64,000 nucleotides of DNA from Clostridiales bacterium. Its GTDB lineage: Bacteria; Bacillota; Clostridia; Oscillospirales; Oscillospiraceae. Positions 1 to 64,000 of the stretch are shown here, piece after piece. The DNA lies in assembly GCA_029265405.1 (NCBI GenBank), contig JAJUJI010000005.1:62001-126000 (forward strand). The letters are read 5' to 3'. Below the pieces are notes generated by a model. That model did no database searches, was not told the DNA's origin, and was given only the letters and a program-made list of their open reading frames with translations. Position 1 is the first letter of the stretch, and each line of letters starts with the position of its first letter. Made by a program: the position numbers and the translations under genes.

Positions 1-23
1 TCAATAAAAGGAGCGTGTTTGAA

Positions 24-422
24 TTGGATAAGGTAGTCGAATTCCTCAAAAGCTGCGGCGCGTTTTTCTACGCCAGCTGCGACGGGGACAAGCCCCGGGT
101 CCGTCCCTTCGGCTTCTTCATGGTTTTTAAGGACAGGCTGTATTTCGGCATGGGCAAACAGAAGGAGTCCTTCAGGCAGACCGTGGAAAACCCGAATTTT
201 GAAATCTGCGCCCTGAACAAGGACAACGCCTGGATAAGGATACGCGGCACCGCCGTCCTGGACGACAGCAGGGAGGCGCAGGACAAGGCCTTCGAAACAA
301 GCCCCTTCCTGAAGAACATATACAATGAGCAGACCGGCAACGTCCTGGGCCTGTTCTACATCAAGGACGGCTATGCCGAGATAGCCAACATGACTGGCGG
401 CTTTGAAAAGTTCAATTTCTGA
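24..422 (+). CDS. pyridoxamine 5'-phosphate oxidase-like protein
   Basis: A small protein of about 132 residues of the split-barrel flavin-binding fold. The N-terminal pattern DKVVEFLKSCG, then a conserved PRVRPFGF stretch, is typical of the PNPOx-like family. These proteins usually bind FMN or F420, but substrates of this subgroup are rarely known. A TTG start at 24 is preferred because AAGGAG at 8-13 lies 10 bases upstream. The in-frame GTG at 15 is only one base from that site. A strong terminator follows directly, so it is probably the last or only gene of its transcript. Family assignment is good; physiological role unknown. Confidence 0.8.
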   Translation: MDKVVEFLKSCGAFFYASCDGDKPRVRPFGFFMVFKDRLYFGMGKQKESFRQTVENPNFEICALNKDNAWIRIRGTAVLDDSREAQDKAFETSPFLKNIYNEQTGNVLGLFYIKDGYAEIANMTGGFEKFNF

Positions 423-450
423 TTTTCCAGGCCCCGCCCCGCGCGCCTGA

Positions 451-492
451 GCGGCGGCTCCCCCGAAGGGGAGCCGCCGCTTTGAATCTTTT
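451..492 (+). terminator. intrinsic terminator of the PNPOx-like gene
   Basis: A perfect 13-bp GC-rich stem (451-463 with 468-480), a 4-base loop, then a T-rich tail ending in TTTTTT. Confidence 0.85.
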
Positions 493-493
493 T

Positions 494-830
494 TCCGTGC
501 CTCCGTGCGCGGGGCGGGGGTACGCGGCGTCGGGAGAGCCCGGGCCCCTGACACGGCGCAGCCGCCCGCCCTCCGCCGGACAAAGCAAACGCCCCGCCGT
601 CCTTTGCGTATTCGCCGGGCGGCGTCAGGTGCCTCCGGAGGGATGTTCCGCGCCCGCCCTCTCTCCCCCGTCCGCCCTGCCGCCGCGCGCCCTTTTCCGC
701 CCTCTCCGCGCCGCCTTTCTCGCTCCGGCGCGGCGCGGGGTCCGGCTGGGGCCTGCCCCGCGCCCCCTTTACCCGCCCGGCCGCGCGAAAAGCGCGTCCG
801 GGCTCTTTTCTAAATATTGTTAAAATATTT
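494..830. other. GC-rich intergenic stretch without recognisable gene
   Basis: This segment between the first terminator and the cas promoter is extremely GC-rich and, on the plus strand, strongly C- and pyrimidine-rich. Open frames of about 100 codons exist, but they translate to low-complexity Arg/Pro/Ala sequence with no ribosome site, as expected by chance at this GC content. I see no RNA gene or conserved motif. Confidence 0.5.
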
Positions 831-859
831 TTGCATATTATTTACATATTTTCTATTAT
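831..859 (+). promoter_or_regulatory. probable promoter of the cas operon
   Basis: TTGCAT at 831-836 and TATTAT at 854-859, separated by 17 bases, lie in a sharply AT-rich region upstream of cas3. The untranslated leader would be about 190 bases. It contains a small inverted repeat, GTCCGTT-TT-AACGGAC at 944-959, that could be an operator. Confidence 0.55.
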
Positions 860-1055
860 ATGCTAATATATGGTCGTTTTTAGTCGAAGCCCGCATTATC
901 AAGCCGCAAATTTTTTGTCATATTTTTGCAAAATCGCAATAAAGTCCGTTTTAACGGACACCTGTTGCGATATTCAATGCTTGAAATTCCCGGTGCGATT
1001 TATTCGGCTCTTTGGCTCCCGCGCCCGAGGCGCGCAAACTGAGGGCTGAGATGAG

Positions 1056-3470
1056 ATGAGAATTGCCGTGACGGAAATCAGCTATATAGCACGAATACGA
1101 AAAAGCGACGGCAAGGTGCAGGGCGTATTTGAACACAACGAAAATGTCGCCTCGATTGCATATAGACTCGGGCTGCCTTACGGCATGGGAAATATCGCGC
1201 GGCTTACCGGCATGCACCATGACGACGGAAAAAACACTGACGAGTATAAAAGATACTTGAAAGCAGCCGCGGTCGGTGAAGCAGTAAAACGTGGTTCTGT
1301 AATCCATTCGACTTACGGAGCTGTTTTTATAGACAGGCTGGCTTCCAACGGAAACATTTATGCCAGACTGGCCGCAGAGTTGGCGCGTACAGCCATCATG
1401 AGCCATCACGGCCTTCGCGACTGCATTACCGAAGACGGAAAGATTGCCTGTTGCGATGCCGAAAGAAGGATCGCCGCTTCATATGCCGGCGTAGAAAATA
1501 TAGTAAACAACTACTACGGCCTTGAGTCTATTAGAGAGGATTTTCAGAAGGCTAGTGGGGAGGCGGAAGCAATATGCAGAAAAATAGACGCTTTTCATCA
1601 GCAATACCCTGTCTGCGGCTCAAGTAATTTCTATCTGGCCATGTACGAAAGGCTGCTGACATCGATACTCATCGACGCCGACCGAACCGACGCCGCTTAC
1701 TTTGAAGACGCTTCCAGCATTTTGGAACCTCCTTCGGCCGATAAACTCAAAGACTTGTGGCGGCTCTATGCCGAAAATTGCAGGCGGGAGCTGGAAAAAT
1801 ATAAACAAAGCAAGGCATATTCGCCCCTCGACGAATATCGAGACGAGATTTCGAGCATATGCGCCGAATATGACGGAGGAGAAAGCGGAATATTCCGTCT
1901 GGTGCTTCCCTGCGGGGCCGGAAAAACGCTTTCCGCTCTCCGCTATTCTCTTGGAACGGCGGAACGCTATGCGAAAAGGCATATTTTTTACGTTGCTCCC
2001 TTCAATTCAATTCTTGAACAGAACGCGGATGAAATAATAAAGTATGCAGGCGACCGCGAGGCCGTACTGATTCACCATTCAAACGTTGTCATCTCCCCGG
2101 ACGACAAGGAAGATCTGAAAAAATACTCCTTGCTAACGGAGAACTGGGCCTATTCGCCTATAATCGCAACCTCGGCCGTACAGTTTTTAAACACACTGTT
2201 CGCGGGCAAAACGTCTAACGCAAGAAGGCTGAGCGCATTGGGTAATTCTGTTATTATAATCGACGAAATCCAGGCCCTGCCTCTGAAAATAATGAAGCTA
2301 TTCAACGCGGCCATGAATTTTTTGGCTTATTTCTGCAATTCGGCCATAGTCCTCTGCTCTGCGACCCAGCCGCCGCTGGAAAAGCTGGACGATTATAAAA
2401 TTCTTCGGCCTAAATACATCGTCGACAAAACGGATAAATACGACGAGGCCTTCGGGCGTGTCGAGATTATACCCAACATAAGAGGAAACGGGCTTACTTA
2501 TGAACAAGCGGCCGAGCATATAATTACCCAATCAAATGATGTAAAGTCGCTTCTTGCAATAGTCAACACGCGGCAGGCAGCCCGTTATATCTGTAAGCAT
2601 GTCGGCGATAAGCTTAAAAACGTCGCCAACATTCGCTTGTTTCACCTTTCCGCCAATATGTGTCCCGCTCACAGGAGCGCCGTAATTTCCGAAATGGTTG
2701 AACGCTTGAGCCGCAAGGATGAAACGGCAAAAACCGTTTGCGTCAGCACAACGCTTATTGAAGCCGGTGTAAACGTCTCCTTTGAGCGCGCGCTTCGCTC
2801 ACTGGCCGGGCTGGACGGCATAATCCAGTCCGCCGGGCGCTGCAACCGCAACAGGGAAGCGGACAAAGGGATTGTAGAAGTAATATTTATACGCGACGAA
2901 AGCATAAGCCGCATGCCCTATTTGCTTAAGGCTCAGGAAGCTGCTCGAGAGGTTTTTTTTAGCTTGGAAAGCAATCCGCAGAATTACTTAGGCGGGGCCC
3001 TGTCAAAGAACGCTGTAGACGAATATTACGCCAGGTTTATTTCAAAATTAAACAGGAACGAACTGTCTTTTCCCCTCCCTAATGACCCTGAGCACACCAT
3101 TATCGATTTGCTGACGGCTGGCAGAAAAAACAAGTGCAAAACAAATTCAGCCCTGTTGAAGCAAGCCTTTAGGGAAGCAGGAGAGGCCTTCTCCGTAATA
3201 GATGACGAAGGAGAGATCGAAGTCATTGTCGAGTACAACAGCGACGCAAAAGAGCACATAGACAGGCTGCTTAAATCCAGCAGCCTTAAGGAGCAGCGGG
3301 CGGAGCTTCGGCATTTGCAGCAGTACAGTGTGCGCCTAAGAAAACATTTATTGGATAGCCTGTCCGGGGGCGTGAGGTTTGAAGAGGAAACGGGGGTGTT
3401 CATATTATCGCATGATTATTACGATGAAACCTTCGGGGCAGACAACGGCGACGGCGCGTTTTTCATTTGA
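1056..3470 (+). CDS. cas3: type I-C CRISPR-associated helicase/nuclease Cas3
   Basis: 804 residues, one polypeptide with the HD nuclease domain in front of the SF2 helicase. HD-type metal ligands are visible as H27, HHDD at 54-57, H84 and HH at 117-118. Helicase motifs follow: Walker A GAGKT near residue 288, DEIQ near 403, TTLIEAGVN near 563 and QSAGRCNRN near 590. Cas3 is recruited to Cascade-bound target DNA, nicks it and degrades it processively. It is the first gene of the operon; cas5c starts 22 bases downstream. Base composition is lower in GC (45% at 1201-1260) than the cas4-cas1-cas2 part of the locus. Confidence 0.95.
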   Translation: MRIAVTEISYIARIRKSDGKVQGVFEHNENVASIAYRLGLPYGMGNIARLTGMHHDDGKNTDEYKRYLKAAAVGEAVKRGSVIHSTYGAVFIDRLASNGNIYARLAAELARTAIMSHHGLRDCITEDGKIACCDAERRIAASYAGVENIVNNYYGLESIREDFQKASGEAEAICRKIDAFHQQYPVCGSSNFYLAMYERLLTSILIDADRTDAAYFEDASSILEPPSADKLKDLWRLYAENCRRELEKYKQSKAYSPLDEYRDEISSICAEYDGGESGIFRLVLPCGAGKTLSALRYSLGTAERYAKRHIFYVAPFNSILEQNADEIIKYAGDREAVLIHHSNVVISPDDKEDLKKYSLLTENWAYSPIIATSAVQFLNTLFAGKTSNARRLSALGNSVIIIDEIQALPLKIMKLFNAAMNFLAYFCNSAIVLCSATQPPLEKLDDYKILRPKYIVDKTDKYDEAFGRVEIIPNIRGNGLTYEQAAEHIITQSNDVKSLLAIVNTRQAARYICKHVGDKLKNVANIRLFHLSANMCPAHRSAVISEMVERLSRKDETAKTVCVSTTLIEAGVNVSFERALRSLAGLDGIIQSAGRCNRNREADKGIVEVIFIRDESISRMPYLLKAQEAAREVFFSLESNPQNYLGGALSKNAVDEYYARFISKLNRNELSFPLPNDPEHTIIDLLTAGRKNKCKTNSALLKQAFREAGEAFSVIDDEGEIEVIVEYNSDAKEHIDRLLKSSSLKEQRAELRHLQQYSVRLRKHLLDSLSGGVRFEEETGVFILSHDYYDETFGADNGDGAFFI

Positions 3471-3492
3471 GAAGACAAAGGAGGTGATGATT

Positions 3493-4254
3493 TTGGCCAA
3501 ATATCGCAATACGGTCGAATTTGCAGTGAGCGGCGACAGGGCCTTGTTCTCCGACCCGGTTACTCGCGTCGGCGGCGAAAAAACCAGCTATTACGTACCG
3601 ACGTATGAGGCCCTAAAGGGTATTGTTTCCTCAATTTACTGGAAACCCACGATAGTATGGATTATCGATGCGGTAAGAGTGATGAACCCGATTCAGACGG
3701 CTTCCGAGGGTGTTAGAACGCTTAATTACAACGCCTCGAAAGGCAAAAATGATCTGTCTATCTACACTTATCTCATCAACGTCAAGTATCAGGTGCGCGC
3801 TCATTTTATCAGAAATGAAAACCGCCCAGAGCTTTTTCATGATTATGACGGCAGCAACGAGCATAAGCATCACAACATAGCGCGAAGAATGATCAAGTCC
3901 GGGGGAAGAAGGGACATTTTCCTCGGTACGCGGGAATGCCAGGGCTATGTCGAGCCCTGCGTATTCGGAGAAGGCCCCGGCGCATACGACGGCATAAACG
4001 AGCTGACCCTTGGCTACATGCTGCACGGCTTTACCTATCCCGATGAAGCAGTGCGCGTAGAGGAAAAAGGGCGCCTTGCTCTGCGTTTTCACAATGTCGT
4101 CATGCGAAAGGGCATAATCGAGTTTCCGGCTCCGGAGGAAATACCCGAAAAGGACAGGCGCATACTTCACAAAATGTCCGTCAAGCCCTTTGGCAATAAG
4201 CACGGCAATTTTATTGGCATTGGCGAATTCACAGACGAGGAGGCGAGCGAATGA
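3493..4254 (+). CDS. cas5c: type I-C Cascade subunit and crRNA endoribonuclease Cas5c
   Basis: About 253 residues from a TTG start at 3493, placed 8 bases after AAAGGAGG. The in-frame ATG at 3487 sits only 2 bases from that site. In subtype I-C there is no Cas6; Cas5c cleaves the pre-crRNA and caps the 5' handle. The family's FLGTREC-like block is present. A Lys-His pair (K125-H126) and tyrosines Y33/Y34 are plausible equivalents of the catalytic Tyr/Lys/His known from characterised Cas5d enzymes; this mapping is inference. The stop overlaps the cas8c start as ATGA. Confidence 0.92.
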   Translation: MAKYRNTVEFAVSGDRALFSDPVTRVGGEKTSYYVPTYEALKGIVSSIYWKPTIVWIIDAVRVMNPIQTASEGVRTLNYNASKGKNDLSIYTYLINVKYQVRAHFIRNENRPELFHDYDGSNEHKHHNIARRMIKSGGRRDIFLGTRECQGYVEPCVFGEGPGAYDGINELTLGYMLHGFTYPDEAVRVEEKGRLALRFHNVVMRKGIIEFPAPEEIPEKDRRILHKMSVKPFGNKHGNFIGIGEFTDEEASE

Positions 4255-6338
4255 GCTGGGCATCTTCGCTATACAATTTGTATGAAACCAATTCCTGGCG
4301 CGCCGGGGAGGTGGAGGACTGGAACGGCCGTCAGCTTATGCTTCTGCCTGTTTGCCATACGACCGTGAACGCCCAAATTGAAGTTTTTATTGACAGCAGC
4401 GGAAGCTTTTTGTACGCACGGACGCTGGGAAAAAAAGAACCGTCGGAAACGATCGCGCCGGCGACAGAAAAGTCGTCGTCACGCACGAGTACCGCTGCAG
4501 CGCCTCATCCCTTGTTTGACAGTCTTAGATATGTTGCCGGAGACTTTCTTGAAAGGGTTGCTTTTGAGAGCGTTTCGGAAAAAAAGGAGCAAGGCGAAAA
4601 GGCTAAAATTGAAAAAGGCTTCACAGATTACCTTGCGTTTCTTGGCGAATGGTGCAATTCCGCGTACTCTCACCCGAAGGTCTGCGCCGTACACAGCTAC
4701 GTAAGCAAAAAGGCTCTCATGAGCGACCTAATAAAGCAAGGAAACATCATTAAAACAAACGAAGAAGGCCGCGCGCCGCTGGAACAGAAAATAAACGGCG
4801 TGGAGCTAAAAAAAGCCGTAGTCCGCTTCCGAGTCATGACAAGCACCCCCAGCTTGCCGGAAGAGATGCTCCGGGATTCCGTCAAGTCCAGCGGCAGCGA
4901 CATCTGGTTGGACAAGTCCGTCCAGCAAAGCTATGCAAACTTTTATTTTTCACGGCTCTCCATGACTGACCTATGCTACCTTAGCGGCAAAAGAACCGTA
5001 GTAGCGGCCTTTCACCCCAAGCAGATTCGCTTCAACGGTGATGGAGCCAAGCTATTTTCGGCAAATGATGACTTAAATTTCACTTATCGCGGCCGCTTCA
5101 AAACAAAGGATAAAGACAGCGGCTACAACGAGTCAGTATCAATAGGCTATGAAACCTCGCAGAAAATTCATAACGCGCTTAAATGGATTATAAGGAGGCA
5201 GGGCTATTTAAAAGACGGAGTTTGCATAGTTGTTTGGGAGAACGCCTTGAACTGCATTCCGGAGTTTTATCAAAGCGCAGCGTACATTATCGAGCAAACG
5301 ACGGCTGAGGAGGAAGCCATCGACGAAAGCAAAGCATGGCTGTTAGGCCAAGAGGAGCAGGAGACTGGCGAAACCAATTACGCGGCGGCAAAGGACTTCA
5401 ACGCCGCTATCGACGGTTATTCGGCAAAGCTGGGCGATCAGTCCAATATGGTCATCATCGCCCTGGCAAGCGCTGGCCCCGGCCGGCTTGCCCTGACGTA
5501 TTTCAAGGAGCTGGAAACCTCGACCTATTTGAAGAACATACGTCTGTGGCACGAAAGCTGCCTGTGGCGGCATGAGTATTATAAAGGAATAAAATTTTGC
5601 CAATACGAAGGCATGGCATCCTTGAGCGAGACAGCAAGGGCTTTGTACGGTAGGGAGCGGCGCGAGAGCAACGGCTCCAAGCGTCTGGAATTGCGTACCA
5701 TCGGAGAGCGTGATAATCAGAAAGCACCTATGCTTATATCGACTTATGAGCGTCTGCGCCCCTGCATAATTGAAAACGCCAGGGTTCCTTATGACATGGT
5801 CCGATCCGCCGTTTTGAAGGCGTCCAATCCCCTTGCCTACGAAAGCAGCTTCCTCTATCTCCGCGTCCTCCACATCGCCTGTTCTCTTGTTAAACGTCAT
5901 TATTGGGAAAAAGGAGCGATATACGGCATGGAGCTTGATACGACATGCAATAACAGAAGCTATCTTTTCGGGCGGCTGCTTGCCGTCGCCGAAAAAATAG
6001 AGCGCAGCACCTATAACAGGGAGGAAAACCGTTATACAAACGCGGAAAGGTACATGCAGCAGTTTGCCCAGACGCCTTTTAGGACATGGCTCATAATTCG
6101 CAAGAGCATCTGCCCGTATTTATTAAAGCATAATCTCATCGTCAGAGACAAATATAAGGATCTTCTTGGGGAAATAGAAATGATGTTCCTTGACGGCGAC
6201 TTTGAATCCAAAGAAGCCTTGGATGGAAGGTTCCTTCTTGGTTATGACTCCCAGCGCTGCGCGTTAAAGTCAAGGGAGAAGGACAGGTTAAACGCCAACG
6301 CTAAAAACATTGATGAAGACAATAAAACGGAGGATTGA
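4251..6338 (+). CDS. cas8c: type I-C Cascade large subunit Cas8c (Csd1)
   Basis: 695 residues, matching the Csd1/Cas8c family (N-terminus MSWASSLYNLYETN, length typical of the family). It recognises the PAM and positions target DNA in the I-C Cascade. Its ATG overlaps the cas5c stop by four bases and its stop lies next to the cas7c ribosome site, so the three effector genes are translationally coupled. A well-placed internal ribosome site near the 3' end probably yields Cas11c (separate entry). GC is low, about 38% at 5161-5220. Confidence 0.93.
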   Translation: MSWASSLYNLYETNSWRAGEVEDWNGRQLMLLPVCHTTVNAQIEVFIDSSGSFLYARTLGKKEPSETIAPATEKSSSRTSTAAAPHPLFDSLRYVAGDFLERVAFESVSEKKEQGEKAKIEKGFTDYLAFLGEWCNSAYSHPKVCAVHSYVSKKALMSDLIKQGNIIKTNEEGRAPLEQKINGVELKKAVVRFRVMTSTPSLPEEMLRDSVKSSGSDIWLDKSVQQSYANFYFSRLSMTDLCYLSGKRTVVAAFHPKQIRFNGDGAKLFSANDDLNFTYRGRFKTKDKDSGYNESVSIGYETSQKIHNALKWIIRRQGYLKDGVCIVVWENALNCIPEFYQSAAYIIEQTTAEEEAIDESKAWLLGQEEQETGETNYAAAKDFNAAIDGYSAKLGDQSNMVIIALASAGPGRLALTYFKELETSTYLKNIRLWHESCLWRHEYYKGIKFCQYEGMASLSETARALYGRERRESNGSKRLELRTIGERDNQKAPMLISTYERLRPCIIENARVPYDMVRSAVLKASNPLAYESSFLYLRVLHIACSLVKRHYWEKGAIYGMELDTTCNNRSYLFGRLLAVAEKIERSTYNREENRYTNAERYMQQFAQTPFRTWLIIRKSICPYLLKHNLIVRDKYKDLLGEIEMMFLDGDFESKEALDGRFLLGYDSQRCALKSREKDRLNANAKNIDEDNKTED
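5928..6338 (+). CDS. cas11c: predicted Cas11c small subunit from internal start in cas8c
   Basis: In-frame ATG at 5928 (codon 560 of cas8c), preceded by AAAAAGGAG ending at 5916, would produce the last 136 residues of Cas8c. Subtype I-C systems are known to make a separate Cas11 by internal initiation at this position, with similar size and a helical, charged composition. The fragment begins MELDTTCNNRSYLFGRL. The SD-to-ATG spacing of 11 bases is slightly long. The call is inferred from the ribosome site and known I-C biology, not from separate homology. Confidence 0.6.
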   Translation: MELDTTCNNRSYLFGRLLAVAEKIERSTYNREENRYTNAERYMQQFAQTPFRTWLIIRKSICPYLLKHNLIVRDKYKDLLGEIEMMFLDGDFESKEALDGRFLLGYDSQRCALKSREKDRLNANAKNIDEDNKTED

Positions 6339-6340
6339 AA

Positions 6341-7258
6341 ATGTCTGCGATAGCTAACAAAATCGACTTTGCCGCCATTGTTTCTGCCACCCGCTCAAAC
6401 ATTAACGGCGACCCCTTGAACGGGAACCGTCCGCGCCAGGATTACAACGGTTATGGCATCTTTTCCGATGTGGCGATCAAGCGCAAAATCCGCAACAGGC
6501 TGCAGGATATGGGCGAATACATATTCGTGCAGTCAAATGGCCGTGAAAACGATATGGCCTTTGACAAGGCTTTGTCTAGCAATTATAGCAGCTTGAAGGA
6601 TAGGGCCGAGGGAGACCCCAGGCTTGCCGCGGAAATAAAAAAGGGCAAAAATGCAAACGCAGAGCTTTTTGCAAAAATAGCTTGCGAAAAGTGGATTGAC
6701 GTAAGGGCCTTCGGGCAGGTCTTTGCGTTTAAAAAGGAAAAAGACAAGGATAAAACGGATAAGAAGGCAAAGGACGATGAAGGCAGGGAAGAAACCGGAG
6801 AGCTTTCCGTGGGGATACGCGGTCCGGTTTCCATCCAGCAGGGTGTCAGCGTAGCGCCTATCGATATTATCGATATGCAAATCACAAAAAGCGTAAATTC
6901 AGAAGCAGGCAAAAAAGGAAAGGCTTCCGATACTATGGGCACGAAGCATTATGTGGACTTTGGAATATATTTGCTTCGCGGAAGCATAAACTGCCAGCTC
7001 GCGGAAAAGACCGGCTTCACCGAAAACGACGCTGAAAAAATAAAAGAGGCGCTCCTTTCGCTTTTTGAAAACGACGCGTCATCCGCACGGCCCGAGGGGA
7101 GTCTTCAGGTCCAAAAGGTGTTTTGGTGGAAGCACAACAACAAGCACGGTCAATATCCTTCGGCAAAGGTGTTCGACAGCCTTCATGTCAATCCTGATGG
7201 AAGCTATACTATCGTTCCTCTCGGGGGGCTCGAACCTCAGACCTATGACGGACGATGA
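6341..7258 (+). CDS. cas7c: type I-C Cascade backbone subunit Cas7c (Csd2)
   Basis: 305 residues of the Csd2/Cas7 family. The N-terminal ATRSNINGDPLNGNRPR stretch is characteristic of Cas7c. Several copies coat the crRNA spacer. ATG at 6341 is chosen because GGAGG at 6329-6333 is 7 bases upstream; the TTG at 6335 is too close. A charged Lys/Asp/Glu-rich loop lies around residues 130-155. The gene overlaps cas4 by 14 bases. Composition is intermediate (about 55% GC at 6601-6660). Confidence 0.93.
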   Translation: MSAIANKIDFAAIVSATRSNINGDPLNGNRPRQDYNGYGIFSDVAIKRKIRNRLQDMGEYIFVQSNGRENDMAFDKALSSNYSSLKDRAEGDPRLAAEIKKGKNANAELFAKIACEKWIDVRAFGQVFAFKKEKDKDKTDKKAKDDEGREETGELSVGIRGPVSIQQGVSVAPIDIIDMQITKSVNSEAGKKGKASDTMGTKHYVDFGIYLLRGSINCQLAEKTGFTENDAEKIKEALLSLFENDASSARPEGSLQVQKVFWWKHNNKHGQYPSAKVFDSLHVNPDGSYTIVPLGGLEPQTYDGR

Positions 7259-7907
7259 CGAGCTCCTGCCGATTTCCGGCTTGCAGCATTTTGCGTACTG
7301 CCGCAGGCAGTGGGCGCTGATACAAATCGAAAATCTGTGGTCCGAGAACCTGCTGACGGCGGAGGGGCGCCTGCTTCACGAGCGGGCGCACGACCCGTCG
7401 CAAACCGAGGTTCGGGGCGGCGTTATTGTCGCGCGGGGGCTGCCGGTGTTTTCGCGGCGTTTGGGCATGTCCGGCGTCTGCGACGCGGTGGAGTTCCGCC
7501 CCTCCCCGGAGGGCGTGAGCCTTCGCGGCCGGGAGGGTCTGTGGCTTCCCTATCCCGTAGAGTACAAGAGGGGCGCGCCCAAGGAGCATGACGCCGACGA
7601 GCTCCAGCTCTGCTGCCAGGCCCTCTGCCTTGAGGAGATGCTGCTTTGCCGCATACCGGAGGGCAGCCTGTTTTACGGCCAGCCGCGCCGCCGGACAAGA
7701 GTGGAGTTTACGCCGGAGCTCCGGGGCAGAGTAGCCGAGCTGGCCGCCGAAATGCGGGAGCTGTACAGGCGCGGCCATACGCCAAAGGTCAGGCCCGCTA
7801 AGGGCTGCGGCGCCTGCTCGCTTAAGGAGCTCTGTCTGCCGCGCCTGGCCAAGGCGCCGGACGTAGACAGATACCTTGCGGAGCATATTAAGGATAACAA
7901 AACATGA
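7245..7907 (+). CDS. cas4: CRISPR adaptation nuclease Cas4
   Basis: 220 residues, RecB-like exonuclease with a [4Fe-4S] cluster. Cluster cysteines are C19 and C188, C191, C197; nuclease residues H45, D80, E106 and K108 (in VEYKRG) are present. Cas4 trims prespacers and helps set PAM and orientation with Cas1-Cas2. It starts inside the 3' end of cas7c and ends in an ATGA overlap with cas1. GC is 72% at 7501-7560, a sharp jump from the effector genes upstream. Confidence 0.93.
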   Translation: MTDDDELLPISGLQHFAYCRRQWALIQIENLWSENLLTAEGRLLHERAHDPSQTEVRGGVIVARGLPVFSRRLGMSGVCDAVEFRPSPEGVSLRGREGLWLPYPVEYKRGAPKEHDADELQLCCQALCLEEMLLCRIPEGSLFYGQPRRRTRVEFTPELRGRVAELAAEMRELYRRGHTPKVRPAKGCGACSLKELCLPRLAKAPDVDRYLAEHIKDNKT

Positions 7908-8935
7908 GAAAGCTGCTCAACACCCTGTTTGTCACCACCGAGGACGCCTACCTCGCGCTCGACGGGGAGACCGTCATAGTTCTCAGGGGCGAGGAACGGC
8001 TGGGCCAATTCCCCCTTCATGCCCTGGAGGGCATACTCTGTTTTTCCTACAAGGGGGCCAGCCCGCACCTTATGGGGGCCTGCGCGGAGCGCGGCATAAA
8101 CCTATGCTTTATGACGCCGCACGGGCGCTTTCTGGCCCGCTCCTGCGGCGAAATCAGGGGCAGCGTGAACCTGCGAAAAAGGCAGTACCGCCTCTCCGAC
8201 AGCGAGGCCGAAAGCTGCCTGGCGGCCCGCAATTTCGTATTCGGAAAGGTGTACAACAGCCGCTGGAGCATAGACCGCACCCTGCGCGACCATGCCCTGC
8301 GCGTCGACGCGGAAAAGCTGGAGCAGGCCGAGAAGCTGCTTGACGGGGTTCTCCCCGCCGTCGCCGAGGCCGGGGACCTGGGCCGGCTCCGCGGCCTTGA
8401 GGGAACAGCGGCAAGCGCATACTTCGGGGTGTTTGACGACCTTATACTCAACCAAAAGGAACGCTTCTTTTTCAGGGAGCGCAGCCGCCGCCCTCCGCTG
8501 GACAACGTAAACGCCCTGCTGTCCTTCGCGTATTCGCTGCTGGCCTCCGAATGCGCGTCCGCCGCCGAAAGTGCGGGGCTGGACTCCTGCGTGGGCTTCC
8601 TGCACAGGGACAGGCCCGGGCGGGCATCGCTGGCGCTGGACATGATGGAAGAGCTCCGCGCCCTGTTTGCAGACCGTTTTGTGCTCACGTTAATCAATAA
8701 CCGTGTGGTTCAGGACGGGCATTTTGAGGAGCGCGAAAGCGGCGCGGTCGCATTGACCGAGGCAGGCAGAAAAGCCTTTCTGACCGCCTGGCAGAACCGG
8801 AAAAGAGAGGAAATTACACACCCTTTTTTAAAGGAAAAGCTGCCTTGGGGGCTTGTGCCCCACGTGCAGGCTCTGCTGCTTGCCAGCTTCCTGCGCGGCG
8901 ACCTGGACGGTTACCCTCCGTTTCTGTGGAAGTGA
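7904..8935 (+). CDS. cas1: CRISPR integrase Cas1 (subtype I-C)
   Basis: 343 residues. Catalytic candidates are E166 in LEGTAASAYF, H234 in GFLHRDRPG and D246 in ASLALDMMEE, matching the Glu/His/Asp metal site of Cas1. With Cas2 it inserts new spacers at the leader end of the array. It is coupled to cas4 by ATGA, and cas2 starts 7 bases after its stop. Like cas4 it is very GC-rich (78% at 8341-8400). Confidence 0.96.
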   Translation: MRKLLNTLFVTTEDAYLALDGETVIVLRGEERLGQFPLHALEGILCFSYKGASPHLMGACAERGINLCFMTPHGRFLARSCGEIRGSVNLRKRQYRLSDSEAESCLAARNFVFGKVYNSRWSIDRTLRDHALRVDAEKLEQAEKLLDGVLPAVAEAGDLGRLRGLEGTAASAYFGVFDDLILNQKERFFFRERSRRPPLDNVNALLSFAYSLLASECASAAESAGLDSCVGFLHRDRPGRASLALDMMEELRALFADRFVLTLINNRVVQDGHFEERESGAVALTEAGRKAFLTAWQNRKREEITHPFLKEKLPWGLVPHVQALLLASFLRGDLDGYPPFLWK

Positions 8936-8941
8936 GAGCAT

Positions 8942-9232
8942 ATGCTGGTACTGATAACCTACGATGTAAATACGGAGGACGCCGCGGGCCGGAAAAGGCT
9001 GCGGCAGGCGGCGAGGCTCTGCGTAAATTACGGGCAGCGGGTGCAGAATTCCGTTTTTGAGTGCAGTCTGGACGCCGCACAGTGCAAAATGGTGCGGGCA
9101 CGGCTGCTGGATATCATCGATAAGGAGAAGGACAGCCTGAGGCTTTACTATCTCGGGAACAATTATTCCGGCAGGATAGAGCATTTCGGGGCCAAAGTAT
9201 CCTACGACCCCGAAGGAACGCTGATGGTTTAA
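8942..9232 (+). CDS. cas2: CRISPR-associated protein Cas2
   Basis: 96 residues with the N-terminal MLVLITYDVNTED strand carrying the family aspartate D8. Cas2 forms the dimeric centre of the Cas1-Cas2 integrase. The ribosome site is weak and overlaps the cas1 stop region. It is the last gene of the operon, with the leader immediately downstream. Confidence 0.96.
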   Translation: MLVLITYDVNTEDAAGRKRLRQAARLCVNYGQRVQNSVFECSLDAAQCKMVRARLLDIIDKEKDSLRLYYLGNNYSGRIEHFGAKVSYDPEGTLMV

Positions 9233-9406
9233 GCGTGCGAAGGTCAAGCGGTCATGCTTTCCCCGGGGGGTTCGCACCGGCTTTTGACCGTTTTTCTAGC
9301 GCGCAGCCGTATCTTTTCCGGGCTTCTCGGCTGAAATTTCCCGTTTTATTTTGCGTTTTTGTGCACGATTGCATGATTTATGCTATAATTTTTATGCGTT
9401 TTTGCA
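9233..9406 (+). promoter_or_regulatory. CRISPR leader with extended -10 promoter
   Basis: 174 bases between cas2 and the first repeat, AT-rich towards the array. TATAAT at 9384-9389 is preceded by TGC (extended -10), with a weak TTGTGC at 9359-9364 as possible -35. Transcription would begin just before the first repeat and run in the same direction as the cas genes. Confidence 0.75.
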
Positions 9407-10897
9407 GTCGCCCTCCGCACGGAGGGCGTGGATTGAAATGTGAGTGTTGCTATCGAAATTTGCAACGACAAGAGTCGCCCTCCGCACGGAGGGCGTGGAT
9501 TGAAATTCCGCTGGGCAACGAACAATACGAAGCTGGTGCGGTCGCCCTCCGCACGGAGGGCGTGGATTGAAATAGGAAAGGGGATGTAAGATATGACATA
9601 AACCACGTCGCCCTCCGCACGGAGGGCGTGGATTGAAATAACAACCGCAATTTTGTCTGGGGTGATTGCCCCGTCGCCCTCCGCACGGAGGGCGTGGATT
9701 GAAATGGAACCATATGCTGTTATAAGACCATACGCACTGGTAGTCGCCCTCCGCACGGAGGGCGTGGATTGAAATATGTTCCCACTTCCTAACAGACGAT
9801 TACCGGCAAGTCGCCCTCCGCACGGAGGGCGTGGATTGAAATCGCTTCGTTGGCCGAGTCCGCGCCGTCGTAGCTGTCGCCCTCCGCACGGAGGGCGTGG
9901 ATTGAAATCCTTCCAGTATTACTCATCCGGCAGACCAACTCAGTCGCCCTCCGCACGGAGGGCGTGGATTGAAATGAAAAGGCAACAGACGGATACATAG
10001 CGTACAAGAGTCGCCCTCCGCACGGAGGGCGTGGATTGAAATTATGTCAAGAAAGGCGGGACAAAACAAAATGAAAGTCGCCCTCCGCACGGAGGGCGTG
10101 GATTGAAATCTCGAGGATGAAAGGATGTACCTTACCAAGCTGTACGGTCGCCCTCCGCACGGAGGGCGTGGATTGAAATTGGTAGTTGGGTATATGATGC
10201 GTTGGAGGCGGTAGTCGCCCTCCGCACGGAGGGCGTGGATTGAAATCCTCCCTTATTAGATTTTTGGGAGGGATATTATCGTCGCCCTCCGCACGGAGGG
10301 CGTGGATTGAAATTGGGGAGGCACCACCAAGGTCTGGGAGAACGGCAGTCGCCCTCCGCACGGAGGGCGTGGATTGAAATCATCCGTGTCATACTAATAC
10401 ACCCTCCCTATTACGTCGCCCTCCGCACGGAGGGCGTGGATTGAAATGTTAAGGGTAAGCTTAGTCCCTACATGGAGATTTTGTCGCCCTCCGCACGGAG
10501 GGCGTGGATTGAAATACTACTAAAAGAGGAAAAGCCGCCGACATCCCGGTCGCCCTCCGCACGGAGGGCGTGGATTGAAATGGCGTATATCGCGCCCTCC
10601 GCCTGGCCGGCAAGCGTCGCCCTCCGCACGGAGGGCGTGGATTGAAATGGGCAAGACGGTCATAACCCTGACGGCTATCAACGGTCGCCCTCCGCACGGA
10701 GGGCGTGGATTGAAATCCACAGTCACCATTTGTATTTTTAACAAGATTAATGTCGCCCTCCGCACGGAGGGCGTGGATTGAAATCGCTCCCACAATCTTG
10801 GCAACGGTCAAAATTTACGTCGCCCTCCGCACGGAGGGCGTGGATTGAAATCTCTGCGCATCGCGGCTTCCCGCATTTTATCGTTGTCGCCCTCCGC
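9407..10897 (+). CRISPR. type I-C CRISPR array, 22 full repeats and 22 spacers
   Basis: Twenty-two 33-base repeats by eye identical, starting GTCGCCCTCC and ending GTGGATTGAAAT; the inner CGCCCTCC/GGAGGGCG forms the hairpin typical of I-C repeats. Repeat starts are 9407, 9474, 9541, 9607, 9673, 9743, 9810, 9876, 9943, 10010, 10077, 10147, 10214, 10281, 10348, 10415, 10483, 10549, 10616, 10684, 10752 and 10819. Spacers are 33-37 bases, mostly 34. A truncated last repeat matching only the first 12 bases is at 10886-10897. Its position and the degenerate distal end show that the leader is on the cas side. Confidence 0.99.
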
Positions 10898-10920
10898 GCG
10901 CCTTTAAATCGCGCTGCAAA

Positions 10921-10960
10921 AGCCTCCGCGCCGCCAAACGGCGGCGCGGAGGCTTTATTT
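10921..10960. terminator. bidirectional terminator after the CRISPR array
   Basis: A 15-bp perfect stem (10921-10935 with 10940-10954) around AAAC, with a T-rich flank on the plus side and an A-run on the other. It sits between the array and a convergent gene. Confidence 0.8.
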
Positions 10961-10975
10961 ATCTTTCCGGCGTAT

Positions 10976-11290
10976 TCAGCGCCTGGCGGCCTCCACGCCG
11001 GAAACCGTCATGCCGACGCCCTTGGACGCCGCCATTTGCATGAACAGCTCTGCTATCCTGGAGCCGTTCTTGTTTATATAGCCTGCGAGCATTTCCTCCT
11101 TCTTCTCCTTGGACATCCTCGCCAGAACGGCCTTCGCCGCGCCGGCGGTAAAGCCCTGGGAGGAAAGCAGGAGCCTGCTCCATAGCGGGCTGTCGGAGGC
11201 CCGCCCCATCTGCTCCATCACCGCAGGCAGGAGAAGCTCCGCAAGGGTATCGTAGTCCACATCGCTGACCTGCAGCTTCAATTCGATCAT
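10976..11290 (-). CDS. small hypothetical protein downstream of URO-D-like gene
   Basis: 104 residues, not recognised. The N-terminus MIELKLQVSDVDYDTLAELLLP is amphipathic; the rest is helical and Ala/Met/Lys-rich, with no signal peptide or membrane segment. It starts 77 bases after the URO-D-like gene on the same strand, with AAAGGGAT as ribosome site, so the two are probably cotranscribed. Function unknown. Confidence 0.65.
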   Translation of the reverse strand: MIELKLQVSDVDYDTLAELLLPAVMEQMGRASDSPLWSRLLLSSQGFTAGAAKAVLARMSKEKKEEMLAGYINKNGSRIAELFMQMAASKGVGMTVSGVEAARR

Positions 11291-11367
11291 AGCAATATCC
11301 CTTTCCCGCGCCTGAAGCGGCGGCCGACCATTAAGCAGGCTCCCGCCGCGCGCTCACCCCGTCCGGG

Positions 11368-12477
11368 CTATTTCAGGCCAAGCTGCTCGCCGTATTTTAT
11401 GCGCGACTGCTTGTAAAGCTCCTCGCAGAAGGCGGGAGTCAGCAGGGCGCCGCTGTTGTGGTTGACCATGACCGGCTTTCCCGGCTCGCCGAACTTTTCT
11501 ATGAAGGCTCTCGCGGAAGCCCTCTGCTCCTCCTCGGAGGCCGTCTGCGGGTCGAAGGCCGGAGGATTGAAGCAGAATATCAGCTTGTCGCCGTACTCCT
11601 TATAAAGCCTTTCCACCTCGAAGGACACCTGGGGCCCCCACGCGTCCCAGCCGGCCTTGATTATGTTCGGCACCTGGCGCGCTATCTGGCCGCAGCTGTG
11701 AAGCTCGCAATACCTGCCCTTGGAGTGTATGAAGTCCGTCACCCTTCTCATGTAGGGCACTATCATCTCCTCCACGACGTCGGGCGAGAAAAAGGTCTCC
11801 CTCTGGGAGCCCCAGTCGTCGTGGATGTAGAACCCGTCTATCTGCGGGTAATAGGTAAAATATTTATCCAGTATTTTAATGTAAAGGTCGGTCAGCTTAT
11901 CAAAAAAAGCTTTTATCGCGTCGGTCTGGTCCTCGTCTATCATGGCCATGACGGCGCCCTCGAAGTCCATGAGCGAGATAAGCCTTTCATACCAGCCGTT
12001 GAGCACCCAGCACATTATGAAGCGGTCGGACTGCAGGTACTTCTCGTTGGCCTTCGCGCTGCCCTCCCAGTCCCATTTTTCGATATCGGGCCATACTATC
12101 TTGTCGGTCAGCAGCTCGTTGGCGTCCTCGATGTAGGGCTTGCCGGGGCGGACCATGGAGCCGCCGGCGGACGGGACATACTCCCACTCTATGCCGAACA
12201 TGTCCTTGCCGCCCGTGGTGTTGGTCACGCCGAACACCATCGTGCCGTCAAATACCGAGGCGCGCGCGACGTTGTCGGGGTGCACGGCGGGGCAGAACAG
12301 CGTGAAATCAAGCGAAAACTCCAGGCCCGTCCACAGCGGCTTGCGCTGGAACATGAGCCTTGCGTTTTCCTTCATCGTTACCGGCGTGTTGAAAATCGGT
12401 ATGGGGGCCCCTCCCCGGAAATTCGGATTGTGCCCGACCGGCACAAGCTCCTTCGGGTCAAATTTCGGTGCGTTCAA
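11368..12477 (-). CDS. uroporphyrinogen decarboxylase-family protein (methyltransferase-like)
   Basis: 369 residues of the URO-D/MtaA superfamily. Members act either as heme-pathway decarboxylases or as cobalamin-dependent methyltransferases. The HDDWGSQ motif and the HSC motif (HxC, as in zinc-dependent methylcobamide methyltransferases) favour the latter. The canonical C-terminal third cysteine is not evident. No heme genes and no corrinoid protein lie nearby. Start is TTG, 7 bases after AGGAGG. A paralogue is at 29371-30456. Substrate cannot be named. Confidence 0.75.
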   Translation of the reverse strand: MNAPKFDPKELVPVGHNPNFRGGAPIPIFNTPVTMKENARLMFQRKPLWTGLEFSLDFTLFCPAVHPDNVARASVFDGTMVFGVTNTTGGKDMFGIEWEYVPSAGGSMVRPGKPYIEDANELLTDKIVWPDIEKWDWEGSAKANEKYLQSDRFIMCWVLNGWYERLISLMDFEGAVMAMIDEDQTDAIKAFFDKLTDLYIKILDKYFTYYPQIDGFYIHDDWGSQRETFFSPDVVEEMIVPYMRRVTDFIHSKGRYCELHSCGQIARQVPNIIKAGWDAWGPQVSFEVERLYKEYGDKLIFCFNPPAFDPQTASEEEQRASARAFIEKFGEPGKPVMVNHNSGALLTPAFCEELYKQSRIKYGEQLGLK

Positions 12478-12665
12478 TTTGCGTCCTCCTTGATGATTTT
12501 TATCGATTGATCATATGCTCAACTGTATCTGTTCCTCACGATATTAAATAACAAAACCGCGCAAAAATCAAATATTATCTTGCCGCCGGCCGCACATAAG
12601 CGGCAAAAAGAGCGGCGTTTTCTTGATAAACCGCAGTTATACGCGCGCATATATGAATATGGCTA

Positions 12666-12694
12666 TTGAAAAGCGCGCGCGTTTTTAATATAAT
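12666..12694 (+). promoter_or_regulatory. promoter of the PEP carboxykinase-like gene with direct repeats
   Basis: TTGAAA at 12666-12671 and TATAAT at 12689-12694 with a 17-base spacer. A 13-base direct repeat AATATGGCTATTG occurs at 12656-12668 (overlapping the -35) and 12692-12704 (overlapping the end of the -10 and the likely start site), a layout expected of a repressor operator pair. Confidence 0.75.
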
Positions 12695-12737
12695 ATGGCT
12701 ATTGCAGGCTAAACATAATTTATAACGGAGGCATATA

Positions 12738-14390
12738 ATGGCAACAAAGCAGTTTTTTGAGCTGGGAGATATAAAAAAGGGCGCATGCTTCGACTCGATG
12801 AAGACTATCATCGAGACGGCTTTTTACGGCAACAACACCTATCCGGTCGAAACCACAAAGGAAGCCTACAAGCTCGCGCTTAAGAGCCCCGGCGCGATTG
12901 TGACAGATATGGAGATATGCGAGCCCGAAAAGAACGGGCTTCCCGCCGGCGCAAAGGTCATAGTGCTCAACGACGGCGGCGTGCACGGCCGCTGCGCGGC
13001 GGCCAGGCGCATACTCGGCGAGCCCGGGGTGACGGTGGACAAGTTCAGTCCCATCATCAGGGACGCCATCTACGACGCGCGCTGGAAGAAGCTATACACC
13101 ACCAGCGCCTATGTGGGTCTGGCTCCCGAGTTCATGGTCAAGGCGCACTTGTGCCTGCCCGAGGGCGAGGAGGTGCTGCTCCTCAACTGGCTGCTGAACT
13201 TCCAGTACTGCACCGAGGAGTACAACGCCATGTACGCCTCCTCCAGGCCCATGAAGGATCCCGACATCTACGTTTTCGGCGACCCGCAGTGGAAGCACCC
13301 GGACTTCCCGCTGGGCCTCGCCTTCTTCGACCCGGAGCACAACTGCGCCGCCATACTCGGCATGAGGTATTTCGGCGAGTTCAAGAAGGGCACGCTTACC
13401 CTTGCCTGGGGCTGCGCCAACAGGAACGGCTTCTGCGCCTGCCACGGCGGCCAGAAAAAGTACAACCTGCCCGGAAGGTCCTACGTAGCGGCCGTTTTCG
13501 GCCTCTCCGGCTCCGGCAAGTCAACCATAACCCACGCCAAGCACGACGGCAAATATGACGTTACCGTCCTCCACGACGACGCGTTCATCATCAATACCGG
13601 CGATGTCGCCTACTCGGTGGCCCTTGAGCCCACCTACTACGACAAGACCCAGGACTATCCCGCCGACCATCCCGACAACAAGTACCTGCTGACCGCCCAG
13701 AACGTCGGCGTGACGCTGGACAAGAACGGCAAGAAGGTCATAGTGCCCGAGGACATCCGCAACGGGAACGGGCGCGCCATAAAGAGCCGCTACTGGAGCC
13801 CGAACCGCGTGGACATCTTCAAGGAGCCCGTCAACGCCATCTTCTGGCTGATGAAGGACCCGACGCTGCCTCCGGTTTTGAAGATAAGCGACAGCGTCAT
13901 AGCCTCGGCAATGGGCGCGACTCTCGCCACAAAGCGCACTACGGCCGAAAGGCTGGCCGAGGGCGTCGATCCCAACGCGCTTGTCGTCGAGCCCTACGCC
14001 AACCCCTTCCGCACCTATCCTCTCGGAAACGACTACAAGGCTTTCAAGAAGCTCTTTGAGGAAAACCGCGTCGAATGCTATATCCTCAACACGGGCGACA
14101 TGATGGGCAAAAAGATTCCCAAGGAGGTCACTCTCGGCTCGCTTGAGAGCATAATCGAGAAAAAGGCCGAGTTCAAGCCCTTCGGGAAAATCGACAGCTT
14201 CGAATACCTCCCCGTGGAAGGCTTCAACCCCGATTTCGGCGACGCAAATTACGCCGACCAGCTTGCCAAGCGCATGCTGGACCGGGTGGCCTTCATCGAG
14301 GAATGCGCCGTCGTCAAGGAAGGCTTCAACAGGCTGCCTGACGAGGCGCTGGAGGCCATGAAAAAGGTAGCGCGGCAGGCCGCGAAATAA
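12738..14390 (+). CDS. divergent phosphoenolpyruvate carboxykinase (ATP) family protein
   Basis: 550 residues related to ATP-dependent PEP carboxykinase, which interconverts oxaloacetate and PEP. The P-loop GLSGSGKST is at about residues 254-262, followed by HDDAF in the place of the usual kinase-2 GDDEH motif, and LNTGDMMGKK resembling the family's NTGWNGTGKR-like block. The region before the P-loop (ACHGGQ) departs from the classical MHCSAN sequence, so specificity may differ. GGAGG lies 6 bases before the ATG. It has its own strong promoter and terminator, so it is monocistronic. Confidence 0.75.
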   Translation: MATKQFFELGDIKKGACFDSMKTIIETAFYGNNTYPVETTKEAYKLALKSPGAIVTDMEICEPEKNGLPAGAKVIVLNDGGVHGRCAAARRILGEPGVTVDKFSPIIRDAIYDARWKKLYTTSAYVGLAPEFMVKAHLCLPEGEEVLLLNWLLNFQYCTEEYNAMYASSRPMKDPDIYVFGDPQWKHPDFPLGLAFFDPEHNCAAILGMRYFGEFKKGTLTLAWGCANRNGFCACHGGQKKYNLPGRSYVAAVFGLSGSGKSTITHAKHDGKYDVTVLHDDAFIINTGDVAYSVALEPTYYDKTQDYPADHPDNKYLLTAQNVGVTLDKNGKKVIVPEDIRNGNGRAIKSRYWSPNRVDIFKEPVNAIFWLMKDPTLPPVLKISDSVIASAMGATLATKRTTAERLAEGVDPNALVVEPYANPFRTYPLGNDYKAFKKLFEENRVECYILNTGDMMGKKIPKEVTLGSLESIIEKKAEFKPFGKIDSFEYLPVEGFNPDFGDANYADQLAKRMLDRVAFIEECAVVKEGFNRLPDEALEAMKKVARQAAK

Positions 14391-14412
14391 GCATATACCC
14401 CAATCGGCACGG

Positions 14413-14450
14413 CGGCCGGAGCGAAACTGGTTTCGCTCCGGCCGCTTGTT
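14413..14450 (+). terminator. intrinsic terminator of the PEPCK-like gene
   Basis: 15-bp perfect stem (14413-14427 with 14430-14444), tiny loop, then CTTGTTT. Confidence 0.75.
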
Positions 14451-14621
14451 TCGGAAAGACAGTGCCCGCAAAAGAGGGCGCCGGACAAGATGAAGCGGCC
14501 ACGCCCTAAAGCCGGGAATATGCGGGCGCGCCGGATAGCGCCGTTCCGCCCGCCTCTTAAACGGCCGCCTGCACCCGTCCGGCAGGGCTTGACGCGCCGC
14601 AAATCTCTTGATAAAAACTTA

Positions 14622-14650
14622 TTGCAAAAATGGAATAAAGTATCTATAAT
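14622..14650 (+). promoter_or_regulatory. promoter of the ROK regulator
   Basis: TTGCAA at 14622-14627, 17-base spacer, TATAAT at 14645-14650, about 100 bases upstream of the start codon. Confidence 0.75.
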
Positions 14651-14748
14651 AATGCCGTAAGCATAAAAAACCACCCGACGCAGGCATCGCGGAGCCGCCG
14701 GGCGCCGGGCCAGCGGGCGGATCGGCCGCCCTTGCGTTAGGAGCGGAC

Positions 14749-15948
14749 ATGGATTTGCGGGCGTTGACCGGGGACGAAAAGGAAGTATTTTTGAAGCTTC
14801 AGAAGGAAGGCCCATTGACAAAAAAGGCGCTGCTTGAGCGCTTCGGCTACAAGCCCAGCACCCTGAACCGGATTTTGGCCTCGCTGGCGGGCAGAGGCGC
14901 GATCGCGGCCACAGGCCAGGAGGAATCCTCCGGCGGAAGAAAACCGTATTTGTTTGACATAAAGCCGCATGAAAAATACGTCATAGGCATAGACATATCC
15001 AGGACGTATATATATGCGGCCGTTTGCGATTTGAAGATGAACGTCAGGGCCTCGAAAATGATATACGGCCTGCCGCTGACCGGATATACGCCGCAAAACG
15101 CGGTAAACAGCGTCTCCGAAGCCATAGCGGGGCTTTTGGATAGCTTTTCGATCTCGGCAGCCGATATTTTAGGGGCCGGAGTCGGCATGGTGGGACCGGT
15201 GGACAGGCAAACGGGCACTACGGGCGAGGTTGAGAGCTTCAGGTATAACAACTGGAGCCGCGTACCGCTTCGGGATATGCTGGAAAAGGCGCTCGGCTGC
15301 ACCGTTTATGTGGACAACGGCTCCTGCGCGGCCGTGCTGGCCGAGTACCTTTACGGGAGCGGGAAGAGCTGCAAGAGCATATCCTACTTCAACTGCGAGG
15401 TGGGCATCCGCTCGGCAAGCGTTTCCTCCGGCGTCCTCATACGGGGCGCAAAGGACGTAGAGGACGCCTTTTCGCACACCACCATCAACTCGGAGGGCGA
15501 GCTCTGCTATTGCGGCAGGAGGGGCTGCGTAAGGTGCTATGCCTCAACTCCGGCCATATCCGAAAACGTACGCCGGCGCATAAGCGCTGGCGAGGCTTCG
15601 ATTATAAGCGCGCCTCCGGAGGCTATAAACTATAGGCATATACTAGCCGCCGCCGGCAAGGGCGACGCCGTGGCGTCGGAGGAGCTCAGGCGGGCCGGAG
15701 TCCTCTTCGGCGTCGGCCTGGCGAACTACGTCACACTCCTTGATCCGGAATACGTTATTATCGACGGGCCCCTGGTTCTGGAGAGCGGCATATTTTTTGA
15801 TTCCGCGGTAAGATCGGCTAAGGAAAACGCCTACGCCAGCTCAAGGGTAGTATTCAAAAAGGGCGGCTCCTTCGGCTACGAAACCATTGCCGTCGGCGCC
15901 GCGGCAATGTATTTCGAATGGTATATGGGCAGCCCTATCGTCAAATAG
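14749..15948 (+). CDS. ROK family transcriptional regulator/kinase-like protein
   Basis: 399 residues: an N-terminal winged-helix of MarR/NagC type (residues 10-60, TKKALLERFGYKPSTLNRILASL), then the ROK/ASKHA fold beginning KYVIGIDISRTYIYAAV. The ROK zinc motif CYCGRRGCVRC spans about 253-263. Such proteins sense sugars or sugar phosphates and repress carbohydrate genes. The sulfatase and its maturase lie directly downstream on the same strand, so they are plausible targets, but no operator was identified. A terminator follows the gene. Confidence 0.85.
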   Translation: MDLRALTGDEKEVFLKLQKEGPLTKKALLERFGYKPSTLNRILASLAGRGAIAATGQEESSGGRKPYLFDIKPHEKYVIGIDISRTYIYAAVCDLKMNVRASKMIYGLPLTGYTPQNAVNSVSEAIAGLLDSFSISAADILGAGVGMVGPVDRQTGTTGEVESFRYNNWSRVPLRDMLEKALGCTVYVDNGSCAAVLAEYLYGSGKSCKSISYFNCEVGIRSASVSSGVLIRGAKDVEDAFSHTTINSEGELCYCGRRGCVRCYASTPAISENVRRRISAGEASIISAPPEAINYRHILAAAGKGDAVASEELRRAGVLFGVGLANYVTLLDPEYVIIDGPLVLESGIFFDSAVRSAKENAYASSRVVFKKGGSFGYETIAVGAAAMYFEWYMGSPIVK

Positions 15949-15963
15949 CGGCAGGCTGAGCGT

Positions 15964-15987
15964 GCCCTTCGGCAAGGGCCGCTTTTT
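15964..15987 (+). terminator. probable terminator of the ROK gene
   Basis: Short stem GCCCTT/AAGGGC around CGGC followed by CGCTTTTT. Confidence 0.55.
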
Positions 15988-16203
15988 GGGGAAACTTTTT
16001 TCCAAAACGGATTAAAGATGGCTCGCCTTCTTTTTTGCTCGGCCTTGCCAAAGCCGCGCAGCTCCCCCAAAAGCCCGTATGGAGCCTCTTTGAGTACTTT
16101 ATGCCAAAATGGCCGAAAGATTGCCCGAAGCCCTGACGCACGGCCCGGCAATATGCGCGGCCGAGCGCGGGCCATAATAAAACAATAATGAGGAGGAACC
16201 GGA

Positions 16204-18477
16204 ATGTCCATCCAGAGCGAGGAATTCAAAGGAATAGTCAAGACCCATTACCTCGACTCCGTTCCCTGGTGGCCGGAGAGGAAAAAGGCCCCCGAGAGCG
16301 CGCCGAACGTGCTGCTCATACTCCTTGACGACACGGGCTTTGCCGACGTGGGCTGCTACGGCTCTCTTATTGAAACGCCGAACATAGATGCGCTCGCGGC
16401 GGACGGCCTGCGCTATCAGAACTTCCACGTAAACCCCATGTGCTCGCCGACGCGCGCCAGCCTGCTTTCCGGCTGCAACCACCATGCCGTCGGCATGGGT
16501 TATCTGGCAAACTACGACCTCGGCTTTGAGGGCTACAGGGGCCGTATAGACAGGAGATATGGCCTTATCAGCGAGGCTCTCGCGGAAAACGGGTACAACA
16601 CCTTTGCCGTCGGCAAATGGCACCTGGCCAACGACTCGGACCTGAGCGGCGTCGGGCCCTTCGACGACTGGCCGCTGAGCCGCGGCTTCAATAAATACTA
16701 CGGCTTTTTAAACGCCTGCACGAACCAGTTTTATCCCTCGCTCGTCTGCGGCAACGAATTTGTGGACCAGCCTAAAACTCCCGCCGAGGGCTACCATCTC
16801 AGCGAGGACCTGACCGACAGGGCGATTAAATATATCGGCGATTCCAAATCAAAGGCCCCGGACATTCCCTTCTTCTGCTACCTGGCCTACGGCTCCCAGC
16901 ATTCGCCGCTGCAGGCTCCGAAGGAGTACATAGACATGTATAAGGGCAGGTTCGACATGGGCTGGGACGCTTACAGGCGCGAGGTGTTCCGGCGGCAGAA
17001 GGAGCTGGGGATTATACCAGCCAGCGCGGTCCTGACCGAAGACCGCGTCTACGCCGAGGCCTGGGACTCCTGTTCCGACTCGGAAAAGCGCGTCCTTGCA
17101 AGGTACATGGAGGTATACGCCGGCTTCCTCACCCATACCGACGCACAGATAGGCCGGCTGTTAAATTACCTGAAAAAAATCGGGCAATACGACAATACCC
17201 TGATCATTTTCCTTTCAGACAACGGGGCTTCGCCGGAGGGTACGCCCCGGGGCATAAAGAACACGATGTACCACTTCTTTACGGAGAAGTACCCTCCGGC
17301 CATAAGCGAGGAGGAGAGCGCGGCGCTCGGCTCCGAGGACGCATATTGCCATTACCCCACCTCCTGGGCCCACGCGAGCGGGACCCCGCTAAGGCTGTAC
17401 AAGTCCTGGTCGCACAACGGCGGCGTGAAGGTCCCGTGCATAATGGCATATCCCCGCGTCATCAAAGACAGGGGCGGCATAAGGGGGCAGTACCACCATG
17501 TCATAGACGTCTACAAGACCGTCGCGGAGCTTTGCGGCATAGAGGAGCCTAAGGCGATTAAAGGCGTGCCCCAGGAGCCGAAGCACGGCGTAAGCATGGT
17601 CTATACCTTCGAGCATCCCGAGGAGCCTACCCGCAGGCGCGTACAGTACTATGAGATGCTGGGCAACAGGGGCATCTGGGCCGACGGCTGGAAGGCCGTC
17701 GCCGACCACGTCCAGAACCCGTCCTTCGATTTCTCAAAGGACAGGTGGGAGCTTTACCATACCGACGCGGATTTCAGCGAGGCCGTAGACCTTTCCGCCC
17801 AATGCCCCGAGAAGCTGCGGGAGCTGGTTGACCTATGGTGGCGCGAGGCGGGCAAATACAAGGTGCTTCCGATGCTCGAAAGCCATATGAAGAAGATGGA
17901 AGGCTACCACTCCAAGGCCATCCTCCGCTTCCGGCCGTCCGCAAAAAGGACGCGCCATATCCTTTACCCCGAGATGACGGGAGGAAGCGTCCCTCTTCCC
18001 CAAAGCTCTTTTTTAATTAAAGTATACGCGGACTACGCCGAGGGCGACGAGGGAGTCCTCTTCTCCGCCGGCGACAACCAGAGCGGCCACGCTTTATATA
18101 TCAGCGGCGGGCGCCTGATATACCATCACAACTGGTTCGGCTTCAGGCACAGCTCCGTCGAGTCCGAGGCCGTAGTGCCGGAAGGCCGGCGCGAGTTAGC
18201 TCTTGATTTCACGCTGCTGCGGCCCGGAGCCGGGCTTGCCCGCCTGCTCATAGATGGGAAACCGGCGGGAAGCCTCAGGCTGGAGGCCTCCCCTCTGTTC
18301 CCGTTCGGCGGAATGTCGATCGGGAGGTTCGGCTCCGTATCGGTCACGGGCAAAATGAAGGAAAAGAAGCTTTTCATGTATACAAATTCGATCGACAGGG
18401 TCGAGGTGGACCTTGAAAGGCCGACAGGAGACGGCGAGCTTACGCTGGAGATGGAGGGGGAGCTAAGGCGCGAATGA
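16204..18477 (+). CDS. type I sulfatase (arylsulfatase family)
   Basis: 757 residues, alkaline-phosphatase superfamily. Metal ligands D42-D43 (LLDDTG) and D339-N340 (SDNGAS), active-site signature CSPTRASLLSG with Cys80, the residue converted to formylglycine, and catalytic-region GKWHL with K138 and H140. The last 150 residues form an extra beta-rich domain seen in large arylsulfatases. It hydrolyses a sulfate ester of a glycan, mucin or steroid; substrate cannot be inferred. No signal peptide is visible, so it appears cytoplasmic. The maturase follows 95 bases downstream. AGGAGG precedes the ATG. Confidence 0.9.
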   Translation: MSIQSEEFKGIVKTHYLDSVPWWPERKKAPESAPNVLLILLDDTGFADVGCYGSLIETPNIDALAADGLRYQNFHVNPMCSPTRASLLSGCNHHAVGMGYLANYDLGFEGYRGRIDRRYGLISEALAENGYNTFAVGKWHLANDSDLSGVGPFDDWPLSRGFNKYYGFLNACTNQFYPSLVCGNEFVDQPKTPAEGYHLSEDLTDRAIKYIGDSKSKAPDIPFFCYLAYGSQHSPLQAPKEYIDMYKGRFDMGWDAYRREVFRRQKELGIIPASAVLTEDRVYAEAWDSCSDSEKRVLARYMEVYAGFLTHTDAQIGRLLNYLKKIGQYDNTLIIFLSDNGASPEGTPRGIKNTMYHFFTEKYPPAISEEESAALGSEDAYCHYPTSWAHASGTPLRLYKSWSHNGGVKVPCIMAYPRVIKDRGGIRGQYHHVIDVYKTVAELCGIEEPKAIKGVPQEPKHGVSMVYTFEHPEEPTRRRVQYYEMLGNRGIWADGWKAVADHVQNPSFDFSKDRWELYHTDADFSEAVDLSAQCPEKLRELVDLWWREAGKYKVLPMLESHMKKMEGYHSKAILRFRPSAKRTRHILYPEMTGGSVPLPQSSFLIKVYADYAEGDEGVLFSAGDNQSGHALYISGGRLIYHHNWFGFRHSSVESEAVVPEGRRELALDFTLLRPGAGLARLLIDGKPAGSLRLEASPLFPFGGMSIGRFGSVSVTGKMKEKKLFMYTNSIDRVEVDLERPTGDGELTLEMEGELRRE

Positions 18478-18572
18478 GGGGACGGAGGCCCGGACAGCGC
18501 GCCCGCAAATCAAGCCCTTATCCGGGTAACGCGCAACCGGCGCGCCAACGTTAAACGAAAGGAAGTGCCTCA

Positions 18573-19724
18573 TTGCCGCCAGTAAGCGTTCTTATCAAGC
18601 CCGCGTCGGGCAAATGCAACATGAGCTGCCGCTACTGCTTTTACCATTCGCTGTCGAGCGGCAGAAAAACCCCAGATTTCGGCTTCATGAGTCCCGAAAC
18701 GATAGAGCTGATCGTCTGCAAGGCGCTGAAATTCGCCTCCGGCCGGGCAACCTTTTCGTTCCAGGGCGGGGAGCCGACGCTCTGCGGGCTCGGCTTTTTT
18801 GAAAGCGTCGTCGAGCTCCAAAAAAAATACAACGCAAACAACGCCGCCGTTCAAAATTGCCTTCAGACAAACGGGCTGCTCCTGGACGAGGCCTGGTGCC
18901 GCTTCCTCCGCGCCAACGGTTTTCTCGTCGGCCTGTCTCTCGACGGGTACAAAGCCCTGAACGACCTCAACCGCGTAGACGCAGCGGGCCGCGGTTCCTT
19001 CGACAGGATAATGGAAACCGTCAGGCTCCTTAACGAATACTGCGTAGATTACAACATCCTTTTCGTCGTCACCGACTATTCGGCCCTGCATTCGGAAAGG
19101 CTTTACAGCTTTTTCAAAGCCAACGGTTTCAGGTATCTGCAGTTCATCCCCTGCATAGGGCCTCCGGGAGGAAGCGGCGGGAAGCCGGGCGAAGCTCTCA
19201 GCCCGGAAAACTACGCCCTTTTCCTCAAGGCCTTCTTCGACCGCTGGAAAAACGACCTGGCGAGCGGCAGAGAAATCGGCATACGATATTTCGACAACCT
19301 GGTCCGGATCCTGATGGGCCTGCCTCCGGAAAGCTGCGCCCTGGCGGGCGGGTGCGGCTGCCAGTTCGTGTTTGAGGCCGACGGCGGCGCTTACTCCTGC
19401 GACTTTTACGCCACAGACCAATGGCGCCTCGGCGACATACGCCGCCACGACATGATCGAGCTTTACAGAAGCGAAAATGCGGTACGGTTCATGGATTCTT
19501 CGCGGCAAAGCCGGCGCGAGTGCGTAAAGTGCCGGGTTTACGCGCTGTGCCGCGGCGGCTGCCGCCGCGACAGGGAAGACGGCCTCGCGGGCGAGGCGGG
19601 CCCGAACCGCTTTTGCCGGGCCTACAGGGCCTTCCTTCCCTATGCCTACCCCGACCTCGTGAAAATCGCTTCCCGGGCTGCGGGCGGCCTCGCGCGGGTT
19701 CCAATGAAGCGCCGTCATTTTTAA
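18573..19724 (+). CDS. anaerobic sulfatase-maturating enzyme (radical SAM, SPASM)
   Basis: 383 residues. The radical-SAM cysteines C15, C19 and C22 (CNMSCRYC) and the C-terminal SPASM-type cysteines (CALAGGCGC, CDFY, CVKCRVYALCRGGC, FCRAY) match anSME enzymes, which oxidise the sulfatase active-site Cys or Ser to formylglycine without oxygen. The partner sulfatase lies immediately upstream. The start is TTG at 18573, 7 bases after AAAGGAAG. Confidence 0.92.
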   Translation: MPPVSVLIKPASGKCNMSCRYCFYHSLSSGRKTPDFGFMSPETIELIVCKALKFASGRATFSFQGGEPTLCGLGFFESVVELQKKYNANNAAVQNCLQTNGLLLDEAWCRFLRANGFLVGLSLDGYKALNDLNRVDAAGRGSFDRIMETVRLLNEYCVDYNILFVVTDYSALHSERLYSFFKANGFRYLQFIPCIGPPGGSGGKPGEALSPENYALFLKAFFDRWKNDLASGREIGIRYFDNLVRILMGLPPESCALAGGCGCQFVFEADGGAYSCDFYATDQWRLGDIRRHDMIELYRSENAVRFMDSSRQSRRECVKCRVYALCRGGCRRDREDGLAGEAGPNRFCRAYRAFLPYAYPDLVKIASRAAGGLARVPMKRRHF

Positions 19725-20004
19725 AAAAGGTGGAATTCGGACTCCGGCTTGCCTCCAGCCGCCGCACGAGGTGCGGTTTTCTCTTGACCGGCCGTTTTCC
19801 GCCGGGCCTAATCATGCGAAAAGCATCCTCCATAAACAGCGGCCGGCAATTGGCGGCCCAGGAGGAAACATAAAATCGGAATATTTTGGAGCGGGCATAT
19901 CGGGCCAAGCGGCTAGGGCTCATTCAGCCGTTCTTATAGGCCTGTCCCGTATTTTGCGCAAACCCCGACCCGGTATAAAATCGCCGAGGGCGGGCAGTTT
20001 TCGA
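19725..20004. other. intergenic region between maturase and tRNA-Val
   Basis: About 280 bases with no convincing gene. The open frames are short, run through both strands and lack ribosome sites. I see no RNA fold beyond the tRNA terminator that follows. Confidence 0.5.
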
Positions 20005-20044
20005 GAAAAAAAGCAGCGGGCAGGATTTACCTGTCCGCTGCTTT
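20005..20044 (-). terminator. terminator downstream of tRNA-Val
   Basis: On the minus strand, AAGCAGCGGACAGG pairs with CCTGCCCGCTGCTT (one mismatch), followed by a run of T. Confidence 0.75.
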
Positions 20045-20101
20045 GACGATGACGGCAAACACGCCCCGCATGACGTATGCGGCGTTCGTATCTGCCCCGG
20101 C

Positions 20102-20177
20102 TGGTGGACACTAAGGGACTCGAACCCCTGACCTTCCGCACGTCAAGCGGAAGCTCTACCAGCTGAGCTAAGTGTCC
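20102..20177 (-). tRNA. tRNA-Val (GAC anticodon)
   Basis: 76-base cloverleaf on the minus strand. Acceptor GGACACT pairs with AGTGTCC, the D-arm is GCTC...GAGC, the anticodon stem TCCGC/GCGGA encloses loop TTGACGT giving anticodon GAC, and the T-arm is AGGGG-TTCGAGT-CCCTT. The CCA end is encoded. No integrase or attachment-site duplication is visible nearby. Confidence 0.95.
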
Positions 20178-20330
20178 TAATTTGCCCCGGAGCCGAGAGC
20201 AAGAGCAAGTATAAACCATGGCGCTTTGTTTGTCAATAGCCAGTTGGCCGCTTTTTGCGCCCCGCCGGCGGGGGCATGCGCGCGTATTGCATATTTATGC
20301 ATTTTGCGCTTTATTTATGAAATTTTATGC

Positions 20331-20359
20331 TTGACATGCGCGATGGGGCGTAATATAAT
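20331..20359 (+). promoter_or_regulatory. consensus sigma-A promoter of the amino-acid ABC operon
   Basis: TTGACA at 20331-20336, 17-base spacer, TATAAT at 20354-20359; about 30 bases of leader before the start codon. Confidence 0.9.
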
Positions 20360-20397
20360 CCTTTCGTTCCATATTGAAGTGTTCAGGGGGAAGAAAA

Positions 20398-21279
20398 ATG
20401 AAAAAGTTTATTCGGCTTGCGGCGCTTATATTGGCCGTGTGCCTGATTGGAGCGCTCTGCGCCTGTTCTTCGGGAAGCAAGGGCGGCGGAGCCGGAAGCG
20501 GCCAGGACTCGTCCGCCGGAGGGACGGCCGCTCCCGCCGAGACTCCCGCCGAGACTCCCGCCGAGAGCGGAAACGGGTCGGCCGCAAAGGGAGACGGCAA
20601 CGACCAAGTGCTTTCCATGGGCACCAACGCCGAGTTCCCTCCCTATGAGTTCTACGACGGCGACAAGATAGTCGGCATAGACGCGGAGATAGCGCAGGCC
20701 ATAGCCGACAAGCTGGGCATGACCCTTGAGATAAAGGACATGGCCTTCGACTCCATAATCACGGCCGTGGATTCCGGCAAGGTGGACATGGGCATGGCCG
20801 GCATGACCGTGACGGACGAGCGCCTTGAGAGCGTGAACTTTACCAAAAGCTACGCCACGGGGGTGCAGGTGGTCATAGTCAGGGAGGACAGCCCGATTTT
20901 AAGCGTTGACGACCTGTTCGGCTCGAACAACTATACCATAGGCGTCCAGACCACCACGACGGGCGACCTGTACGCCACCTGGGATATAGAGGACAAGGGC
21001 CTCGGCACCGTGCAGCGCTACAACAAGGGCGCGGACGCCGTCGCCGCCCTCGTATCCGGCAAGATAGACTGCGTCATCATAGACAACGAGCCGGCTAAGG
21101 CCTTTGTCGCGGCAAATACCGGCCTGAAGATACTCGATACCGAGTATGCCGTGGAGGACTACGCCATCTGCATCGACAAGGACAACACGGAGCTGCTGGA
21201 AAAGGTCAACGCCGCTCTCGAGGAGCTGATTGCCGACGGGACGGTGCAGGCCATAGTTGACAAATACATCGGTCAGTAA
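20398..21279 (+). CDS. amino-acid ABC transporter substrate-binding lipoprotein
   Basis: 293 residues of the SBP_bac_3 family. A lipoprotein signal (MKKFIRLAALILAVCLIGALCAC) with lipobox LCAC is followed by a low-complexity linker containing repeated AETP units (about residues 40-60), then the binding domain with FPPYEFYDGDKIVGID. It captures a polar or basic amino acid at the cell surface. The ATG at 20398 has a GGGGGAAG site and directly follows the promoter. The permease and ATPase lie downstream, separated by an attenuator-like hairpin. Confidence 0.93.
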   Translation: MKKFIRLAALILAVCLIGALCACSSGSKGGGAGSGQDSSAGGTAAPAETPAETPAESGNGSAAKGDGNDQVLSMGTNAEFPPYEFYDGDKIVGIDAEIAQAIADKLGMTLEIKDMAFDSIITAVDSGKVDMGMAGMTVTDERLESVNFTKSYATGVQVVIVREDSPILSVDDLFGSNNYTIGVQTTTTGDLYATWDIEDKGLGTVQRYNKGADAVAALVSGKIDCVIIDNEPAKAFVAANTGLKILDTEYAVEDYAICIDKDNTELLEKVNAALEELIADGTVQAIVDKYIGQ

Positions 21280-21295
21280 TTATAATCGTATCTGC

Positions 21296-21326
21296 GGGGG
21301 CGGCGCGCGCCGCCCCCCTCTTTTTT
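21296..21326 (+). terminator. intercistronic terminator/attenuator
   Basis: GGGGGCGGC pairs with GCCGCCCCC, followed by CTCTTTTTT, between the binding-protein gene and the permease. Such a site typically keeps membrane-component expression below that of the binding protein. Confidence 0.75.
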
Positions 21327-21341
21327 CATGAGGTGATGCCG

Positions 21342-22070
21342 TTGTCCGACTGGCTTGAAAAATTCAAAAGCGACTTCATTCTTAATTTCATAACCAAGGA
21401 CAGATGGAAATATCTGTGGCGCGGCCTTGGCAACACGCTTGAAATAACCCTTATTGCCCTTCTTCTGGGCATAGCGATAGGCGTCGTCATCGCCGTGATC
21501 CGTTCGACTTACGACAAGAACAGGGACTCGATGAGGCGGGGCTTGGGATACTGTCTGCTGCGCCTTGGGGATTTCATATGCCGCGTCTATCTGACGATAA
21601 TCAGGGGCACGCCGGTGATCGTGCAGCTTATGATCATCTATTACGTTGTGTTTGCCTCGTCAAACAACGGCGTCGCCATAGCTATGCTCGCCTTCGGTAT
21701 AAATTCCGGCGCGTACGTGGCGGAGATCATCAGAGGCGGCATAATGTCAATAGACCCCGGCCAGTTCGAGGCGGGGCGCTCGCTGGGCTTCAGCTATGTG
21801 CAGACGATGCGGCACATCATAATTCCCCAGGCCTTCAAGGTGGTCCTCCCCTCTCTTGCCAACGAATTCATAGTCCTGCTGAAGGAAACGGCCGTCGCGG
21901 GCTATGTGTCCGTGATGGACCTCACCAAGGGCGGCGACATCATACGCGGAGTCACCTACTCGTCTTTCATGCCGCTCATCGCGGTGGCGCTGATATATCT
22001 GGTTATGGTCATGTTTTTCACCTGGCTCGTGGGCAAGCTTGAAAGGAGGCTGAGGAGCGGTGACCACTGA
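21342..22070 (+). CDS. polar amino-acid ABC transporter permease
   Basis: About 242 residues of the HisM/GlnP permease family with the first membrane helix near [20 protein letters not shown] and the EAA-type loop [31 protein letters not shown] at 21342 is preferred (AGGTGA 5 bases upstream), but GTG 21333 and ATG 21336 are also in frame. It overlaps the ATPase gene by 11 bases. It forms the channel of the importer together with the flanking genes. Confidence 0.92.
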
Positions 22071-22803
22071 GGCTCTCATACGCGTAAGCGGCCTGAAAAA
22101 GCACTTCGGCGGCGGCAAAATAAAGGCGCTGGACGGGGTGGACGCGGAGATACGCAGGGGCGAGGTCGTCGTCGTAATCGGCCCCTCGGGCAGCGGAAAA
22201 TCCACCTTCCTGCGCTGCCTGAACCTGCTCGAGCTGCCGACGGAGGGAACCGTCGCCTTCGAGGGCGTGGACATAACGGACAGGAGCGTCAACATCAACC
22301 TTTTCCGGCGAAAGATCGGCATGGTGTTCCAGCACTTCAACCTTTTCCCGCACAAGACCGTCCTGGAAAACATAACCCTGGCCCCGAGGAAGCTCAAGCG
22401 CCTAGGAGCGGCGGAGGCCGAAGGGAAGGCCATGGAGCTCTTGGCCAAGGTGGGCCTGCCGGACAGGGCCTCGGCCTATCCCAGCCAGCTTTCGGGCGGC
22501 CAGAAGCAGCGTGTGGCCATAGTGCGGGCCCTGTGCATGGAGCCGGACGTCATGCTCTTCGACGAGCCGACCAGCGCCCTGGACCCCGAGATGGTCGGCG
22601 AGGTGCTGGACGTCATGAAGGATCTGGCCCGCTCCGGGATGACTATGGTCGTCGTCACCCACGAGATGCGCTTTGCCAGGGAGGTCGGCGACAGGGTGAT
22701 TTTCATGGACTGCGGCAGGATAATAGAGGAAAACACTCCCTCCGAAATTTTCGACAACCCGCAAAGCGACAGGCTAAGGCAGTTTTTGGCCAAGGTTTTA
22801 TAA
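22060..22803 (+). CDS. polar amino-acid ABC transporter ATPase (GlnQ type)
   Basis: 247 residues with Walker [11 protein letters not shown]-loop, signature LSGGQKQR, Walker [13 protein letters not shown] and switch histidine in VVTHEM. GTG start with GAGGAG just upstream, overlapping the permease stop. It completes a three-gene amino-acid importer; a terminator follows. Confidence 0.95.
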
Positions 22804-22818
22804 GGCTTGTCGATATAT

Positions 22819-22850
22819 GGCGCCCGCCGGACCGCCGGCGGGCGCCTTGC
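22819..22850 (+). terminator. terminator of the amino-acid ABC operon
   Basis: 12-bp perfect stem (22819-22830 with 22835-22846) around ACCG; T-tract is short. Confidence 0.65.
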
Positions 22851-22899
22851 GCCGTTGCCCCCTTAACGCTTAATTAACCTTTTTGAAAAAAACGCTTCA

Positions 22900-22927
22900 T
22901 TGACTTGCCGCCCCAACGTGGTATCAT
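22900..22927 (+). promoter_or_regulatory. promoter of the glycyl radical enzyme
   Basis: TTGACT at 22900-22905 and TATCAT at 22922-22927, 16-base spacer. Confidence 0.65.
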
Positions 22928-22964
22928 ATAGCCAGGTACATATTTGCCGGCAAAGGAGTTATAA

Positions 22965-25400
22965 ATGAGCTTTATACTTAAGCCTGTCACGGAGCGCGTA
23001 GCGCGCCAGCGCGCCGCCTACAGGAACACCAAGCCCGAGATATGCATAGCGCGCTATAAGATAATAACCGAGTTTTACCGGAGCCATCCCGAGCTGAACG
23101 GGATACTCCGCAGGGCTCTGGCCATGAAGGAGATCTTTGAAAAGATCCCCGTCCGCATAGGCGACGACGAGGTGATAGTCGGGGCCCAGTCCGGCAAATA
23201 CAGGGCCGGCGCTCTCTATCCCGAAAACTGCGTTTCCTTCATCAAGGACGAGATAGGCAGCGGCTCCATACGAACCAGGGACATAGACCCCTACTGGATA
23301 TCGGACGAGGATATGCGCTACGTAAGGGACACCGTGGACTACTGGCTCAAGGGCGAGAGCACCTACGCCAAGACGCTGGCCTATTACCCCGAGCAGTACG
23401 CGCCGCACGACTTCAACGGCGTGACCATGATAGGCCGCATGACGATAAGCGACACGCCGGTCGGCCATTTTGTCGCCGGCTACGACAAGGCCATACGCGT
23501 GGGCTTCAAGGCCATCAAGGAGGAGGCTGAGAAAAAGCAGGCGGAGCTTGTTGAGCAGGGCCTGCCCGGGAACACCGCCAGCCAGTACAATTTCTACCGC
23601 GCCGTGGCCATAGTCTGCGAGGGCATGATAACCCTGGCCAAGCGCTACGCGGCGCTGGCGGCGGAGAAGCTTGCCGCCGAGAAGGACCCGAAGCGCCAGA
23701 AAGAGCTTGAAATGATGGTCGAAACCCTGAGCTGGATCATGGAGAACCCGGCCAGGAATTTTGTGGAGGCCCTCCAGTGCCTCTATTTGTACCAGACCTG
23801 CCTTTGCCTTGAGGCCAACATGCACGGCATAACCTTCGGCCGCGTGGACCAGTATCTGGGCGGCTTCCTTGAGCGCGACCTGGCAAGCGGGGCCATCACG
23901 GAGGACTACGCCCAGGAGCTCATGGACCTGTTCTACCTCAAGGTGGCTGAAATGAACAAGCCCTGGAGCTACGGGGCAACGCAGTCGGCTCCCGGCTACA
24001 CCTCCGGGCAGATGATGTGCATGGGCGGCGTGGATAAGGACGGGAACGACGCCTCAAACAAGGTGACGTACATGATGCTCCAGTCCATGGCCAGGCTGGT
24101 CCTGCACGACCCCCCGCAGTCCCTCAGGATACACAGGAACACTCCGCCGGAGCTTTGGGAGGCCGCGATTGAAACCACAAAAATTTGCGGCGGCATCCCC
24201 ACCTTTGAAAATGACGACGTGATAATACCCAGCCTGCTCAAGCGCGGCTTTACCCTCGAGGACGCGCGGAACTATTCGCCCATAGGCTGCGTGGAGCCGG
24301 GCGGCAACGGAAACGACTGGCCGGCCTGCGGCGGCACCGGCAGCATGTCCTACATAAACCTGCCGAACGCCCTGCTTTTGGCCATAAACGACGGCAGGCT
24401 CCCCATGCCCCTCTTCGGGGGCGGGCCGGGCGGCCAGGCGCCTCGCGTCGGGCTGCCAACCGGCCATCTTTACGAGATGGAAAGCTTCGACGAGGTGCTC
24501 GAGGCCTATAAAAAGCAGGTGGACTTCTTCCTCAAATGGCACGTGCTGGTAAACAACAACGCCGAGTACGTCACACGCGAGCTGCTGCCCCTCCCGGTGG
24601 TTTCGGCCACGATGGAGGGCTGCATGGAAAAGGGCATGGACGTCATGCACGGCGGGGCCAAATACAACGCCAGCGGCATTCCCGGCATAGGCATAGGCAA
24701 CATAGCCGACAGCCTGTTTATGATAAAGCATCTCTGCTTCGATACGAAGAAATGCACCACCCGCGAGCTGTACGACGCCCTCATGAACGATTGGAAGGGC
24801 TACGAGGATCTGCAGTCCTACATCAAAAACGAGTGCCCGCACTACGGCAACGGCGAGCCGGAGGTGGACAAGTGGGCGGCCTGGGCGTCGGAGAAATACG
24901 CCGAAACCGTGACCTCCTTCACCGGACCCAGGGGCCGCTACACCGCCGGCCTCTTCCCCGTAACCGCCAACGTCATGTTCGGCAAGCTGACGGGCGCAAC
25001 GCCCGACGGCCGCAGCGCCGGGGTGCCTCTGGCCGACGGCATATCGCCCGTGCAGTCGATGGACCGTAGCGGCCCCACGGCCATAGTAAGGTCCGTCTCC
25101 GCCATAGAGCAGACCTCCTTCGCCAACGGGACTCTGCTGAACATGAAGTTCAGCCCCTCCTGCCTGAGCGGAACCGACGGCATAAGGAAGCTGAGCCAGC
25201 TTGTCCAGACCTATTTCGACCTCGGCGGCATGGAGCTGCAAATCAACGTCATCTCGGCCGACACGCTCAGGGACGCCCAGAAGCGCCCGGAGGAGTACAG
25301 GGACCTTGTGGTGAGGGTGGCCGGCTTCTCGGCCTATTTCGTGGAGCTGCACATCACCGGCCAGAACGACCTGATAAGCAGGACGGTTCTGGAAATGTAG
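22965..25400 (+). CDS. glycyl radical enzyme of the PFL/dehydratase family
   Basis: 811 residues. The glycyl-radical signature RVAGFSAYF places the radical at G787, 25 residues from the end, and the thiyl-radical cysteine is C442 in SPIGCVEPGG. The GCVE arrangement is that of dehydratase or C-N/C-S lyase members (glycerol, choline, hydroxyproline, isethionate types), not of true pyruvate formate-lyase, which has two adjacent cysteines. The substrate cannot be chosen from sequence alone. No activating radical SAM enzyme, microcompartment gene or proline-reductase gene is adjacent. The gene is flanked by its own promoter and terminator. Confidence 0.88.
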   Translation: MSFILKPVTERVARQRAAYRNTKPEICIARYKIITEFYRSHPELNGILRRALAMKEIFEKIPVRIGDDEVIVGAQSGKYRAGALYPENCVSFIKDEIGSGSIRTRDIDPYWISDEDMRYVRDTVDYWLKGESTYAKTLAYYPEQYAPHDFNGVTMIGRMTISDTPVGHFVAGYDKAIRVGFKAIKEEAEKKQAELVEQGLPGNTASQYNFYRAVAIVCEGMITLAKRYAALAAEKLAAEKDPKRQKELEMMVETLSWIMENPARNFVEALQCLYLYQTCLCLEANMHGITFGRVDQYLGGFLERDLASGAITEDYAQELMDLFYLKVAEMNKPWSYGATQSAPGYTSGQMMCMGGVDKDGNDASNKVTYMMLQSMARLVLHDPPQSLRIHRNTPPELWEAAIETTKICGGIPTFENDDVIIPSLLKRGFTLEDARNYSPIGCVEPGGNGNDWPACGGTGSMSYINLPNALLLAINDGRLPMPLFGGGPGGQAPRVGLPTGHLYEMESFDEVLEAYKKQVDFFLKWHVLVNNNAEYVTRELLPLPVVSATMEGCMEKGMDVMHGGAKYNASGIPGIGIGNIADSLFMIKHLCFDTKKCTTRELYDALMNDWKGYEDLQSYIKNECPHYGNGEPEVDKWAAWASEKYAETVTSFTGPRGRYTAGLFPVTANVMFGKLTGATPDGRSAGVPLADGISPVQSMDRSGPTAIVRSVSAIEQTSFANGTLLNMKFSPSCLSGTDGIRKLSQLVQTYFDLGGMELQINVISADTLRDAQKRPEEYRDLVVRVAGFSAYFVELHITGQNDLISRTVLEM

Positions 25401-25418
25401 CGGCGGCGCATAATTAAT

Positions 25419-25453
25419 CGTGGCCCGGCAAAAGCCGGGCCACGCCTTTTTTT
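25419..25453 (+). terminator. terminator of the glycyl radical enzyme gene
   Basis: 11-bp perfect stem CGTGGCCCGGC around AAAA, followed by a run of seven T. Confidence 0.88.
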
Positions 25454-26867
25454 ACTCCGTTTCTCCGGCCTTCAGCCGCTTGAAATAATCCCGCGTTTCC
25501 CGTACCGTAACGCCGTTGAGCGCAAGCAGCGCCACCAGGTTCGGGAAGGCCATGAGGCCGTTGAATATGTCGGCTATGTTCCATACCGCGGCTACCGTCA
25601 TATACGGCCCCACAAAGACCATCAGCAGGTAAAGATACCTGAACACCTTCACGGCGGCCATATTGCCGTTGCAAAGATACTCCAGGCAGCGCTCGCTGTA
25701 GTAGTCCCAGCCCAGTATAGTCGTAAAGGCGAAGAAGGCAAGGCAGACCATCAGTACAAAGGCCGTAACCTCCCCGCTGACCGGCAGCCCGTCCTGAAAG
25801 GCCCGCGTGGTGACGGCCACGCCCTGAAGACCCCTGTCCCAGGCCCCGGTCAGCACAATGCAAAGCCCCGTTATGGCGCAAATCACTATGGTGTCGAGGA
25901 AGGTGCCCGTCATGGACACAAGCCCCTGCCGGGCCGGCTCCTTAGTGCGGGCGGCGGCCGCGGCTATGGGCGCCGAGCCGAGCCCCGATTCGTTTGAAAA
26001 AATACCGCGGGCGACGCCCTTCTGCATGGCGACCATAAAGGAGCCCACCGCGCCGCCCGTCACCGCCGCCGGGTTGAAGGCGCCCCTGACGATCTCGACT
26101 ACGGCTTGAGGAAGCCTCGTTATGTTCAGGATTATCAGCGAAAGTCCGAAGACCACGTACAGCACCGCCATGAAGGGGACTATGACCTGCGCCACGCCGG
26201 ATATGCGCTTCAGGCCGCCGAGGATCACCAGCGCCGCCAGGATCGTAACTATCGCGCCGCAGATAATGACGGACCATGAAACCTGCAGGCCGAATACGCC
26301 CGCCATATGCAGATCGTTCGGGTCGAAAAAGTTTTTGACGGCGGACGAGATGCCGTTTACCTGCGTGATGGTTCCTATGCCCATAAGGCCGGCAGCCGCC
26401 CCGAAAAAGGCGAACAGCTTGGCCAGCCATTTCCATTTTTTGCCCATCCCGTTTTCGATATAGTAGAACGGCCCGCCCAGCACATGGCCGTCCTCCCGCA
26501 CCACGCGGAATTTGACCGCCAGAAGCCCTTCGGCGTACTTGGTCGCCATGCCGAAAAAGGCCGCGACTATCATCCAGAACAGGGCCCCCGGCCCGCCGGC
26601 CACCACCGCCGTGGCGACGCCGACTATGTTGCCTGTCCCGATGGTGGCGGAAAGCGCCGTGCACAGGGCGCCGAAGCTTGTTACCTCCCCCTTGCCGTCG
26701 GCCTCGTTTTTGAACATCAGCTTCAGGGCCCTCGGAAGCCGGCTTGCCTGAAGCCCCTTCAGTCTCACCGTCAGAAGAACGCCCACAAGCATGACCAGAA
26801 TGATCAGCGGCCTTCCCCAGACAAGATCGTCCAGCCAAACTATGGCTGCGTTGATTTGAGTTTGCAT
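25452..26867 (-). CDS. sodium:alanine/glycine symporter (AGCS family)
   Basis: 471 residues, polytopic membrane protein of the alanine-or-glycine:cation symporter family, with about 10-11 hydrophobic segments and family blocks such as GTGNIVGVATA, GPGALFWM and FSNESGLGSAPIAAAAA. ATG at 26867 begins MQTQINAAIVWLDD; an upstream in-frame reading runs into the riboswitch terminator and is not used. The glycine aptamer upstream indicates that glycine is the sensed, and likely transported, ligand. Confidence 0.92.
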   Translation of the reverse strand: MQTQINAAIVWLDDLVWGRPLIILVMLVGVLLTVRLKGLQASRLPRALKLMFKNEADGKGEVTSFGALCTALSATIGTGNIVGVATAVVAGGPGALFWMIVAAFFGMATKYAEGLLAVKFRVVREDGHVLGGPFYYIENGMGKKWKWLAKLFAFFGAAAGLMGIGTITQVNGISSAVKNFFDPNDLHMAGVFGLQVSWSVIICGAIVTILAALVILGGLKRISGVAQVIVPFMAVLYVVFGLSLIILNITRLPQAVVEIVRGAFNPAAVTGGAVGSFMVAMQKGVARGIFSNESGLGSAPIAAAAARTKEPARQGLVSMTGTFLDTIVICAITGLCIVLTGAWDRGLQGVAVTTRAFQDGLPVSGEVTAFVLMVCLAFFAFTTILGWDYYSERCLEYLCNGNMAAVKVFRYLYLLMVFVGPYMTVAAVWNIADIFNGLMAFPNLVALLALNGVTVRETRDYFKRLKAGETE

Positions 26868-26910
26868 GGTATGGCTTATACTCCTTCCTGCATTTGAAAC
26901 GCCTGAGGCG

Positions 26911-26947
26911 CAAAAATAAAGAGAGTCAAACCGTTCAGTTTGACTCT
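26911..26947 (-). terminator. expression-platform terminator of the glycine riboswitch
   Basis: On the minus strand AGAGTCAAAC pairs perfectly with GTTTGACTCT, followed by CTTTATTTTTG, between the aptamer and the symporter start. Confidence 0.85.
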
Positions 26948-26967
26948 TGGAGATAGGACAGGCCATA

Positions 26968-27068
26968 TTTTCCGCCTCTGTCCTTTTGCCTGAGAGATCG
27001 CCGGCGGCTTTGCCGGCTTACACCTTCGGCGCCCGTGTTTCAGGGAACTCTCCAGAGATTGGCCGCCG
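26968..27068 (-). ncRNA. glycine riboswitch, single aptamer
   Basis: The minus strand carries the hallmark glycine-aptamer segments: CTCTGGAGAG, then a GAAGG-containing arm, then CTCTCAGGCAAAAGGACAGAG. Only one aptamer is visible; tandem partners are absent. Downstream lies a clear terminator hairpin, so control is by transcription attenuation. For a glycine transporter an OFF response is plausible but not established. Confidence 0.92.
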
Positions 27069-27191
27069 CCCCTTAAAGCGCCTGGCAGCCGGGCGCGGCA
27101 CGTCTAACTTAGCATAATACGACCGAGTTTGCAAGCAAAATATCGGGCTCGGCTCCGGCTTTCCGGCTTCCTTTTCTCGTCGGCCGCCCGC

Positions 27192-28043
27192 TTATTTCAG
27201 ATCCGCCCTTTCAAAGGCCAGCCAGCCTATAAGAAGGCTTGCCGCAATGAAGACGGCGGCGCTCAAAACCGCGTTCCCGATAAGGCCCGAGGTGGCGTTT
27301 TGCGACCAGAGCTCGATGCCGCTTTTCGCCGCCGCCGGCCAGACGAGGCCGGGGCTGAACCTGACGGCAAGCGAATATATCATCGCAGCCGTGACGACCA
27401 GGGGCGGCCTTCTCAGCGCGAAGGCCAGCATGAAGGGGACGGCCAGCACGGCCGTGTCCAGCAGGGCGCAGAGCAGGCAGCGCCCCCAAACGTAGCCGGC
27501 CGGCAGCCGGGAAAAGACGGTGTTGGCATAGGACAGCGCAAGCAGCAAAACGCTGATAAAGGACACTATAAAGGAAACCGATATGAACGTCGCGGCCTTC
27601 GAAAAATAGACCTCCGCCCTCGAGCGGCCCGTGTAAAGCGCGTTTAGATAGCTTCTCGTCCTGAAATCCCTCAATATGTAAAGATAAAGCAGCAGCAGCG
27701 GAAGCAGCAGCAGGCCCTTGACGCTGCTAAGGACTAATTTGAACTGGTGCGGCTGTATGTCCTCGAATACCTCGATGAGCGTCTCGGCGCGGCTCTCCTC
27801 CGGGTCAAGATAGCCTCTCTTTGCCATCATAGCCTTGGCCGAGGAGGCGGACATGTCCCGCTCCTCGAAATACGACACGAACACGCTGACCGACGAAAGC
27901 TCGGGCAGGCCGTACAGGTCCGTCAGCTCCACCTTGCTCCGGGAGCTGAGGAAGACGTTTACGGCTATCGCGGCCAGCGTCAGCAGCAGCAGAGGGACGC
28001 TGCGAGTTATTTTGAAAAGCTCGGCGCGAATAAGGTTCATCAT
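27192..28043 (-). CDS. ABC-2 type transporter permease
   Basis: 283 residues with one N-terminal membrane helix (after MNLIRAELFKITR), a soluble external loop of about 80 residues, and five more hydrophobic segments, the layout of ABC-2 permeases. Its start overlaps the stop of the ATPase gene upstream, so the pair is translationally coupled. Cargo unknown; such pairs often act in bacitracin- or lantibiotic-type export or immunity. Confidence 0.78.
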   Translation of the reverse strand: MMNLIRAELFKITRSVPLLLLTLAAIAVNVFLSSRSKVELTDLYGLPELSSVSVFVSYFEERDMSASSAKAMMAKRGYLDPEESRAETLIEVFEDIQPHQFKLVLSSVKGLLLLPLLLLYLYILRDFRTRSYLNALYTGRSRAEVYFSKAATFISVSFIVSFISVLLLALSYANTVFSRLPAGYVWGRCLLCALLDTAVLAVPFMLAFALRRPPLVVTAAMIYSLAVRFSPGLVWPAAAKSGIELWSQNATSGLIGNAVLSAAVFIAASLLIGWLAFERADLK

Positions 28044-28795
28044 GAGCCAGCTCCGACCTCCTTTGCAAGCGCCCTGTAGAAGGCCTCGTATTCCCCGCTC
28101 TTGCTTATCCCCGCCGGAAGCCGGGCTTCCACCTCGCGCTTTGTCATTTGGGACAGCACCCTGCCCCTGTCCATTATTATGAAGTCCGTGGCCACGGGGT
28201 ACAGTTCGGCGAAAAATTGGCCGGATATCAGCGCCGTCATGGGATGCTCGCTCATTTCCCGCTCGAGCAGCGTTTTGAGAAGCTCCGCGGTGTCGCCGTC
28301 CATGCCGCTGTAGGGCTCGTCCAGAATGAGCAGTCTCGGCGCGCCCAGAAAGGCCAGCGCCACGGCGAGGCTCAGCCTTACGCTGGGCGGGCAGCCGCCG
28401 GCGGAGCGGCGGCCGGTCTGCCGCGGCGTTATCCCCATGGCCTTCATCAGCGAGGCTATGCGCTTTTTATCCACGCCGCCTATTATCCTGGCCTGAAGCC
28501 TCATGTTGTTCAAAACCGTCAGGTCCGCGCAGTAGGCCGGCTGGTCTATCAGCATCCCGACCTCCCTGCGCGCCGCCGTCAAATCCCGCGGCAGGTTCCC
28601 GAGCACGGATATCTCGCCCTCGTCGGGGCGGCAGAGCCCTCCCACGCATCGAAGCAGCGTAGTTTTCCCGCTGCCCGGCTCTCCCAACAGCGCGTAAACG
28701 CGGTTTTCCTCCAGCGTCAGGTCCACCCTGTCGAGAACGGCCCGGCCCGAATATCTTTTCGTCAGTCCTTTTACCGCCAGAGCGGCTTCTCCCAT
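28040..28795 (-). CDS. ABC transporter ATPase with degenerate motifs
   Basis: 251 residues. Walker A (GEPGSGKTT, about 38-46) and Walker B (LLILDEPYSGMD, about 155-165) are intact. The signature region reads RRSAGGCPPSVRLSLA in place of LSGGQ, and the switch-histidine position reads ALISGQF. It is the partner of the ABC-2 permease downstream. The altered signature and missing histidine suggest slow or atypical ATP hydrolysis. Confidence 0.85.
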   Translation of the reverse strand: MGEAALAVKGLTKRYSGRAVLDRVDLTLEENRVYALLGEPGSGKTTLLRCVGGLCRPDEGEISVLGNLPRDLTAARREVGMLIDQPAYCADLTVLNNMRLQARIIGGVDKKRIASLMKAMGITPRQTGRRSAGGCPPSVRLSLAVALAFLGAPRLLILDEPYSGMDGDTAELLKTLLEREMSEHPMTALISGQFFAELYPVATDFIIMDRGRVLSQMTKREVEARLPAGISKSGEYEAFYRALAKEVGAGS

Positions 28796-28936
28796 ACGCT
28801 CCTCCCTCCTTCGGCGGCGCGTCCGCCCTTTCGCGTCTCCCGCCCCGCCGTCCTCTTATGATGTGAAATTATACCACCGCACATTATTTCTTACAAGGAA
28901 AATCGCGGAAAAATCGGCGGCACGGCCCCGCCGCCC

Positions 28937-28971
28937 AAAAAAGGCGGCCGCCGGCAAAGCCGGCCGCCGCC
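28937..28971 (-). terminator. terminator of the spore-protein gene
   Basis: 12 of 13 bp GC stem around AAA (28943-28971), followed on the minus strand by a T-run. Confidence 0.8.
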
Positions 28972-29002
28972 TCTCTTTATTGGCCTTTCCGTCCGAGCGG
29001 CC

Positions 29003-29200
29003 TTACTTCATGCCGTTCTCGTAGGCCTGTATCATCTTTTTAACCATCTGGCCGCCGATGCTTCCGGCCTGCCTTGAGGTTATATCGCCGTTGTAGCCCT
29101 GCTTCAGGGATACGCCGACGTCGCCCGCAGCCTCCATCTTGAACCTATCCATGGCCTCGCGGGCGTTCGGATTCAGAATTCTGTTGCTGGAATTTGCCAT
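29003..29200 (-). CDS. alpha/beta-type small acid-soluble spore protein
   Basis: 65 residues. The core LNPNAREAMDRFKMEAAGDVGVSLKQGYNGDITSRQAGSIGGQMVKKMI is the conserved SASP sequence. These proteins coat and protect DNA in the dormant endospore and are made under sigma G in the forespore. A GAGGAGC ribosome site precedes the ATG. I could not identify a convincing sigma-G promoter. This gene is the clearest sign that the organism forms endospores. Confidence 0.96.
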   Translation of the reverse strand: MANSSNRILNPNAREAMDRFKMEAAGDVGVSLKQGYNGDITSRQAGSIGGQMVKKMIQAYENGMK

Positions 29201-29303
29201 CGAAATTGCTCCTCGTTGTTTTTTTGGTGTCCCGCTTTTATATTCTGCAACGAGATGAACAATATAAGTGTAATTTTATGATAATTGTGTCATTATTTAT
29301 AAT

Positions 29304-29345
29304 CGCGGCCCGGCGGGAAAGCTCAGGCCTTCCCGCCGGGCCGCG
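29304..29345 (-). terminator. hairpin downstream of the second URO-D-like gene
   Basis: 15-bp perfect stem (29304-29318 with 29331-29345); the minus-strand tail is AT-rich but not a clean T-run. Confidence 0.55.
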
Positions 29346-29370
29346 TTCAACGCAAACCCGGAGCGCCCGC

Positions 29371-30456
29371 CTATTTGCTGAGCGCGATTCGGCTGTGCTT
29401 GTATATGGCCCTTGTAAGCTGCGGGGGCGTCATGAAGGAAAAGAGCACGAAGGGCTTTTCCTGGAAGTCGGGGGCGTACTTGGCCACAAAGGCCCTGGCC
29501 GCCGCGTCGGCCTCCTCCTCGCTCGCGTCCATCGGAAGGGCCGGAGGCGCGATGCCGAACATTATCTTGTCGCCGTATTTTTCGCGCAGCATATCGACGT
29601 CGTTCATAGGCTGCGGGTACCACATGTCCACGCCCGCCGCCACCATGGCGGGAACCAGCAGCTCGTTCTTGCCGCAGCAGTGCTGCTGGAACCAAAGGCC
29701 CTTGGAATGGCAGAAGTCCGCCAGGCGCTTCAGATAGGGCGCCACCATCTCCATGCACACGTCCAGCGAGAAGAAGGGCGCGCGCTGGCTGCCCCAGTCG
29801 TCGTGGAAGACCACCCCGTCGAGCCTCAGTATTTCAAGGTACTTGTTTATCATGGCCTCGTACATGTCGCAGAGCCTGGCAAACAGGGCGTGCACGGCGT
29901 CCTTCTGCTCCTCGTCAATAATCGCAAGAGCGGCGTTTTCAAAATCCATGAAGGAGATCAGGCGCTCGAAAAGCCCGTTCTGGAAGGTGACGTGCATGGA
30001 CCTGACGGTCTGATTCAGAGGCGTGTTGAGCCTTCTGCACTCGTCCCAGTCCAGCTTGTCCACATCGGGGAACTTTATCACCTTCGGCCAGTCGTTGGCG
30101 TCCTGGAGCAGGGGATTGCCCGGCTTGACCATGGAACCGCCCACCTTTTCGACGAAAACCCACTCCACGCCGAACAGGTCCTTGCCCCCCTTTTCCTCGG
30201 GAGCCTGCGGAGGCCCCATGTCGAACACCTCGGCTCTCGCCACATGGTCCAGGTTGGTGCGGGACTCCACGTTCAAAAAATCGCCGAAGCCGGGAAACCA
30301 GAGCGCGCCCTCGCGCCTTACGGCCGCGGCCACGTTTTCCCTGGGAGTGACGGGCGTATTCAGCATCGGCGGCTTGAAGGACATGGGCGACGAGGTGGTG
30401 GAGATGTGCTCGCCGATTATTTTCAGTTCTTCATCGGAATAGGGTATCTTTTTCAT
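29371..30456 (-). CDS. uroporphyrinogen decarboxylase-family protein, second paralogue
   Basis: 361 residues, clearly homologous to the protein at 11368-12477: both share the NTPVTxxEN segment, GGSMVxPGxP, an FERLIS/YERLIS block and HDDWGSQR. The metal-binding region reads HCCGKN. As for the first copy, the family includes cobalamin-dependent methyltransferases, and the third canonical Cys near the C-terminus is not obvious. No corrinoid protein is nearby. Monocistronic. Confidence 0.75.
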   Translation of the reverse strand: MKKIPYSDEELKIIGEHISTTSSPMSFKPPMLNTPVTPRENVAAAVRREGALWFPGFGDFLNVESRTNLDHVARAEVFDMGPPQAPEEKGGKDLFGVEWVFVEKVGGSMVKPGNPLLQDANDWPKVIKFPDVDKLDWDECRRLNTPLNQTVRSMHVTFQNGLFERLISFMDFENAALAIIDEEQKDAVHALFARLCDMYEAMINKYLEILRLDGVVFHDDWGSQRAPFFSLDVCMEMVAPYLKRLADFCHSKGLWFQQHCCGKNELLVPAMVAAGVDMWYPQPMNDVDMLREKYGDKIMFGIAPPALPMDASEEEADAAARAFVAKYAPDFQEKPFVLFSFMTPPQLTRAIYKHSRIALSK

Positions 30457-30607
30457 CAGGCTATGTACCTCCGCAATTTCATGTATACGGCGTTTTCATT
30501 GATATTATACTATGTTCCGGTATTCAAATCAATAAATATATGATATACTTGCATGCAAGCTTCGGCAACCGCGCCCGGCCCTGAAACAACAAATAAGGAG
30601 GCCCCGC

Positions 30608-31126
30608 TTGGCGACTCTTATATTATGCATTGAAATCTTTTTTTGCCGCATCATAGACGTGTCTCTGGGCACGCTGCGCACGATAATAGTAGTCAAGGGC
30701 AGGTCCGCGCTGGCCGCGCTTGTGGGTTTTTTCGAGGTTTTCATTTGGTTTCTGATAGCCCGCGAGGCCCTGCGCAACGCAACCGGCATATGGGTGGCCT
30801 TCGCCTATGCCGGCGGCTTTGCCGCGGGCACCTTCTGCGGCAGCCTCATATCCAAAAGGTTCATCAGGGACGTGGTGGAGCTCCAGGTGGTCACAAGCGG
30901 CGCGGAGCCGGAAATAGTGTCAAAAATACGCCGCGCCGGCTACGCGGTTACCGTGCTGGACGTGAAGGCCTCGGAATTCGGCGGCGACAAATACCTGCTG
31001 ATAATGGAAATAGACGCAAAGCTGCTGCACGAGGTGAAGGCGCTGCTCAAGGAGCTTGACCCGAACGCCTTCATCGTCGTGCACGAAACCAAAAAGGTCT
31101 ACGACGGGTTTATAAAAAGAAAATGA
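30608..31126 (+). CDS. UPF0316/DUF2179 membrane protein
   Basis: 172 residues: two to three N-terminal membrane helices (residues 1-75, with the family stretch IIDVSLGTLRTIIVVKGR) and a C-terminal DUF2179 domain. Function is unknown; DUF2179 domains resemble small-ligand-binding modules. TTG start, 6 bases after AAGGAGG. The stop overlaps the Nudix start by ATGA. Confidence 0.82.
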   Translation: MATLILCIEIFFCRIIDVSLGTLRTIIVVKGRSALAALVGFFEVFIWFLIAREALRNATGIWVAFAYAGGFAAGTFCGSLISKRFIRDVVELQVVTSGAEPEIVSKIRRAGYAVTVLDVKASEFGGDKYLLIMEIDAKLLHEVKALLKELDPNAFIVVHETKKVYDGFIKRK

Positions 31127-31659
31127 AAAACACCACCCTATGCTATATCGAAAAAGACGGCAAATACCTGATGCTGCACAGGATCAAGAAGGAAAACGAC
31201 GCCAACCGCGACAAGTGGATAGGCATAGGCGGCAAATTCCTCGAGGGCGAAAGCCCGGAGGACTGCCTGCTGCGCGAGGTGCTGGAGGAAACGGGGCTTA
31301 CGCTTTTGTCCTGGCGCTACAGGGGCATAGTCACCTTTGTATCCGACAGGTGGGAGGGCGAGTACATGCACATCTTCACCTCCGACAGCTTTTCAGGCCG
31401 CCTGTCCGAATGCGACGAGGGAGTCCTCGAATGGATAGAAAAAGGCAGGCTGGCCGAGCTGCCCCAATGGGAGGGGGACAGGCTCTTTCACCGCCTGCTT
31501 GAGGAAGACGCTCCCTTTTTCTCCCTCAAGCTGCGCTACGAGGGGGAAAAGCTGGTCTGCGCGGCCCTGAACGGCAAGGAAATAGACGCAAGAACAAGGC
31601 TTAAAGGAAAGGATGAGGGAAATGAAATCAATAAGGACCGTCAAAATCGGCAGCCTTAG
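31123..31659 (+). CDS. Nudix hydrolase (MutT/8-oxo-dGTPase type)
   Basis: 178 residues with a complete Nudix box at 37-59 (GKFLEGESPEDCLLREVLEETGL). The family cleaves nucleoside diphosphates linked to other groups; the MutT-like layout suggests nucleotide-pool cleaning. Coupled upstream (ATGA) to the UPF0316 gene and overlapping the alcohol dehydrogenase gene downstream. Confidence 0.88.
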   Translation: MKNTTLCYIEKDGKYLMLHRIKKENDANRDKWIGIGGKFLEGESPEDCLLREVLEETGLTLLSWRYRGIVTFVSDRWEGEYMHIFTSDSFSGRLSECDEGVLEWIEKGRLAELPQWEGDRLFHRLLEEDAPFFSLKLRYEGEKLVCAALNGKEIDARTRLKGKDEGNEINKDRQNRQP

Positions 31660-32677
31660 GGAAAAGGACCCCGAAAAGCGGGGCAGGATAGAGGTCTGGG
31701 AGGTGCCGGAGGACCCGGTCGGCCCCGAGGACGTGAAAATAAAGGTGGCCTACTGCGCCATCTGCGGCTCCGACCCGCACCTTGTGGAGGGCATCTTCGG
31801 CTGGCCCGTACCCTTCGGCATGGGCCACGAGGTCTCGGGAGTGATAGTCGAGCTGGGCGAGAGGGCGACGAAAAAGGGGCTGAAGGTCGGCGACAGGGTA
31901 TCCGGCAATTTCCTCAGGTTCTGCGGCACCTGCTACTACTGCCAGAACGGGCAGCAGCAGTTCTGCCTTCACGCGGACGAATCCAACCATCCCGGCTACA
32001 GCGAATATCTCGTCTGGCACGAGTCGCAGGTGTACAGGCTGCCCGACGGCGTCTCCCTCAAAAAGGGCGCTTTGCTGGAGCCTCTGGCCATAGCGGTTCG
32101 GGCCGTAGACAAGGCCGAGCTGAAGTTCGGGCAGAGGGTCGCCGTCAGCGGCGGCGGGCCCATAGGCCTGCTCATACTCCAGTCCCTGAAAAAGTCCGGC
32201 GCGACCGATATAACGCTCATCGAGCCTATCGCCGAGCGCAGGGCCCTCGGCGCAAAATACGGGGCCAGCCATGTCGTGGATCCGGCCGCCGAGGACGTCA
32301 GGGAGGCCGCGGCCAGGATAACAGGCGGCCTCGGCTTCGACGTGGTGTTCGACTGCTCCGGTTCGCCGAAGGCCGTATACAGCCTTCCGTATATAACGGC
32401 CAAGGGCGGCAGGCTCATCTACTCGGCCATGTACCCGAACGATTTTGAAATGCCTCTTAACCTTTACAAATTCTGCTACTACAACGAGCTTACCATAACC
32501 GGAATGTATGTGGCCCCCTATGCCTTTCCGAGGGCCGCGCAGCTTCTGCCGGATATGGACCTGGACGACCTGACCTCCGCGGTGTTCGAGCTTGACGACG
32601 CCGCCGCGGCCTTCGAAGCCCAGGTCAGCGGCAAATACCCCAAGATTCTCATCCGCTGCAACAGGGATCTTGAATGA
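31622..32677 (+). CDS. zinc-dependent alcohol dehydrogenase family protein
   Basis: 351 residues of the medium-chain dehydrogenase/reductase family. Catalytic-zinc residues C48 and H69-E70 (GHE) and four structural-zinc cysteines C101, C104, C107, C115 are present; the NAD(P)-binding GGGPIGLL motif follows. Sorbitol/threonine-dehydrogenase-like; substrate unknown. ATG 31622 is preferred, 8 bases after AAGGA; ATG 31613 is also possible. It overlaps the Nudix gene, so the three genes form one operon. Confidence 0.88.
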   Translation: MKSIRTVKIGSLREKDPEKRGRIEVWEVPEDPVGPEDVKIKVAYCAICGSDPHLVEGIFGWPVPFGMGHEVSGVIVELGERATKKGLKVGDRVSGNFLRFCGTCYYCQNGQQQFCLHADESNHPGYSEYLVWHESQVYRLPDGVSLKKGALLEPLAIAVRAVDKAELKFGQRVAVSGGGPIGLLILQSLKKSGATDITLIEPIAERRALGAKYGASHVVDPAAEDVREAAARITGGLGFDVVFDCSGSPKAVYSLPYITAKGGRLIYSAMYPNDFEMPLNLYKFCYYNELTITGMYVAPYAFPRAAQLLPDMDLDDLTSAVFELDDAAAAFEAQVSGKYPKILIRCNRDLE

Positions 32678-32680
32678 AAA

Positions 32681-32725
32681 AGCCGCGGACCCGGGCGCGC
32701 CACACGCCCGGGTCCGCGGCTGTTC
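32681..32725 (+). terminator. terminator after the alcohol dehydrogenase gene
   Basis: 17-bp perfect stem (32681-32697 with 32705-32721) preceded by an A-run; it sits between convergent genes and may act in both directions. Confidence 0.7.
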
Positions 32726-32772
32726 ATATACCAGCACCCGATTAAAGGATTTTAAGCTTAAACGCCGCCGGC

Positions 32773-33312
32773 TCAAAAGGCCGGCCAACCGAAGAAGAAG
32801 CCGGCGCAGCGCCCGCCGCGCCCCTCTTCAAAAGGCCCCGGACGCCGCCAGGCGCCGCCGGCAAAGCCCCGGAAGGCCTCCCGGCGCGGCCGCTCCCAAT
32901 CTTCCTCCCCGGCTTCATCCCTGAGCCTCTCAAGGAGCCGGTCCAGAAGCCCGGCAAGCTGCCGGCGCTCCTCCTCGCTCAGGCAGCCGAGCAGGCTCTC
33001 GGTTTTCTCGCGCTCCTTTTCCGCCAGCTCCGCCCGCCTTTTTCCGCATGCCGTCAGGCTTGCCTCCATCGGGCCTCCGTCCTCCCCCGGCCCGACAGTC
33101 GCAAGGCCCAGGGCCTCCATGCGCCCGAGCATCCTGTCCAGCCTTTCAAGACCGACTCCCAGCTTTTCGGCCAGGTCCCTTACGCTTATGCGCGGGTTAG
33201 CCCTGAGCAGCTCAAGCAGCCTTTCCGTTTCAGCGCTCGTCCGTCTTTTCCGCGCGGCAAGCAGCGCTCCGGCCTCGATAAGCCGCCCGGCAAGGTTCTC
33301 TTTTCCTTCCAT
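32773..33312 (-). CDS. MarR-like winged-helix regulator with glycine-rich tail
   Basis: 179 residues. A winged helix (about 30-80, ISVRDLAEKLGVGLERLDRMLGRMEALGL), then a helical segment LLGCLSEEERRQLAGLLDRLLERL nearly identical in pattern to the neighbouring MarR protein, then a Gly/Arg/Phe-rich tail. It is transcribed from a consensus promoter carrying a duplicated operator-like element, suggesting autoregulation. Lower similarity to MarR than its neighbour; ligand unknown. Confidence 0.75.
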   Translation of the reverse strand: MEGKENLAGRLIEAGALLAARKRRTSAETERLLELLRANPRISVRDLAEKLGVGLERLDRMLGRMEALGLATVGPGEDGGPMEASLTACGKRRAELAEKEREKTESLLGCLSEEERRQLAGLLDRLLERLRDEAGEEDWERPRREAFRGFAGGAWRRPGPFEEGRGGRCAGFFFGWPAF

Positions 33313-33342
33313 TTTCTCACCTCCGTTGCCGCTTAAAGTAGT

Positions 33343-33391
33343 AAGGCGCCTTTCTATTTTGCATTATAAAGGTGCCTTTCTATTTTGTCAA
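33343..33391 (-). promoter_or_regulatory. consensus promoter with duplicated operator-like repeat
   Basis: Minus strand: TTGACA (33386-33391), 17-base spacer, TATAAT (33363-33368). A 19-base direct repeat (CAAAATAGAAAGGCRCCTT on the minus strand) occurs twice, at 33369-33387 inside the promoter spacer and at 33343-33361 over the start site. Each copy ends in the palindrome AAGGCGCCTT or its near-match. This is the arrangement of a repressor operator for MarR dimers. Confidence 0.8.
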
Positions 33392-33480
33392 GGGGGGCGG
33401 CGCAATTTTTCAGATAAGAATTGCAAACCGCGCTGGACGGCCGTTTTTTGCTTATTTGGCCGCCGGGCGGGCAAAACGTA

Positions 33481-33511
33481 AAGGCGCCGGGGCATAAACG
33501 CTCAGGCGCCT
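33481..33511 (-). terminator. hairpin downstream of the second MarR gene
   Basis: AAGGCGCC (33481-33488) pairs with GGCGCCTT (33504-33511); the minus-strand tail TACGTTTTGC is weakly T-rich. The arms resemble the operator palindrome. Confidence 0.5.
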
Positions 33512-33545
33512 TATCATATTATATATGCTCTTAATCCCGAAAGGC

Positions 33546-34148
33546 TCAGTCCTCGCCGCAGCCGCCCGGGCCTTCGCCGGGGCCGCCCTCGCCGGGAGTC
33601 CAGCCGAAGCCGCCGAAGCCGAAGCCCGGCCCGAACCCGCCCTTAAAGCCGCCGCCTTCCTCTCCGAAGCCGAACCAGCCGCGCCGCTCCATTCCGTGCG
33701 GGCCGAAGCCGTCGAGCTGCTCCTCCAGCGCCTCGATAACGCGCGCAAAATAGCCCCGCAGGGTCTCGCGCTCCTCCTCGCTCAGGCAGCCAAAGATCCT
33801 GTCGCCGTCCGACTTGGGCTCGCATGAGCTAGCGGCCCTCCTTCCGGCGTCCGTCAGCTTTATCGTTATCGCGCGCCGGTCGGTTTCCGAGACGGTTCTT
33901 GTGATGTAGCCGCTCCGCTCGAGCTTGAAAAGCAGCTCGCCCAGCGACTGGGAGCGGATGTTGAGTATATTGGACAGATCCTTCTGGCTTATTTCGGGCT
34001 TGAGCCTGAGCAGGGCCAGCACCCGGCCCTGACCCCTGTGCGGGTCGGCAAAGGGCCCGAATTCCCTGTAGTTTTGAAGCTGGTATCTGTGGACCAGCCA
34101 TTGCAGGCGCACAAGCTGCTCGTAAAGGTCGCTTTTGGCCCAGGTCAC
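33546..34148 (-). CDS. MarR family regulator with Gly/Phe-rich C-terminal tail
   Basis: 200 residues. The MarR winged helix is clear (residues 30-110: ALLRLKPEISQKDLSNILNIRSQSLGELLFKLERSGYITRTVSETDRRAITIKLTDAGR). A helical SLEEERETLRGYF-like dimerisation segment follows, and the last 50 residues are a low-complexity Gly/Phe tail (FGPGFGFGGFGW). GTG start behind GAGGTGAGG. The promoter shares an operator-like element with the neighbouring regulator. Confidence 0.85.
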   Translation of the reverse strand: MTWAKSDLYEQLVRLQWLVHRYQLQNYREFGPFADPHRGQGRVLALLRLKPEISQKDLSNILNIRSQSLGELLFKLERSGYITRTVSETDRRAITIKLTDAGRRAASSCEPKSDGDRIFGCLSEEERETLRGYFARVIEALEEQLDGFGPHGMERRGWFGFGEEGGGFKGGFGPGFGFGGFGWTPGEGGPGEGPGGCGED

Positions 34149-34161
34149 GCCGCCTCACCTC

Positions 34162-34216
34162 GCATTAAAAGGTACCCTTGCAATCGATTATACTCCGCGG
34201 CCGCCGCCGCTGTCAA
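34162..34216 (-). promoter_or_regulatory. promoter of the MarR gene with shared operator element
   Basis: Minus strand: TTGACA (34211-34216), 18-base spacer, TATAAT (34187-34192). Just downstream, AAGGGTACCTTTTAATGC (34162-34179) closely resembles AAGGCACCTTTATAATGC in the promoter of the adjacent MarR gene. Confidence 0.7.
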
Positions 34217-34252
34217 CAAAGCGCCGCTCCGCGCCGATTTCGGCCGCCGTCC

Positions 34253-35518
34253 TCAGCGCCAAACAAACCACACCAGGAGGTAGCCGGAAATGACGGCGGC
34301 AAGGGTGAAGGGCACGCTTATCTTCATAAAGGTTCCGACGCTCACCTCGCAGCCCTCCTTCCTCAGTATGCCCAGACCGGCTATGTTGGCCGAGGCCCCT
34401 ATGGGCGTCAGGTTGCCCCCGAGGGTGGCTCCGGAAATAAGGCCGAAGTACAGCAGCGCCGGATCCAGGCTGAGCCTCGAGGCGATGCCCGCCACGACGG
34501 GCAGCATGGTGGCCACATACGGAATGTTGTCTATAAACGCCGACAACAGCACGGAGGCCCATACGATAAGAGAGTATATGGCAAACCGGCTGCCGCCGCT
34601 TATTTTAATGAACAGTCCGGCTATCGCGTCCACCACTCCGGCCTTGGTTATGCCCTCTATAACAATGAAAAGGCCGGCAAGAAGCCCCAGGGTGTAAAAA
34701 TCTATGGACTTGACCGCTTCCTTCAATACTCCCATATCCTTTTTTGCCGCGGCTTCCCTTATCAGGCTGATTATGAACAGCGCCATGCATATAAGGCCGT
34801 TGGTAAGCGGAGGCTTGTCCGGTATGAAGGATGCGAGTATCAGCAGCACTATCACGCCGAGCAGCATGAAGGACGGGAAGTAGTCGCTTACCTGAGCTTT
34901 CTCGTCCAGGCTGATTTTATTTTTCTCCTTCCTGAACACGGCCAGCAGCACCAGCGAGGCTGCGACGGCGCTTATCTCCACTATCCAAAACAGGCCGGGC
35001 CTGCCCCGGTAGACGAAAAAGTCCAGGAAATCCAGGCCCATGTGGTTCCCCAGCAGTATTGAAGTCGTGTCCCCAACAAGCGTCGCCGCGCCCTGCAGGT
35101 TCGAGGCTATGGCTATGGCTATTATGCTGGGCACGGGAGATATCCTCAGCTTTTTGGAGATTGTGACCGCCACGGGCGCAACCATCAGAACGGTAGCCAC
35201 GTTGTCTATAAAGGCGGATATGATGCCCGCAAAGAGCGACAGGGTTATAATCGCCCATTTGACGTTCGAGATCCTGTCTATAATGATATCAGCCAGGAGC
35301 GCCGGCATTTTCGATTCTATGAAAAAAAACGTGACGCCCATGGTTCCCGCGATCATCATAATCACGTTCCAGTTGACGGAAGCGGCCGCTTCGCCGAGGG
35401 GAAGGATGCCGAGCAGCACATACAGCGCCGCCGACGCCAGGGCTATATAGGGCCTGTACCGGGAGAAAACCAGCAAAAGGATATAAGTCGCAATAAACAG
35501 GTTCAGCGCTAAAATCAT
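34253..35518 (-). CDS. SLC13/ArsB-NhaD type ion permease
   Basis: 421 residues with about 11 membrane helices. Two inverted-repeat halves carry the family motifs SAFIDNVATVLMVAP and SAFIDNIPYVATMLP, and GATLGGNLTPIGASANI is conserved in ArsB/CitMHS-like permeases. Candidate substrates are arsenite, Na+/H+ or a dicarboxylate; no arsR or arsenate reductase is adjacent. The downstream MarR gene has its own promoter. Confidence 0.85.
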   Translation of the reverse strand: MILALNLFIATYILLLVFSRYRPYIALASAALYVLLGILPLGEAAASVNWNVIMMIAGTMGVTFFFIESKMPALLADIIIDRISNVKWAIITLSLFAGIISAFIDNVATVLMVAPVAVTISKKLRISPVPSIIAIAIASNLQGAATLVGDTTSILLGNHMGLDFLDFFVYRGRPGLFWIVEISAVAASLVLLAVFRKEKNKISLDEKAQVSDYFPSFMLLGVIVLLILASFIPDKPPLTNGLICMALFIISLIREAAAKKDMGVLKEAVKSIDFYTLGLLAGLFIVIEGITKAGVVDAIAGLFIKISGGSRFAIYSLIVWASVLLSAFIDNIPYVATMLPVVAGIASRLSLDPALLYFGLISGATLGGNLTPIGASANIAGLGILRKEGCEVSVGTFMKISVPFTLAAVISGYLLVWFVWR

Positions 35519-35663
35519 TCATTTACCCGCCTCAAGCTTATTTGGCAATCAAATTGCATTATAGCCCGCGGTTTATTTTTTTCAAGCGCTTTGCGCAAAT
35601 TTAGCCCGAATTGTATTCCAAAGCGCAAAAAACGCCCCGGCCGTCCATTTGCCGCCGCTTTTA

Positions 35664-35692
35664 TTGACACGGGCGCGCAGTCGTCATATAAT
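35664..35692 (+). promoter_or_regulatory. consensus promoter of coaW
   Basis: TTGACA at 35664-35669, 17-base spacer, TATAAT at 35687-35692. Its position rules out any coding start upstream of it. Confidence 0.88.
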
Positions 35693-35725
35693 TACAAAAC
35701 GCTCATAAGCTGGGAGGGTTTTCAA

Positions 35726-36625
35726 TTGGAAGCGGTGTTGGGAATAGATTTGGGCGGCTCGACGACAAAAATAGCGGGCCTTGCCGGCAACGGCGGGCTG
35801 ATTGGCGTGCTTCAGGTCAGGGCGTCGGACCAGATCACCTCGGTATACGGGGCCATCGGGCATTTTTTGCAGGAATACGGCCTTGAGCTGAAGGATATAA
35901 CGAAGATAGTGCTGACGGGCGTCGGCGCTTCCTATGTGGACTGCGACCTGTACAACATCCCCACGTACAGGATGACCGAGTTCCAGGCCGTCGGGCGCGG
36001 AGGCTGCCGCCTTGCGGGCTTCGACCTTTCGGGGCAGACTCTTGTGGTCAGCATGGGCACGGGCACCGCCTTCATACGCGTATGCGGCGGCTCGATAACC
36101 CACATAGGCGGAAGCGGCATAGGCGGGGGCACCCTTGTGGGGCTGTCGGTCGGATTGCTGAGGGAGAAGGATATAGCCGAGGTCGCCCGCCTCGCCGAAA
36201 GCGGGGATCTGGACAACGTGGATCTTACGATAGGCGATATAACCAGGGGGCCGCTCCCCAATCTTCCCCCGCACGCAACGGCGGCAAATTTCGGAAAGAT
36301 GAAATACAACCCCGAGCCGGCCGACGTAGCCCTCGGGCTGCTTAACCTGGTTTTCCAGGTGGTCGGGATCATGGCCGCCTTCGCCTGCAAAAACAGCGGC
36401 ATAAAAGACGTCGTGCTTACCGGCACGCTGACGACGCTCGTCAAGGCCAGGGAGATTTTCGCCGAGGTGGCAAAGCTGCACGGCCTGAACTTCATAATTC
36501 CCGAGCACTCGGTCTTTGCCGGCGCGATAGGCGCGGCCTCCGCAGCTGAGGAGGAGCTTGCCCGCGCGGCCGCAAGGCCTCCGGAAGGCGGCGGGGCCGC
36601 CGGCAGGGCGAAAACGCTTGTCTGA
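35726..36625 (+). CDS. coaW: type II pantothenate kinase
   Basis: 299 residues of the eukaryotic/staphylococcal-type PanK fold. Phosphate-binding GIDLGGSTTKIAGL at the N-terminus, VSMGTGTAF and the glycine-rich GGSGIGGGTLVGLS are family landmarks. It phosphorylates pantothenate in the first step of coenzyme A synthesis. TTG start, 7 bases after GGAGGG. The last 25 residues are an Ala/Gly-rich extension. Downstream hemW is probably cotranscribed. Confidence 0.9.
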   Translation: MEAVLGIDLGGSTTKIAGLAGNGGLIGVLQVRASDQITSVYGAIGHFLQEYGLELKDITKIVLTGVGASYVDCDLYNIPTYRMTEFQAVGRGGCRLAGFDLSGQTLVVSMGTGTAFIRVCGGSITHIGGSGIGGGTLVGLSVGLLREKDIAEVARLAESGDLDNVDLTIGDITRGPLPNLPPHATAANFGKMKYNPEPADVALGLLNLVFQVVGIMAAFACKNSGIKDVVLTGTLTTLVKAREIFAEVAKLHGLNFIIPEHSVFAGAIGAASAAEEELARAAARPPEGGGAAGRAKTLV

Positions 36626-36703
36626 ACGGCGGGCCTTTTGCCTAAAGCGACATTTTTCCGCGCCCGATTGCGGTATTATTAAATGCGTTTGGGGAGAAAT
36701 AAA

Positions 36704-37906
36704 ATGCCGGAAAAAAGGATAGGCGTATATATCCATATACCCTTTTGCGCCTCCAGGTGCCAGTATTGCGACTTTTGCTCTTCCTCCGGCAAGGAGGCTC
36801 TCATTCCCAAATACCAGGAGGCCGTTTTGCGCCATATCCGCGAGTTTGCGCCCCGGCTTGACGGCTATCTGATAGACACGGTCTATTTCGGAGGCGGCAC
36901 GCCGAGCTGGTACGGGGCCAAAAACCTAGTCGCCATACTGGACGAGCTAAAAAAGCGCTGCTCCGTCCTTATCGGCTCGGAAATAACCCTCGAGGCCAAC
37001 CCCGACAGCGTAGCTCCCAAGGAGCTGAAGCTCCTGAGGCGCGAGGGCTTCAACAGGATATCGCTGGGCGCGCAAACCGCCAACAACGCGATTTTGAAGT
37101 TTCTCGGCAGGCGGCATACCTGGGAGCAGGCCGAGGAAGCCGTCCGCTCCTCCCTCGAGGCCGGCTTTGACAACGTAAGCCTGGATCTCATGTACGGGCT
37201 GCCCGCCCAAAGCCGCGAGGACTGGGCGGTCACGCTCTCCCGCGCAGTCAAGCTGGGCTGCCGCCACCTCTCCTGCTACGGCCTGAAGATTGAGGAAGGC
37301 ACCCCCCTGTACAGGTACAGGGATATGCCCAGCATCCCCGACGAGGACATGCAGGCCGACATGTATCTATACGCGGTGGACGTTCTGGCCGCCGAGGGAT
37401 ATATACAGTACGAAATATCGAATTTTGCCCAAAAGGGCTATGAATCCAGGCACAACCTGAAATACTGGACACTGGAGGAATACGCCGGCTTCGGCGCGTC
37501 GGCCGCTTCCCTCATGGGAGGGCGGCGCTTCACCTGCCTTCCCGACATAGAGCGCTATATAGCCGCCGTGGAAGGCGGAGGGAGCCTCTTTTCCGAGCTT
37601 GAGGACGTGACGGTCTTCGAGCAGGCTTCAGAATATATAATGCTCGGCATGCGCACCGCCAGAGGCATCGAGGCCGGGGAATACGAGGGCCGCTACCAAA
37701 ACAGCTTCAGGCCCCTGCGCGACCTGCTGGAGAGCTACGCGAAGCTGGGGCTGGCAAGGCAGGTGGATACCCGCTGGCGGCTCACCCCGCGCGGCCTTCT
37801 TATTTCAAACCGCCTTATCGGCGAGCTGCTGGACGCACAGGCGGAGCAAAAATTCCATGTGGGCATGCCCTGGCGCAAGGAGGAATATTACGACACCCTG
37901 TATTGA
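36704..37906 (+). CDS. hemW: radical SAM heme chaperone HemW
   Basis: 400 residues. The radical-SAM motif CASRCQYCDFC has cysteines at 15, 19, 22 and the extra C25, and HNLKYW is the HemW-specific motif that separates it from HemN. HemW binds heme and delivers it to respiratory proteins; it is not a coproporphyrinogen oxidase. ATG at 36704 has GGGGAG 7 bases upstream. Confidence 0.92.
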   Translation: MPEKRIGVYIHIPFCASRCQYCDFCSSSGKEALIPKYQEAVLRHIREFAPRLDGYLIDTVYFGGGTPSWYGAKNLVAILDELKKRCSVLIGSEITLEANPDSVAPKELKLLRREGFNRISLGAQTANNAILKFLGRRHTWEQAEEAVRSSLEAGFDNVSLDLMYGLPAQSREDWAVTLSRAVKLGCRHLSCYGLKIEEGTPLYRYRDMPSIPDEDMQADMYLYAVDVLAAEGYIQYEISNFAQKGYESRHNLKYWTLEEYAGFGASAASLMGGRRFTCLPDIERYIAAVEGGGSLFSELEDVTVFEQASEYIMLGMRTARGIEAGEYEGRYQNSFRPLRDLLESYAKLGLARQVDTRWRLTPRGLLISNRLIGELLDAQAEQKFHVGMPWRKEEYYDTLY

Positions 37907-37955
37907 ATTCCGTACCGAGCCTCCGCCTTCCGCTTGAAAGGACGGGCGCTATGCG

Positions 37956-39569
37956 ATGAGAAACGGACGCGGAGCGCGCCGCGCCGCGCCAGGCCCCGTC
38001 CCGCGCGGCCCCGCGGGCATGAAGGCGCTGAATATCGCCCTTATAGTCCTGACCGTCGCCGTCGCCTCGGGCGCCGCCCTGCTTGCCCGGTGCGCATGGT
38101 CGTCGGCAAACGGCGGCGTGATCTTTCCGAACGTCTCCGCCTGCGGGATAAATTTCGGGGGCATGACGGTTGAGGAGGCGGCCGAAAGGCTGGCCGAGTC
38201 GGACTTTGCGGCCTACAACGGCAAGTCCGTGGCCGTGGACTTCCCCTCCGGCTTCAGGCTTGAGGTGAAGGCGGCCGACGTGGGGCTTGAGGCGGACTGC
38301 GTAAAGGCCGCCCGCGAGCTTTACGCCTTCGGCAGATACGAGGACCCCGTCAGGAGGACGCTGGCCTATCTCAGATGTCTTTTCAAAAGACATGAGCTTT
38401 TCAGCCTGCCGCGCTTCCATCTGGACGAGGCGGCTCTGCGCGCCCTGATAGCGCGCGCGGCGGCCTGCGTCAACGTGGAGGCGCGGCGGAGCTCCTATGT
38501 TGTGGAGGAGGATCGCGTAAAATATACCCGGGGAAAAACGGGGCTGCGGGCAGACGAGGCCGCCCTGTTCGGCCTGATCACCGGCGCCTTCAGGAGCCGC
38601 AGCTACGTCCCCCTGAAATATGAGCCGCAGACGACATACCCCGACGAGCTCAGCGCCGACGAGCTTTTTGCCCTTGTCCATAAGGAGCCTGCAGACGCGG
38701 CCTTCGACGCAAGCTTCAATGTCATGCCCGAGTCCCGGGGCGTAACCTTTGACCTGGAGGCGGCCAGGGCCGCCCTGGAGGGCGCGGACTACGGCCAAAC
38801 CGTCGAAATACCGTTAAAAACGCTCGAGCCCAAGGTATGCTCAGGGGATTTGGAGGCCCTGCTTTACAGGGACCGCCTTGCCTCCGTCACCACTCAGCTT
38901 ACGGACAACGAGGTCCGCTCCCGCAATATCCAGCTTGCCGCGGCCCAAATAGACGGCTATATACTGCTTCCCGGCAGGGTATTTTCTTACAACGAGGCCG
39001 TGGGGGAGCGCACCGAGGCCAAGGGCTACGGCGCGGCGACGGCCTATTCCTACGGCGAGCTGGTCCAGCAGGTGGGCGGCGGCATCTGCCAGCTTTCCTC
39101 GACCCTGTACTACTGCTGCCTTCTCGCCAACCTCGACATAGTGTTCCGCACAGGCCACATATATTACCAAACCTACGTGCCCTACGGCATGGACGCCACG
39201 GTGAGCTGGGGCGGCCCCGACTTCAGGTTTAAAAACAGCACCGACTACCCCATAAAAATATGCGCCTGGAGGACGGGCAAAACCGTGACGGCGGAGCTTT
39301 GGGGCACCAAGACCGACGGCACCTATGTGCAAATGAGCTATGAAATAAACGAACGCTACCCCTGCGGAGCTACCTACACGGAGGACGCGAGCGTGCCGAA
39401 GGGTTCAAGGAAGGTTGCGGACCCCGGGCGGGACGGAATGAAGGTCACCACCTACCGCAGCGTGTACGGGGCCGACGGCACGCTTCTTAGCCGCAGGCTT
39501 GAGGCGGTCACCAATTACAGCGCGAGAAACGCCGACATACGCGTGGCCCCCGGGGAAAAGCCGGAATAA
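37956..39569 (+). CDS. VanW family cell-envelope protein
   Basis: 537 residues. A short cytoplasmic N-terminus and one membrane anchor (about 22-45) are followed by a PG_binding_4-like domain (about 65-240), the VanW domain (about 300-430, with SYNEAVGERTEAKGYG and GGGICQLSSTLYY), and a G5-like C-terminal segment (ADPGRDGMKVTTYRSVYG). Such proteins sit at the outer membrane face near peptidoglycan; the exact role of VanW is unknown. Confidence 0.88.
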   Translation: MRNGRGARRAAPGPVPRGPAGMKALNIALIVLTVAVASGAALLARCAWSSANGGVIFPNVSACGINFGGMTVEEAAERLAESDFAAYNGKSVAVDFPSGFRLEVKAADVGLEADCVKAARELYAFGRYEDPVRRTLAYLRCLFKRHELFSLPRFHLDEAALRALIARAAACVNVEARRSSYVVEEDRVKYTRGKTGLRADEAALFGLITGAFRSRSYVPLKYEPQTTYPDELSADELFALVHKEPADAAFDASFNVMPESRGVTFDLEAARAALEGADYGQTVEIPLKTLEPKVCSGDLEALLYRDRLASVTTQLTDNEVRSRNIQLAAAQIDGYILLPGRVFSYNEAVGERTEAKGYGAATAYSYGELVQQVGGGICQLSSTLYYCCLLANLDIVFRTGHIYYQTYVPYGMDATVSWGGPDFRFKNSTDYPIKICAWRTGKTVTAELWGTKTDGTYVQMSYEINERYPCGATYTEDASVPKGSRKVADPGRDGMKVTTYRSVYGADGTLLSRRLEAVTNYSARNADIRVAPGEKPE

Positions 39570-39570
39570 T

Positions 39571-39606
39571 GCGGAAGGCCGCGCGCCGCGGCGCGCGGCC
39601 TTCCGC
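39571..39606. terminator. 36-base perfect palindrome between convergent genes
   Basis: An 18+18 base perfect inverted repeat without a T-run, one base after the VanW stop and before the convergent SLH gene. It could act as a bidirectional 3'-end hairpin. Confidence 0.6.
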
Positions 39607-39632
39607 AAGCCGGATCGCGGCTTGCCCCCGCT

Positions 39633-42260
39633 CTATTCGGCAACGACTATCCTGACCTTGCCGCCGCTGTCCGGCAGCCTGTCGTAGTAGACCGTGAACA
39701 CGGAATGCTTTGCCATGGCTTCCTCAAGCGTCATCCAGGTTTTCGTCTCGGAATCGTAGGCCTGGACATCGTCGGCAATCTTAATAAGACAGCCGCCCGC
39801 GCTGACATAGCCGTCGCCGGAGAAGGCGCTCAGAGGCACTTCTTTTACGGCGGTCAGGCTCCTGTAGCCTGCCAGCACGCCGTCGCCCCTGACCGCTATG
39901 CCGATGAAGCTGCCGGTTGTAATGGCGTAAGCCGTCAGGCCCGAGGAGCTGGCGCCGTTCAGGTTCGTCACATACGCCGACTTGTTCTCGGCAAGCGCGC
40001 CTGTGGAGGTCTTGGTGACGACGGTGGCCATGCCGTAGGTGTAGGCGTCGCCGGTCAGGTCCTTGAACAGCAGCAGGTCTACAAGGCCGGCGCTGTTGAC
40101 GCCCGCGTAGGATATATAGCTTGACGCAATGGCGTCAGTCCAGGTAATGTCGTCAAGGTCTATCTCTACTGCCGGACCGCTTCCCGCCCAGTCGTAGGCC
40201 TTTACGCCGGAGGCCAGCTTATATCCGCCCAGGGTCTTTGCGCTCAGGCTCAGCGAGCCCGAGACGCCGGAGGACAGCGCCGTTACCGCCAGCTTGCCGC
40301 TGGACGAGGCCGAAACGCTGACGAGTCCGCCGTCCAGCTCCTCCAAATCGGCGCTGTAGGCCGTACCGCTGACCGTTATTCCGTTTGTCAGCGCAACCGA
40401 AACCGTGCTCCCGCTGAGCTTCAATATGCCTCTCATCACTGCCGTAACCGTCTGAGGCGAGTAAACGGCGGCTATTTTTTTATCGGAGGTCAGCAGCAGC
40501 GTAGCCCTGTCGCCCTCCTTGAACCCGGCAAGGGTATCCTGCGCGCAGTCAAGCACTTCAAAGGTGTTGCCCAGCATGGTCAGCCCGGACGGCTCCCCGC
40601 CGGAATAGGCGATATCTTCTATGCAGCCGGTTATCTTTATATCAGAGACCGTCAGCGTGTTCGTCACGGCGTCGTACTGCCCCACGTCGTATCGGGCAAG
40701 CTCGCTCGAATCGGCCTCGCGGCCGTTCTTCACGACCTTATAGCCCGTCGAGCTTATCCTGAGCTTTGCGGCCAGCTCCGTCTTGACGCTGTCCGTCTCG
40801 GCCACGGCTGCGGCGTCGCCGTAGGCTCCGCCCTGAAGGTAAACCAGGTTTATATTTCCGTCGCCGTCGTAAAACAGCCTCGCGATATCGCCTTCGTCTA
40901 TGTCGTACCAGCGGCTCGAGTAATTGTCAAGCTCGCCGCCTATGTATATCTGCGCGCCCGACGCCACCTTGCAGTACTCGCCGGAGGCGGCCGTTATTCC
41001 GGAGGCCTTGACCGAGGATACCTTTACGTCCTTCCCGGGCTTCTCGTCCGGTATGAAGCCTACCGCCTCGCCGTCGGAATCCAGCAGCAGCGTGCCCCTG
41101 CTTCCGATCCAGTCCTTATAGCCCGCGGCGGCCTCGTCCAGCTCCGCCTCCTCCTTTTCGCCGCCGGCAAGATAGGCCGCAACGCCGTCCGAAGCCGAGG
41201 CTATCACGGCGCCCGAAACCCTTGAGGAAACGCGGGGAGCGGTGAAGGCCGCGCTGTAGATAAGCTCGACGTTGCCCTCGGAGTCGAAATACAGCCTAGC
41301 GGCGCTGCCGACGAGCAGCTCGTACCAATAGCTTGAGTAGGAATAGGCCGCCCTGCTGCCCAAAATGCTGATGTTGCCGTCCATTTTATGGGAAACCCCG
41401 TCGGCGTCCTTAAGCGTGCCGGAATCGACGTAGGCGACCTTCACGTCCCTGTACCCGTACTCGGAAGGAACAAAGCCGGCGACAAGGCCCTTTGAAGAAA
41501 GCAGCAGCGTTCCGCGAAGGCCCTCGAAGTCCTCGGAGAGGCCGTAGGCGGCCTTCGCCGTCCTGTCGCCCGACGCGCTCCGGTAGCCGGCGGCGCCGTT
41601 CTCCACGGACGTGATAACCGCGTCGGAAACCAGAGAGCTTGCCGTCGGCAGCGTTTTGTAATACTCGGCGCCGGAGCTGTCTTTGGCCAGCAGAAGGTTG
41701 TACAGCAGCAGCGCGGCCTGTCCCCTTGTGAGGCTGTCGCCCGCCTCCAGCTCCACTCCCTCGTCAAGCCCTATGCGGGACGCGAAGCTCACATAATCGT
41801 CTGGCCATATTCCGCCCACCTGCGAGGCCCCGTAGCCCAATATCCTCAGCAGTATGGTTGCTGCCTGCCCGTAGGTTACGCCGTCGCCGGCGCCGAAGAC
41901 ACCGTTCCCGTAGCCGTTGATTATCCCCTTGGAGTAAGCGAGATTAACATAGCCCGCCGCCCAGGTGCCGCCCTTCACGTCGGAAAAAAGGGTCTTGGCC
42001 GCATAGCTCTCGACGGAATCGCCCAAGCCCATGGCCATAACCGCCAGCTTGCAGAATTGGGCGCGGCTCAGCTTTTCATCGGGCCTGAAGGTGCCGTCCC
42101 CGTAGCCGCTTGCAATCCCGAAGCTTTCCAGCACGGACGCCGCCAGGCTTACGCCTTCGTCCCTGATGTCGCTGAAGGCGGCGGCGGGCAAATCAAGCGC
42201 CGGCGTCAGAGACAGGAGCAGCGCCGCCGCTGCGAGCATCGATAACAGTTTCCTTTTCAC
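39633..42260 (-). CDS. SLH-domain envelope protein
   Basis: 875 residues from the GTG at 42260, which follows GGGGGA; an ATG at 42272 is in frame but lacks a ribosome site. A signal peptide (KRKLLSMLAAAALLLSLTPALDLPAAAF) is followed by three S-layer homology repeats (about 30-75, 85-130, 145-190; pattern FSDI/FSDVKGGTWAAGYVNLAYSKGIINGYGNGVF), which anchor proteins to pyruvylated cell-wall polymers. The rest is a long repetitive beta-rich region (repeated RLFYDGDGNINLVY-like units). It starts 20 bases after the exporter permease gene, on the same strand. Confidence 0.88.
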   Translation of the reverse strand: MKRKLLSMLAAAALLLSLTPALDLPAAAFSDIRDEGVSLAASVLESFGIASGYGDGTFRPDEKLSRAQFCKLAVMAMGLGDSVESYAAKTLFSDVKGGTWAAGYVNLAYSKGIINGYGNGVFGAGDGVTYGQAATILLRILGYGASQVGGIWPDDYVSFASRIGLDEGVELEAGDSLTRGQAALLLYNLLLAKDSSGAEYYKTLPTASSLVSDAVITSVENGAAGYRSASGDRTAKAAYGLSEDFEGLRGTLLLSSKGLVAGFVPSEYGYRDVKVAYVDSGTLKDADGVSHKMDGNISILGSRAAYSYSSYWYELLVGSAARLYFDSEGNVELIYSAAFTAPRVSSRVSGAVIASASDGVAAYLAGGEKEEAELDEAAAGYKDWIGSRGTLLLDSDGEAVGFIPDEKPGKDVKVSSVKASGITAASGEYCKVASGAQIYIGGELDNYSSRWYDIDEGDIARLFYDGDGNINLVYLQGGAYGDAAAVAETDSVKTELAAKLRISSTGYKVVKNGREADSSELARYDVGQYDAVTNTLTVSDIKITGCIEDIAYSGGEPSGLTMLGNTFEVLDCAQDTLAGFKEGDRATLLLTSDKKIAAVYSPQTVTAVMRGILKLSGSTVSVALTNGITVSGTAYSADLEELDGGLVSVSASSSGKLAVTALSSGVSGSLSLSAKTLGGYKLASGVKAYDWAGSGPAVEIDLDDITWTDAIASSYISYAGVNSAGLVDLLLFKDLTGDAYTYGMATVVTKTSTGALAENKSAYVTNLNGASSSGLTAYAITTGSFIGIAVRGDGVLAGYRSLTAVKEVPLSAFSGDGYVSAGGCLIKIADDVQAYDSETKTWMTLEEAMAKHSVFTVYYDRLPDSGGKVRIVVAE

Positions 42261-42280
42261 AGTATCCCCCATTTTTTATA

Positions 42281-43459
42281 TCAGTCGGCCCTTAGAGCTT
42301 CCACCGGCTGCAGGCCGGAGGCCTTTACGGCCGGATAAAGCCCGAAGCCCACGCCTATGACTATTGAAAAGAGGAAGGCCGCGGCCGTGTAGCCGAAATC
42401 GGGCAGCAGTATCAGGTCGTACAGGGCCTTGCCTATAACAAGCGAGCCGGAGTAGCCTATAAGTATCCCCAGCAGGCCCCCTATTCCGGAGAGCACGCTC
42501 GCTTCGACAAGAAATTGAGTTATTATGACGCTTCTTTTCGCGCCGACCGCCTTTTTGATGCCTATCTCGCGTGTGCGCTCGGTCACGGTGACGAGCATGA
42601 TGTTCATTATGCCTATGCCGCCGACTATGAGGGCTATGCTGGCCACGCCGGCCAGTATAAGGCTCAGCGAGGTCGTCTCCCCCTCGGCCTCGGTCATCTG
42701 CGCGTTGAGGTTTGTAAGCTCATATTCGGTGGACGAATCGACCTCCTCGCTCAGCCAGTAGTCAAGGCTGCTTATCACGGCGTCCACCTCCTCGGCCGTG
42801 TTTACCTTTACCGTAAAGCTCGTCACCGTGGAGCTTTGCGAAATGGCCCTGCTCCTCGTGTAGGGTATCACCACCACGTCGTCAAGGGAGCCTTCGGCGG
42901 TGCCGTCCTTGCCGTAGTAGGTGCCGACGACGGTGTACTGGGTGCCGTTTATGGCAATGGACTGGCCCAGAGGGTCTATATAGCCGAACAGCGACTCGGC
43001 GACATAGGAGCCTATGACGCAGACCAGGCTGCGGTTGTCCATATCCATTTTTGTCAGGTCGCGGCCCTTGTTTAGCGTATAATTGTTGCAGGCCGACCAC
43101 TGCTCGTTGCCAAGATAAATGGTAGCCGTGTCGTTGGCGGCCCCGTAGTATCTGAGCGTTCCCGTCATGCTGTCGTCGGGCGTGATGCCCGCGGTCATAT
43201 CCCCCAGCTCCCCGTTTACATAGGCGATCAGGTCCTCGGATATGTCGGCGGAGCCGGTCCGGTTTTTGTAGTTTATGTCAACGGACACCTTGTTTACGCC
43301 TATCTTTTCGTAATAGGCCTCTATGTCCGCGTTCATGCCGTTGACGACGGTGACGAGTATCAGCACCGCCCCCACGCCTATTATTACGCCCAGCATGGTG
43401 AGGAAGGAGCGTCCCTTCTTGTCCCTTATGGCCTCAAGCGCCATCTTTACCGCGCTCAT
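42281..43459 (-). CDS. MacB-like ABC transporter permease
   Basis: 392 residues: one N-terminal helix (MLGVIIGVGAVLILVTVVNGM), a large extracytoplasmic MacB_PCD domain (about 45-240), and a C-terminal FtsX-type block of three helices including the TERTREIGIKKAVGAKR cytoplasmic motif. It overlaps the ATPase gene by four bases. With the adaptor upstream it forms a MacAB-type exporter. Confidence 0.92.
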   Translation of the reverse strand: MSAVKMALEAIRDKKGRSFLTMLGVIIGVGAVLILVTVVNGMNADIEAYYEKIGVNKVSVDINYKNRTGSADISEDLIAYVNGELGDMTAGITPDDSMTGTLRYYGAANDTATIYLGNEQWSACNNYTLNKGRDLTKMDMDNRSLVCVIGSYVAESLFGYIDPLGQSIAINGTQYTVVGTYYGKDGTAEGSLDDVVVIPYTRSRAISQSSTVTSFTVKVNTAEEVDAVISSLDYWLSEEVDSSTEYELTNLNAQMTEAEGETTSLSLILAGVASIALIVGGIGIMNIMLVTVTERTREIGIKKAVGAKRSVIITQFLVEASVLSGIGGLLGILIGYSGSLVIGKALYDLILLPDFGYTAAAFLFSIVIGVGFGLYPAVKASGLQPVEALRAD

Positions 43460-44166
43460 CCCCCCACCTCCGCCGCCCGGGCCGCATTGCCCGTATCTTC
43501 GATTATGTTCCCGTCCTTAAGCCTCACCAGCCTTGGCGCCCTGGCCGCTATGGACATGTCGTGGGTGATGAGTATGACGGTGGTTCCCGTTTCGTTCAGG
43601 CCCTTTAGTATGTCCAGCACCTGGCCGCCCGTCTTCGAGTCCAGAGCGCCCGTAGGCTCGTCGGCCAGAATAACGGGCGAACGGGTGGCTATGGCTCTGG
43701 CTATGGCCACCCTCTGCTGCTGGCCGCCTGAGAGCTGGGATATCCTGTTGTACGCCTTATCCAAAATTTCCATCTGCTCCAGGGCCTCCATCGCCCTTTG
43801 AAAGCGCTCGGCAGGCTTTACGCCCTGATAGGTCATGGGCAGGGCCACGTTCTGCCAGACGTTCAGCGAGGGTATGAGGTTGTAGCCCTGGAATATGAAC
43901 CCTATCTGGAGGCTTCGTATCTCGGCCAGCTCGTTTTCGCTGCGCAGGCCTATGGGCACCCCGTCCAGCAGGTACTCCCCGCGCGTCGGCACATCCAGGC
44001 AGCCCAGTATGTTCATCATGGTGGATTTGCCGCTGCCGGAGGCTCCGACTATCGCCACGAACTCGCCCCTGTCTATATGGAGCGAGACCCCGTTAAGCGC
44101 CCTTACCTCTCCCGGCTCGCCCTCGGAATAAATTTTATAGACATCCTTTAATTCAATCAGTCCCAT
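43456..44166 (-). CDS. MacB-like ABC transporter ATPase
   Basis: 236 residues with Walker A GASGSGKST, signature LSGGQQQR, Walker B VILADEPTGALD and switch histidine ITHDM, matching the LolD/MacB subfamily. ATG 44166 (MGLIELKDVYKIY) fits homologues; a GTG at 44178 is an alternative. It powers the permease encoded next. Confidence 0.93.
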   Translation of the reverse strand: MGLIELKDVYKIYSEGEPGEVRALNGVSLHIDRGEFVAIVGASGSGKSTMMNILGCLDVPTRGEYLLDGVPIGLRSENELAEIRSLQIGFIFQGYNLIPSLNVWQNVALPMTYQGVKPAERFQRAMEALEQMEILDKAYNRISQLSGGQQQRVAIARAIATRSPVILADEPTGALDSKTGGQVLDILKGLNETGTTVILITHDMSIAARAPRLVRLKDGNIIEDTGNAARAAEVGG

Positions 44167-44186
44167 AGATTGCCGCACCGCCCCGT

Positions 44187-46127
44187 TCAGCCGCCGAAGC
44201 CGCCCATTCCGCCGGGAGGTCCGCCGCTGAAATCGCCGCCGCCCCAGTTGCCGGGGAAGGAGGGATAAGCGCCGCTGTCGCTTTGCGCCTGGTCCTTGCT
44301 GCCGTCGTCATAGTCGCTGGTCTTGTCTCCGTTGGCGGGCGCCGTATTCATGTAGCGCAGGAACACCGTCGTATCCGCCTCCACGCCGCTGGTGATATAC
44401 ACATAGGTCCCGTTCGAGGAGCCGGCCTCCACCTTCACAGGGTAAAAGCCCTCCGGATAATCCGCGTTCTCGACGGTTATGGCGTTTTCGGGGGCCTTGT
44501 CAGCCTGGACTATAAGATAATAAGTGCCGTCCTCCGTGCTCTTCAGGGCGTTGACGGGCGCCAGCACTCCCTCGGTCGAATCGCCGACGTCGATTGAATA
44601 ATATACGGTTACGCCCGCGGGCAGCTCACCGTTGGAATAGATGGTTATCGTGCCCTCAAAGGTGGAAACGCCCTCGCTGCTTGAGGTCGCCTCAAGGCTC
44701 AGATACGTAAGCTTCGCGTCGTATTCTATCCTCTTTTCGGCGCTTGTGCGGTACACGGTGACGTCCATGCCCTCCTTCAGGTAATCCACGTCGAGCTCGT
44801 CGAAGGAAACCGTTACCGACATGGTGTCCAGGCTGTAGATGGTCACGCTGCCGACGTACATCCCGTTTCGCATCTGCTGGTATTCCGAGCTTATGACCCG
44901 CCCCGATATCTCGGAATAGCGCTTGTACTCGGCGCGGCTGTCCTCAAGGTCGGCTATCTGCTCCTGCAGCGACTCTATCCAGCTGTTGTCCTTGTCTATC
45001 TGCTTCTTTGCCTGCGCGATCTTTTCCTCGAGCCTGGTTATATTTTCGTCCAGGGTCGCGCTGTCTATTTGGAACAGGAGAGCGCCCTTTTTCACTCTCT
45101 GATACCGCTCGGCGGAAACAAGCAGCAGCTCCCCCTCCGCCTCGGCCGTGATATCTGTCGAGGCGGCGTATTCCAGCTTGCTTTCGTCTCCGGAAAACTC
45201 CGTGGGATATATCTTGCCGCCGTCGGCCGTCAGCACGGCCGTCGCCTCGCTTTCCTCGGACAGCGAGCCCGGGTTTGCCACCTCAACGACAACCTTGAAG
45301 CAGCGCATGCCGTTTTCCGAAGCCCTCTCGACATAGGATATCTCCTTGACGGCGCCGCTGAGCGACAGCATCTGCGAGGCTACCGACACTGTGGCCGGCA
45401 TGCCGACATAGACCTCGTCTTTATAGGCGTAGCTGTAATACTGCGTGAGCGTCATGGATGAGTCGTCCACTATCGTCGCCAGCAGGGTCGAGCCGCCCTT
45501 GACCGTGTCCCCGGCCTCCACGTCGGCGACATAGGTCAAATAACCGTCGAAGGGGGCGTATACCGCCAGATTGTTCAGATCCTCCCGGTAGTCCTCAAGC
45601 TCGGACTCGTACTCGTCTATCGCCGTCTCCTGCTCGCTTATGTCGGCCTGATAGTCGGCTATGCCGTCCGTGCTGGCGTCCCCGTTTTTAAGGACCATTA
45701 TCTTCTCGTCGATGCCGCTGTCGTCCTGCTCGAAAAGAAGGTCGCCTTCCTTCACCGTGTCTCCCGCCTTGACATACCAGCCTATAACCGCAGCCTCGCT
45801 TGACGGCAGCGAGTAGGTCACGGAATCGGCGGCCTCGGTCGTACCGGAGCCCTCCACGGCCTTATTCAGGGAGCCGTAGGTTGTTTTCCCCGTGATCGCC
45901 TGCCTTTCCTCCTCGACAAAAAAGAGCGTATAGAGATAGTAGAGCGCCGCCGCCGCGGCGCAGGCCAGTATGATCAGAAAAATAAGCTTTTTCCCGGTCA
46001 ATTTCTTTTTTCGCCTGTACCGCTTTTTTGCCGCGGGCGCGCTTGCGGCTCCAAGGCCGCCGCCTTCCGCCGCCTCGATATTCTCGGCCGCGCCGCCTTC
46101 CAAAGCCGGCTTATCGTGACTTTTCAT
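44187..46127 (-). CDS. membrane-fusion/HlyD-like efflux adaptor
   Basis: 646 residues from the ATG at 46127. A charged N-terminus with KKRYRRKKKLTGKK precedes one membrane anchor (LIFLIILACAAAAALYYLYTLFF). Then come biotinyl-lipoyl-like and beta-barrel segments (AVIGWYVKAGDTVKEGDLL, a second module near VSAERYQRVKKGALLFQ) with a coiled coil in each (about 165-195 and 365-410). The tail is Asp/Ser-rich and ends in Gly-rich PGGMGGFGG. Longer than usual MacA-type adaptors; first gene of the exporter operon. Confidence 0.85.
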   Translation of the reverse strand: MKSHDKPALEGGAAENIEAAEGGGLGAASAPAAKKRYRRKKKLTGKKLIFLIILACAAAAALYYLYTLFFVEEERQAITGKTTYGSLNKAVEGSGTTEAADSVTYSLPSSEAAVIGWYVKAGDTVKEGDLLFEQDDSGIDEKIMVLKNGDASTDGIADYQADISEQETAIDEYESELEDYREDLNNLAVYAPFDGYLTYVADVEAGDTVKGGSTLLATIVDDSSMTLTQYYSYAYKDEVYVGMPATVSVASQMLSLSGAVKEISYVERASENGMRCFKVVVEVANPGSLSEESEATAVLTADGGKIYPTEFSGDESKLEYAASTDITAEAEGELLLVSAERYQRVKKGALLFQIDSATLDENITRLEEKIAQAKKQIDKDNSWIESLQEQIADLEDSRAEYKRYSEISGRVISSEYQQMRNGMYVGSVTIYSLDTMSVTVSFDELDVDYLKEGMDVTVYRTSAEKRIEYDAKLTYLSLEATSSSEGVSTFEGTITIYSNGELPAGVTVYYSIDVGDSTEGVLAPVNALKSTEDGTYYLIVQADKAPENAITVENADYPEGFYPVKVEAGSSNGTYVYITSGVEADTTVFLRYMNTAPANGDKTSDYDDGSKDQAQSDSGAYPSFPGNWGGGDFSGGPPGGMGGFGG

Positions 46128-46245
46128 AATCGGTAATTTCCTGCCTTTCCAAGGTTTGCTTTTATAGCATAAAGGCCGGACTCCCCGATTTTGTAAACAA
46201 ACCATAAACAAAGCTGAAACTTTGCGTCAACAAAACGGCGCATAT

Positions 46246-46271
46246 AAAAAAAGCTCCGCAAGCGGAGCTTT
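46246..46271 (-). terminator. terminator of the small membrane protein gene
   Basis: Minus strand AAAGCTCCGC/GCGGAGCTTT stem, loop of two bases, then a T-run. Confidence 0.85.
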
Positions 46272-46305
46272 AAAAAATCAAAGTGCGGAACAGCTCGCCC
46301 CGGCT

Positions 46306-46725
46306 CTATCTCAGCTTATGCCGGGCGTAGGCGGCCAGCTGTATCAGCTCGAAGGCAAAGAACATGGCGCAAAAATACACCAGCACCAGCGTGCTTTTGG
46401 CCGCCGCCGAAAGGAAGCCGCCCGCTGCCATCATAGCAAAGCCTATCGTCGCTATCGCCCCGATGACGCTGCCCATAAGGAAGGGGCCGCCGGGATGCGG
46501 ACCGGGACCGGGGCCGGGGCCGGGGCCGGGCGGCCTGCGCTCCGAAGGGAGCCTAAGGATATGGAGCCCCAATATTACCGCGGAGACGGCCGCCGCGATC
46601 CAGACCGTCGCCCAAATCTGCGGGAAATAGCCGGTTTTGAACAGGAAAAGGTACAGCCCCGCGATGGCCGCCGAAACCAGCAGGCTGCCTATCAGGTGAA
46701 GTATATAATATCCGCTGTGTCTCAT
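46306..46725 (-). CDS. small four-helix membrane protein with Pro-Gly repeat
   Basis: 139 residues from ATG 46725, with AGGAG 8 bases upstream. Four hydrophobic segments are interrupted after the second by a cytosolic or external loop reading PPGPGPGPGPGPHPGGP. Not assigned to a family. It has its own terminator. The repeat is encoded by near-identical GGGCCGGGGCC-type triplets, so it may vary in length by slippage. Confidence 0.6.
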   Translation of the reverse strand: MRHSGYYILHLIGSLLVSAAIAGLYLFLFKTGYFPQIWATVWIAAAVSAVILGLHILRLPSERRPPGPGPGPGPGPHPGGPFLMGSVIGAIATIGFAMMAAGGFLSAAAKSTLVLVYFCAMFFAFELIQLAAYARHKLR

Positions 46726-46899
46726 CGCATCACTCCTGCCTATATATGGCTGGGACTCACGCTTGGAAAGCATGCTCTTCCCACTAACCATTATATTCGG
46801 CCCGCCTGCCGAATGTTCCGGAAGGAGTTGCTTTTTATAAAAAAAACGCCGGCTTGCCAAAACGCCCGAAAGGGTATAGAATGTTCGGCGGTGAAAAAT

Positions 46900-47784
46900 A
46901 TGGATGCATTAATTGTTAATAATAAAACATACCGTGAGTGCCACGGGCATATATTCATGGACGGCAGCAGCTACAAGGACGCCATGGAGCTGCACAAAAA
47001 CGGCGTGGACGCCGGCGTGATCAGTGCCCGGCTGAAGGCCCTCTCCGAGGCCGGAGTGGAGTATTACAGGGACGGCGGGGACAGGCTCGGCGCATCCTCC
47101 TTCGCGGCCCGCATCGCCGCGGATTACGGGATAGAATACCGCACCTGCGTCTTTGCCGCGCATAAAAAGGGAAGCTACGGTTGGATAGTGGGGCATGCCT
47201 TTTCAAACGCCTCGGAGTTTTACAGGCTGGTGCTCAGGGCCAAGGCCGAAGGGGCCGATTTTATAAAGCTTATGGTATCCGGCATCATGGATTTCAAGAC
47301 CTTCGGCGGGCTGACCGGCGGCGGCCTGAAGCCTCGCGAAATACCCGAGCTTATAAAAATCGCGCACGGGGAGGGCTTCAGGGTAATGAGCCACGCCAAC
47401 GGGGCCGACGTCATAAAAGCGGCGCTCGAGGCGGGGGCTGACAGCATAGAGCACGGCTATTTTATGGACGGGGCCTGCCTTAAGCTGCTGGCTGAAACCG
47501 GCGCGGTCTGGGTGCCAACCCTTGCCGCGGCCGCCGGCTTCATCGGGCGGGAGGGCTTCGGGCCGGGTGTGGCGGAGCAAAATCTGGCCCTCCAGCTCGA
47601 AAACGTAAGGAAGGCCGTCGGCCTGGGAGCGCTGATCGCGGCCGGCTCCGACGCCGGCGCCTTCGGCGTGGACCCCGTGCAGGGCATAGCTCGGGAGCAC
47701 GAGCTGCTCAAAAGCGCCGGCATGGCGGAGAAGGACATACTGCGCGGGGACCGTGCGGTAATGGAGAGGTTCCGCCGCCTGTAA
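46900..47784 (+). CDS. metal-dependent amidohydrolase
   Basis: 294 residues of the amidohydrolase superfamily. Metal ligand candidates are HGH (15-17), K in FIKLMVSG, H in MSHANGADV, H in SIEHGYF, and D in AAGSDAGAF. These proteins hydrolyse C-N bonds; the particular substrate is unknown. ATG 46900 follows GGCGGTGA; the upstream extension of the frame overlaps a convergent gene and is not coding. It ends 1 base from the convergent DUF362 gene. Confidence 0.82.
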   Translation: MDALIVNNKTYRECHGHIFMDGSSYKDAMELHKNGVDAGVISARLKALSEAGVEYYRDGGDRLGASSFAARIAADYGIEYRTCVFAAHKKGSYGWIVGHAFSNASEFYRLVLRAKAEGADFIKLMVSGIMDFKTFGGLTGGGLKPREIPELIKIAHGEGFRVMSHANGADVIKAALEAGADSIEHGYFMDGACLKLLAETGAVWVPTLAAAAGFIGREGFGPGVAEQNLALQLENVRKAVGLGALIAAGSDAGAFGVDPVQGIAREHELLKSAGMAEKDILRGDRAVMERFRRL

Positions 47785-47785
47785 G

Positions 47786-48946
47786 CTAGAGCCTGCTGAT
47801 GAGCCTGGCCACGGCCGGCCTGTGTACCTTCATCGCGCCCTTCGGGCAGAACTCCTGGCAGCAGAAGCAGCGTATGCAGGCCTTTCTGTCAATCCGGGCC
47901 TTCCCAGCGCTTATCCTTATCGCCTTGGCCGGGCACAGCCCGGAGCAGACTCCGCAGCCCGCGCAGGCACCGTCCTCAAGCCTCGGCGAGGGCCTCAAAG
48001 CCCTGTCCGCAGCCTTGCTGAAAAGCGCGCCGAAGCCTCCGCCCAGGAAAAAGGTGAGCTCCCGGCGCACCGCCACGTTTTTGAAATCCTTGGCTATGAA
48101 CGCCTCATAATCGCCGTCGATAAGCAGCCCCGACCGGTCGGCCGGAATGAGGCCCCTTTCGTATGCCGCCTTCAGATAGGGAACGCTGTCCCTGCCAAGC
48201 CCCATAAGCCCCGCGCAGGCAAGATCCAGCTTATAGGGAGATTCCGAGGCCAGCAGGGCGCCCATGAAGCGCGGGACGCCGGCGGTCGGCCCGTTGCCCT
48301 CCATGGCGACAACCGCGTCGGCCAGGCTCAGGCGCGGCTTGAAATACTCGTTCAAGTCCACCAGCATGTCGGCAAAGTCCCTATGGTTGGAATACTTGTA
48401 GTGGTACTCGACCTTGAAGGTGCCGGGTATGGTGCCGTACAGGTTCTTCACCGCCGCCGACATGCCCATCATCCCGTGCGCCTTAAGCTTGCAGAAGTTT
48501 ATTATCGCGTCGGCCTCGTCCAGCCACCTTGTATAGGCGAAGCTTTTCAATACGGCGGCCCCGGCAAAGTCCGCCTCGCCCACGCCGAAGTCATAGTTCA
48601 GCCTTCCCCCCGCCGCCTCAACCGCCCTCATGCCGGCGGCATTGTAGACCCTGTCCAGATAGACCCTGCCGTAGATGCCCCCCGGGCTGTCCCCGACGGT
48701 TACGAGCGCGCCCCTCCCGGTCAGCAGCCTTGCAAGGGCCGCCAGAAGCGACGGATGCGTCACCGCCGCGCTTTCCGGCCTGAAGGGCCCCACCAGGTTT
48801 GCCTTTACGGCTATGCGCATACCCTTTTCCACCCAGTCCAGCCCGCCCAGCGGCTCCAGGACCGCCTCCAGGGCGCTCACGGCGTTTTTCTCGCCATAAT
48901 CTCCGCAGGCTCTTACGACCACGTCGGGCTTTGCTCTATTTGCCAT
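47786..48946 (-). CDS. DUF362 domain protein with C-terminal ferredoxin domain
   Basis: 386 residues. The DUF362 domain (about 1-300, with GDSPGGIYGR and INFCKLKAHGMMGMSAAVKNLYG) is followed by two [4Fe-4S] motifs, CAGCGVCSGLCP and CIRCFCCQEFCP. Such proteins are common in anaerobes and thought to be redox proteins, but no activity is established. Confidence 0.88.
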   Translation of the reverse strand: MANRAKPDVVVRACGDYGEKNAVSALEAVLEPLGGLDWVEKGMRIAVKANLVGPFRPESAAVTHPSLLAALARLLTGRGALVTVGDSPGGIYGRVYLDRVYNAAGMRAVEAAGGRLNYDFGVGEADFAGAAVLKSFAYTRWLDEADAIINFCKLKAHGMMGMSAAVKNLYGTIPGTFKVEYHYKYSNHRDFADMLVDLNEYFKPRLSLADAVVAMEGNGPTAGVPRFMGALLASESPYKLDLACAGLMGLGRDSVPYLKAAYERGLIPADRSGLLIDGDYEAFIAKDFKNVAVRRELTFFLGGGFGALFSKAADRALRPSPRLEDGACAGCGVCSGLCPAKAIRISAGKARIDRKACIRCFCCQEFCPKGAMKVHRPAVARLISRL

Positions 48947-49039
48947 ATTTCACATCCCCAACAATATTCGGCGCCGCCGGCTTAAGCATAGCATGCCCTT
49001 TGCGAAAGCTCAAGCCCCTGCTCCGTCCGGGCAAGCTCA

Positions 49040-49068
49040 GCGGCGCGGCATCCGAGATGCCGCGCCGC
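49040..49068 (-). terminator. hairpin after the PglF/CapD-like gene
   Basis: 12-bp perfect stem GCGGCGCGGCAT with a 5-base loop, downstream of the gene's stop on the minus strand; no T-run follows. Confidence 0.45.
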
Positions 49069-49088
49069 AAAATAAGCCGGGCGCAGGT

Positions 49089-50996
49089 TTATACGCGCTT
49101 TATCTGCAGGGCCGGCTTTTCCGGCTTAACCACCCGTATGACGCCTCCGTCGGGCCGGTATGCGGGCACGATGCTTGACACATAGCTTGCGATATCCGGC
49201 GAGTCGCTCTCGCAGGCGGCCTTCAGCTCAAGGAGCTGCCTGGCAAACCTTTTCTCGTCCATCTCTATCGGCTTGCCTATATGTATCCTGTTGTTCGCGG
49301 TCTTTTCCAGGCCCTCCTCGTCCATCAGCTTTTCCTCGAAAAGCTTTTCGCCGGGCCTCAGGCCTATGTATTCTATTTTGATATCTACGTCGGGCACTTG
49401 CCCGGAAAGCTGTATCATCGTTCTGGCCAGCGTGTCTATTTTCATCGGCTCGCCCATGTCGAGCACGAATATCTCCCCGCCCCTGGCGTAGGCTCCGGCC
49501 TGGAGCACCAGCGAAACCGCCTCGCTTATCAGCATGAAGTAGCGGACTATCTCCGGATGCGTCACGGTGACCGGCCCGCCCTCCTCTATCTGCTTTTTAA
49601 ACAGCGGCACCACAGAGCCGCTGCTGCCCAGCACGTTGCCGAAGCGCACCGCAGCGAACTCCGTTTCCGAGTGCCGGCTCATCATCTGGATTATCATCTC
49701 GCAGATGCGCTTTGTCGCGCCCATGATGCTGGTGGGGTTTACGGCCTTATCCGTGGATATGAGCACAAACTTGCCTACCCCGTTGTCGGCGGCGGCCTTG
49801 GCCGTGTTGTACGTCCCGAACACGTTGTTCTTCACCGCCTCGTTGGGACTGTACTCCATCAGCGGAACGTGCTTGTGGGCGGCGGCGTGATACACTATGT
49901 CGGGCGCAAATTCGGCCATCAGGGCGTTCATGCGCGAGGCGTCCCTTACTGAGGCTATCAGCGCATGCAGCTCCAGCTCCGGATGCTTTTTGCGCAGCTC
50001 GTTTTGCAGCTCGTACACGCCGTTTTCGCATATGTCCACGATTATAAGCTTTCTCGGGCCGTGCGAGGCTATCTGGCGGCAGAGCTCGCTTCCTATGGAG
50101 CCGCCACCGCCGGTGACCATAATGACCTTGCCGCAAAGCTCCCTGAGTATCTCCTCGGTGTTTACCCTTATCGGCTCCCTGCCAAGCAGGTCCTCGAGGC
50201 GGACCTCCCTCAGCATGTGCGGCTTTACCGCGCTGTCCACAAGCTGCGACAGCCCGGGTATCGTCTTCAAGGCGCAGCCCGTGTTCTTGCATATTTCCAG
50301 TATCTGCTTCTTTGTGGCCTCCGTGGAGCTGGGGATGGCGTATATTATCTGCTTTATGCCGTATTTTTTCACGGCCTCCGGTATAACCTCCCTGCCGCCC
50401 ACTATGGGTATGCCCTCCAGGCTCCTGCTTTTCTTGCCGGCGTTGTCGTCTATGAAGCAGCGCACCCGCACCCCGCACTTTTTGTTGTGGGCGTATTCCA
50501 CGGCGAGCATCCTTCCGGCCTCCCCGGCCCCTATTATCATGGTGTTTACGCCGGAAACGTTCCTATTGTCCATGGCGTTCATATAATGCCTCAGCACCCT
50601 GTAGGAATAGCGCAGGGCGGTTATAAACAGCAGGTTCAGCATCAGCGACATGAAATAGACGGAAATAGGTATCCTGACGCTGGCGAGCAGCATGTAGGCG
50701 TATCCGCAGATCCACGAGAGGATAACCGCCGGTATTATCCTGGCCAGGGCCGAGATGCCGATTAAGTCCCATACGAAGCCGTAGGCGCCGAAGGCCGCAA
50801 GAAAGAGCAGCGTCATCAGCGTGTATACGGGAAGGAACATGATCGCCTCGCCGGCGTAGCGGGCCGGAATGGAGGAATAGAGGAAATCAAAGCGCACGAG
50901 AAAGGACACCCCTATGGAGCACCATACTATGAGGATATCGCAGGTCGCTATGGCAAGGGTGCTCGATATCCTGCGCGCGGCTTCCCTCTTTTCCAT
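49089..50996 (-). CDS. membrane-bound NDP-sugar dehydratase/epimerase (PglF/CapD family)
   Basis: 635 residues: four N-terminal membrane helices (about 12-125), a CoA-binding-like Rossmann domain (about 150-260), and a short-chain dehydrogenase domain with TGGGGSIGSELCRQI. The active-site block STDKAVNPTSIMGATKR has Met in place of the usual catalytic Tyr, as in PglF/FlaA1 4,6-dehydratases. It makes UDP-4-keto-6-deoxy sugars for capsule, exopolysaccharide or glycan synthesis. ATG 50996 lies 9 bases after AAAGGGG. Confidence 0.9.
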   Translation of the reverse strand: MEKREAARRISSTLAIATCDILIVWCSIGVSFLVRFDFLYSSIPARYAGEAIMFLPVYTLMTLLFLAAFGAYGFVWDLIGISALARIIPAVILSWICGYAYMLLASVRIPISVYFMSLMLNLLFITALRYSYRVLRHYMNAMDNRNVSGVNTMIIGAGEAGRMLAVEYAHNKKCGVRVRCFIDDNAGKKSRSLEGIPIVGGREVIPEAVKKYGIKQIIYAIPSSTEATKKQILEICKNTGCALKTIPGLSQLVDSAVKPHMLREVRLEDLLGREPIRVNTEEILRELCGKVIMVTGGGGSIGSELCRQIASHGPRKLIIVDICENGVYELQNELRKKHPELELHALIASVRDASRMNALMAEFAPDIVYHAAAHKHVPLMEYSPNEAVKNNVFGTYNTAKAAADNGVGKFVLISTDKAVNPTSIMGATKRICEMIIQMMSRHSETEFAAVRFGNVLGSSGSVVPLFKKQIEEGGPVTVTHPEIVRYFMLISEAVSLVLQAGAYARGGEIFVLDMGEPMKIDTLARTMIQLSGQVPDVDIKIEYIGLRPGEKLFEEKLMDEEGLEKTANNRIHIGKPIEMDEKRFARQLLELKAACESDSPDIASYVSSIVPAYRPDGGVIRVVKPEKPALQIKRV

Positions 50997-51197
50997 AAAA
51001 TCCAACCCCTTTGTTTCAAAACTGTTAATAGCATAACATATTTGTCAAGCAAAGACAACCCAGCGCGCGCAAAATTGTTCAGCGATTTTATTCGCCGAAG
51101 CGGCCGTCCGCGCCGCCCGGCCCCGCGGACGCCCCCGCCCGCGCGGGCCCTGTATACATGATATGCCCCGGCGGGCGGGACGGAACCTCCCGCCCCG

Positions 51198-51226
51198 TTG
51201 ACATGCGGCTATTTTAGTGCTATCAT
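51198..51226 (+). promoter_or_regulatory. promoter of the GreA-like gene
   Basis: TTGACA at 51198-51203, 17-base spacer, TATCAT at 51221-51226. The 5' leader of about 150 bases is GC-rich and can fold, but I recognise no riboswitch. Between 50997 and 51197 no gene is evident. Confidence 0.75.
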
Positions 51227-51384
51227 CGGCGCGAATTTTGCCGGAATCCGCCGCTGCTGGAATTTTCGGCGCGGCGGCGCTCCGGCGGCGGGGAGCCGCG
51301 CCTTTTCCCCATATTGCGACTCAGGTACCGGCTATATTGGGTATTGGAACTGCAAAAAATAAAGCAAGCGGCGGGTGAAATAAA

Positions 51385-51888
51385 ATGTACGACGAGCTGA
51401 CCCAGGTGGACATCAAGAAAATGCGGGAGGAAATAGACTACCGCGCAAATGTCCTGCGGCCCAAGCTTATCGCGGAGGTGCAGGCGGCCCGCGCCTTCGG
51501 GGATTTGAGCGAGAATTTCGAATACAGGGCCGCGAAGCAGGAAAAAAACAGGAACGACAGCCGGATCAGGTATCTTGAGCGCATGATCAAAACGGCCAAG
51601 GTCATAAGCGCAAAAGCCGGCGGGGACGCCGCCGGCCTGTTCGACTGGGTCGAGCTGTATTTCGAGGAGGACGACGAGATCCAAAGGATCAGGCTGGTCA
51701 CGACTCTGCGCCAGAACTCCCTGAAGGGGCTTATTAGCAAGGAATCCCCCCTCGGCAAGGCCGTAATGGGGCGCAGGCAGGGCGAGCGCGTGCTGGTGAA
51801 GGTCAGCGAGGACTACAGCTACCATGTGGTCATACGCGCTATAGAAAAGGGCGAGGACGACGAAACTCTCGAGATAAGCTCCTACTGA
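51385..51888 (+). CDS. GreA/GreB-type transcript cleavage factor
   Basis: 167 residues. The N-terminal coiled coil carries the GreA tip EVQAARAFGDLSENFEYRAAKQEKNRNDSRI, whose acidic residues enter the polymerase secondary channel to stimulate cleavage of backtracked RNA. The C-terminal FKBP-like domain follows (LGKAVMGRRQGERVLVKV). It may be the housekeeping GreA or a paralogue. Confidence 0.88.
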   Translation: MYDELTQVDIKKMREEIDYRANVLRPKLIAEVQAARAFGDLSENFEYRAAKQEKNRNDSRIRYLERMIKTAKVISAKAGGDAAGLFDWVELYFEEDDEIQRIRLVTTLRQNSLKGLISKESPLGKAVMGRRQGERVLVKVSEDYSYHVVIRAIEKGEDDETLEISSY

Positions 51889-51898
51889 TTTTATTTTC

Positions 51899-51934
51899 GG
51901 TAAGGGCGCCCCGCTTAAGCGGGGCGCCCTTACC
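51899..51934. terminator. 36-base perfect palindrome between convergent genes
   Basis: 18+18 base perfect inverted repeat between greA-like and trxB stops, preceded by TTTTATTTTC but with no T-run after the stem. Confidence 0.55.
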
Positions 51935-51938
51935 GACT

Positions 51939-52859
51939 TCAGCGCCTTCCGGCGTCGATGTACCTGCAGGCGGCGACGGCCGCCGCGGCCCCGTCGGACA
52001 CCGCCGTCGTAAGCTGCCTCAGGCTCTTGGCCCGGCAGTCTCCCGCCGCGAATACGCCCTCGCGGCCGGTGAGGCAGTCCTCCCCGCAGGCTATATAGCC
52101 CGCTGCGTCAAGGGGCACAAGCCCGCGGAAGGCCTCGTTCTGCGGCTCCATCCCTATGGCGACAAAAAGCCCGTCGCAGCGCAGCTCCCTTGAGGGGCCG
52201 CCCTGCCTCGGCCTCAGCCTTACGCCCCTGAAGGCTCCGCCCTCCTCTATCAGGCCCTCCACCAGCGTGCCCGTCACGGCGCGCACGTTGGGGCGGGCCA
52301 GCAAAAGCTCCAGAGCCCTTTTCTCGGCGGTGAAATAGTCCAGGTCCTGGATTATCACTACCTCCCCGCATACATCGGCAAGCAGCATGGCCTCCTGAAC
52401 GGCCGAGTTCCCTCCCCCGGCCACGGCCACGACCTTGCCCCTGTAGAAATCCCCGTCGCAGACCGCGCAGAAGGAAATGCCGTTTCCTATATATTCCTTT
52501 TCCCTGTCTATGCCCAGCAGCCTGTGCCGGACCCCGACGGCAATCACGGCGGCCCGGCAGGGATACTCCCCGCCCTCCTCGGTGACGACGAGCTTTTCCG
52601 CCCCGCGGTCCCTTATTCCGGTCGCGGCCGCAAATTCAATCTCCGCCCCCTGCGACAAGATCTGGTCGAGGAACCTGTCGGCAAACTCCTCGCCGCTCAT
52701 CCGCTTGGTCCCGGGATAGTTTTCCACCTTGGGCGAATAGGCTATCTGGCCCCCGAAGCCCTGCTTTTCAAGCACCAGCACCTTCTTGTTGTTTCTGAGC
52801 GCGTAGAGCGCAGCCGTCATTCCCGCCGGCCCTCCGCCTATTACGACTATGTCATGCAT
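51939..52859 (-). CDS. trxB: thioredoxin reductase
   Basis: 306 residues, FAD/NADPH-dependent. FAD motif GGGPAGMTAALYA at the N-terminus, redox pair C131-x-x-C134 in CAVCDG, NADPH motif GGGNSAVQEA, and C-terminal FAAGDCR. ATG 52859 begins MHDIVVIGGG; an upstream extension would be encoded by a hairpin. It lies immediately downstream of nrdD, whose C-terminal redoxin domain is a possible electron acceptor. Confidence 0.92.
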   Translation of the reverse strand: MHDIVVIGGGPAGMTAALYALRNNKKVLVLEKQGFGGQIAYSPKVENYPGTKRMSGEEFADRFLDQILSQGAEIEFAAATGIRDRGAEKLVVTEEGGEYPCRAAVIAVGVRHRLLGIDREKEYIGNGISFCAVCDGDFYRGKVVAVAGGGNSAVQEAMLLADVCGEVVIIQDLDYFTAEKRALELLLARPNVRAVTGTLVEGLIEEGGAFRGVRLRPRQGGPSRELRCDGLFVAIGMEPQNEAFRGLVPLDAAGYIACGEDCLTGREGVFAAGDCRAKSLRQLTTAVSDGAAAAVAACRYIDAGRR

Positions 52860-52895
52860 AACTGGAAGCTCCCTTTTCTTTACATCTGGCCTCTT

Positions 52896-52938
52896 GGCGT
52901 TAAAGCCGGGCATGGCCGCCATGCCCGGCTTTAACGCC
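52896..52938 (-). terminator. 18-bp hairpin between nrdD and trxB
   Basis: Perfect stem (52896-52913 with 52921-52938), 7-base loop, no T-run. It may limit read-through or protect the nrdD transcript. Confidence 0.5.
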
Positions 52939-52946
52939 TCCGCCCG

Positions 52947-55352
52947 CTAAACGGCCCTTTCGGCCAGCGAGGCGAGATAGCTTTTGATTTCCGGCACTCC
53001 GTAATATTTCTCGAAGCCCGCGTCTCCCGCTATGACAAGTGTGGGCGCGCCCTTTACGCCGTAGAGCTCCACCAGATCCCTGCGCTCCTCGGCTATGACC
53101 TTTTCATACTCGAAGCCTGACTTCAGCATCTGCGCTTCTGCGGCCCGGCAGTTGGGGCAGGTAAGCCTGGAAAAGAATATGGCGCGCTTCTTGCCTTCCG
53201 CGGCCGGCCGCGAGAGCCCGTCCCGCTCCGCGCCGGCCTCCTTCGCGCCCCGCCCGGCCGGGCTGCCGCCCTTAAATTTGGACTCGGCTATGTTGTAGAC
53301 CTTGCGCTGCCTGAATTCCTGGGCCTTGCCGTCGTTCCAGTTCTGCACGGGCCTGTAGTAGCCGGTGATGCGGGAGTATACCTCCGTCCTTTCTCCGCAG
53401 ACGGGGCAGACATAGCGTTCTCCGGATATATAGCCGTCGTTTTTGCATACCGAATAGGTGGGCGACAGCGTGTAGTAGGGCAGCCTGTAGTTCTCGGCTA
53501 TCTTCCTTACAAGGGAGGCCGCCGCCCGCCAGTCGGGCAGCTTTTCCCCCAGGAAGGCGTGGAACACGGTGCCGGAGGTGTACAGCGTCTGCAGCTCGTC
53601 CTGTATGTCAAGAGCGGAGAAAATATCCTCGGTATAGCCCACGGGCAGGTGGGAGCTGTTCGTGTAGTAGGGCGTGCCGCCCTTTTCCGCGGCGGTTACA
53701 ATGTTCGGGTACCTTTCCACGTCGTGCTTGGCCAGGCGGTAGGCCGTGGCCTCGGCCGGGGAAGCCTCGAGGTTGTACAGGTCTCCGTACTTCTCCTGAT
53801 AGTCGGCCAGCCGCTCCCTCATATGGTTCAAAACGTCCTTTGTAAACTCCTGCGCCTCGCGGCAGGTCAGATCCTTTCCAAGCCAGCGGGCGTTCAGGCA
53901 GGCCTCGTTCATGCCCACAAGGCCTATGGTCGAAAAATGGTTTTCAAAGGTGCCCAGGTAGCGCTGGGTATAGGGGTACAGGCCCGCGTTGAGCAGCTCG
54001 GTTATCACGTTGCGCTTTACCTTCAGCGAGCGGGCGGAAATGTCCATCATCCTGTCCAGCCTTGTGTAGAACTCCCGCTCGTCCCTGGAAAGGTAGGCTA
54101 TGCGCGGCATGTTTATCGTCACTACGCCGACAGAGCCGGTGCTTTCGCCGGAGCCGAAATAGCCGCCGCTCTTCTTGCGCAGCTCGCGCAGGTCCAGGCG
54201 CAGCCGGCAGCACATGCTCCGCACGTCGGAGGGCTCCATGTCGCTGTTGATATAGTTTGAAAAATACGGGGTGCCGTATTTTGCGGTCATCTCAAAGAGC
54301 AGGCGGTTGTTCTCGGTGTCCGACCAGTCGAAATTCCTCGTGATGGAATAGGTGGGGATGGGGTACTGGAAGCCTCTGCCGTTTGCGTCGCCCTCGATCA
54401 TGATCTCTATGAAGGCCTTGTTGATGAGATCCATTTCCTTCTGGCAGTCCTTGTAGCAGAATTCCTGCTCCTTTCCGCCCACTATGCAGGGCAGCTCTGC
54501 CAGGTCGGCCGGCACCGTCCAGTCCAGGGTTATGTTGGAAAAGGGAGCCTGAGTGCCCCAGCGGCTGGGGGTGTTGACGCCGAAAACAAAGGCCTGTATG
54601 GCCTGCTTGACCTCCCTGTAGCTCAGGTTGTCGGTCTTTACAAAGGGGGCGAGGTAGGTGTCGAAGGAGGAAAAGGCCTGGGCGCCTGCCCATTCGTTCT
54701 GCATTATGCCGAGGAAGTTGACCATCTGGTTGCAGAGTGTAAGCAGGTGGCTGGCCGGCTTTGAGGTTATCTTCCCCGTCACTCCCCCGAGGCCCTCCTG
54801 GATGAGCTGGCGCAGGCTCCAGCCGGCGCAATAGCCCGTCAGCATGGACAGGTCGTGTATGTGTATGTCCGCGTTTCTGTGCGCTCCGGCTATCTCCTCG
54901 TCGTACACCTCGCTGAGCCAGTAGTTGGCGGTTATGGCTCCGGAGTTGGAGAGTATCAGGCCGCCCACCGAGTATGTCACGGTGGAGTTTTCCTTGACGC
55001 GCCAGTCGTTGTTTTTCAGGTAGTTGTCCACGGTCTTTTTGAAGTCAAGCATGGTCGCCCCGACGTTGCGGAGCTTTTCGTGCTGCTTGCGGTAGAGTAT
55101 ATAGGCCTTGGCCACGTTCTCATAGCCGCCGCGCGACAGGACGGATTCGACGCTGTCCTGTATATCCTCGATGGATATCAGCTCGTCCTTGATCTTCGGC
55201 TGGAAATCGGCCGTCACCATAATGGCCATGTAGTCTATTACGCTGTCGGTATAATTCGTCTGCGTGGCGTCGAAGGCCTTCTTCATGGCGGACGCGATTT
55301 TGGTCAGGTCAAAATCGACTATCCTTCCGTCCCTTTTTACTACCCTGTACAT
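52947..55352 (-). CDS. nrdD: anaerobic ribonucleotide reductase with C-terminal redoxin domain
   Basis: 801 residues. An N-terminal ATP-cone (1-90, YRVVKRDGRIVDFDLTKIASAMKKAF), the class III catalytic barrel, Cys-rich zinc region (YVCPVCGER) and glycyl-radical motif RITGYYRP with G664. The usual end (QEFRQRKVYN) is followed by a linker and a thioredoxin/glutaredoxin-like domain with C732-P-N-C735 and a GAPTLVI cis-proline. It reduces ribonucleotides to deoxyribonucleotides without oxygen. trxB lies next; nrdG is just upstream. Confidence 0.93.
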   Translation of the reverse strand: MYRVVKRDGRIVDFDLTKIASAMKKAFDATQTNYTDSVIDYMAIMVTADFQPKIKDELISIEDIQDSVESVLSRGGYENVAKAYILYRKQHEKLRNVGATMLDFKKTVDNYLKNNDWRVKENSTVTYSVGGLILSNSGAITANYWLSEVYDEEIAGAHRNADIHIHDLSMLTGYCAGWSLRQLIQEGLGGVTGKITSKPASHLLTLCNQMVNFLGIMQNEWAGAQAFSSFDTYLAPFVKTDNLSYREVKQAIQAFVFGVNTPSRWGTQAPFSNITLDWTVPADLAELPCIVGGKEQEFCYKDCQKEMDLINKAFIEIMIEGDANGRGFQYPIPTYSITRNFDWSDTENNRLLFEMTAKYGTPYFSNYINSDMEPSDVRSMCCRLRLDLRELRKKSGGYFGSGESTGSVGVVTINMPRIAYLSRDEREFYTRLDRMMDISARSLKVKRNVITELLNAGLYPYTQRYLGTFENHFSTIGLVGMNEACLNARWLGKDLTCREAQEFTKDVLNHMRERLADYQEKYGDLYNLEASPAEATAYRLAKHDVERYPNIVTAAEKGGTPYYTNSSHLPVGYTEDIFSALDIQDELQTLYTSGTVFHAFLGEKLPDWRAAASLVRKIAENYRLPYYTLSPTYSVCKNDGYISGERYVCPVCGERTEVYSRITGYYRPVQNWNDGKAQEFRQRKVYNIAESKFKGGSPAGRGAKEAGAERDGLSRPAAEGKKRAIFFSRLTCPNCRAAEAQMLKSGFEYEKVIAEERRDLVELYGVKGAPTLVIAGDAGFEKYYGVPEIKSYLASLAERAV

Positions 55353-55412
55353 GCCTTTCCCTCTCTTTAGCAGCGTTTTGGTCTCATAATCCTATGGGCA
55401 GCGAGCGACTAT

Positions 55413-55467
55413 ATCATAGCACGGCCCCAAAAAGCTTGTCAATAACAAATCACAATATATTGTGTGA
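55413..55467 (-). promoter_or_regulatory. nrdD promoter with NrdR box
   Basis: Minus strand: TTGACA (55437-55442), 18-base spacer, TATGAT (55413-55418). Upstream of the -35 is the palindrome TCACAATATATTGTGTGA (55450-55467), matching the NrdR-box consensus with AATATATT core. One box is visible; two are usual. Confidence 0.82.
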
Positions 55468-55530
55468 TGTCTGCCAATTTAACTCAATAATTTGGGAATT
55501 TGTCTGCGTCCGCGGGAGAGGCAGGCGGCC

Positions 55531-56241
55531 TTAATCCGCCCCGCGCAGCTCGGCCGAGCCTGCGTGCCGCCGCAGCTCGCCCAGCAGCCGCTCCAGCTCG
55601 GGCCCGGAGAAAGCGCTCATCTCCGGCGCCCGCCCGCGCGCGCCAAGCAGCGCCCCCGAGTCCTTGAAGCTTTGTATATATATCTTGTCGGCCTTTTTCA
55701 GCCACGCGCCGATCTCGGCGAAATCCGCAGGCTCATGTATGCCCTTCACCGCCGTTATCCTGAATTCGTAGGGAATTCTACCCTCCATGAGCAGGGCCGC
55801 GCTTTCCTCTATGGGCGCGAGGTCTATCTCCGGCAGGCCCGCCGCCCCGGCGTACCCGGAGGGCGAGGACTTGATGTCCATGGCCGCGTAGTCTATGAGC
55901 CCGTTTTCAAGCAGCTCGCGCAGCATGGCCGGGCGGCTTCCGTTTGTATCCAGCTTGACCGAATAGCCTAGCTTCTTTATTTTTTCCGCAAGCTCCGGCA
56001 GGTCGTCATGGATCGTCGGCTCGCCGCCGGATATGCAGACCCCGTCAAGGACCCGGCGGCGCTTTTCCAGAAAGGCCGCCAGCTCCTCCGGGCTTATGGC
56101 GGGCTGCTTTTCCGGCTCCAGCACCAGCGAGGGGTTGTGGCAGAAGGGGCAGCGGAAATTGCAGCCGCCGGTAAAGACCGTGCAGGCGGTGCGTCCCGGG
56201 TAGTCGAGCAGGGTCAGCTTTTGAAGTCCGTTGATGAGCAT
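55531..56241 (-). CDS. nrdG: anaerobic ribonucleotide reductase activase (radical SAM)
   Basis: 236 residues. The radical-SAM cysteines C27, C31, C34 in CNFRCPFC and GGEPTIHDD are clear. It generates the glycyl radical on NrdD. Length and the LINGLQKLTLLDYPG N-terminus match the NrdG2-type activase. ATG 56241 is used; upstream in-frame codons lack a ribosome site. It is upstream of nrdD in the same orientation, with the NrdR box between. Confidence 0.9.
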   Translation of the reverse strand: MLINGLQKLTLLDYPGRTACTVFTGGCNFRCPFCHNPSLVLEPEKQPAISPEELAAFLEKRRRVLDGVCISGGEPTIHDDLPELAEKIKKLGYSVKLDTNGSRPAMLRELLENGLIDYAAMDIKSSPSGYAGAAGLPEIDLAPIEESAALLMEGRIPYEFRITAVKGIHEPADFAEIGAWLKKADKIYIQSFKDSGALLGARGRAPEMSAFSGPELERLLGELRRHAGSAELRGAD

Positions 56242-56335
56242 GCTTATATGCCAGCCTTCCGTCTTTTTCTTCATTATACACCGCAGGCGCGGCGCTGAAA
56301 ATGTCCGCCGCAGGCTCCCGCGAAAAAAATGCTCC

Positions 56336-56364
56336 TTGTTTTTTATCTTCTCGCGGGATATGAT
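56336..56364 (+). promoter_or_regulatory. probable promoter of the SNF2 helicase
   Basis: TTGTTT (56336-56341), 17-base spacer, TATGAT (56359-56364), 44 bases before the start codon. Confidence 0.5.
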
Positions 56365-56407
56365 ATGCTGTATGATTTTCAAGTTAACGTATCAAGGGGC
56401 ATGCGGC

Positions 56408-59400
56408 ATGAAACTTACGGCGGAAACCATACGCGAAGCGGCTTTTTCATTGGCGGTCTATTCGCGCGGGCTGGGCTACTTAAACGGCGGCCGCGTCAAA
56501 AAGGCGAGCGTAGCCGAGGAGGAGGGCGGAGGGTGGACACTGGAGGCCAGGGTGCAGGGCCGTCGCATGTACGCTGTGGAGGCGGAAATCGGCGCCGACG
56601 GAAGCATAACGGATTATCGCTGCACCTGCGAAGCGGCCGAGAGCTTCGGCGGCCTCTGCAAGCATTGCGTGGCCGCGCTTTTGTATGCCCGCAAGGCGCT
56701 GGAGAGCAGCGGAAGGCTTGAAACAGACGGCGGCAAGACCTCCGCAGCCTCCGCCCCTTCCGGCGCTGCGCAAAGCCTTAACGGACGGCCCCGGCCCGCC
56801 GTCCCGGTTCCTCCAAGACTGTGGACCGACGTTGCCGCCCGCGCCCTGCTCTCGGCCTACGCCTCCAGAGACTCCGATCCCGAGGCGGAAAGCCGAAACG
56901 TGCTTTTTGTTCCAACCCTGCTGGTCGGCGGCTTTTCCAAGGGCGTCGAGCTGAGCTTCACCGTCGGGTTCGACAGGCAGTACGTGGTAAAAAGCCTTGG
57001 CGAGTTCATCGACGCCATAGACGCAAAAAAGCGCGTGGCCTACGGAAAGGGCCTTTCCTTTGTTCACAGCCTTGGCGCCTTTACGCCGGAAAGCCGCGAA
57101 TACGTGCGCTTTGTCAAAAAGTGGCGCCAGGAATGCCGTCTTGCCGCCATGCACGCTCCCTTCACGGCGGGCTACTATCCTTACCATTCCTCCGGCAGGG
57201 ACGAGCGCAGCCTTAAGCTGTCGCCGGACGCGCTGGACGATTTTTTTGAGTCCTTCAAGGGCCGCGTCTTCAGCTCGTTTGGCGGTGCGCAGGCCCCGCT
57301 CCTATTGTCAGAGGATGCCCCTGAAATAGCCGTCGAGGCCGAGTTCATGCCCGACGGGGCGCTGAAGCTTTCCTGCGGCTGCTGGTCAAGCGTCTATGCA
57401 GGCCGCCACGTATACGTCCTGCGCGAGGAAAATAGCGGCGGGGGCAGGATTGCGGGGCGGACAATCGCCAGATGCGGCGGCGAGCGCAGCGCCGCCATAG
57501 CGGACCTTATGAAGGCATTCATTCAAAACAAAGGCGCGCTGGTTTTTGCCGCGGAGGATGTGCCCGCCTTCTGCTCCAGCGTTCTGCCCGAAATTGAGGC
57601 CCATGTCTCCATAATCGACAGGTCGGACAGGCTGAAGGCGTGCCTGCCGGAAAAGATGACGCCGCACCTTTATCTCGACGCCCCCGCAAGGTCGCGCATA
57701 ACCGGGGTTCCGGTCGCCGAATACGGCGGGGAGCTTATAAACATGCTGACAGGCGAGCCCTTCTCCGACCCGGGCGGGGCCGCGCGTGGCTCGGCCAAAG
57801 CCGGCGCCGCGGGCCGCTGGCGCGACGTGCGCGCCGAAAACCGGGTCATAGCCGCCGTCGGCAGGGTGCTGCGCTTCGAGCCGGGCTCCGGCTTTTACGT
57901 CGAGGGCGACGGCGCGGTCTGCCGCCTAATGACCGAGGATTTGGAGAAGCTGCGCGCCGCGGCGGAGCTCCATATCAGCGACAGGCTGAAAAGGTACGCC
58001 CTCAGGCCTCCCTTCAGGGCCGGCATAGGCGTCTCCCTGTCCGGCGGTCTTTTGCAGATGGAGATTGACTCCGGCGGGCTGCCGCCCGAGCAGCTTGCCG
58101 CGATTTTGGAGGCTTACCGCGAAAAGCGCAAATACTTCCGGCTGAAGGACGGAAGCTTCCTGAGGCTCGAGGGGGAGGCCCTGGACGAGTTTTCCCGGCT
58201 TGCCGAGGGCCTGCAGCTTACGGACAGGCAGCTTGCCGCCCGCCGGGCCGAGGCTCCCGCCTTCAGGGCCCTGTACCTGGACGGGCTGTTCGGCGGCCGC
58301 CCGGGCGGCCTGGCGGTGAAAAAGGACGAGGCCTTCAACAAGCTCGCCCAGGCCATGAGAGACCTGGGCAAGAAGAACTGCGAGCCTCCCGAAACGCTTT
58401 GCGGCATACTCCGAGGCTACCAGGAGGCCGGCTACCGCTGGCTCAGGGGTCTGGAGGACTGCTCGCTGTGCGGCATACTGGCCGACGACATGGGCCTGGG
58501 CAAAAGCCTCCAGCTTATAGCGCTTATGCTTAACAGATACAATTCGGCCAAGGATGAGGGCGTCCAGGCCCTTCCCTCCCTGATAGCCTGCCCCGCTTCC
58601 CTGATACTCAACTGGAAAAACGAATTCGCCAAATTCGCGCCCTCGCTGCCGGTGCGCGTCGTCGCCGGGAGCGCTGCCGAGCGCCGCGCCCTCATTTCCG
58701 GCATAGCCGCGGGCGAGGTGGTGATAACCTCCTACGATCTGCTGAAAAGGGACGCCGAGCATTACGCCGGCAGGCCGTTCCACTATTTCGCGATAGACGA
58801 GGCCCAATACATCAAGAACCAAAACACCAAGTGCGCCCAGGCCGTAAAGCTCATAGAGTGCCGGCAGCGCTTTGCGCTCACGGGCACGCCCATAGAAAAC
58901 AGGCTCAGCGAGCTTTGGAGCATCTTCGACTTTCTTATGCCCGGCTACCTGTACGGCTACGCCCGCTTCAGGCAGAAATTTGAGCTGCCGGTGGTAAAAA
59001 ACGAGGATGAGGGCGCGCGCGAGCAGCTAAGGCGGCTGATATCTCCCTTCATACTGCGCAGGCTCAAGACGGAGGTGCTCAGCGAGCTGCCGCCGAAGGT
59101 CTGCTCCGTAGTGCCAGTCCGGCTGGAGGGGGAGCAGCGCAGCATTTACGACGCGGCCCTGAACCTCGGGCTGAGGCAGCTTCGGAGCGAAACGGCGGAC
59201 GCCAAGGCGGGCGAAGCGAAGCTGAAGATCTTCGCCCTGCTGACACGGCTCCGCCAGCTCTGCTGCGATCCCTCGCTTTGCTACGAGGGCTACGATGGCC
59301 CCAGCGCCAAGCTGGAGGCCTGCCTCGAGCTGCTCGCCGAGGCAAAGGGCAGCGGCCAGAGAGCTCTGCTGTTTTCGCAGTTTGCCTCGATGCTGGACAT

Positions 59401-59818
59401 AATAAGGAAGCGCCTTGACGAGGCGGGCATAAGCAGCATGCTGCTCAGGGGCTCCACCCCCAAGGAAAAGCGCCTCGATATGGCAGAGCGCTTCAACGCG
59501 GGCGAGGCCGACGTGTTCCTCATATCCCTGAAGGCCGGCGGTACGGGCCTCAACCTTACGGGAGCCAGCCTGGTCATACACTACGACCCCTGGTGGAACA
59601 TGGCCGCCCAGGAGCAGGCGACCGACCGCGCCCACCGCATCGGGCAGACCCGCTCCGTCCAGGTCTATAAGCTGATAGCGGCCGGCACCATAGAGGAGCG
59701 CATACTCTCGCTCCAGGAAAAAAAGAGCGGCCTGGCGTCGATAATCGAGGGCGGCGGAGAGCGTTCCCTGTTCGGCATGAGCGTCGAGGCTTTGATGGAG
59801 CTGCTGGAAAGCAGATAA
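56408..59818 (+). CDS. SWIM-zinc-finger SNF2 family helicase
   Basis: 1136 residues. A SWIM zinc finger (CTC...CKHC, about 72-86), a long SNF2-associated region (about 200-660), then the SNF2 ATPase: Walker A DDMGLGKS (about 692), DEAQYIKN (about 797), and helicase C-domain ending DRAHRIGQTRSVQVYKLI (about 1071). Such proteins are large chromosomal ATPases of Firmicutes, thought to act in RNA polymerase recycling or nucleic-acid remodelling. ATG 56408 follows AAGGGG. Confidence 0.9.
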   Translation: MKLTAETIREAAFSLAVYSRGLGYLNGGRVKKASVAEEEGGGWTLEARVQGRRMYAVEAEIGADGSITDYRCTCEAAESFGGLCKHCVAALLYARKALESSGRLETDGGKTSAASAPSGAAQSLNGRPRPAVPVPPRLWTDVAARALLSAYASRDSDPEAESRNVLFVPTLLVGGFSKGVELSFTVGFDRQYVVKSLGEFIDAIDAKKRVAYGKGLSFVHSLGAFTPESREYVRFVKKWRQECRLAAMHAPFTAGYYPYHSSGRDERSLKLSPDALDDFFESFKGRVFSSFGGAQAPLLLSEDAPEIAVEAEFMPDGALKLSCGCWSSVYAGRHVYVLREENSGGGRIAGRTIARCGGERSAAIADLMKAFIQNKGALVFAAEDVPAFCSSVLPEIEAHVSIIDRSDRLKACLPEKMTPHLYLDAPARSRITGVPVAEYGGELINMLTGEPFSDPGGAARGSAKAGAAGRWRDVRAENRVIAAVGRVLRFEPGSGFYVEGDGAVCRLMTEDLEKLRAAAELHISDRLKRYALRPPFRAGIGVSLSGGLLQMEIDSGGLPPEQLAAILEAYREKRKYFRLKDGSFLRLEGEALDEFSRLAEGLQLTDRQLAARRAEAPAFRALYLDGLFGGRPGGLAVKKDEAFNKLAQAMRDLGKKNCEPPETLCGILRGYQEAGYRWLRGLEDCSLCGILADDMGLGKSLQLIALMLNRYNSAKDEGVQALPSLIACPASLILNWKNEFAKFAPSLPVRVVAGSAAERRALISGIAAGEVVITSYDLLKRDAEHYAGRPFHYFAIDEAQYIKNQNTKCAQAVKLIECRQRFALTGTPIENRLSELWSIFDFLMPGYLYGYARFRQKFELPVVKNEDEGAREQLRRLISPFILRRLKTEVLSELPPKVCSVVPVRLEGEQRSIYDAALNLGLRQLRSETADAKAGEAKLKIFALLTRLRQLCCDPSLCYEGYDGPSAKLEACLELLAEAKGSGQRALLFSQFASMLDIIRKRLDEAGISSMLLRGSTPKEKRLDMAERFNAGEADVFLISLKAGGTGLNLTGASLVIHYDPWWNMAAQEQATDRAHRIGQTRSVQVYKLIAAGTIEERILSLQEKKSGLASIIEGGGERSLFGMSVEALMELLESR

Positions 59819-59855
59819 AAAAGGGCGCGCCGAAAGCTTGCGGCTTGGCGCCCCG
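59816..59855 (-). terminator. terminator of the LysR gene
   Basis: GGGCGC (59823-59828) pairs with GCGCCC (59848-59853) with further internal pairing, followed on the minus strand by TTTTTT. Confidence 0.7.
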
Positions 59856-59869
59856 CCCGCCGGCGATGC

Positions 59870-60796
59870 TCACATTGCGCGCTCCCTATCCAAGGCTCCG
59901 TACTCCTCCGCAAGGCAATGCTCGCATACGTAGTCCATCAGCAGCCGCGCGGGTCCGGACAGGACGGCGTCCTTTCTCGCAACAAAATAGTAGCTGCGCC
60001 TATACGGCGCGCCCGGCGTCTCCACCACCGAAACAAGCCCGTTCCTTGCGTGCTCCCTTGCAGCTATTTCAGAAACGACCGCAAGGCCCAGCCCTTTGGA
60101 CACGGCGTTGACTATGCCTTGCGTATCCGAGAGGCTGGCCACGATATTCAGCTTCTCCGGCACGATATTGAGCCTTTTTAAAAACTCCAGCGCGTGGCGC
60201 CTCATGGAGGAGCCCTCCTCGCGAACGACCAGGCTTTCCGAATATATGCTCTGGGCCAGATTGGCTTCGCTTATGCTTTTCCCGGGCGGGGCTATCAAAA
60301 CCAGCCGCTCCGACATTATAAACCTGTAATCGCACCTTTGCTCCTCCAGCAGAGCGCCGGTTATGCCCAGCTCGCACCTTTGCGCCAGCACGTCGCTTAC
60401 CACGCTCTCGGAGGCGGCCGTCGCTATGCTGAAGGATATGTCGGGATACCGCCTGGCAAACCCGGCCAGCGCTTCCGGAAGCAGGTACAGGGCGGGAACG
60501 GGCGAGGAGCGAAGCTCGACCAGCCCGGTAAAGGGGCGGGAGCTTTTTTTAACGGAAAGCACCGCCTTTTCCTTTAGGGCGACGATGTTCCTCGCGTATT
60601 CGTAGAACAGCTTCCCGTCCTTCGTCGGCTTTACCTCCTTCGTGGTCCTCATAATGAGCCTGACGCCAAGCTCGCGCTCAAGGTTGCCGATATGGTGGCT
60701 TATGGACGGCTGGGAAAGGTAAAGCGCTTCTCCGGCCAGGGAAAAGCTGCTCAGCTCGACTGTCTTGATAAAAGCCTCAAGTTGCTTGAAATCCAT
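59870..60796 (-). CDS. LysR family transcriptional regulator
   Basis: 308 residues. N-terminal winged helix (MDFKQLEAFIKTVELSSFSLAGEALYLSQPSISHHIGNLERELGVRLIMRTTKEVKPTKDG) and a periplasmic-binding-like effector domain. ATG 60796 (MDFKQLEAF) fits the family. It is divergent from a second LysR gene, sharing a 230-base region with a perfect inverted repeat. Confidence 0.92.
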   Translation of the reverse strand: MDFKQLEAFIKTVELSSFSLAGEALYLSQPSISHHIGNLERELGVRLIMRTTKEVKPTKDGKLFYEYARNIVALKEKAVLSVKKSSRPFTGLVELRSSPVPALYLLPEALAGFARRYPDISFSIATAASESVVSDVLAQRCELGITGALLEEQRCDYRFIMSERLVLIAPPGKSISEANLAQSIYSESLVVREEGSSMRRHALEFLKRLNIVPEKLNIVASLSDTQGIVNAVSKGLGLAVVSEIAAREHARNGLVSVVETPGAPYRRSYYFVARKDAVLSGPARLLMDYVCEHCLAEEYGALDRERAM

Positions 60797-60895
60797 AATC
60801 GAATTCCCTTCCATGCGCTGCGGCTAAATTTCTGTTCTTTTATTGCAGGTTAATTATAAAATACGCCTTGCGTCCATGTAAAATTCAAAAAAGCG

Positions 60896-60927
60896 ATGCC
60901 GTTATGACTTATTCGTCATAACGGCAT
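60896..60927. promoter_or_regulatory. 13-bp perfect inverted repeat between two LysR genes
   Basis: ATGCCGTTATGAC (60896-60908) and GTCATAACGGCAT (60915-60927) flank TTATTC. Its location between divergent regulators fits an operator, but a hairpin or palindromic regulatory RNA element is also possible. Confidence 0.65.
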
Positions 60928-60972
60928 TCCCATGTCATGCTCCGCGCGCTTCTCGACTGCCGCCCGCGTCCG

Positions 60973-60981
60973 TGCTATAAT
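60973..60981 (+). promoter_or_regulatory. extended -10 promoter of the plus-strand LysR gene
   Basis: TGC-TATAAT at 60973-60981 with only a weak -35, about 45 bases upstream of the start codon. Confidence 0.6.
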
Positions 60982-61028
60982 GTCCGCAGGCAGGCGCGCA
61001 TAAGCCGCCTGGAAAGGAGCCAGGGAGC

Positions 61029-61946
61029 ATGCTCAACCTCACCTTTCAGCAAATAGAGGCCTTTATGGCGGTCGCGGAGCACCTTAACCTGACCGATACG
61101 GCGGGGATAATGTACATTTCACAGTCGGCCCTGAGCAAAACCATTTCCCGGCTTGAAAGGGCCGCCGGCGTCAAGCTTTTCGTCAGGGAAAGCCGCGGCG
61201 TATCCCTGACGAAGGAGGGCCGGTATCTATACGAGGCCTTTCAGCAGCCGTTCAAGGCTATGGTCAGGGCGGTCAACGAGGCCAGGGCCATGCAGAGGCG
61301 GCCAAAGCGCTCCCTCAGGCTGGGCCTGCCGGAAACCTACGACTATAATTCTGATTATGACTGCATAAAGCGGAAAGTCCTTGAATACATGGAACTCCAT
61401 CCCGATGTGGAGCTCAGCGAAACCATATACGGCTCCGAGGGCCTGAAGGAGGCGCTGCTGTATTCGGAGATCGATATGGCGATATCACAGGGCTTTGTTG
61501 TCGGCGCTTTAAAGGACGTATCCTCCGTAAAGCTGACGCCCCTGGGCACGTATCTTGCCATATCCGCAAGGCATCCCCTGGCACGCTGCGAGGAGCCGCC
61601 CATAGAGGGTCTGGCGGGCGAAACCTTCTACACCGTCCAATACGACAGCGCCGCCGACATGGAATCCATCACCAGGCGCGCCTGCGCCGCCCTGGGCTTC
61701 GAGCCGAAGGCGGTAAAGTCCGTTCCGAACATGGCCTCTCTCATCAGGGCGGTCGGCTCCGGAAGGGGCGCGGCCCTGTGCGGCCGCATAGACAGGACGG
61801 GCCCAGACGTGCAAATAAAGAACTACCCGCTTCCCAGATATCCCGGCTTCAGGGAGCACAGCATCGTGGCGGCCTGGCGCGCAGGCCAGCTCAGCCGTGA
61901 GGCGGGCGAGCTGCTGGATATGCTCAAGGAGCTTAAAACCCCGTAA
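61029..61946 (+). CDS. LysR family transcriptional regulator
   Basis: 305 residues. Helix-turn-helix TDTAGIMYISQSALSKTISRLERAAGVKLFVRESRGVSLTKEG, then an effector domain with weak similarity to the first regulator. It converges with the FAD-dependent oxidoreductase downstream, which may or may not be a target. Confidence 0.92.
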   Translation: MLNLTFQQIEAFMAVAEHLNLTDTAGIMYISQSALSKTISRLERAAGVKLFVRESRGVSLTKEGRYLYEAFQQPFKAMVRAVNEARAMQRRPKRSLRLGLPETYDYNSDYDCIKRKVLEYMELHPDVELSETIYGSEGLKEALLYSEIDMAISQGFVVGALKDVSSVKLTPLGTYLAISARHPLARCEEPPIEGLAGETFYTVQYDSAADMESITRRACAALGFEPKAVKSVPNMASLIRAVGSGRGAALCGRIDRTGPDVQIKNYPLPRYPGFREHSIVAAWRAGQLSREAGELLDMLKELKTP

Positions 61947-61993
61947 AGCGCACGCTCGCCGCCCTCCGGTCCGCTCAAGCGCGTTTTCGCAGC

Positions 61994-63571
61994 CTATCTA
62001 TTGTCCGCCTCTATGGCTTCCGCGACGGCCAGGGCCCAGGTCAGGGCCCGCCCGAAGCTGTTTCCGTTCAGCAGCAGCGGATAATCCACCCCGTGAAAGC
62101 CGCCTGCGGCGTTGCCTACGGCATACAGGCCCGGTATAGGCTCCAGGAAGGGGTCCTGCACCCGCATTCCCGTGTCCGTTACCGCGCCGCCGAATACGTC
62201 CAGCAGCGAAGCGCCCCACTTGAGCGCATAAAACGGCGGCTTGACTATGCTGGTAAGCAGCTCGCCGCGCTTGCCGAAATCGAGGTCCTCCCCCAGGGCG
62301 TACAGCTCGTTGTACCTGTCCACGGCGGCCTTCAGGTTTTCCGCCGGGACCTTTATTTTTTCAGACAGCTCCTCCAGCGTGTCGGCCTTCCAGGCGCACC
62401 TTCCCTTTTCAACCATCTGCTCCACAGCCTCGCCCAGGCCGCAGTCCGGCGACCATTTGTCGCCCCAGTTGGCTATATTCAGCGGCACGACTCCCTGACC
62501 GCCGGTTATTTCAAACCTTGCCCCGTAATCCTCCAGCCACTTGCCGTCCATAATCGTATAGGCGATATCGTCGCCGGGCTGCATCATGACGCGCATGGAC
62601 TTGGCCTGGGTCCAGGTGTCCTCGTTCATGAAGCGCTTGCCCCTGGCGTTGACAAACAGGAAATAGAGCGAATAGTATGACGCGTCGTCGTCGCGGCGGC
62701 CGTGGACGGAAAGGGCCCAGGGCGGATTGTCCAGCGCCGCGCCCGCCCAATAGGCCATTTTATGCCCGTCGCCGGTGTTGTTGCCCTTGGGCCAGTATCT
62801 CGCGTTATGCACCTTCAGCGCCAGCGGGCAGAAGGCCTCCAGCATTTCGGGATCCCCCTCTATGTCGCCGGAAGCGAGGATGACGCCCTTTTTGCCCTTA
62901 AAGCGCGTGTATTTTCCTTCCTCCGCGCTTTCCGCAACGAAGGATACGACCCTGCCGCTTTCGTCCTTTTCCAGCTGCCTGGCGCGGACGGGGCGCAGGA
63001 TCCTCCCGCCGTTTTCAAGAACGGTCCTCTCCAGTATCTCGACTACGAGCTGCCCTCCCATATTGAACCTGTATTTGCTGCAGCCGGGCTTCTGGAACAC
63101 TATGTGCGTCCCGGGATACTCGTTGAAAACGGGGCCCTTGTAGTATCCGGTATATATCGTGGCGTCCACCGCCTCTCCGCCCTGCTCCATGAGCCAGTCG
63201 AAGGCCTCGCCGCTGCGGTTTATGTACAGCCAGAGCAGCTCCTCGTTGACGCGGCTGCCCGATACCGCCATCCAGTCCCGGGCGAACCTTTTCTTGTCTA
63301 TGCTGATGCCGAGCCTGCGCATGACCGCCGAATCCAGCACGCCCACATGGGCGGCGCGGCCCAAAAGCTGCGGATGCTTGTCCGCTATTATCACCTTCAT
63401 TCCCTTTTGGGCGCAGCGCGCCCCGGCGGCAAGGCCCGAAATGCCGCCTCCTACGATGGCAACGTCGGCTTCGTGCGTTTCAATAATCTGCTCCTCCCTC
63501 ACGGGCGCCGGCGGCGTTTCCCAGGACCAGCCTCGCTTGGGCGACAGTCTGCTGTAAAATTTAGGCTCCAT
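61994..63571 (-). CDS. FAD-dependent oxidoreductase (fumarate-reductase-like)
   Basis: 525 residues of the FAD_binding_2/flavocytochrome c family. FAD-binding GGGISGLAAGARCAQKGMKVIIAD at about 40-63 and the C-terminal PIPGLYAVGNAAGGFHGVDYPLLLNGNSFGRALTWA block are present. Without a heme or Fe-S domain it is presumably a soluble reductase of an enone, urocanate- or fumarate-like substrate. No signal peptide. Substrate unknown. Confidence 0.85.
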   Translation of the reverse strand: MEPKFYSRLSPKRGWSWETPPAPVREEQIIETHEADVAIVGGGISGLAAGARCAQKGMKVIIADKHPQLLGRAAHVGVLDSAVMRRLGISIDKKRFARDWMAVSGSRVNEELLWLYINRSGEAFDWLMEQGGEAVDATIYTGYYKGPVFNEYPGTHIVFQKPGCSKYRFNMGGQLVVEILERTVLENGGRILRPVRARQLEKDESGRVVSFVAESAEEGKYTRFKGKKGVILASGDIEGDPEMLEAFCPLALKVHNARYWPKGNNTGDGHKMAYWAGAALDNPPWALSVHGRRDDDASYYSLYFLFVNARGKRFMNEDTWTQAKSMRVMMQPGDDIAYTIMDGKWLEDYGARFEITGGQGVVPLNIANWGDKWSPDCGLGEAVEQMVEKGRCAWKADTLEELSEKIKVPAENLKAAVDRYNELYALGEDLDFGKRGELLTSIVKPPFYALKWGASLLDVFGGAVTDTGMRVQDPFLEPIPGLYAVGNAAGGFHGVDYPLLLNGNSFGRALTWALAVAEAIEADNR

Positions 63572-63700
63572 CGCTCGTTTCTTCCTTTCATGCCGGTTGC
63601 GGCTTGCTGTCTATTGACAATATAGCATAAAGTGGTTAAGCGGGATAGGCCTTCATTTATGAAATTATACAATCAGGTTTATATATGCCTTTAATCGGCA

Positions 63701-63729
63701 TTGACAACCGGCCGCGCGTATCATATCAT
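63701..63729 (+). promoter_or_regulatory. promoter of the ECF S-component gene
   Basis: TTGACA (63701-63706), 17-base spacer, TATCAT (63724-63729). A small stem GCCCG/CGGGC followed by TTTTT lies in the leader at about 63758-63776 and could attenuate. Confidence 0.65.
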
Positions 63730-63801
63730 CAATGCCACAGATTTTTTAGCCGCCCGGAGCGGGCTTTTTCCGAAACGCGGCGGCGCGAAAGGGAGATGCA
63801 A

Positions 63802-64000
63802 ATGCGCGACAACGTCAGGCGGGTAGTGTACGGCGCGGCGCTCGCCGCTCTTGTCTTTGCGGTGACCTGGTCGGTCAGGATACCCATTCCGGCCACAAAC
63901 GGAGGCTACGTAAATTTCGGCGACGTGGCCATCTACCTGGCCTCGTATGTATTCTGCGGGCCCCTGGCGGTTCTGGGAGCGGCGCTGGGCAGCGCGCTGG
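63802..64000 (+). CDS. ECF transporter S component, partial
   Basis: The first 66 codons of a membrane protein cut by the window end. The sequence VNFGDVAIYLASYVFCGPLAVLGAALGSAL matches the start of the ECF riboflavin-type substrate-binding (S) component family. ATG 63802 follows AAAGGGAG by 6 bases; ATG 63796 is in frame but closer. The vitamin transported cannot be told from this fragment. Confidence 0.82.
   Translation, partial: MRDNVRRVVYGAALAALVFAVTWSVRIPIPATNGGYVNFGDVAIYLASYVFCGPLAVLGAALGSAL

Follow-up and report, generated by a model that had tools for sequence, protein, structure and literature searches.

For most class III ribonucleotide reductases (RNRs) with a double cysteine, PMC9669993 holds that the reductant, formate or a thiol protein, cannot be read from sequence alone. 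Enzymes with an MCCR-type finger loop are described there (section 2.5) as having what is needed to use either formate or thioredoxin. The finger-loop methionine is tied to formate chemistry. The NrdD of Neisseria bacilliformis has been demonstrated to use a thiol reductant, thioredoxin (PMC4390871, PMC4493059, PMC9669993). A redoxin may also be fused to an RNR component, as in the Grx::NrdB fusion of Facklamia ignava, an efficient RNR reductant (PMC6187632). The survey in that report kept only Grx matches above the Pfam gathering score; it gives one line to a grx::nrdD fusion from a RefSeq search, a single, unstudied case in Lachnospiraceae bacterium TWA4 (PMC6187632).

Here we describe an NrdD with a C-terminal redoxin, encoded next to a thioredoxin-reductase-like flavoprotein (TrxB) in a Clostridiales genome. 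The window referred to below is the whole stretch of 64,000 nucleotides that was analyzed. We consider it likely, with a probability of roughly 0.65, that the tethered redoxin is recharged by a dedicated TrxB and re-reduces NrdD after turnover. The fusion makes the question of the reductant addressable within one polypeptide, via two cysteines.

The nrdD locus

Three genes are arranged on the minus strand of the window in the order nrdG, nrdD, trxB:

55531..56241, minus strand: nrdG, radical SAM activase (TIGR02495 NrdG2, 196.1 bits, above the cut-off)
55450..55465, minus strand: palindrome resembling an NrdR box, ACACAATATATTGTGA (motif match)
55413..55442, minus strand: sigma-70-like promoter, TTGACA-18-TATGAT (11/12 matches)
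52947..55352, minus strand: nrdD, class III ribonucleotide reductase with a C-terminal redoxin fusion, 801 amino acids (open reading frame, Pfam, curated models)
51939..52859, minus strand: trxB, thioredoxin-reductase-like flavoprotein with CAVC and GGGNSA, and with QDLDYFT replacing HRRxxxR (open reading frame, models, alignment)

The end of nrdG lies 178 nt upstream of nrdD. The longest open reading frame of trxB begins at 52922, which would leave 24 nt between nrdD and trxB, and the likelier start at 52859 leaves 87 nt. An earlier note on this DNA, made from the sequence alone, had described nrdG as preceding nrdD and trxB as directly following it, and both gaps agree with that description. 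In a GTDB scan with at least 593 confirmed NrdD relatives, of which the best 80 were analyzed, nrdG was upstream of nrdD in 73 of these 80 loci. Among 155 distinct NrdD relatives (131 fused to a redoxin and 24 unfused), nrdG was upstream in 117 of the 131 fused loci and downstream in 14 of the 24 unfused loci.

Both the promoter-like site and the palindrome are located between nrdG and nrdD, so nrdD and trxB may have their own promoter, separate from that of nrdG. Boxes of this kind were scored against what we take to be the NrdR consensus. Of the 80 loci, 37 had a site matching at least 11 of its 13 positions in the 300 nt upstream of nrdD, versus 3 of 800 mononucleotide shuffles. These sites are compatible with NrdR control of nrdD-trxB.

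The NrdD core and its active site

NrdD matched PRK08270 with 1122.9 bits (cut-off, 548). The features of the core are as follows:

55077..55346, minus strand: ATP-cone domain, residues 3-92 (PF03477, 1e-20)
53295..54992, minus strand: NRDD catalytic domain, residues 121-686 (PF13597, 1.9e-188, model positions 1-562 of 562)
54828..54830, minus strand: C175, conserved beta-A active-site cysteine (aligned with C125 of T. maritima)
54204..54215, minus strand: finger loop MCCR, residues 380-383 (MGCR in E. coli NrdD)
53766..53768, minus strand: E529, aligned with E495 of T. maritima NrdD, the proposed proton-donor glutamate (Tyr in E. coli NrdD)
53361..53363, minus strand: G664, glycyl radical residue, in SRITGY (motif and alignment)

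With its NRDD domain, glycyl radical loop, zinc cysteines and NrdG partner, the protein is a class III RNR. G664 of the glycyl radical loop and the zinc cysteines C636, C649 and C652 were kept in all 155 relatives. Position 639, presumably the expected place of the fourth zinc cysteine, is Asp here and is not conserved among the relatives.

The roles of C125 and E495 in T. maritima NrdD have been described (PMC4493059, PMC9669993). The NrdD2 subtype is recognized by a third cysteine in xCCR together with the active-site glutamate, and here these are found as MCCR at residues 380-383 and E529. The formate-only NrdD1 subtype has neither; C381 and E529 are both present in the window protein, and the corresponding residues of the formate-using control, E. 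coli NrdD, are G and Y. The enzyme is an NrdD2 by the criteria of PMC4493059, in which some NrdD2 members also carry the finger-loop Met. Judged by C381 and E529 plus M380, the active site is neither formate-only nor thiol-only; it permits the use of a redoxin without proving it. The earlier note had suggested looking for a lack of formate-subtype residues, with a formate-type active site counting against its proposal. The site is not formate-type in the sense of NrdD1, because the third cysteine and the glutamate are present, but M380 is retained.

The same note suggested that thiol-driven reduction operates in place of formate. The data do not establish this part of its proposal, because the residues in question also include M380 and are all found equally in the 24 unfused relatives, C381 partly by selection. 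M380, C381, C382 and E529 were identical in 131/131 fused and 24/24 unfused relatives, with the reservation that the 155 compared sequences had been picked for xCCR plus the glycyl motif, so that conservation of the cysteine pair is partly a product of selection. Because these residues are the same in both groups, fused and unfused enzymes cannot be told apart by the active site, and a proposed active-site difference between them was rejected.

In the main rival explanation, formate may still be the turnover reductant, with the redoxin and TrxB serving either in activation, by keeping cysteines reduced for radical installation by NrdG, or in repair after exposure to oxygen. The presence of M380 in every fused and unfused relative favors this explanation, as do the relatives that share this active site but carry no fusion and the activating role of thioredoxin for the E. 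coli class III RNR, as given in the review PMC4390871. We nevertheless regard it as unlikely, given the third cysteine and glutamate of the thiol-using subtype and the lack of any pyruvate formate-lyase (PFL)-like enzyme above the formate C-acetyltransferase cut-offs in this genome, though formate could come from elsewhere.

One NRDD gene was found in the genome (completeness, 98.81%), and no class I or class II RNR large subunit was found in it by a search whose control matched in 11 of 14 genomes. The genome also encodes eight PFL-like glycyl radical enzymes, none of which reached the formate C-acetyltransferase cut-offs of PRK09983 and TIGR01774. TIGR01255, which we take to be the usual pyruvate formate-lyase model, was not listed at E ≤ 1e-100 for any of the eight. 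Other sources could supply formate for NrdD. One of the PFL-like enzymes is encoded in the window itself (22989-24983, plus strand; G000:C9:84989-86983), with TIGR01774 as its best model (600.4 bits; cut-off, 678.2). Another of the eight, L120 (G000:C19:16787-18763), matched (2S)-3-sulfopropanediol dehydratase with 1011 bits (cut-off, 1000), which suggests sulfonate use.

The C-terminal tail

The tail that follows the catalytic domain has the following features:

53193..53294, minus strand: linker, residues 687-720 (low confidence in the AlphaFold model; varies among homologues)
52950..53192, minus strand: redoxin domain with thioredoxin/glutaredoxin fold, residues 721-801 (profile, AlphaFold, structure searches)
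53148..53159, minus strand: CPNC redox motif, residues 732-735 (motif, alignment)
53043..53045, minus strand: P770, the redoxin cis-proline position, in GAPT at residues 768-771 (alignment)

A tail beyond G664 with a CPNC site and a cis-proline had been noticed earlier, and both are present in the open reading frame at 52947-55352. When the whole of NrdD was searched, the Pfam Glutaredoxin model matched residues 726-777 (E = 0.0016) with 19.0 bits, short of the cut-off of 22.9. The earlier note had proposed a domain search of residues 700-801; the tail domain alone scored 24.0 bits with this model, above the cut-off, and AlphaFold confidently modeled it as a redoxin fold. All 70 aligned homologous tails matched PF00462 at E ≤ 0.01, and C732, P733, C735 and P770 were invariant in the same 70 tails. 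Among solved structures, a profile built from the tails had its best match (4.2e-10) in the protein disulfide oxidoreductases and also matched thioredoxins and NrdH (6.2e-06).

The AlphaFold model of the isolated tail domain had a pLDDT of 93.9 and a pTM of 0.82, with secondary structure elements in the order E-H-E-H-E-E-H. The best Foldseek hits of this model were thioredoxins (1uvz, thioredoxin 2; 3.8e-05; TMq, 0.74). Z scores from VIA were 10.7 for SspA/GST N-domains, 10.3 for thioredoxin and 9.7 and 9.5 for NrdH, a spread of about 1 Z. No named redoxin subfamily exceeded its curated NCBIfam cut-off; the best was YruB (TIGR02196, 26.2 of 88.55 bits), and the NrdH model (TIGR02194) reached 16.9 of 85.75 bits. 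The tail domain is thus a complete redoxin of the thioredoxin/glutaredoxin fold, with CxxC and cis-proline. It belongs to the thioredoxin superfamily and is glutaredoxin/NrdH-like by sequence, the VIA scores being too close together to pick a subfamily.

The model of full-length NrdD, made from 27 similar sequences, had a mean pLDDT of 65.0, with residues 682-720 below 50. Only the low-confidence linker and the confident redoxin were taken from it, as the core is too weak to place the redoxin relative to the active site. The predicted linker would allow movement of the redoxin; the full-length model gives nothing reliable on its reach.

Distribution of the fusion

The redoxin tail was present in all of the best 80 GTDB loci (of at least 593 relatives). 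Among 97 fused tails, the redox motif was CPNC in 96 and CPKC in 1, and the finger loop was MCCRL in all 97. One further sequence, L164 (G424), was counted as fused: its redoxin carries CVNC at the CPNC position, and the 1.5 kb covered there contain no trxB. In an even sample of the same class, the NrdD match ran into a redoxin in 54 of 343 genomes, not counting that of the window, compared with 12 of 348 genomes in a sample of the phylum. For G351, G720 and G424 the decision came from reading the locus; the other rows were counted from the aligned range or from loci that were read. Of 60 near relatives, 13 carry the fused gene at full length, and in 10 of these 13 no second NrdD was found at E ≤ 0.001.

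Six relatives with 72-80% identity (L167, L168, L185, L186, L187 and L190) have no redoxin, and none of them has trxB downstream. They provide ready-made natural controls. The FastTree tree has four changes of fusion state, all of them forced by supported branches, so on this tree the fusion appears to have been lost or gained repeatedly. At least several lineages within the subclade of the window NrdD never had the redoxin or have lost it, so the NrdD core can work without it. One of the six, L185 (G267:C1:1461000-1468500), is 74% identical; its nrdD lies at 3928-6081 on the minus strand, and the protein ends in ...DDSCTLC. This C-terminal CxxC is reminiscent of the cysteine tails found in class I and II RNRs.

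A tail that transfers no electrons, being either a sensor of redox state or a dead relic, would be in keeping with its loss in some relatives. However, CxxC and the cis-proline were kept in 131/131 fused sequences, in contrast to the freely varying linker, and we consider a sensor or relic very improbable.

The neighboring thioredoxin reductase

Of the 80 best GTDB loci, 59 have trxB next to nrdD on the same strand, 5 have it further off, 12 lack it and 4 have no room for it. Among loci with room, 93 of the 124 fused ones had trxB at most 1.5 kb downstream (83 of them at most 150 nt away), versus 0 of 22 unfused ones; the other 31 fused loci had no trxB within 1.5 kb. The raw Fisher test of fusion versus trxB gave a P value of 1.7e-12 (with L164 then scored as unfused), a figure that is not evidence, as the rows are related. 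A tree-corrected test of the same association was not significant: there were 4 independent pairs, of which 1.6 on average went the same way and none went the opposite way. Much of the contrast between fused and unfused loci is shared ancestry.

TrxB scored 291.5 bits against TIGR01292, the curated NCBI thioredoxin-reductase model, which is below the cut-off of 343.45. The protein keeps CAVCD (CxxC) and GGGNSA (GxGxxA). Where NADPH-dependent thioredoxin reductases have HRRxxxR, it reads IIQDLDYFTAE; the controls at this site were E. coli TrxB, with LIHRRDGFRAE, and E. coli AhpF, with LLEFAPEMKAD, which also lacks the arginine pair. We take AhpF to be an NADH enzyme. The earlier note had assumed an ordinary NADPH-using TrxB, an assumption at odds with a protein that has GxGxxA without HRRxxxR. 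On these residues the electron donor of TrxB is probably not NADPH; NADH is a guess from the loss of the HRRxxxR motif.

Assignment as a ferredoxin-dependent flavin thioredoxin reductase (FFTR) was rejected, because GxGxxA is kept whereas an FFTR needs both NAD(P)H motifs to be absent. In a phmmer search TrxB matched 4zn0 (M. mazei TrxR) with 215 bits, versus 113 and 108 bits for 6gna and 6gnd, which we take to be FFTRs.

The 72 TrxBs beside nrdD comprised 50 of the Q type seen in the window TrxB, 19 with HRRxxxR and 3 others (one of which, L080, is nearly of the Q type). Two of the 5 TrxBs further from nrdD were of the Q type. Of 17 TrxBs encoded elsewhere in the relatives, none was of the Q type (12 HRR, 5 other). 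In a quick tree from which the motif columns were omitted, the 77 nrdD-linked TrxBs and the unlinked L210 formed one group of 78 (SH-aLRT, 97), with 16 of the 17 other TrxBs outside it. Within one subgroup of 60 (SH-aLRT, 97) were 51 of the 52 Q-type TrxBs, and HRRxxxR seems to have been regained there. This tree was made without bootstrap and has some long branches.

A second TrxB-like gene in the genome, L112 (G000:C4:9342-10229), adjoins trxA and has LVVRSE-IRGE instead of HRRxxxR; as the nrdD-linked TrxB also lacks the motif, the standard NADPH motif is missing from both TrxBs of the genome. A search for thioredoxins in the genome gave three matches, of which the two that were read are WCGPC thioredoxins.

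It is conceivable, though quite improbable in our estimate, that the redoxin is the turnover reductant while its main reductase is the general thioredoxin system or some other flavoprotein rather than the neighboring TrxB. The 31 fused loci without a nearby trxB and the TrxB-like gene adjoining trxA speak for such an arrangement. Against it, the nrdD-linked TrxBs form a group of their own and stand beside nrdD in most fused loci.

Proposed electron path

The electron path that we infer, in its order and in its service to turnover, starts from a double-cysteine class III RNR in which turnover would leave a disulfide in the active site. By analogy with N. bacilliformis NrdD, this disulfide would join C175 and a finger-loop cysteine. 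The C-terminal redoxin, held on a flexible linker right after the glycyl radical loop, would reduce it in each turnover, and the downstream TrxB-like flavoprotein would in turn reduce the CPNC pair of the redoxin.

Reduction of NrdD by a tethered redoxin is backed by the fold, the invariant CxxC and cis-proline, the spread of the fusion, the trxB neighbor and the separate TrxB group. Further backing comes from the NrdD2-like active site, from NrdD being the sole RNR found, from the PFL-like enzymes falling below the formate C-acetyltransferase cut-offs and from the precedent of a Grx fused to NrdB that reduces its RNR (PMC6187632). It is weakened by the retention of M380, the similarity of fused and unfused active sites and the redoxin-less relatives. 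Other points that weaken it are the fused loci without trxB (31/124), the tree-corrected trxB association, the second TrxB-like gene and two WCGPC thioredoxins of the genome, and the pLDDT of the full-length model (65.0). The self-contained, thiol-driven class III reductase of the earlier note is therefore retained in its fusion, its neighborhood and its general idea, but not in its exclusion of formate, given M380.

If this reading holds, many gut Clostridia depend for dNTP synthesis on an unusual flavoprotein and not on formate or NADPH. A bolder scenario, offered tentatively and rather more likely wrong than right, is that a large clade of Clostridia has a self-contained class III electron module, in which the tethered redoxin swings into the active site and a dedicated TrxB lineage that feeds it has exchanged NADPH for a different donor, NADH being the likeliest. 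In that case the tethered redoxin would play the part in class III that C-terminal cysteine tails play in class I and II RNRs, and dNTP synthesis would be coupled to fermentative NADH instead of formate or NADPH.

Comparison with known systems

The TWA4 grx::nrdD fusion is probably of the same kind as that in the window, judged by taxon. The whole window protein scores below today's Pfam cut-off, so the spread of the NrdD fusion may have been missed in the survey of PMC6187632. In the open-licence literature that was searched, no description of a clade-wide NrdD-redoxin fusion was found. As far as was found, a layout that is common in these Clostridia has been named in print once (PMC6187632).

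TrxB shares its fold family, the CxxC in CAVCD and GxGxxA with NADPH-dependent thioredoxin reductases (E. coli TrxB; M. mazei TrxR, 4zn0), but differs in having QDLDYFT in place of HRRxxxR and in scoring under the TIGR01292 cut-off. FFTRs are likewise nonstandard TrxBs in Clostridia (PMC10880999); they have neither NAD(P)H motif, whereas the window TrxB retains GxGxxA.

N. bacilliformis NrdD (an NrdD2; NrdDh3 in RNRdb) resembles the window NrdD in its double-cysteine finger loop and active-site Glu. As far as it has been described, it differs in having SCCR, without Met, and a separate thioredoxin system, whereas in the window enzyme the loop is MCCR and the redoxin is part of the NrdD polypeptide. 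The F. ignava Grx::NrdB, like the window NrdD, is a redoxin fused to an RNR component. It belongs to class I and has a glutathione-fed, N-terminal Grx on the radical-generating subunit, whereas the window enzyme belongs to class III and has a C-terminal redoxin on the catalytic subunit, encoded beside TrxB.
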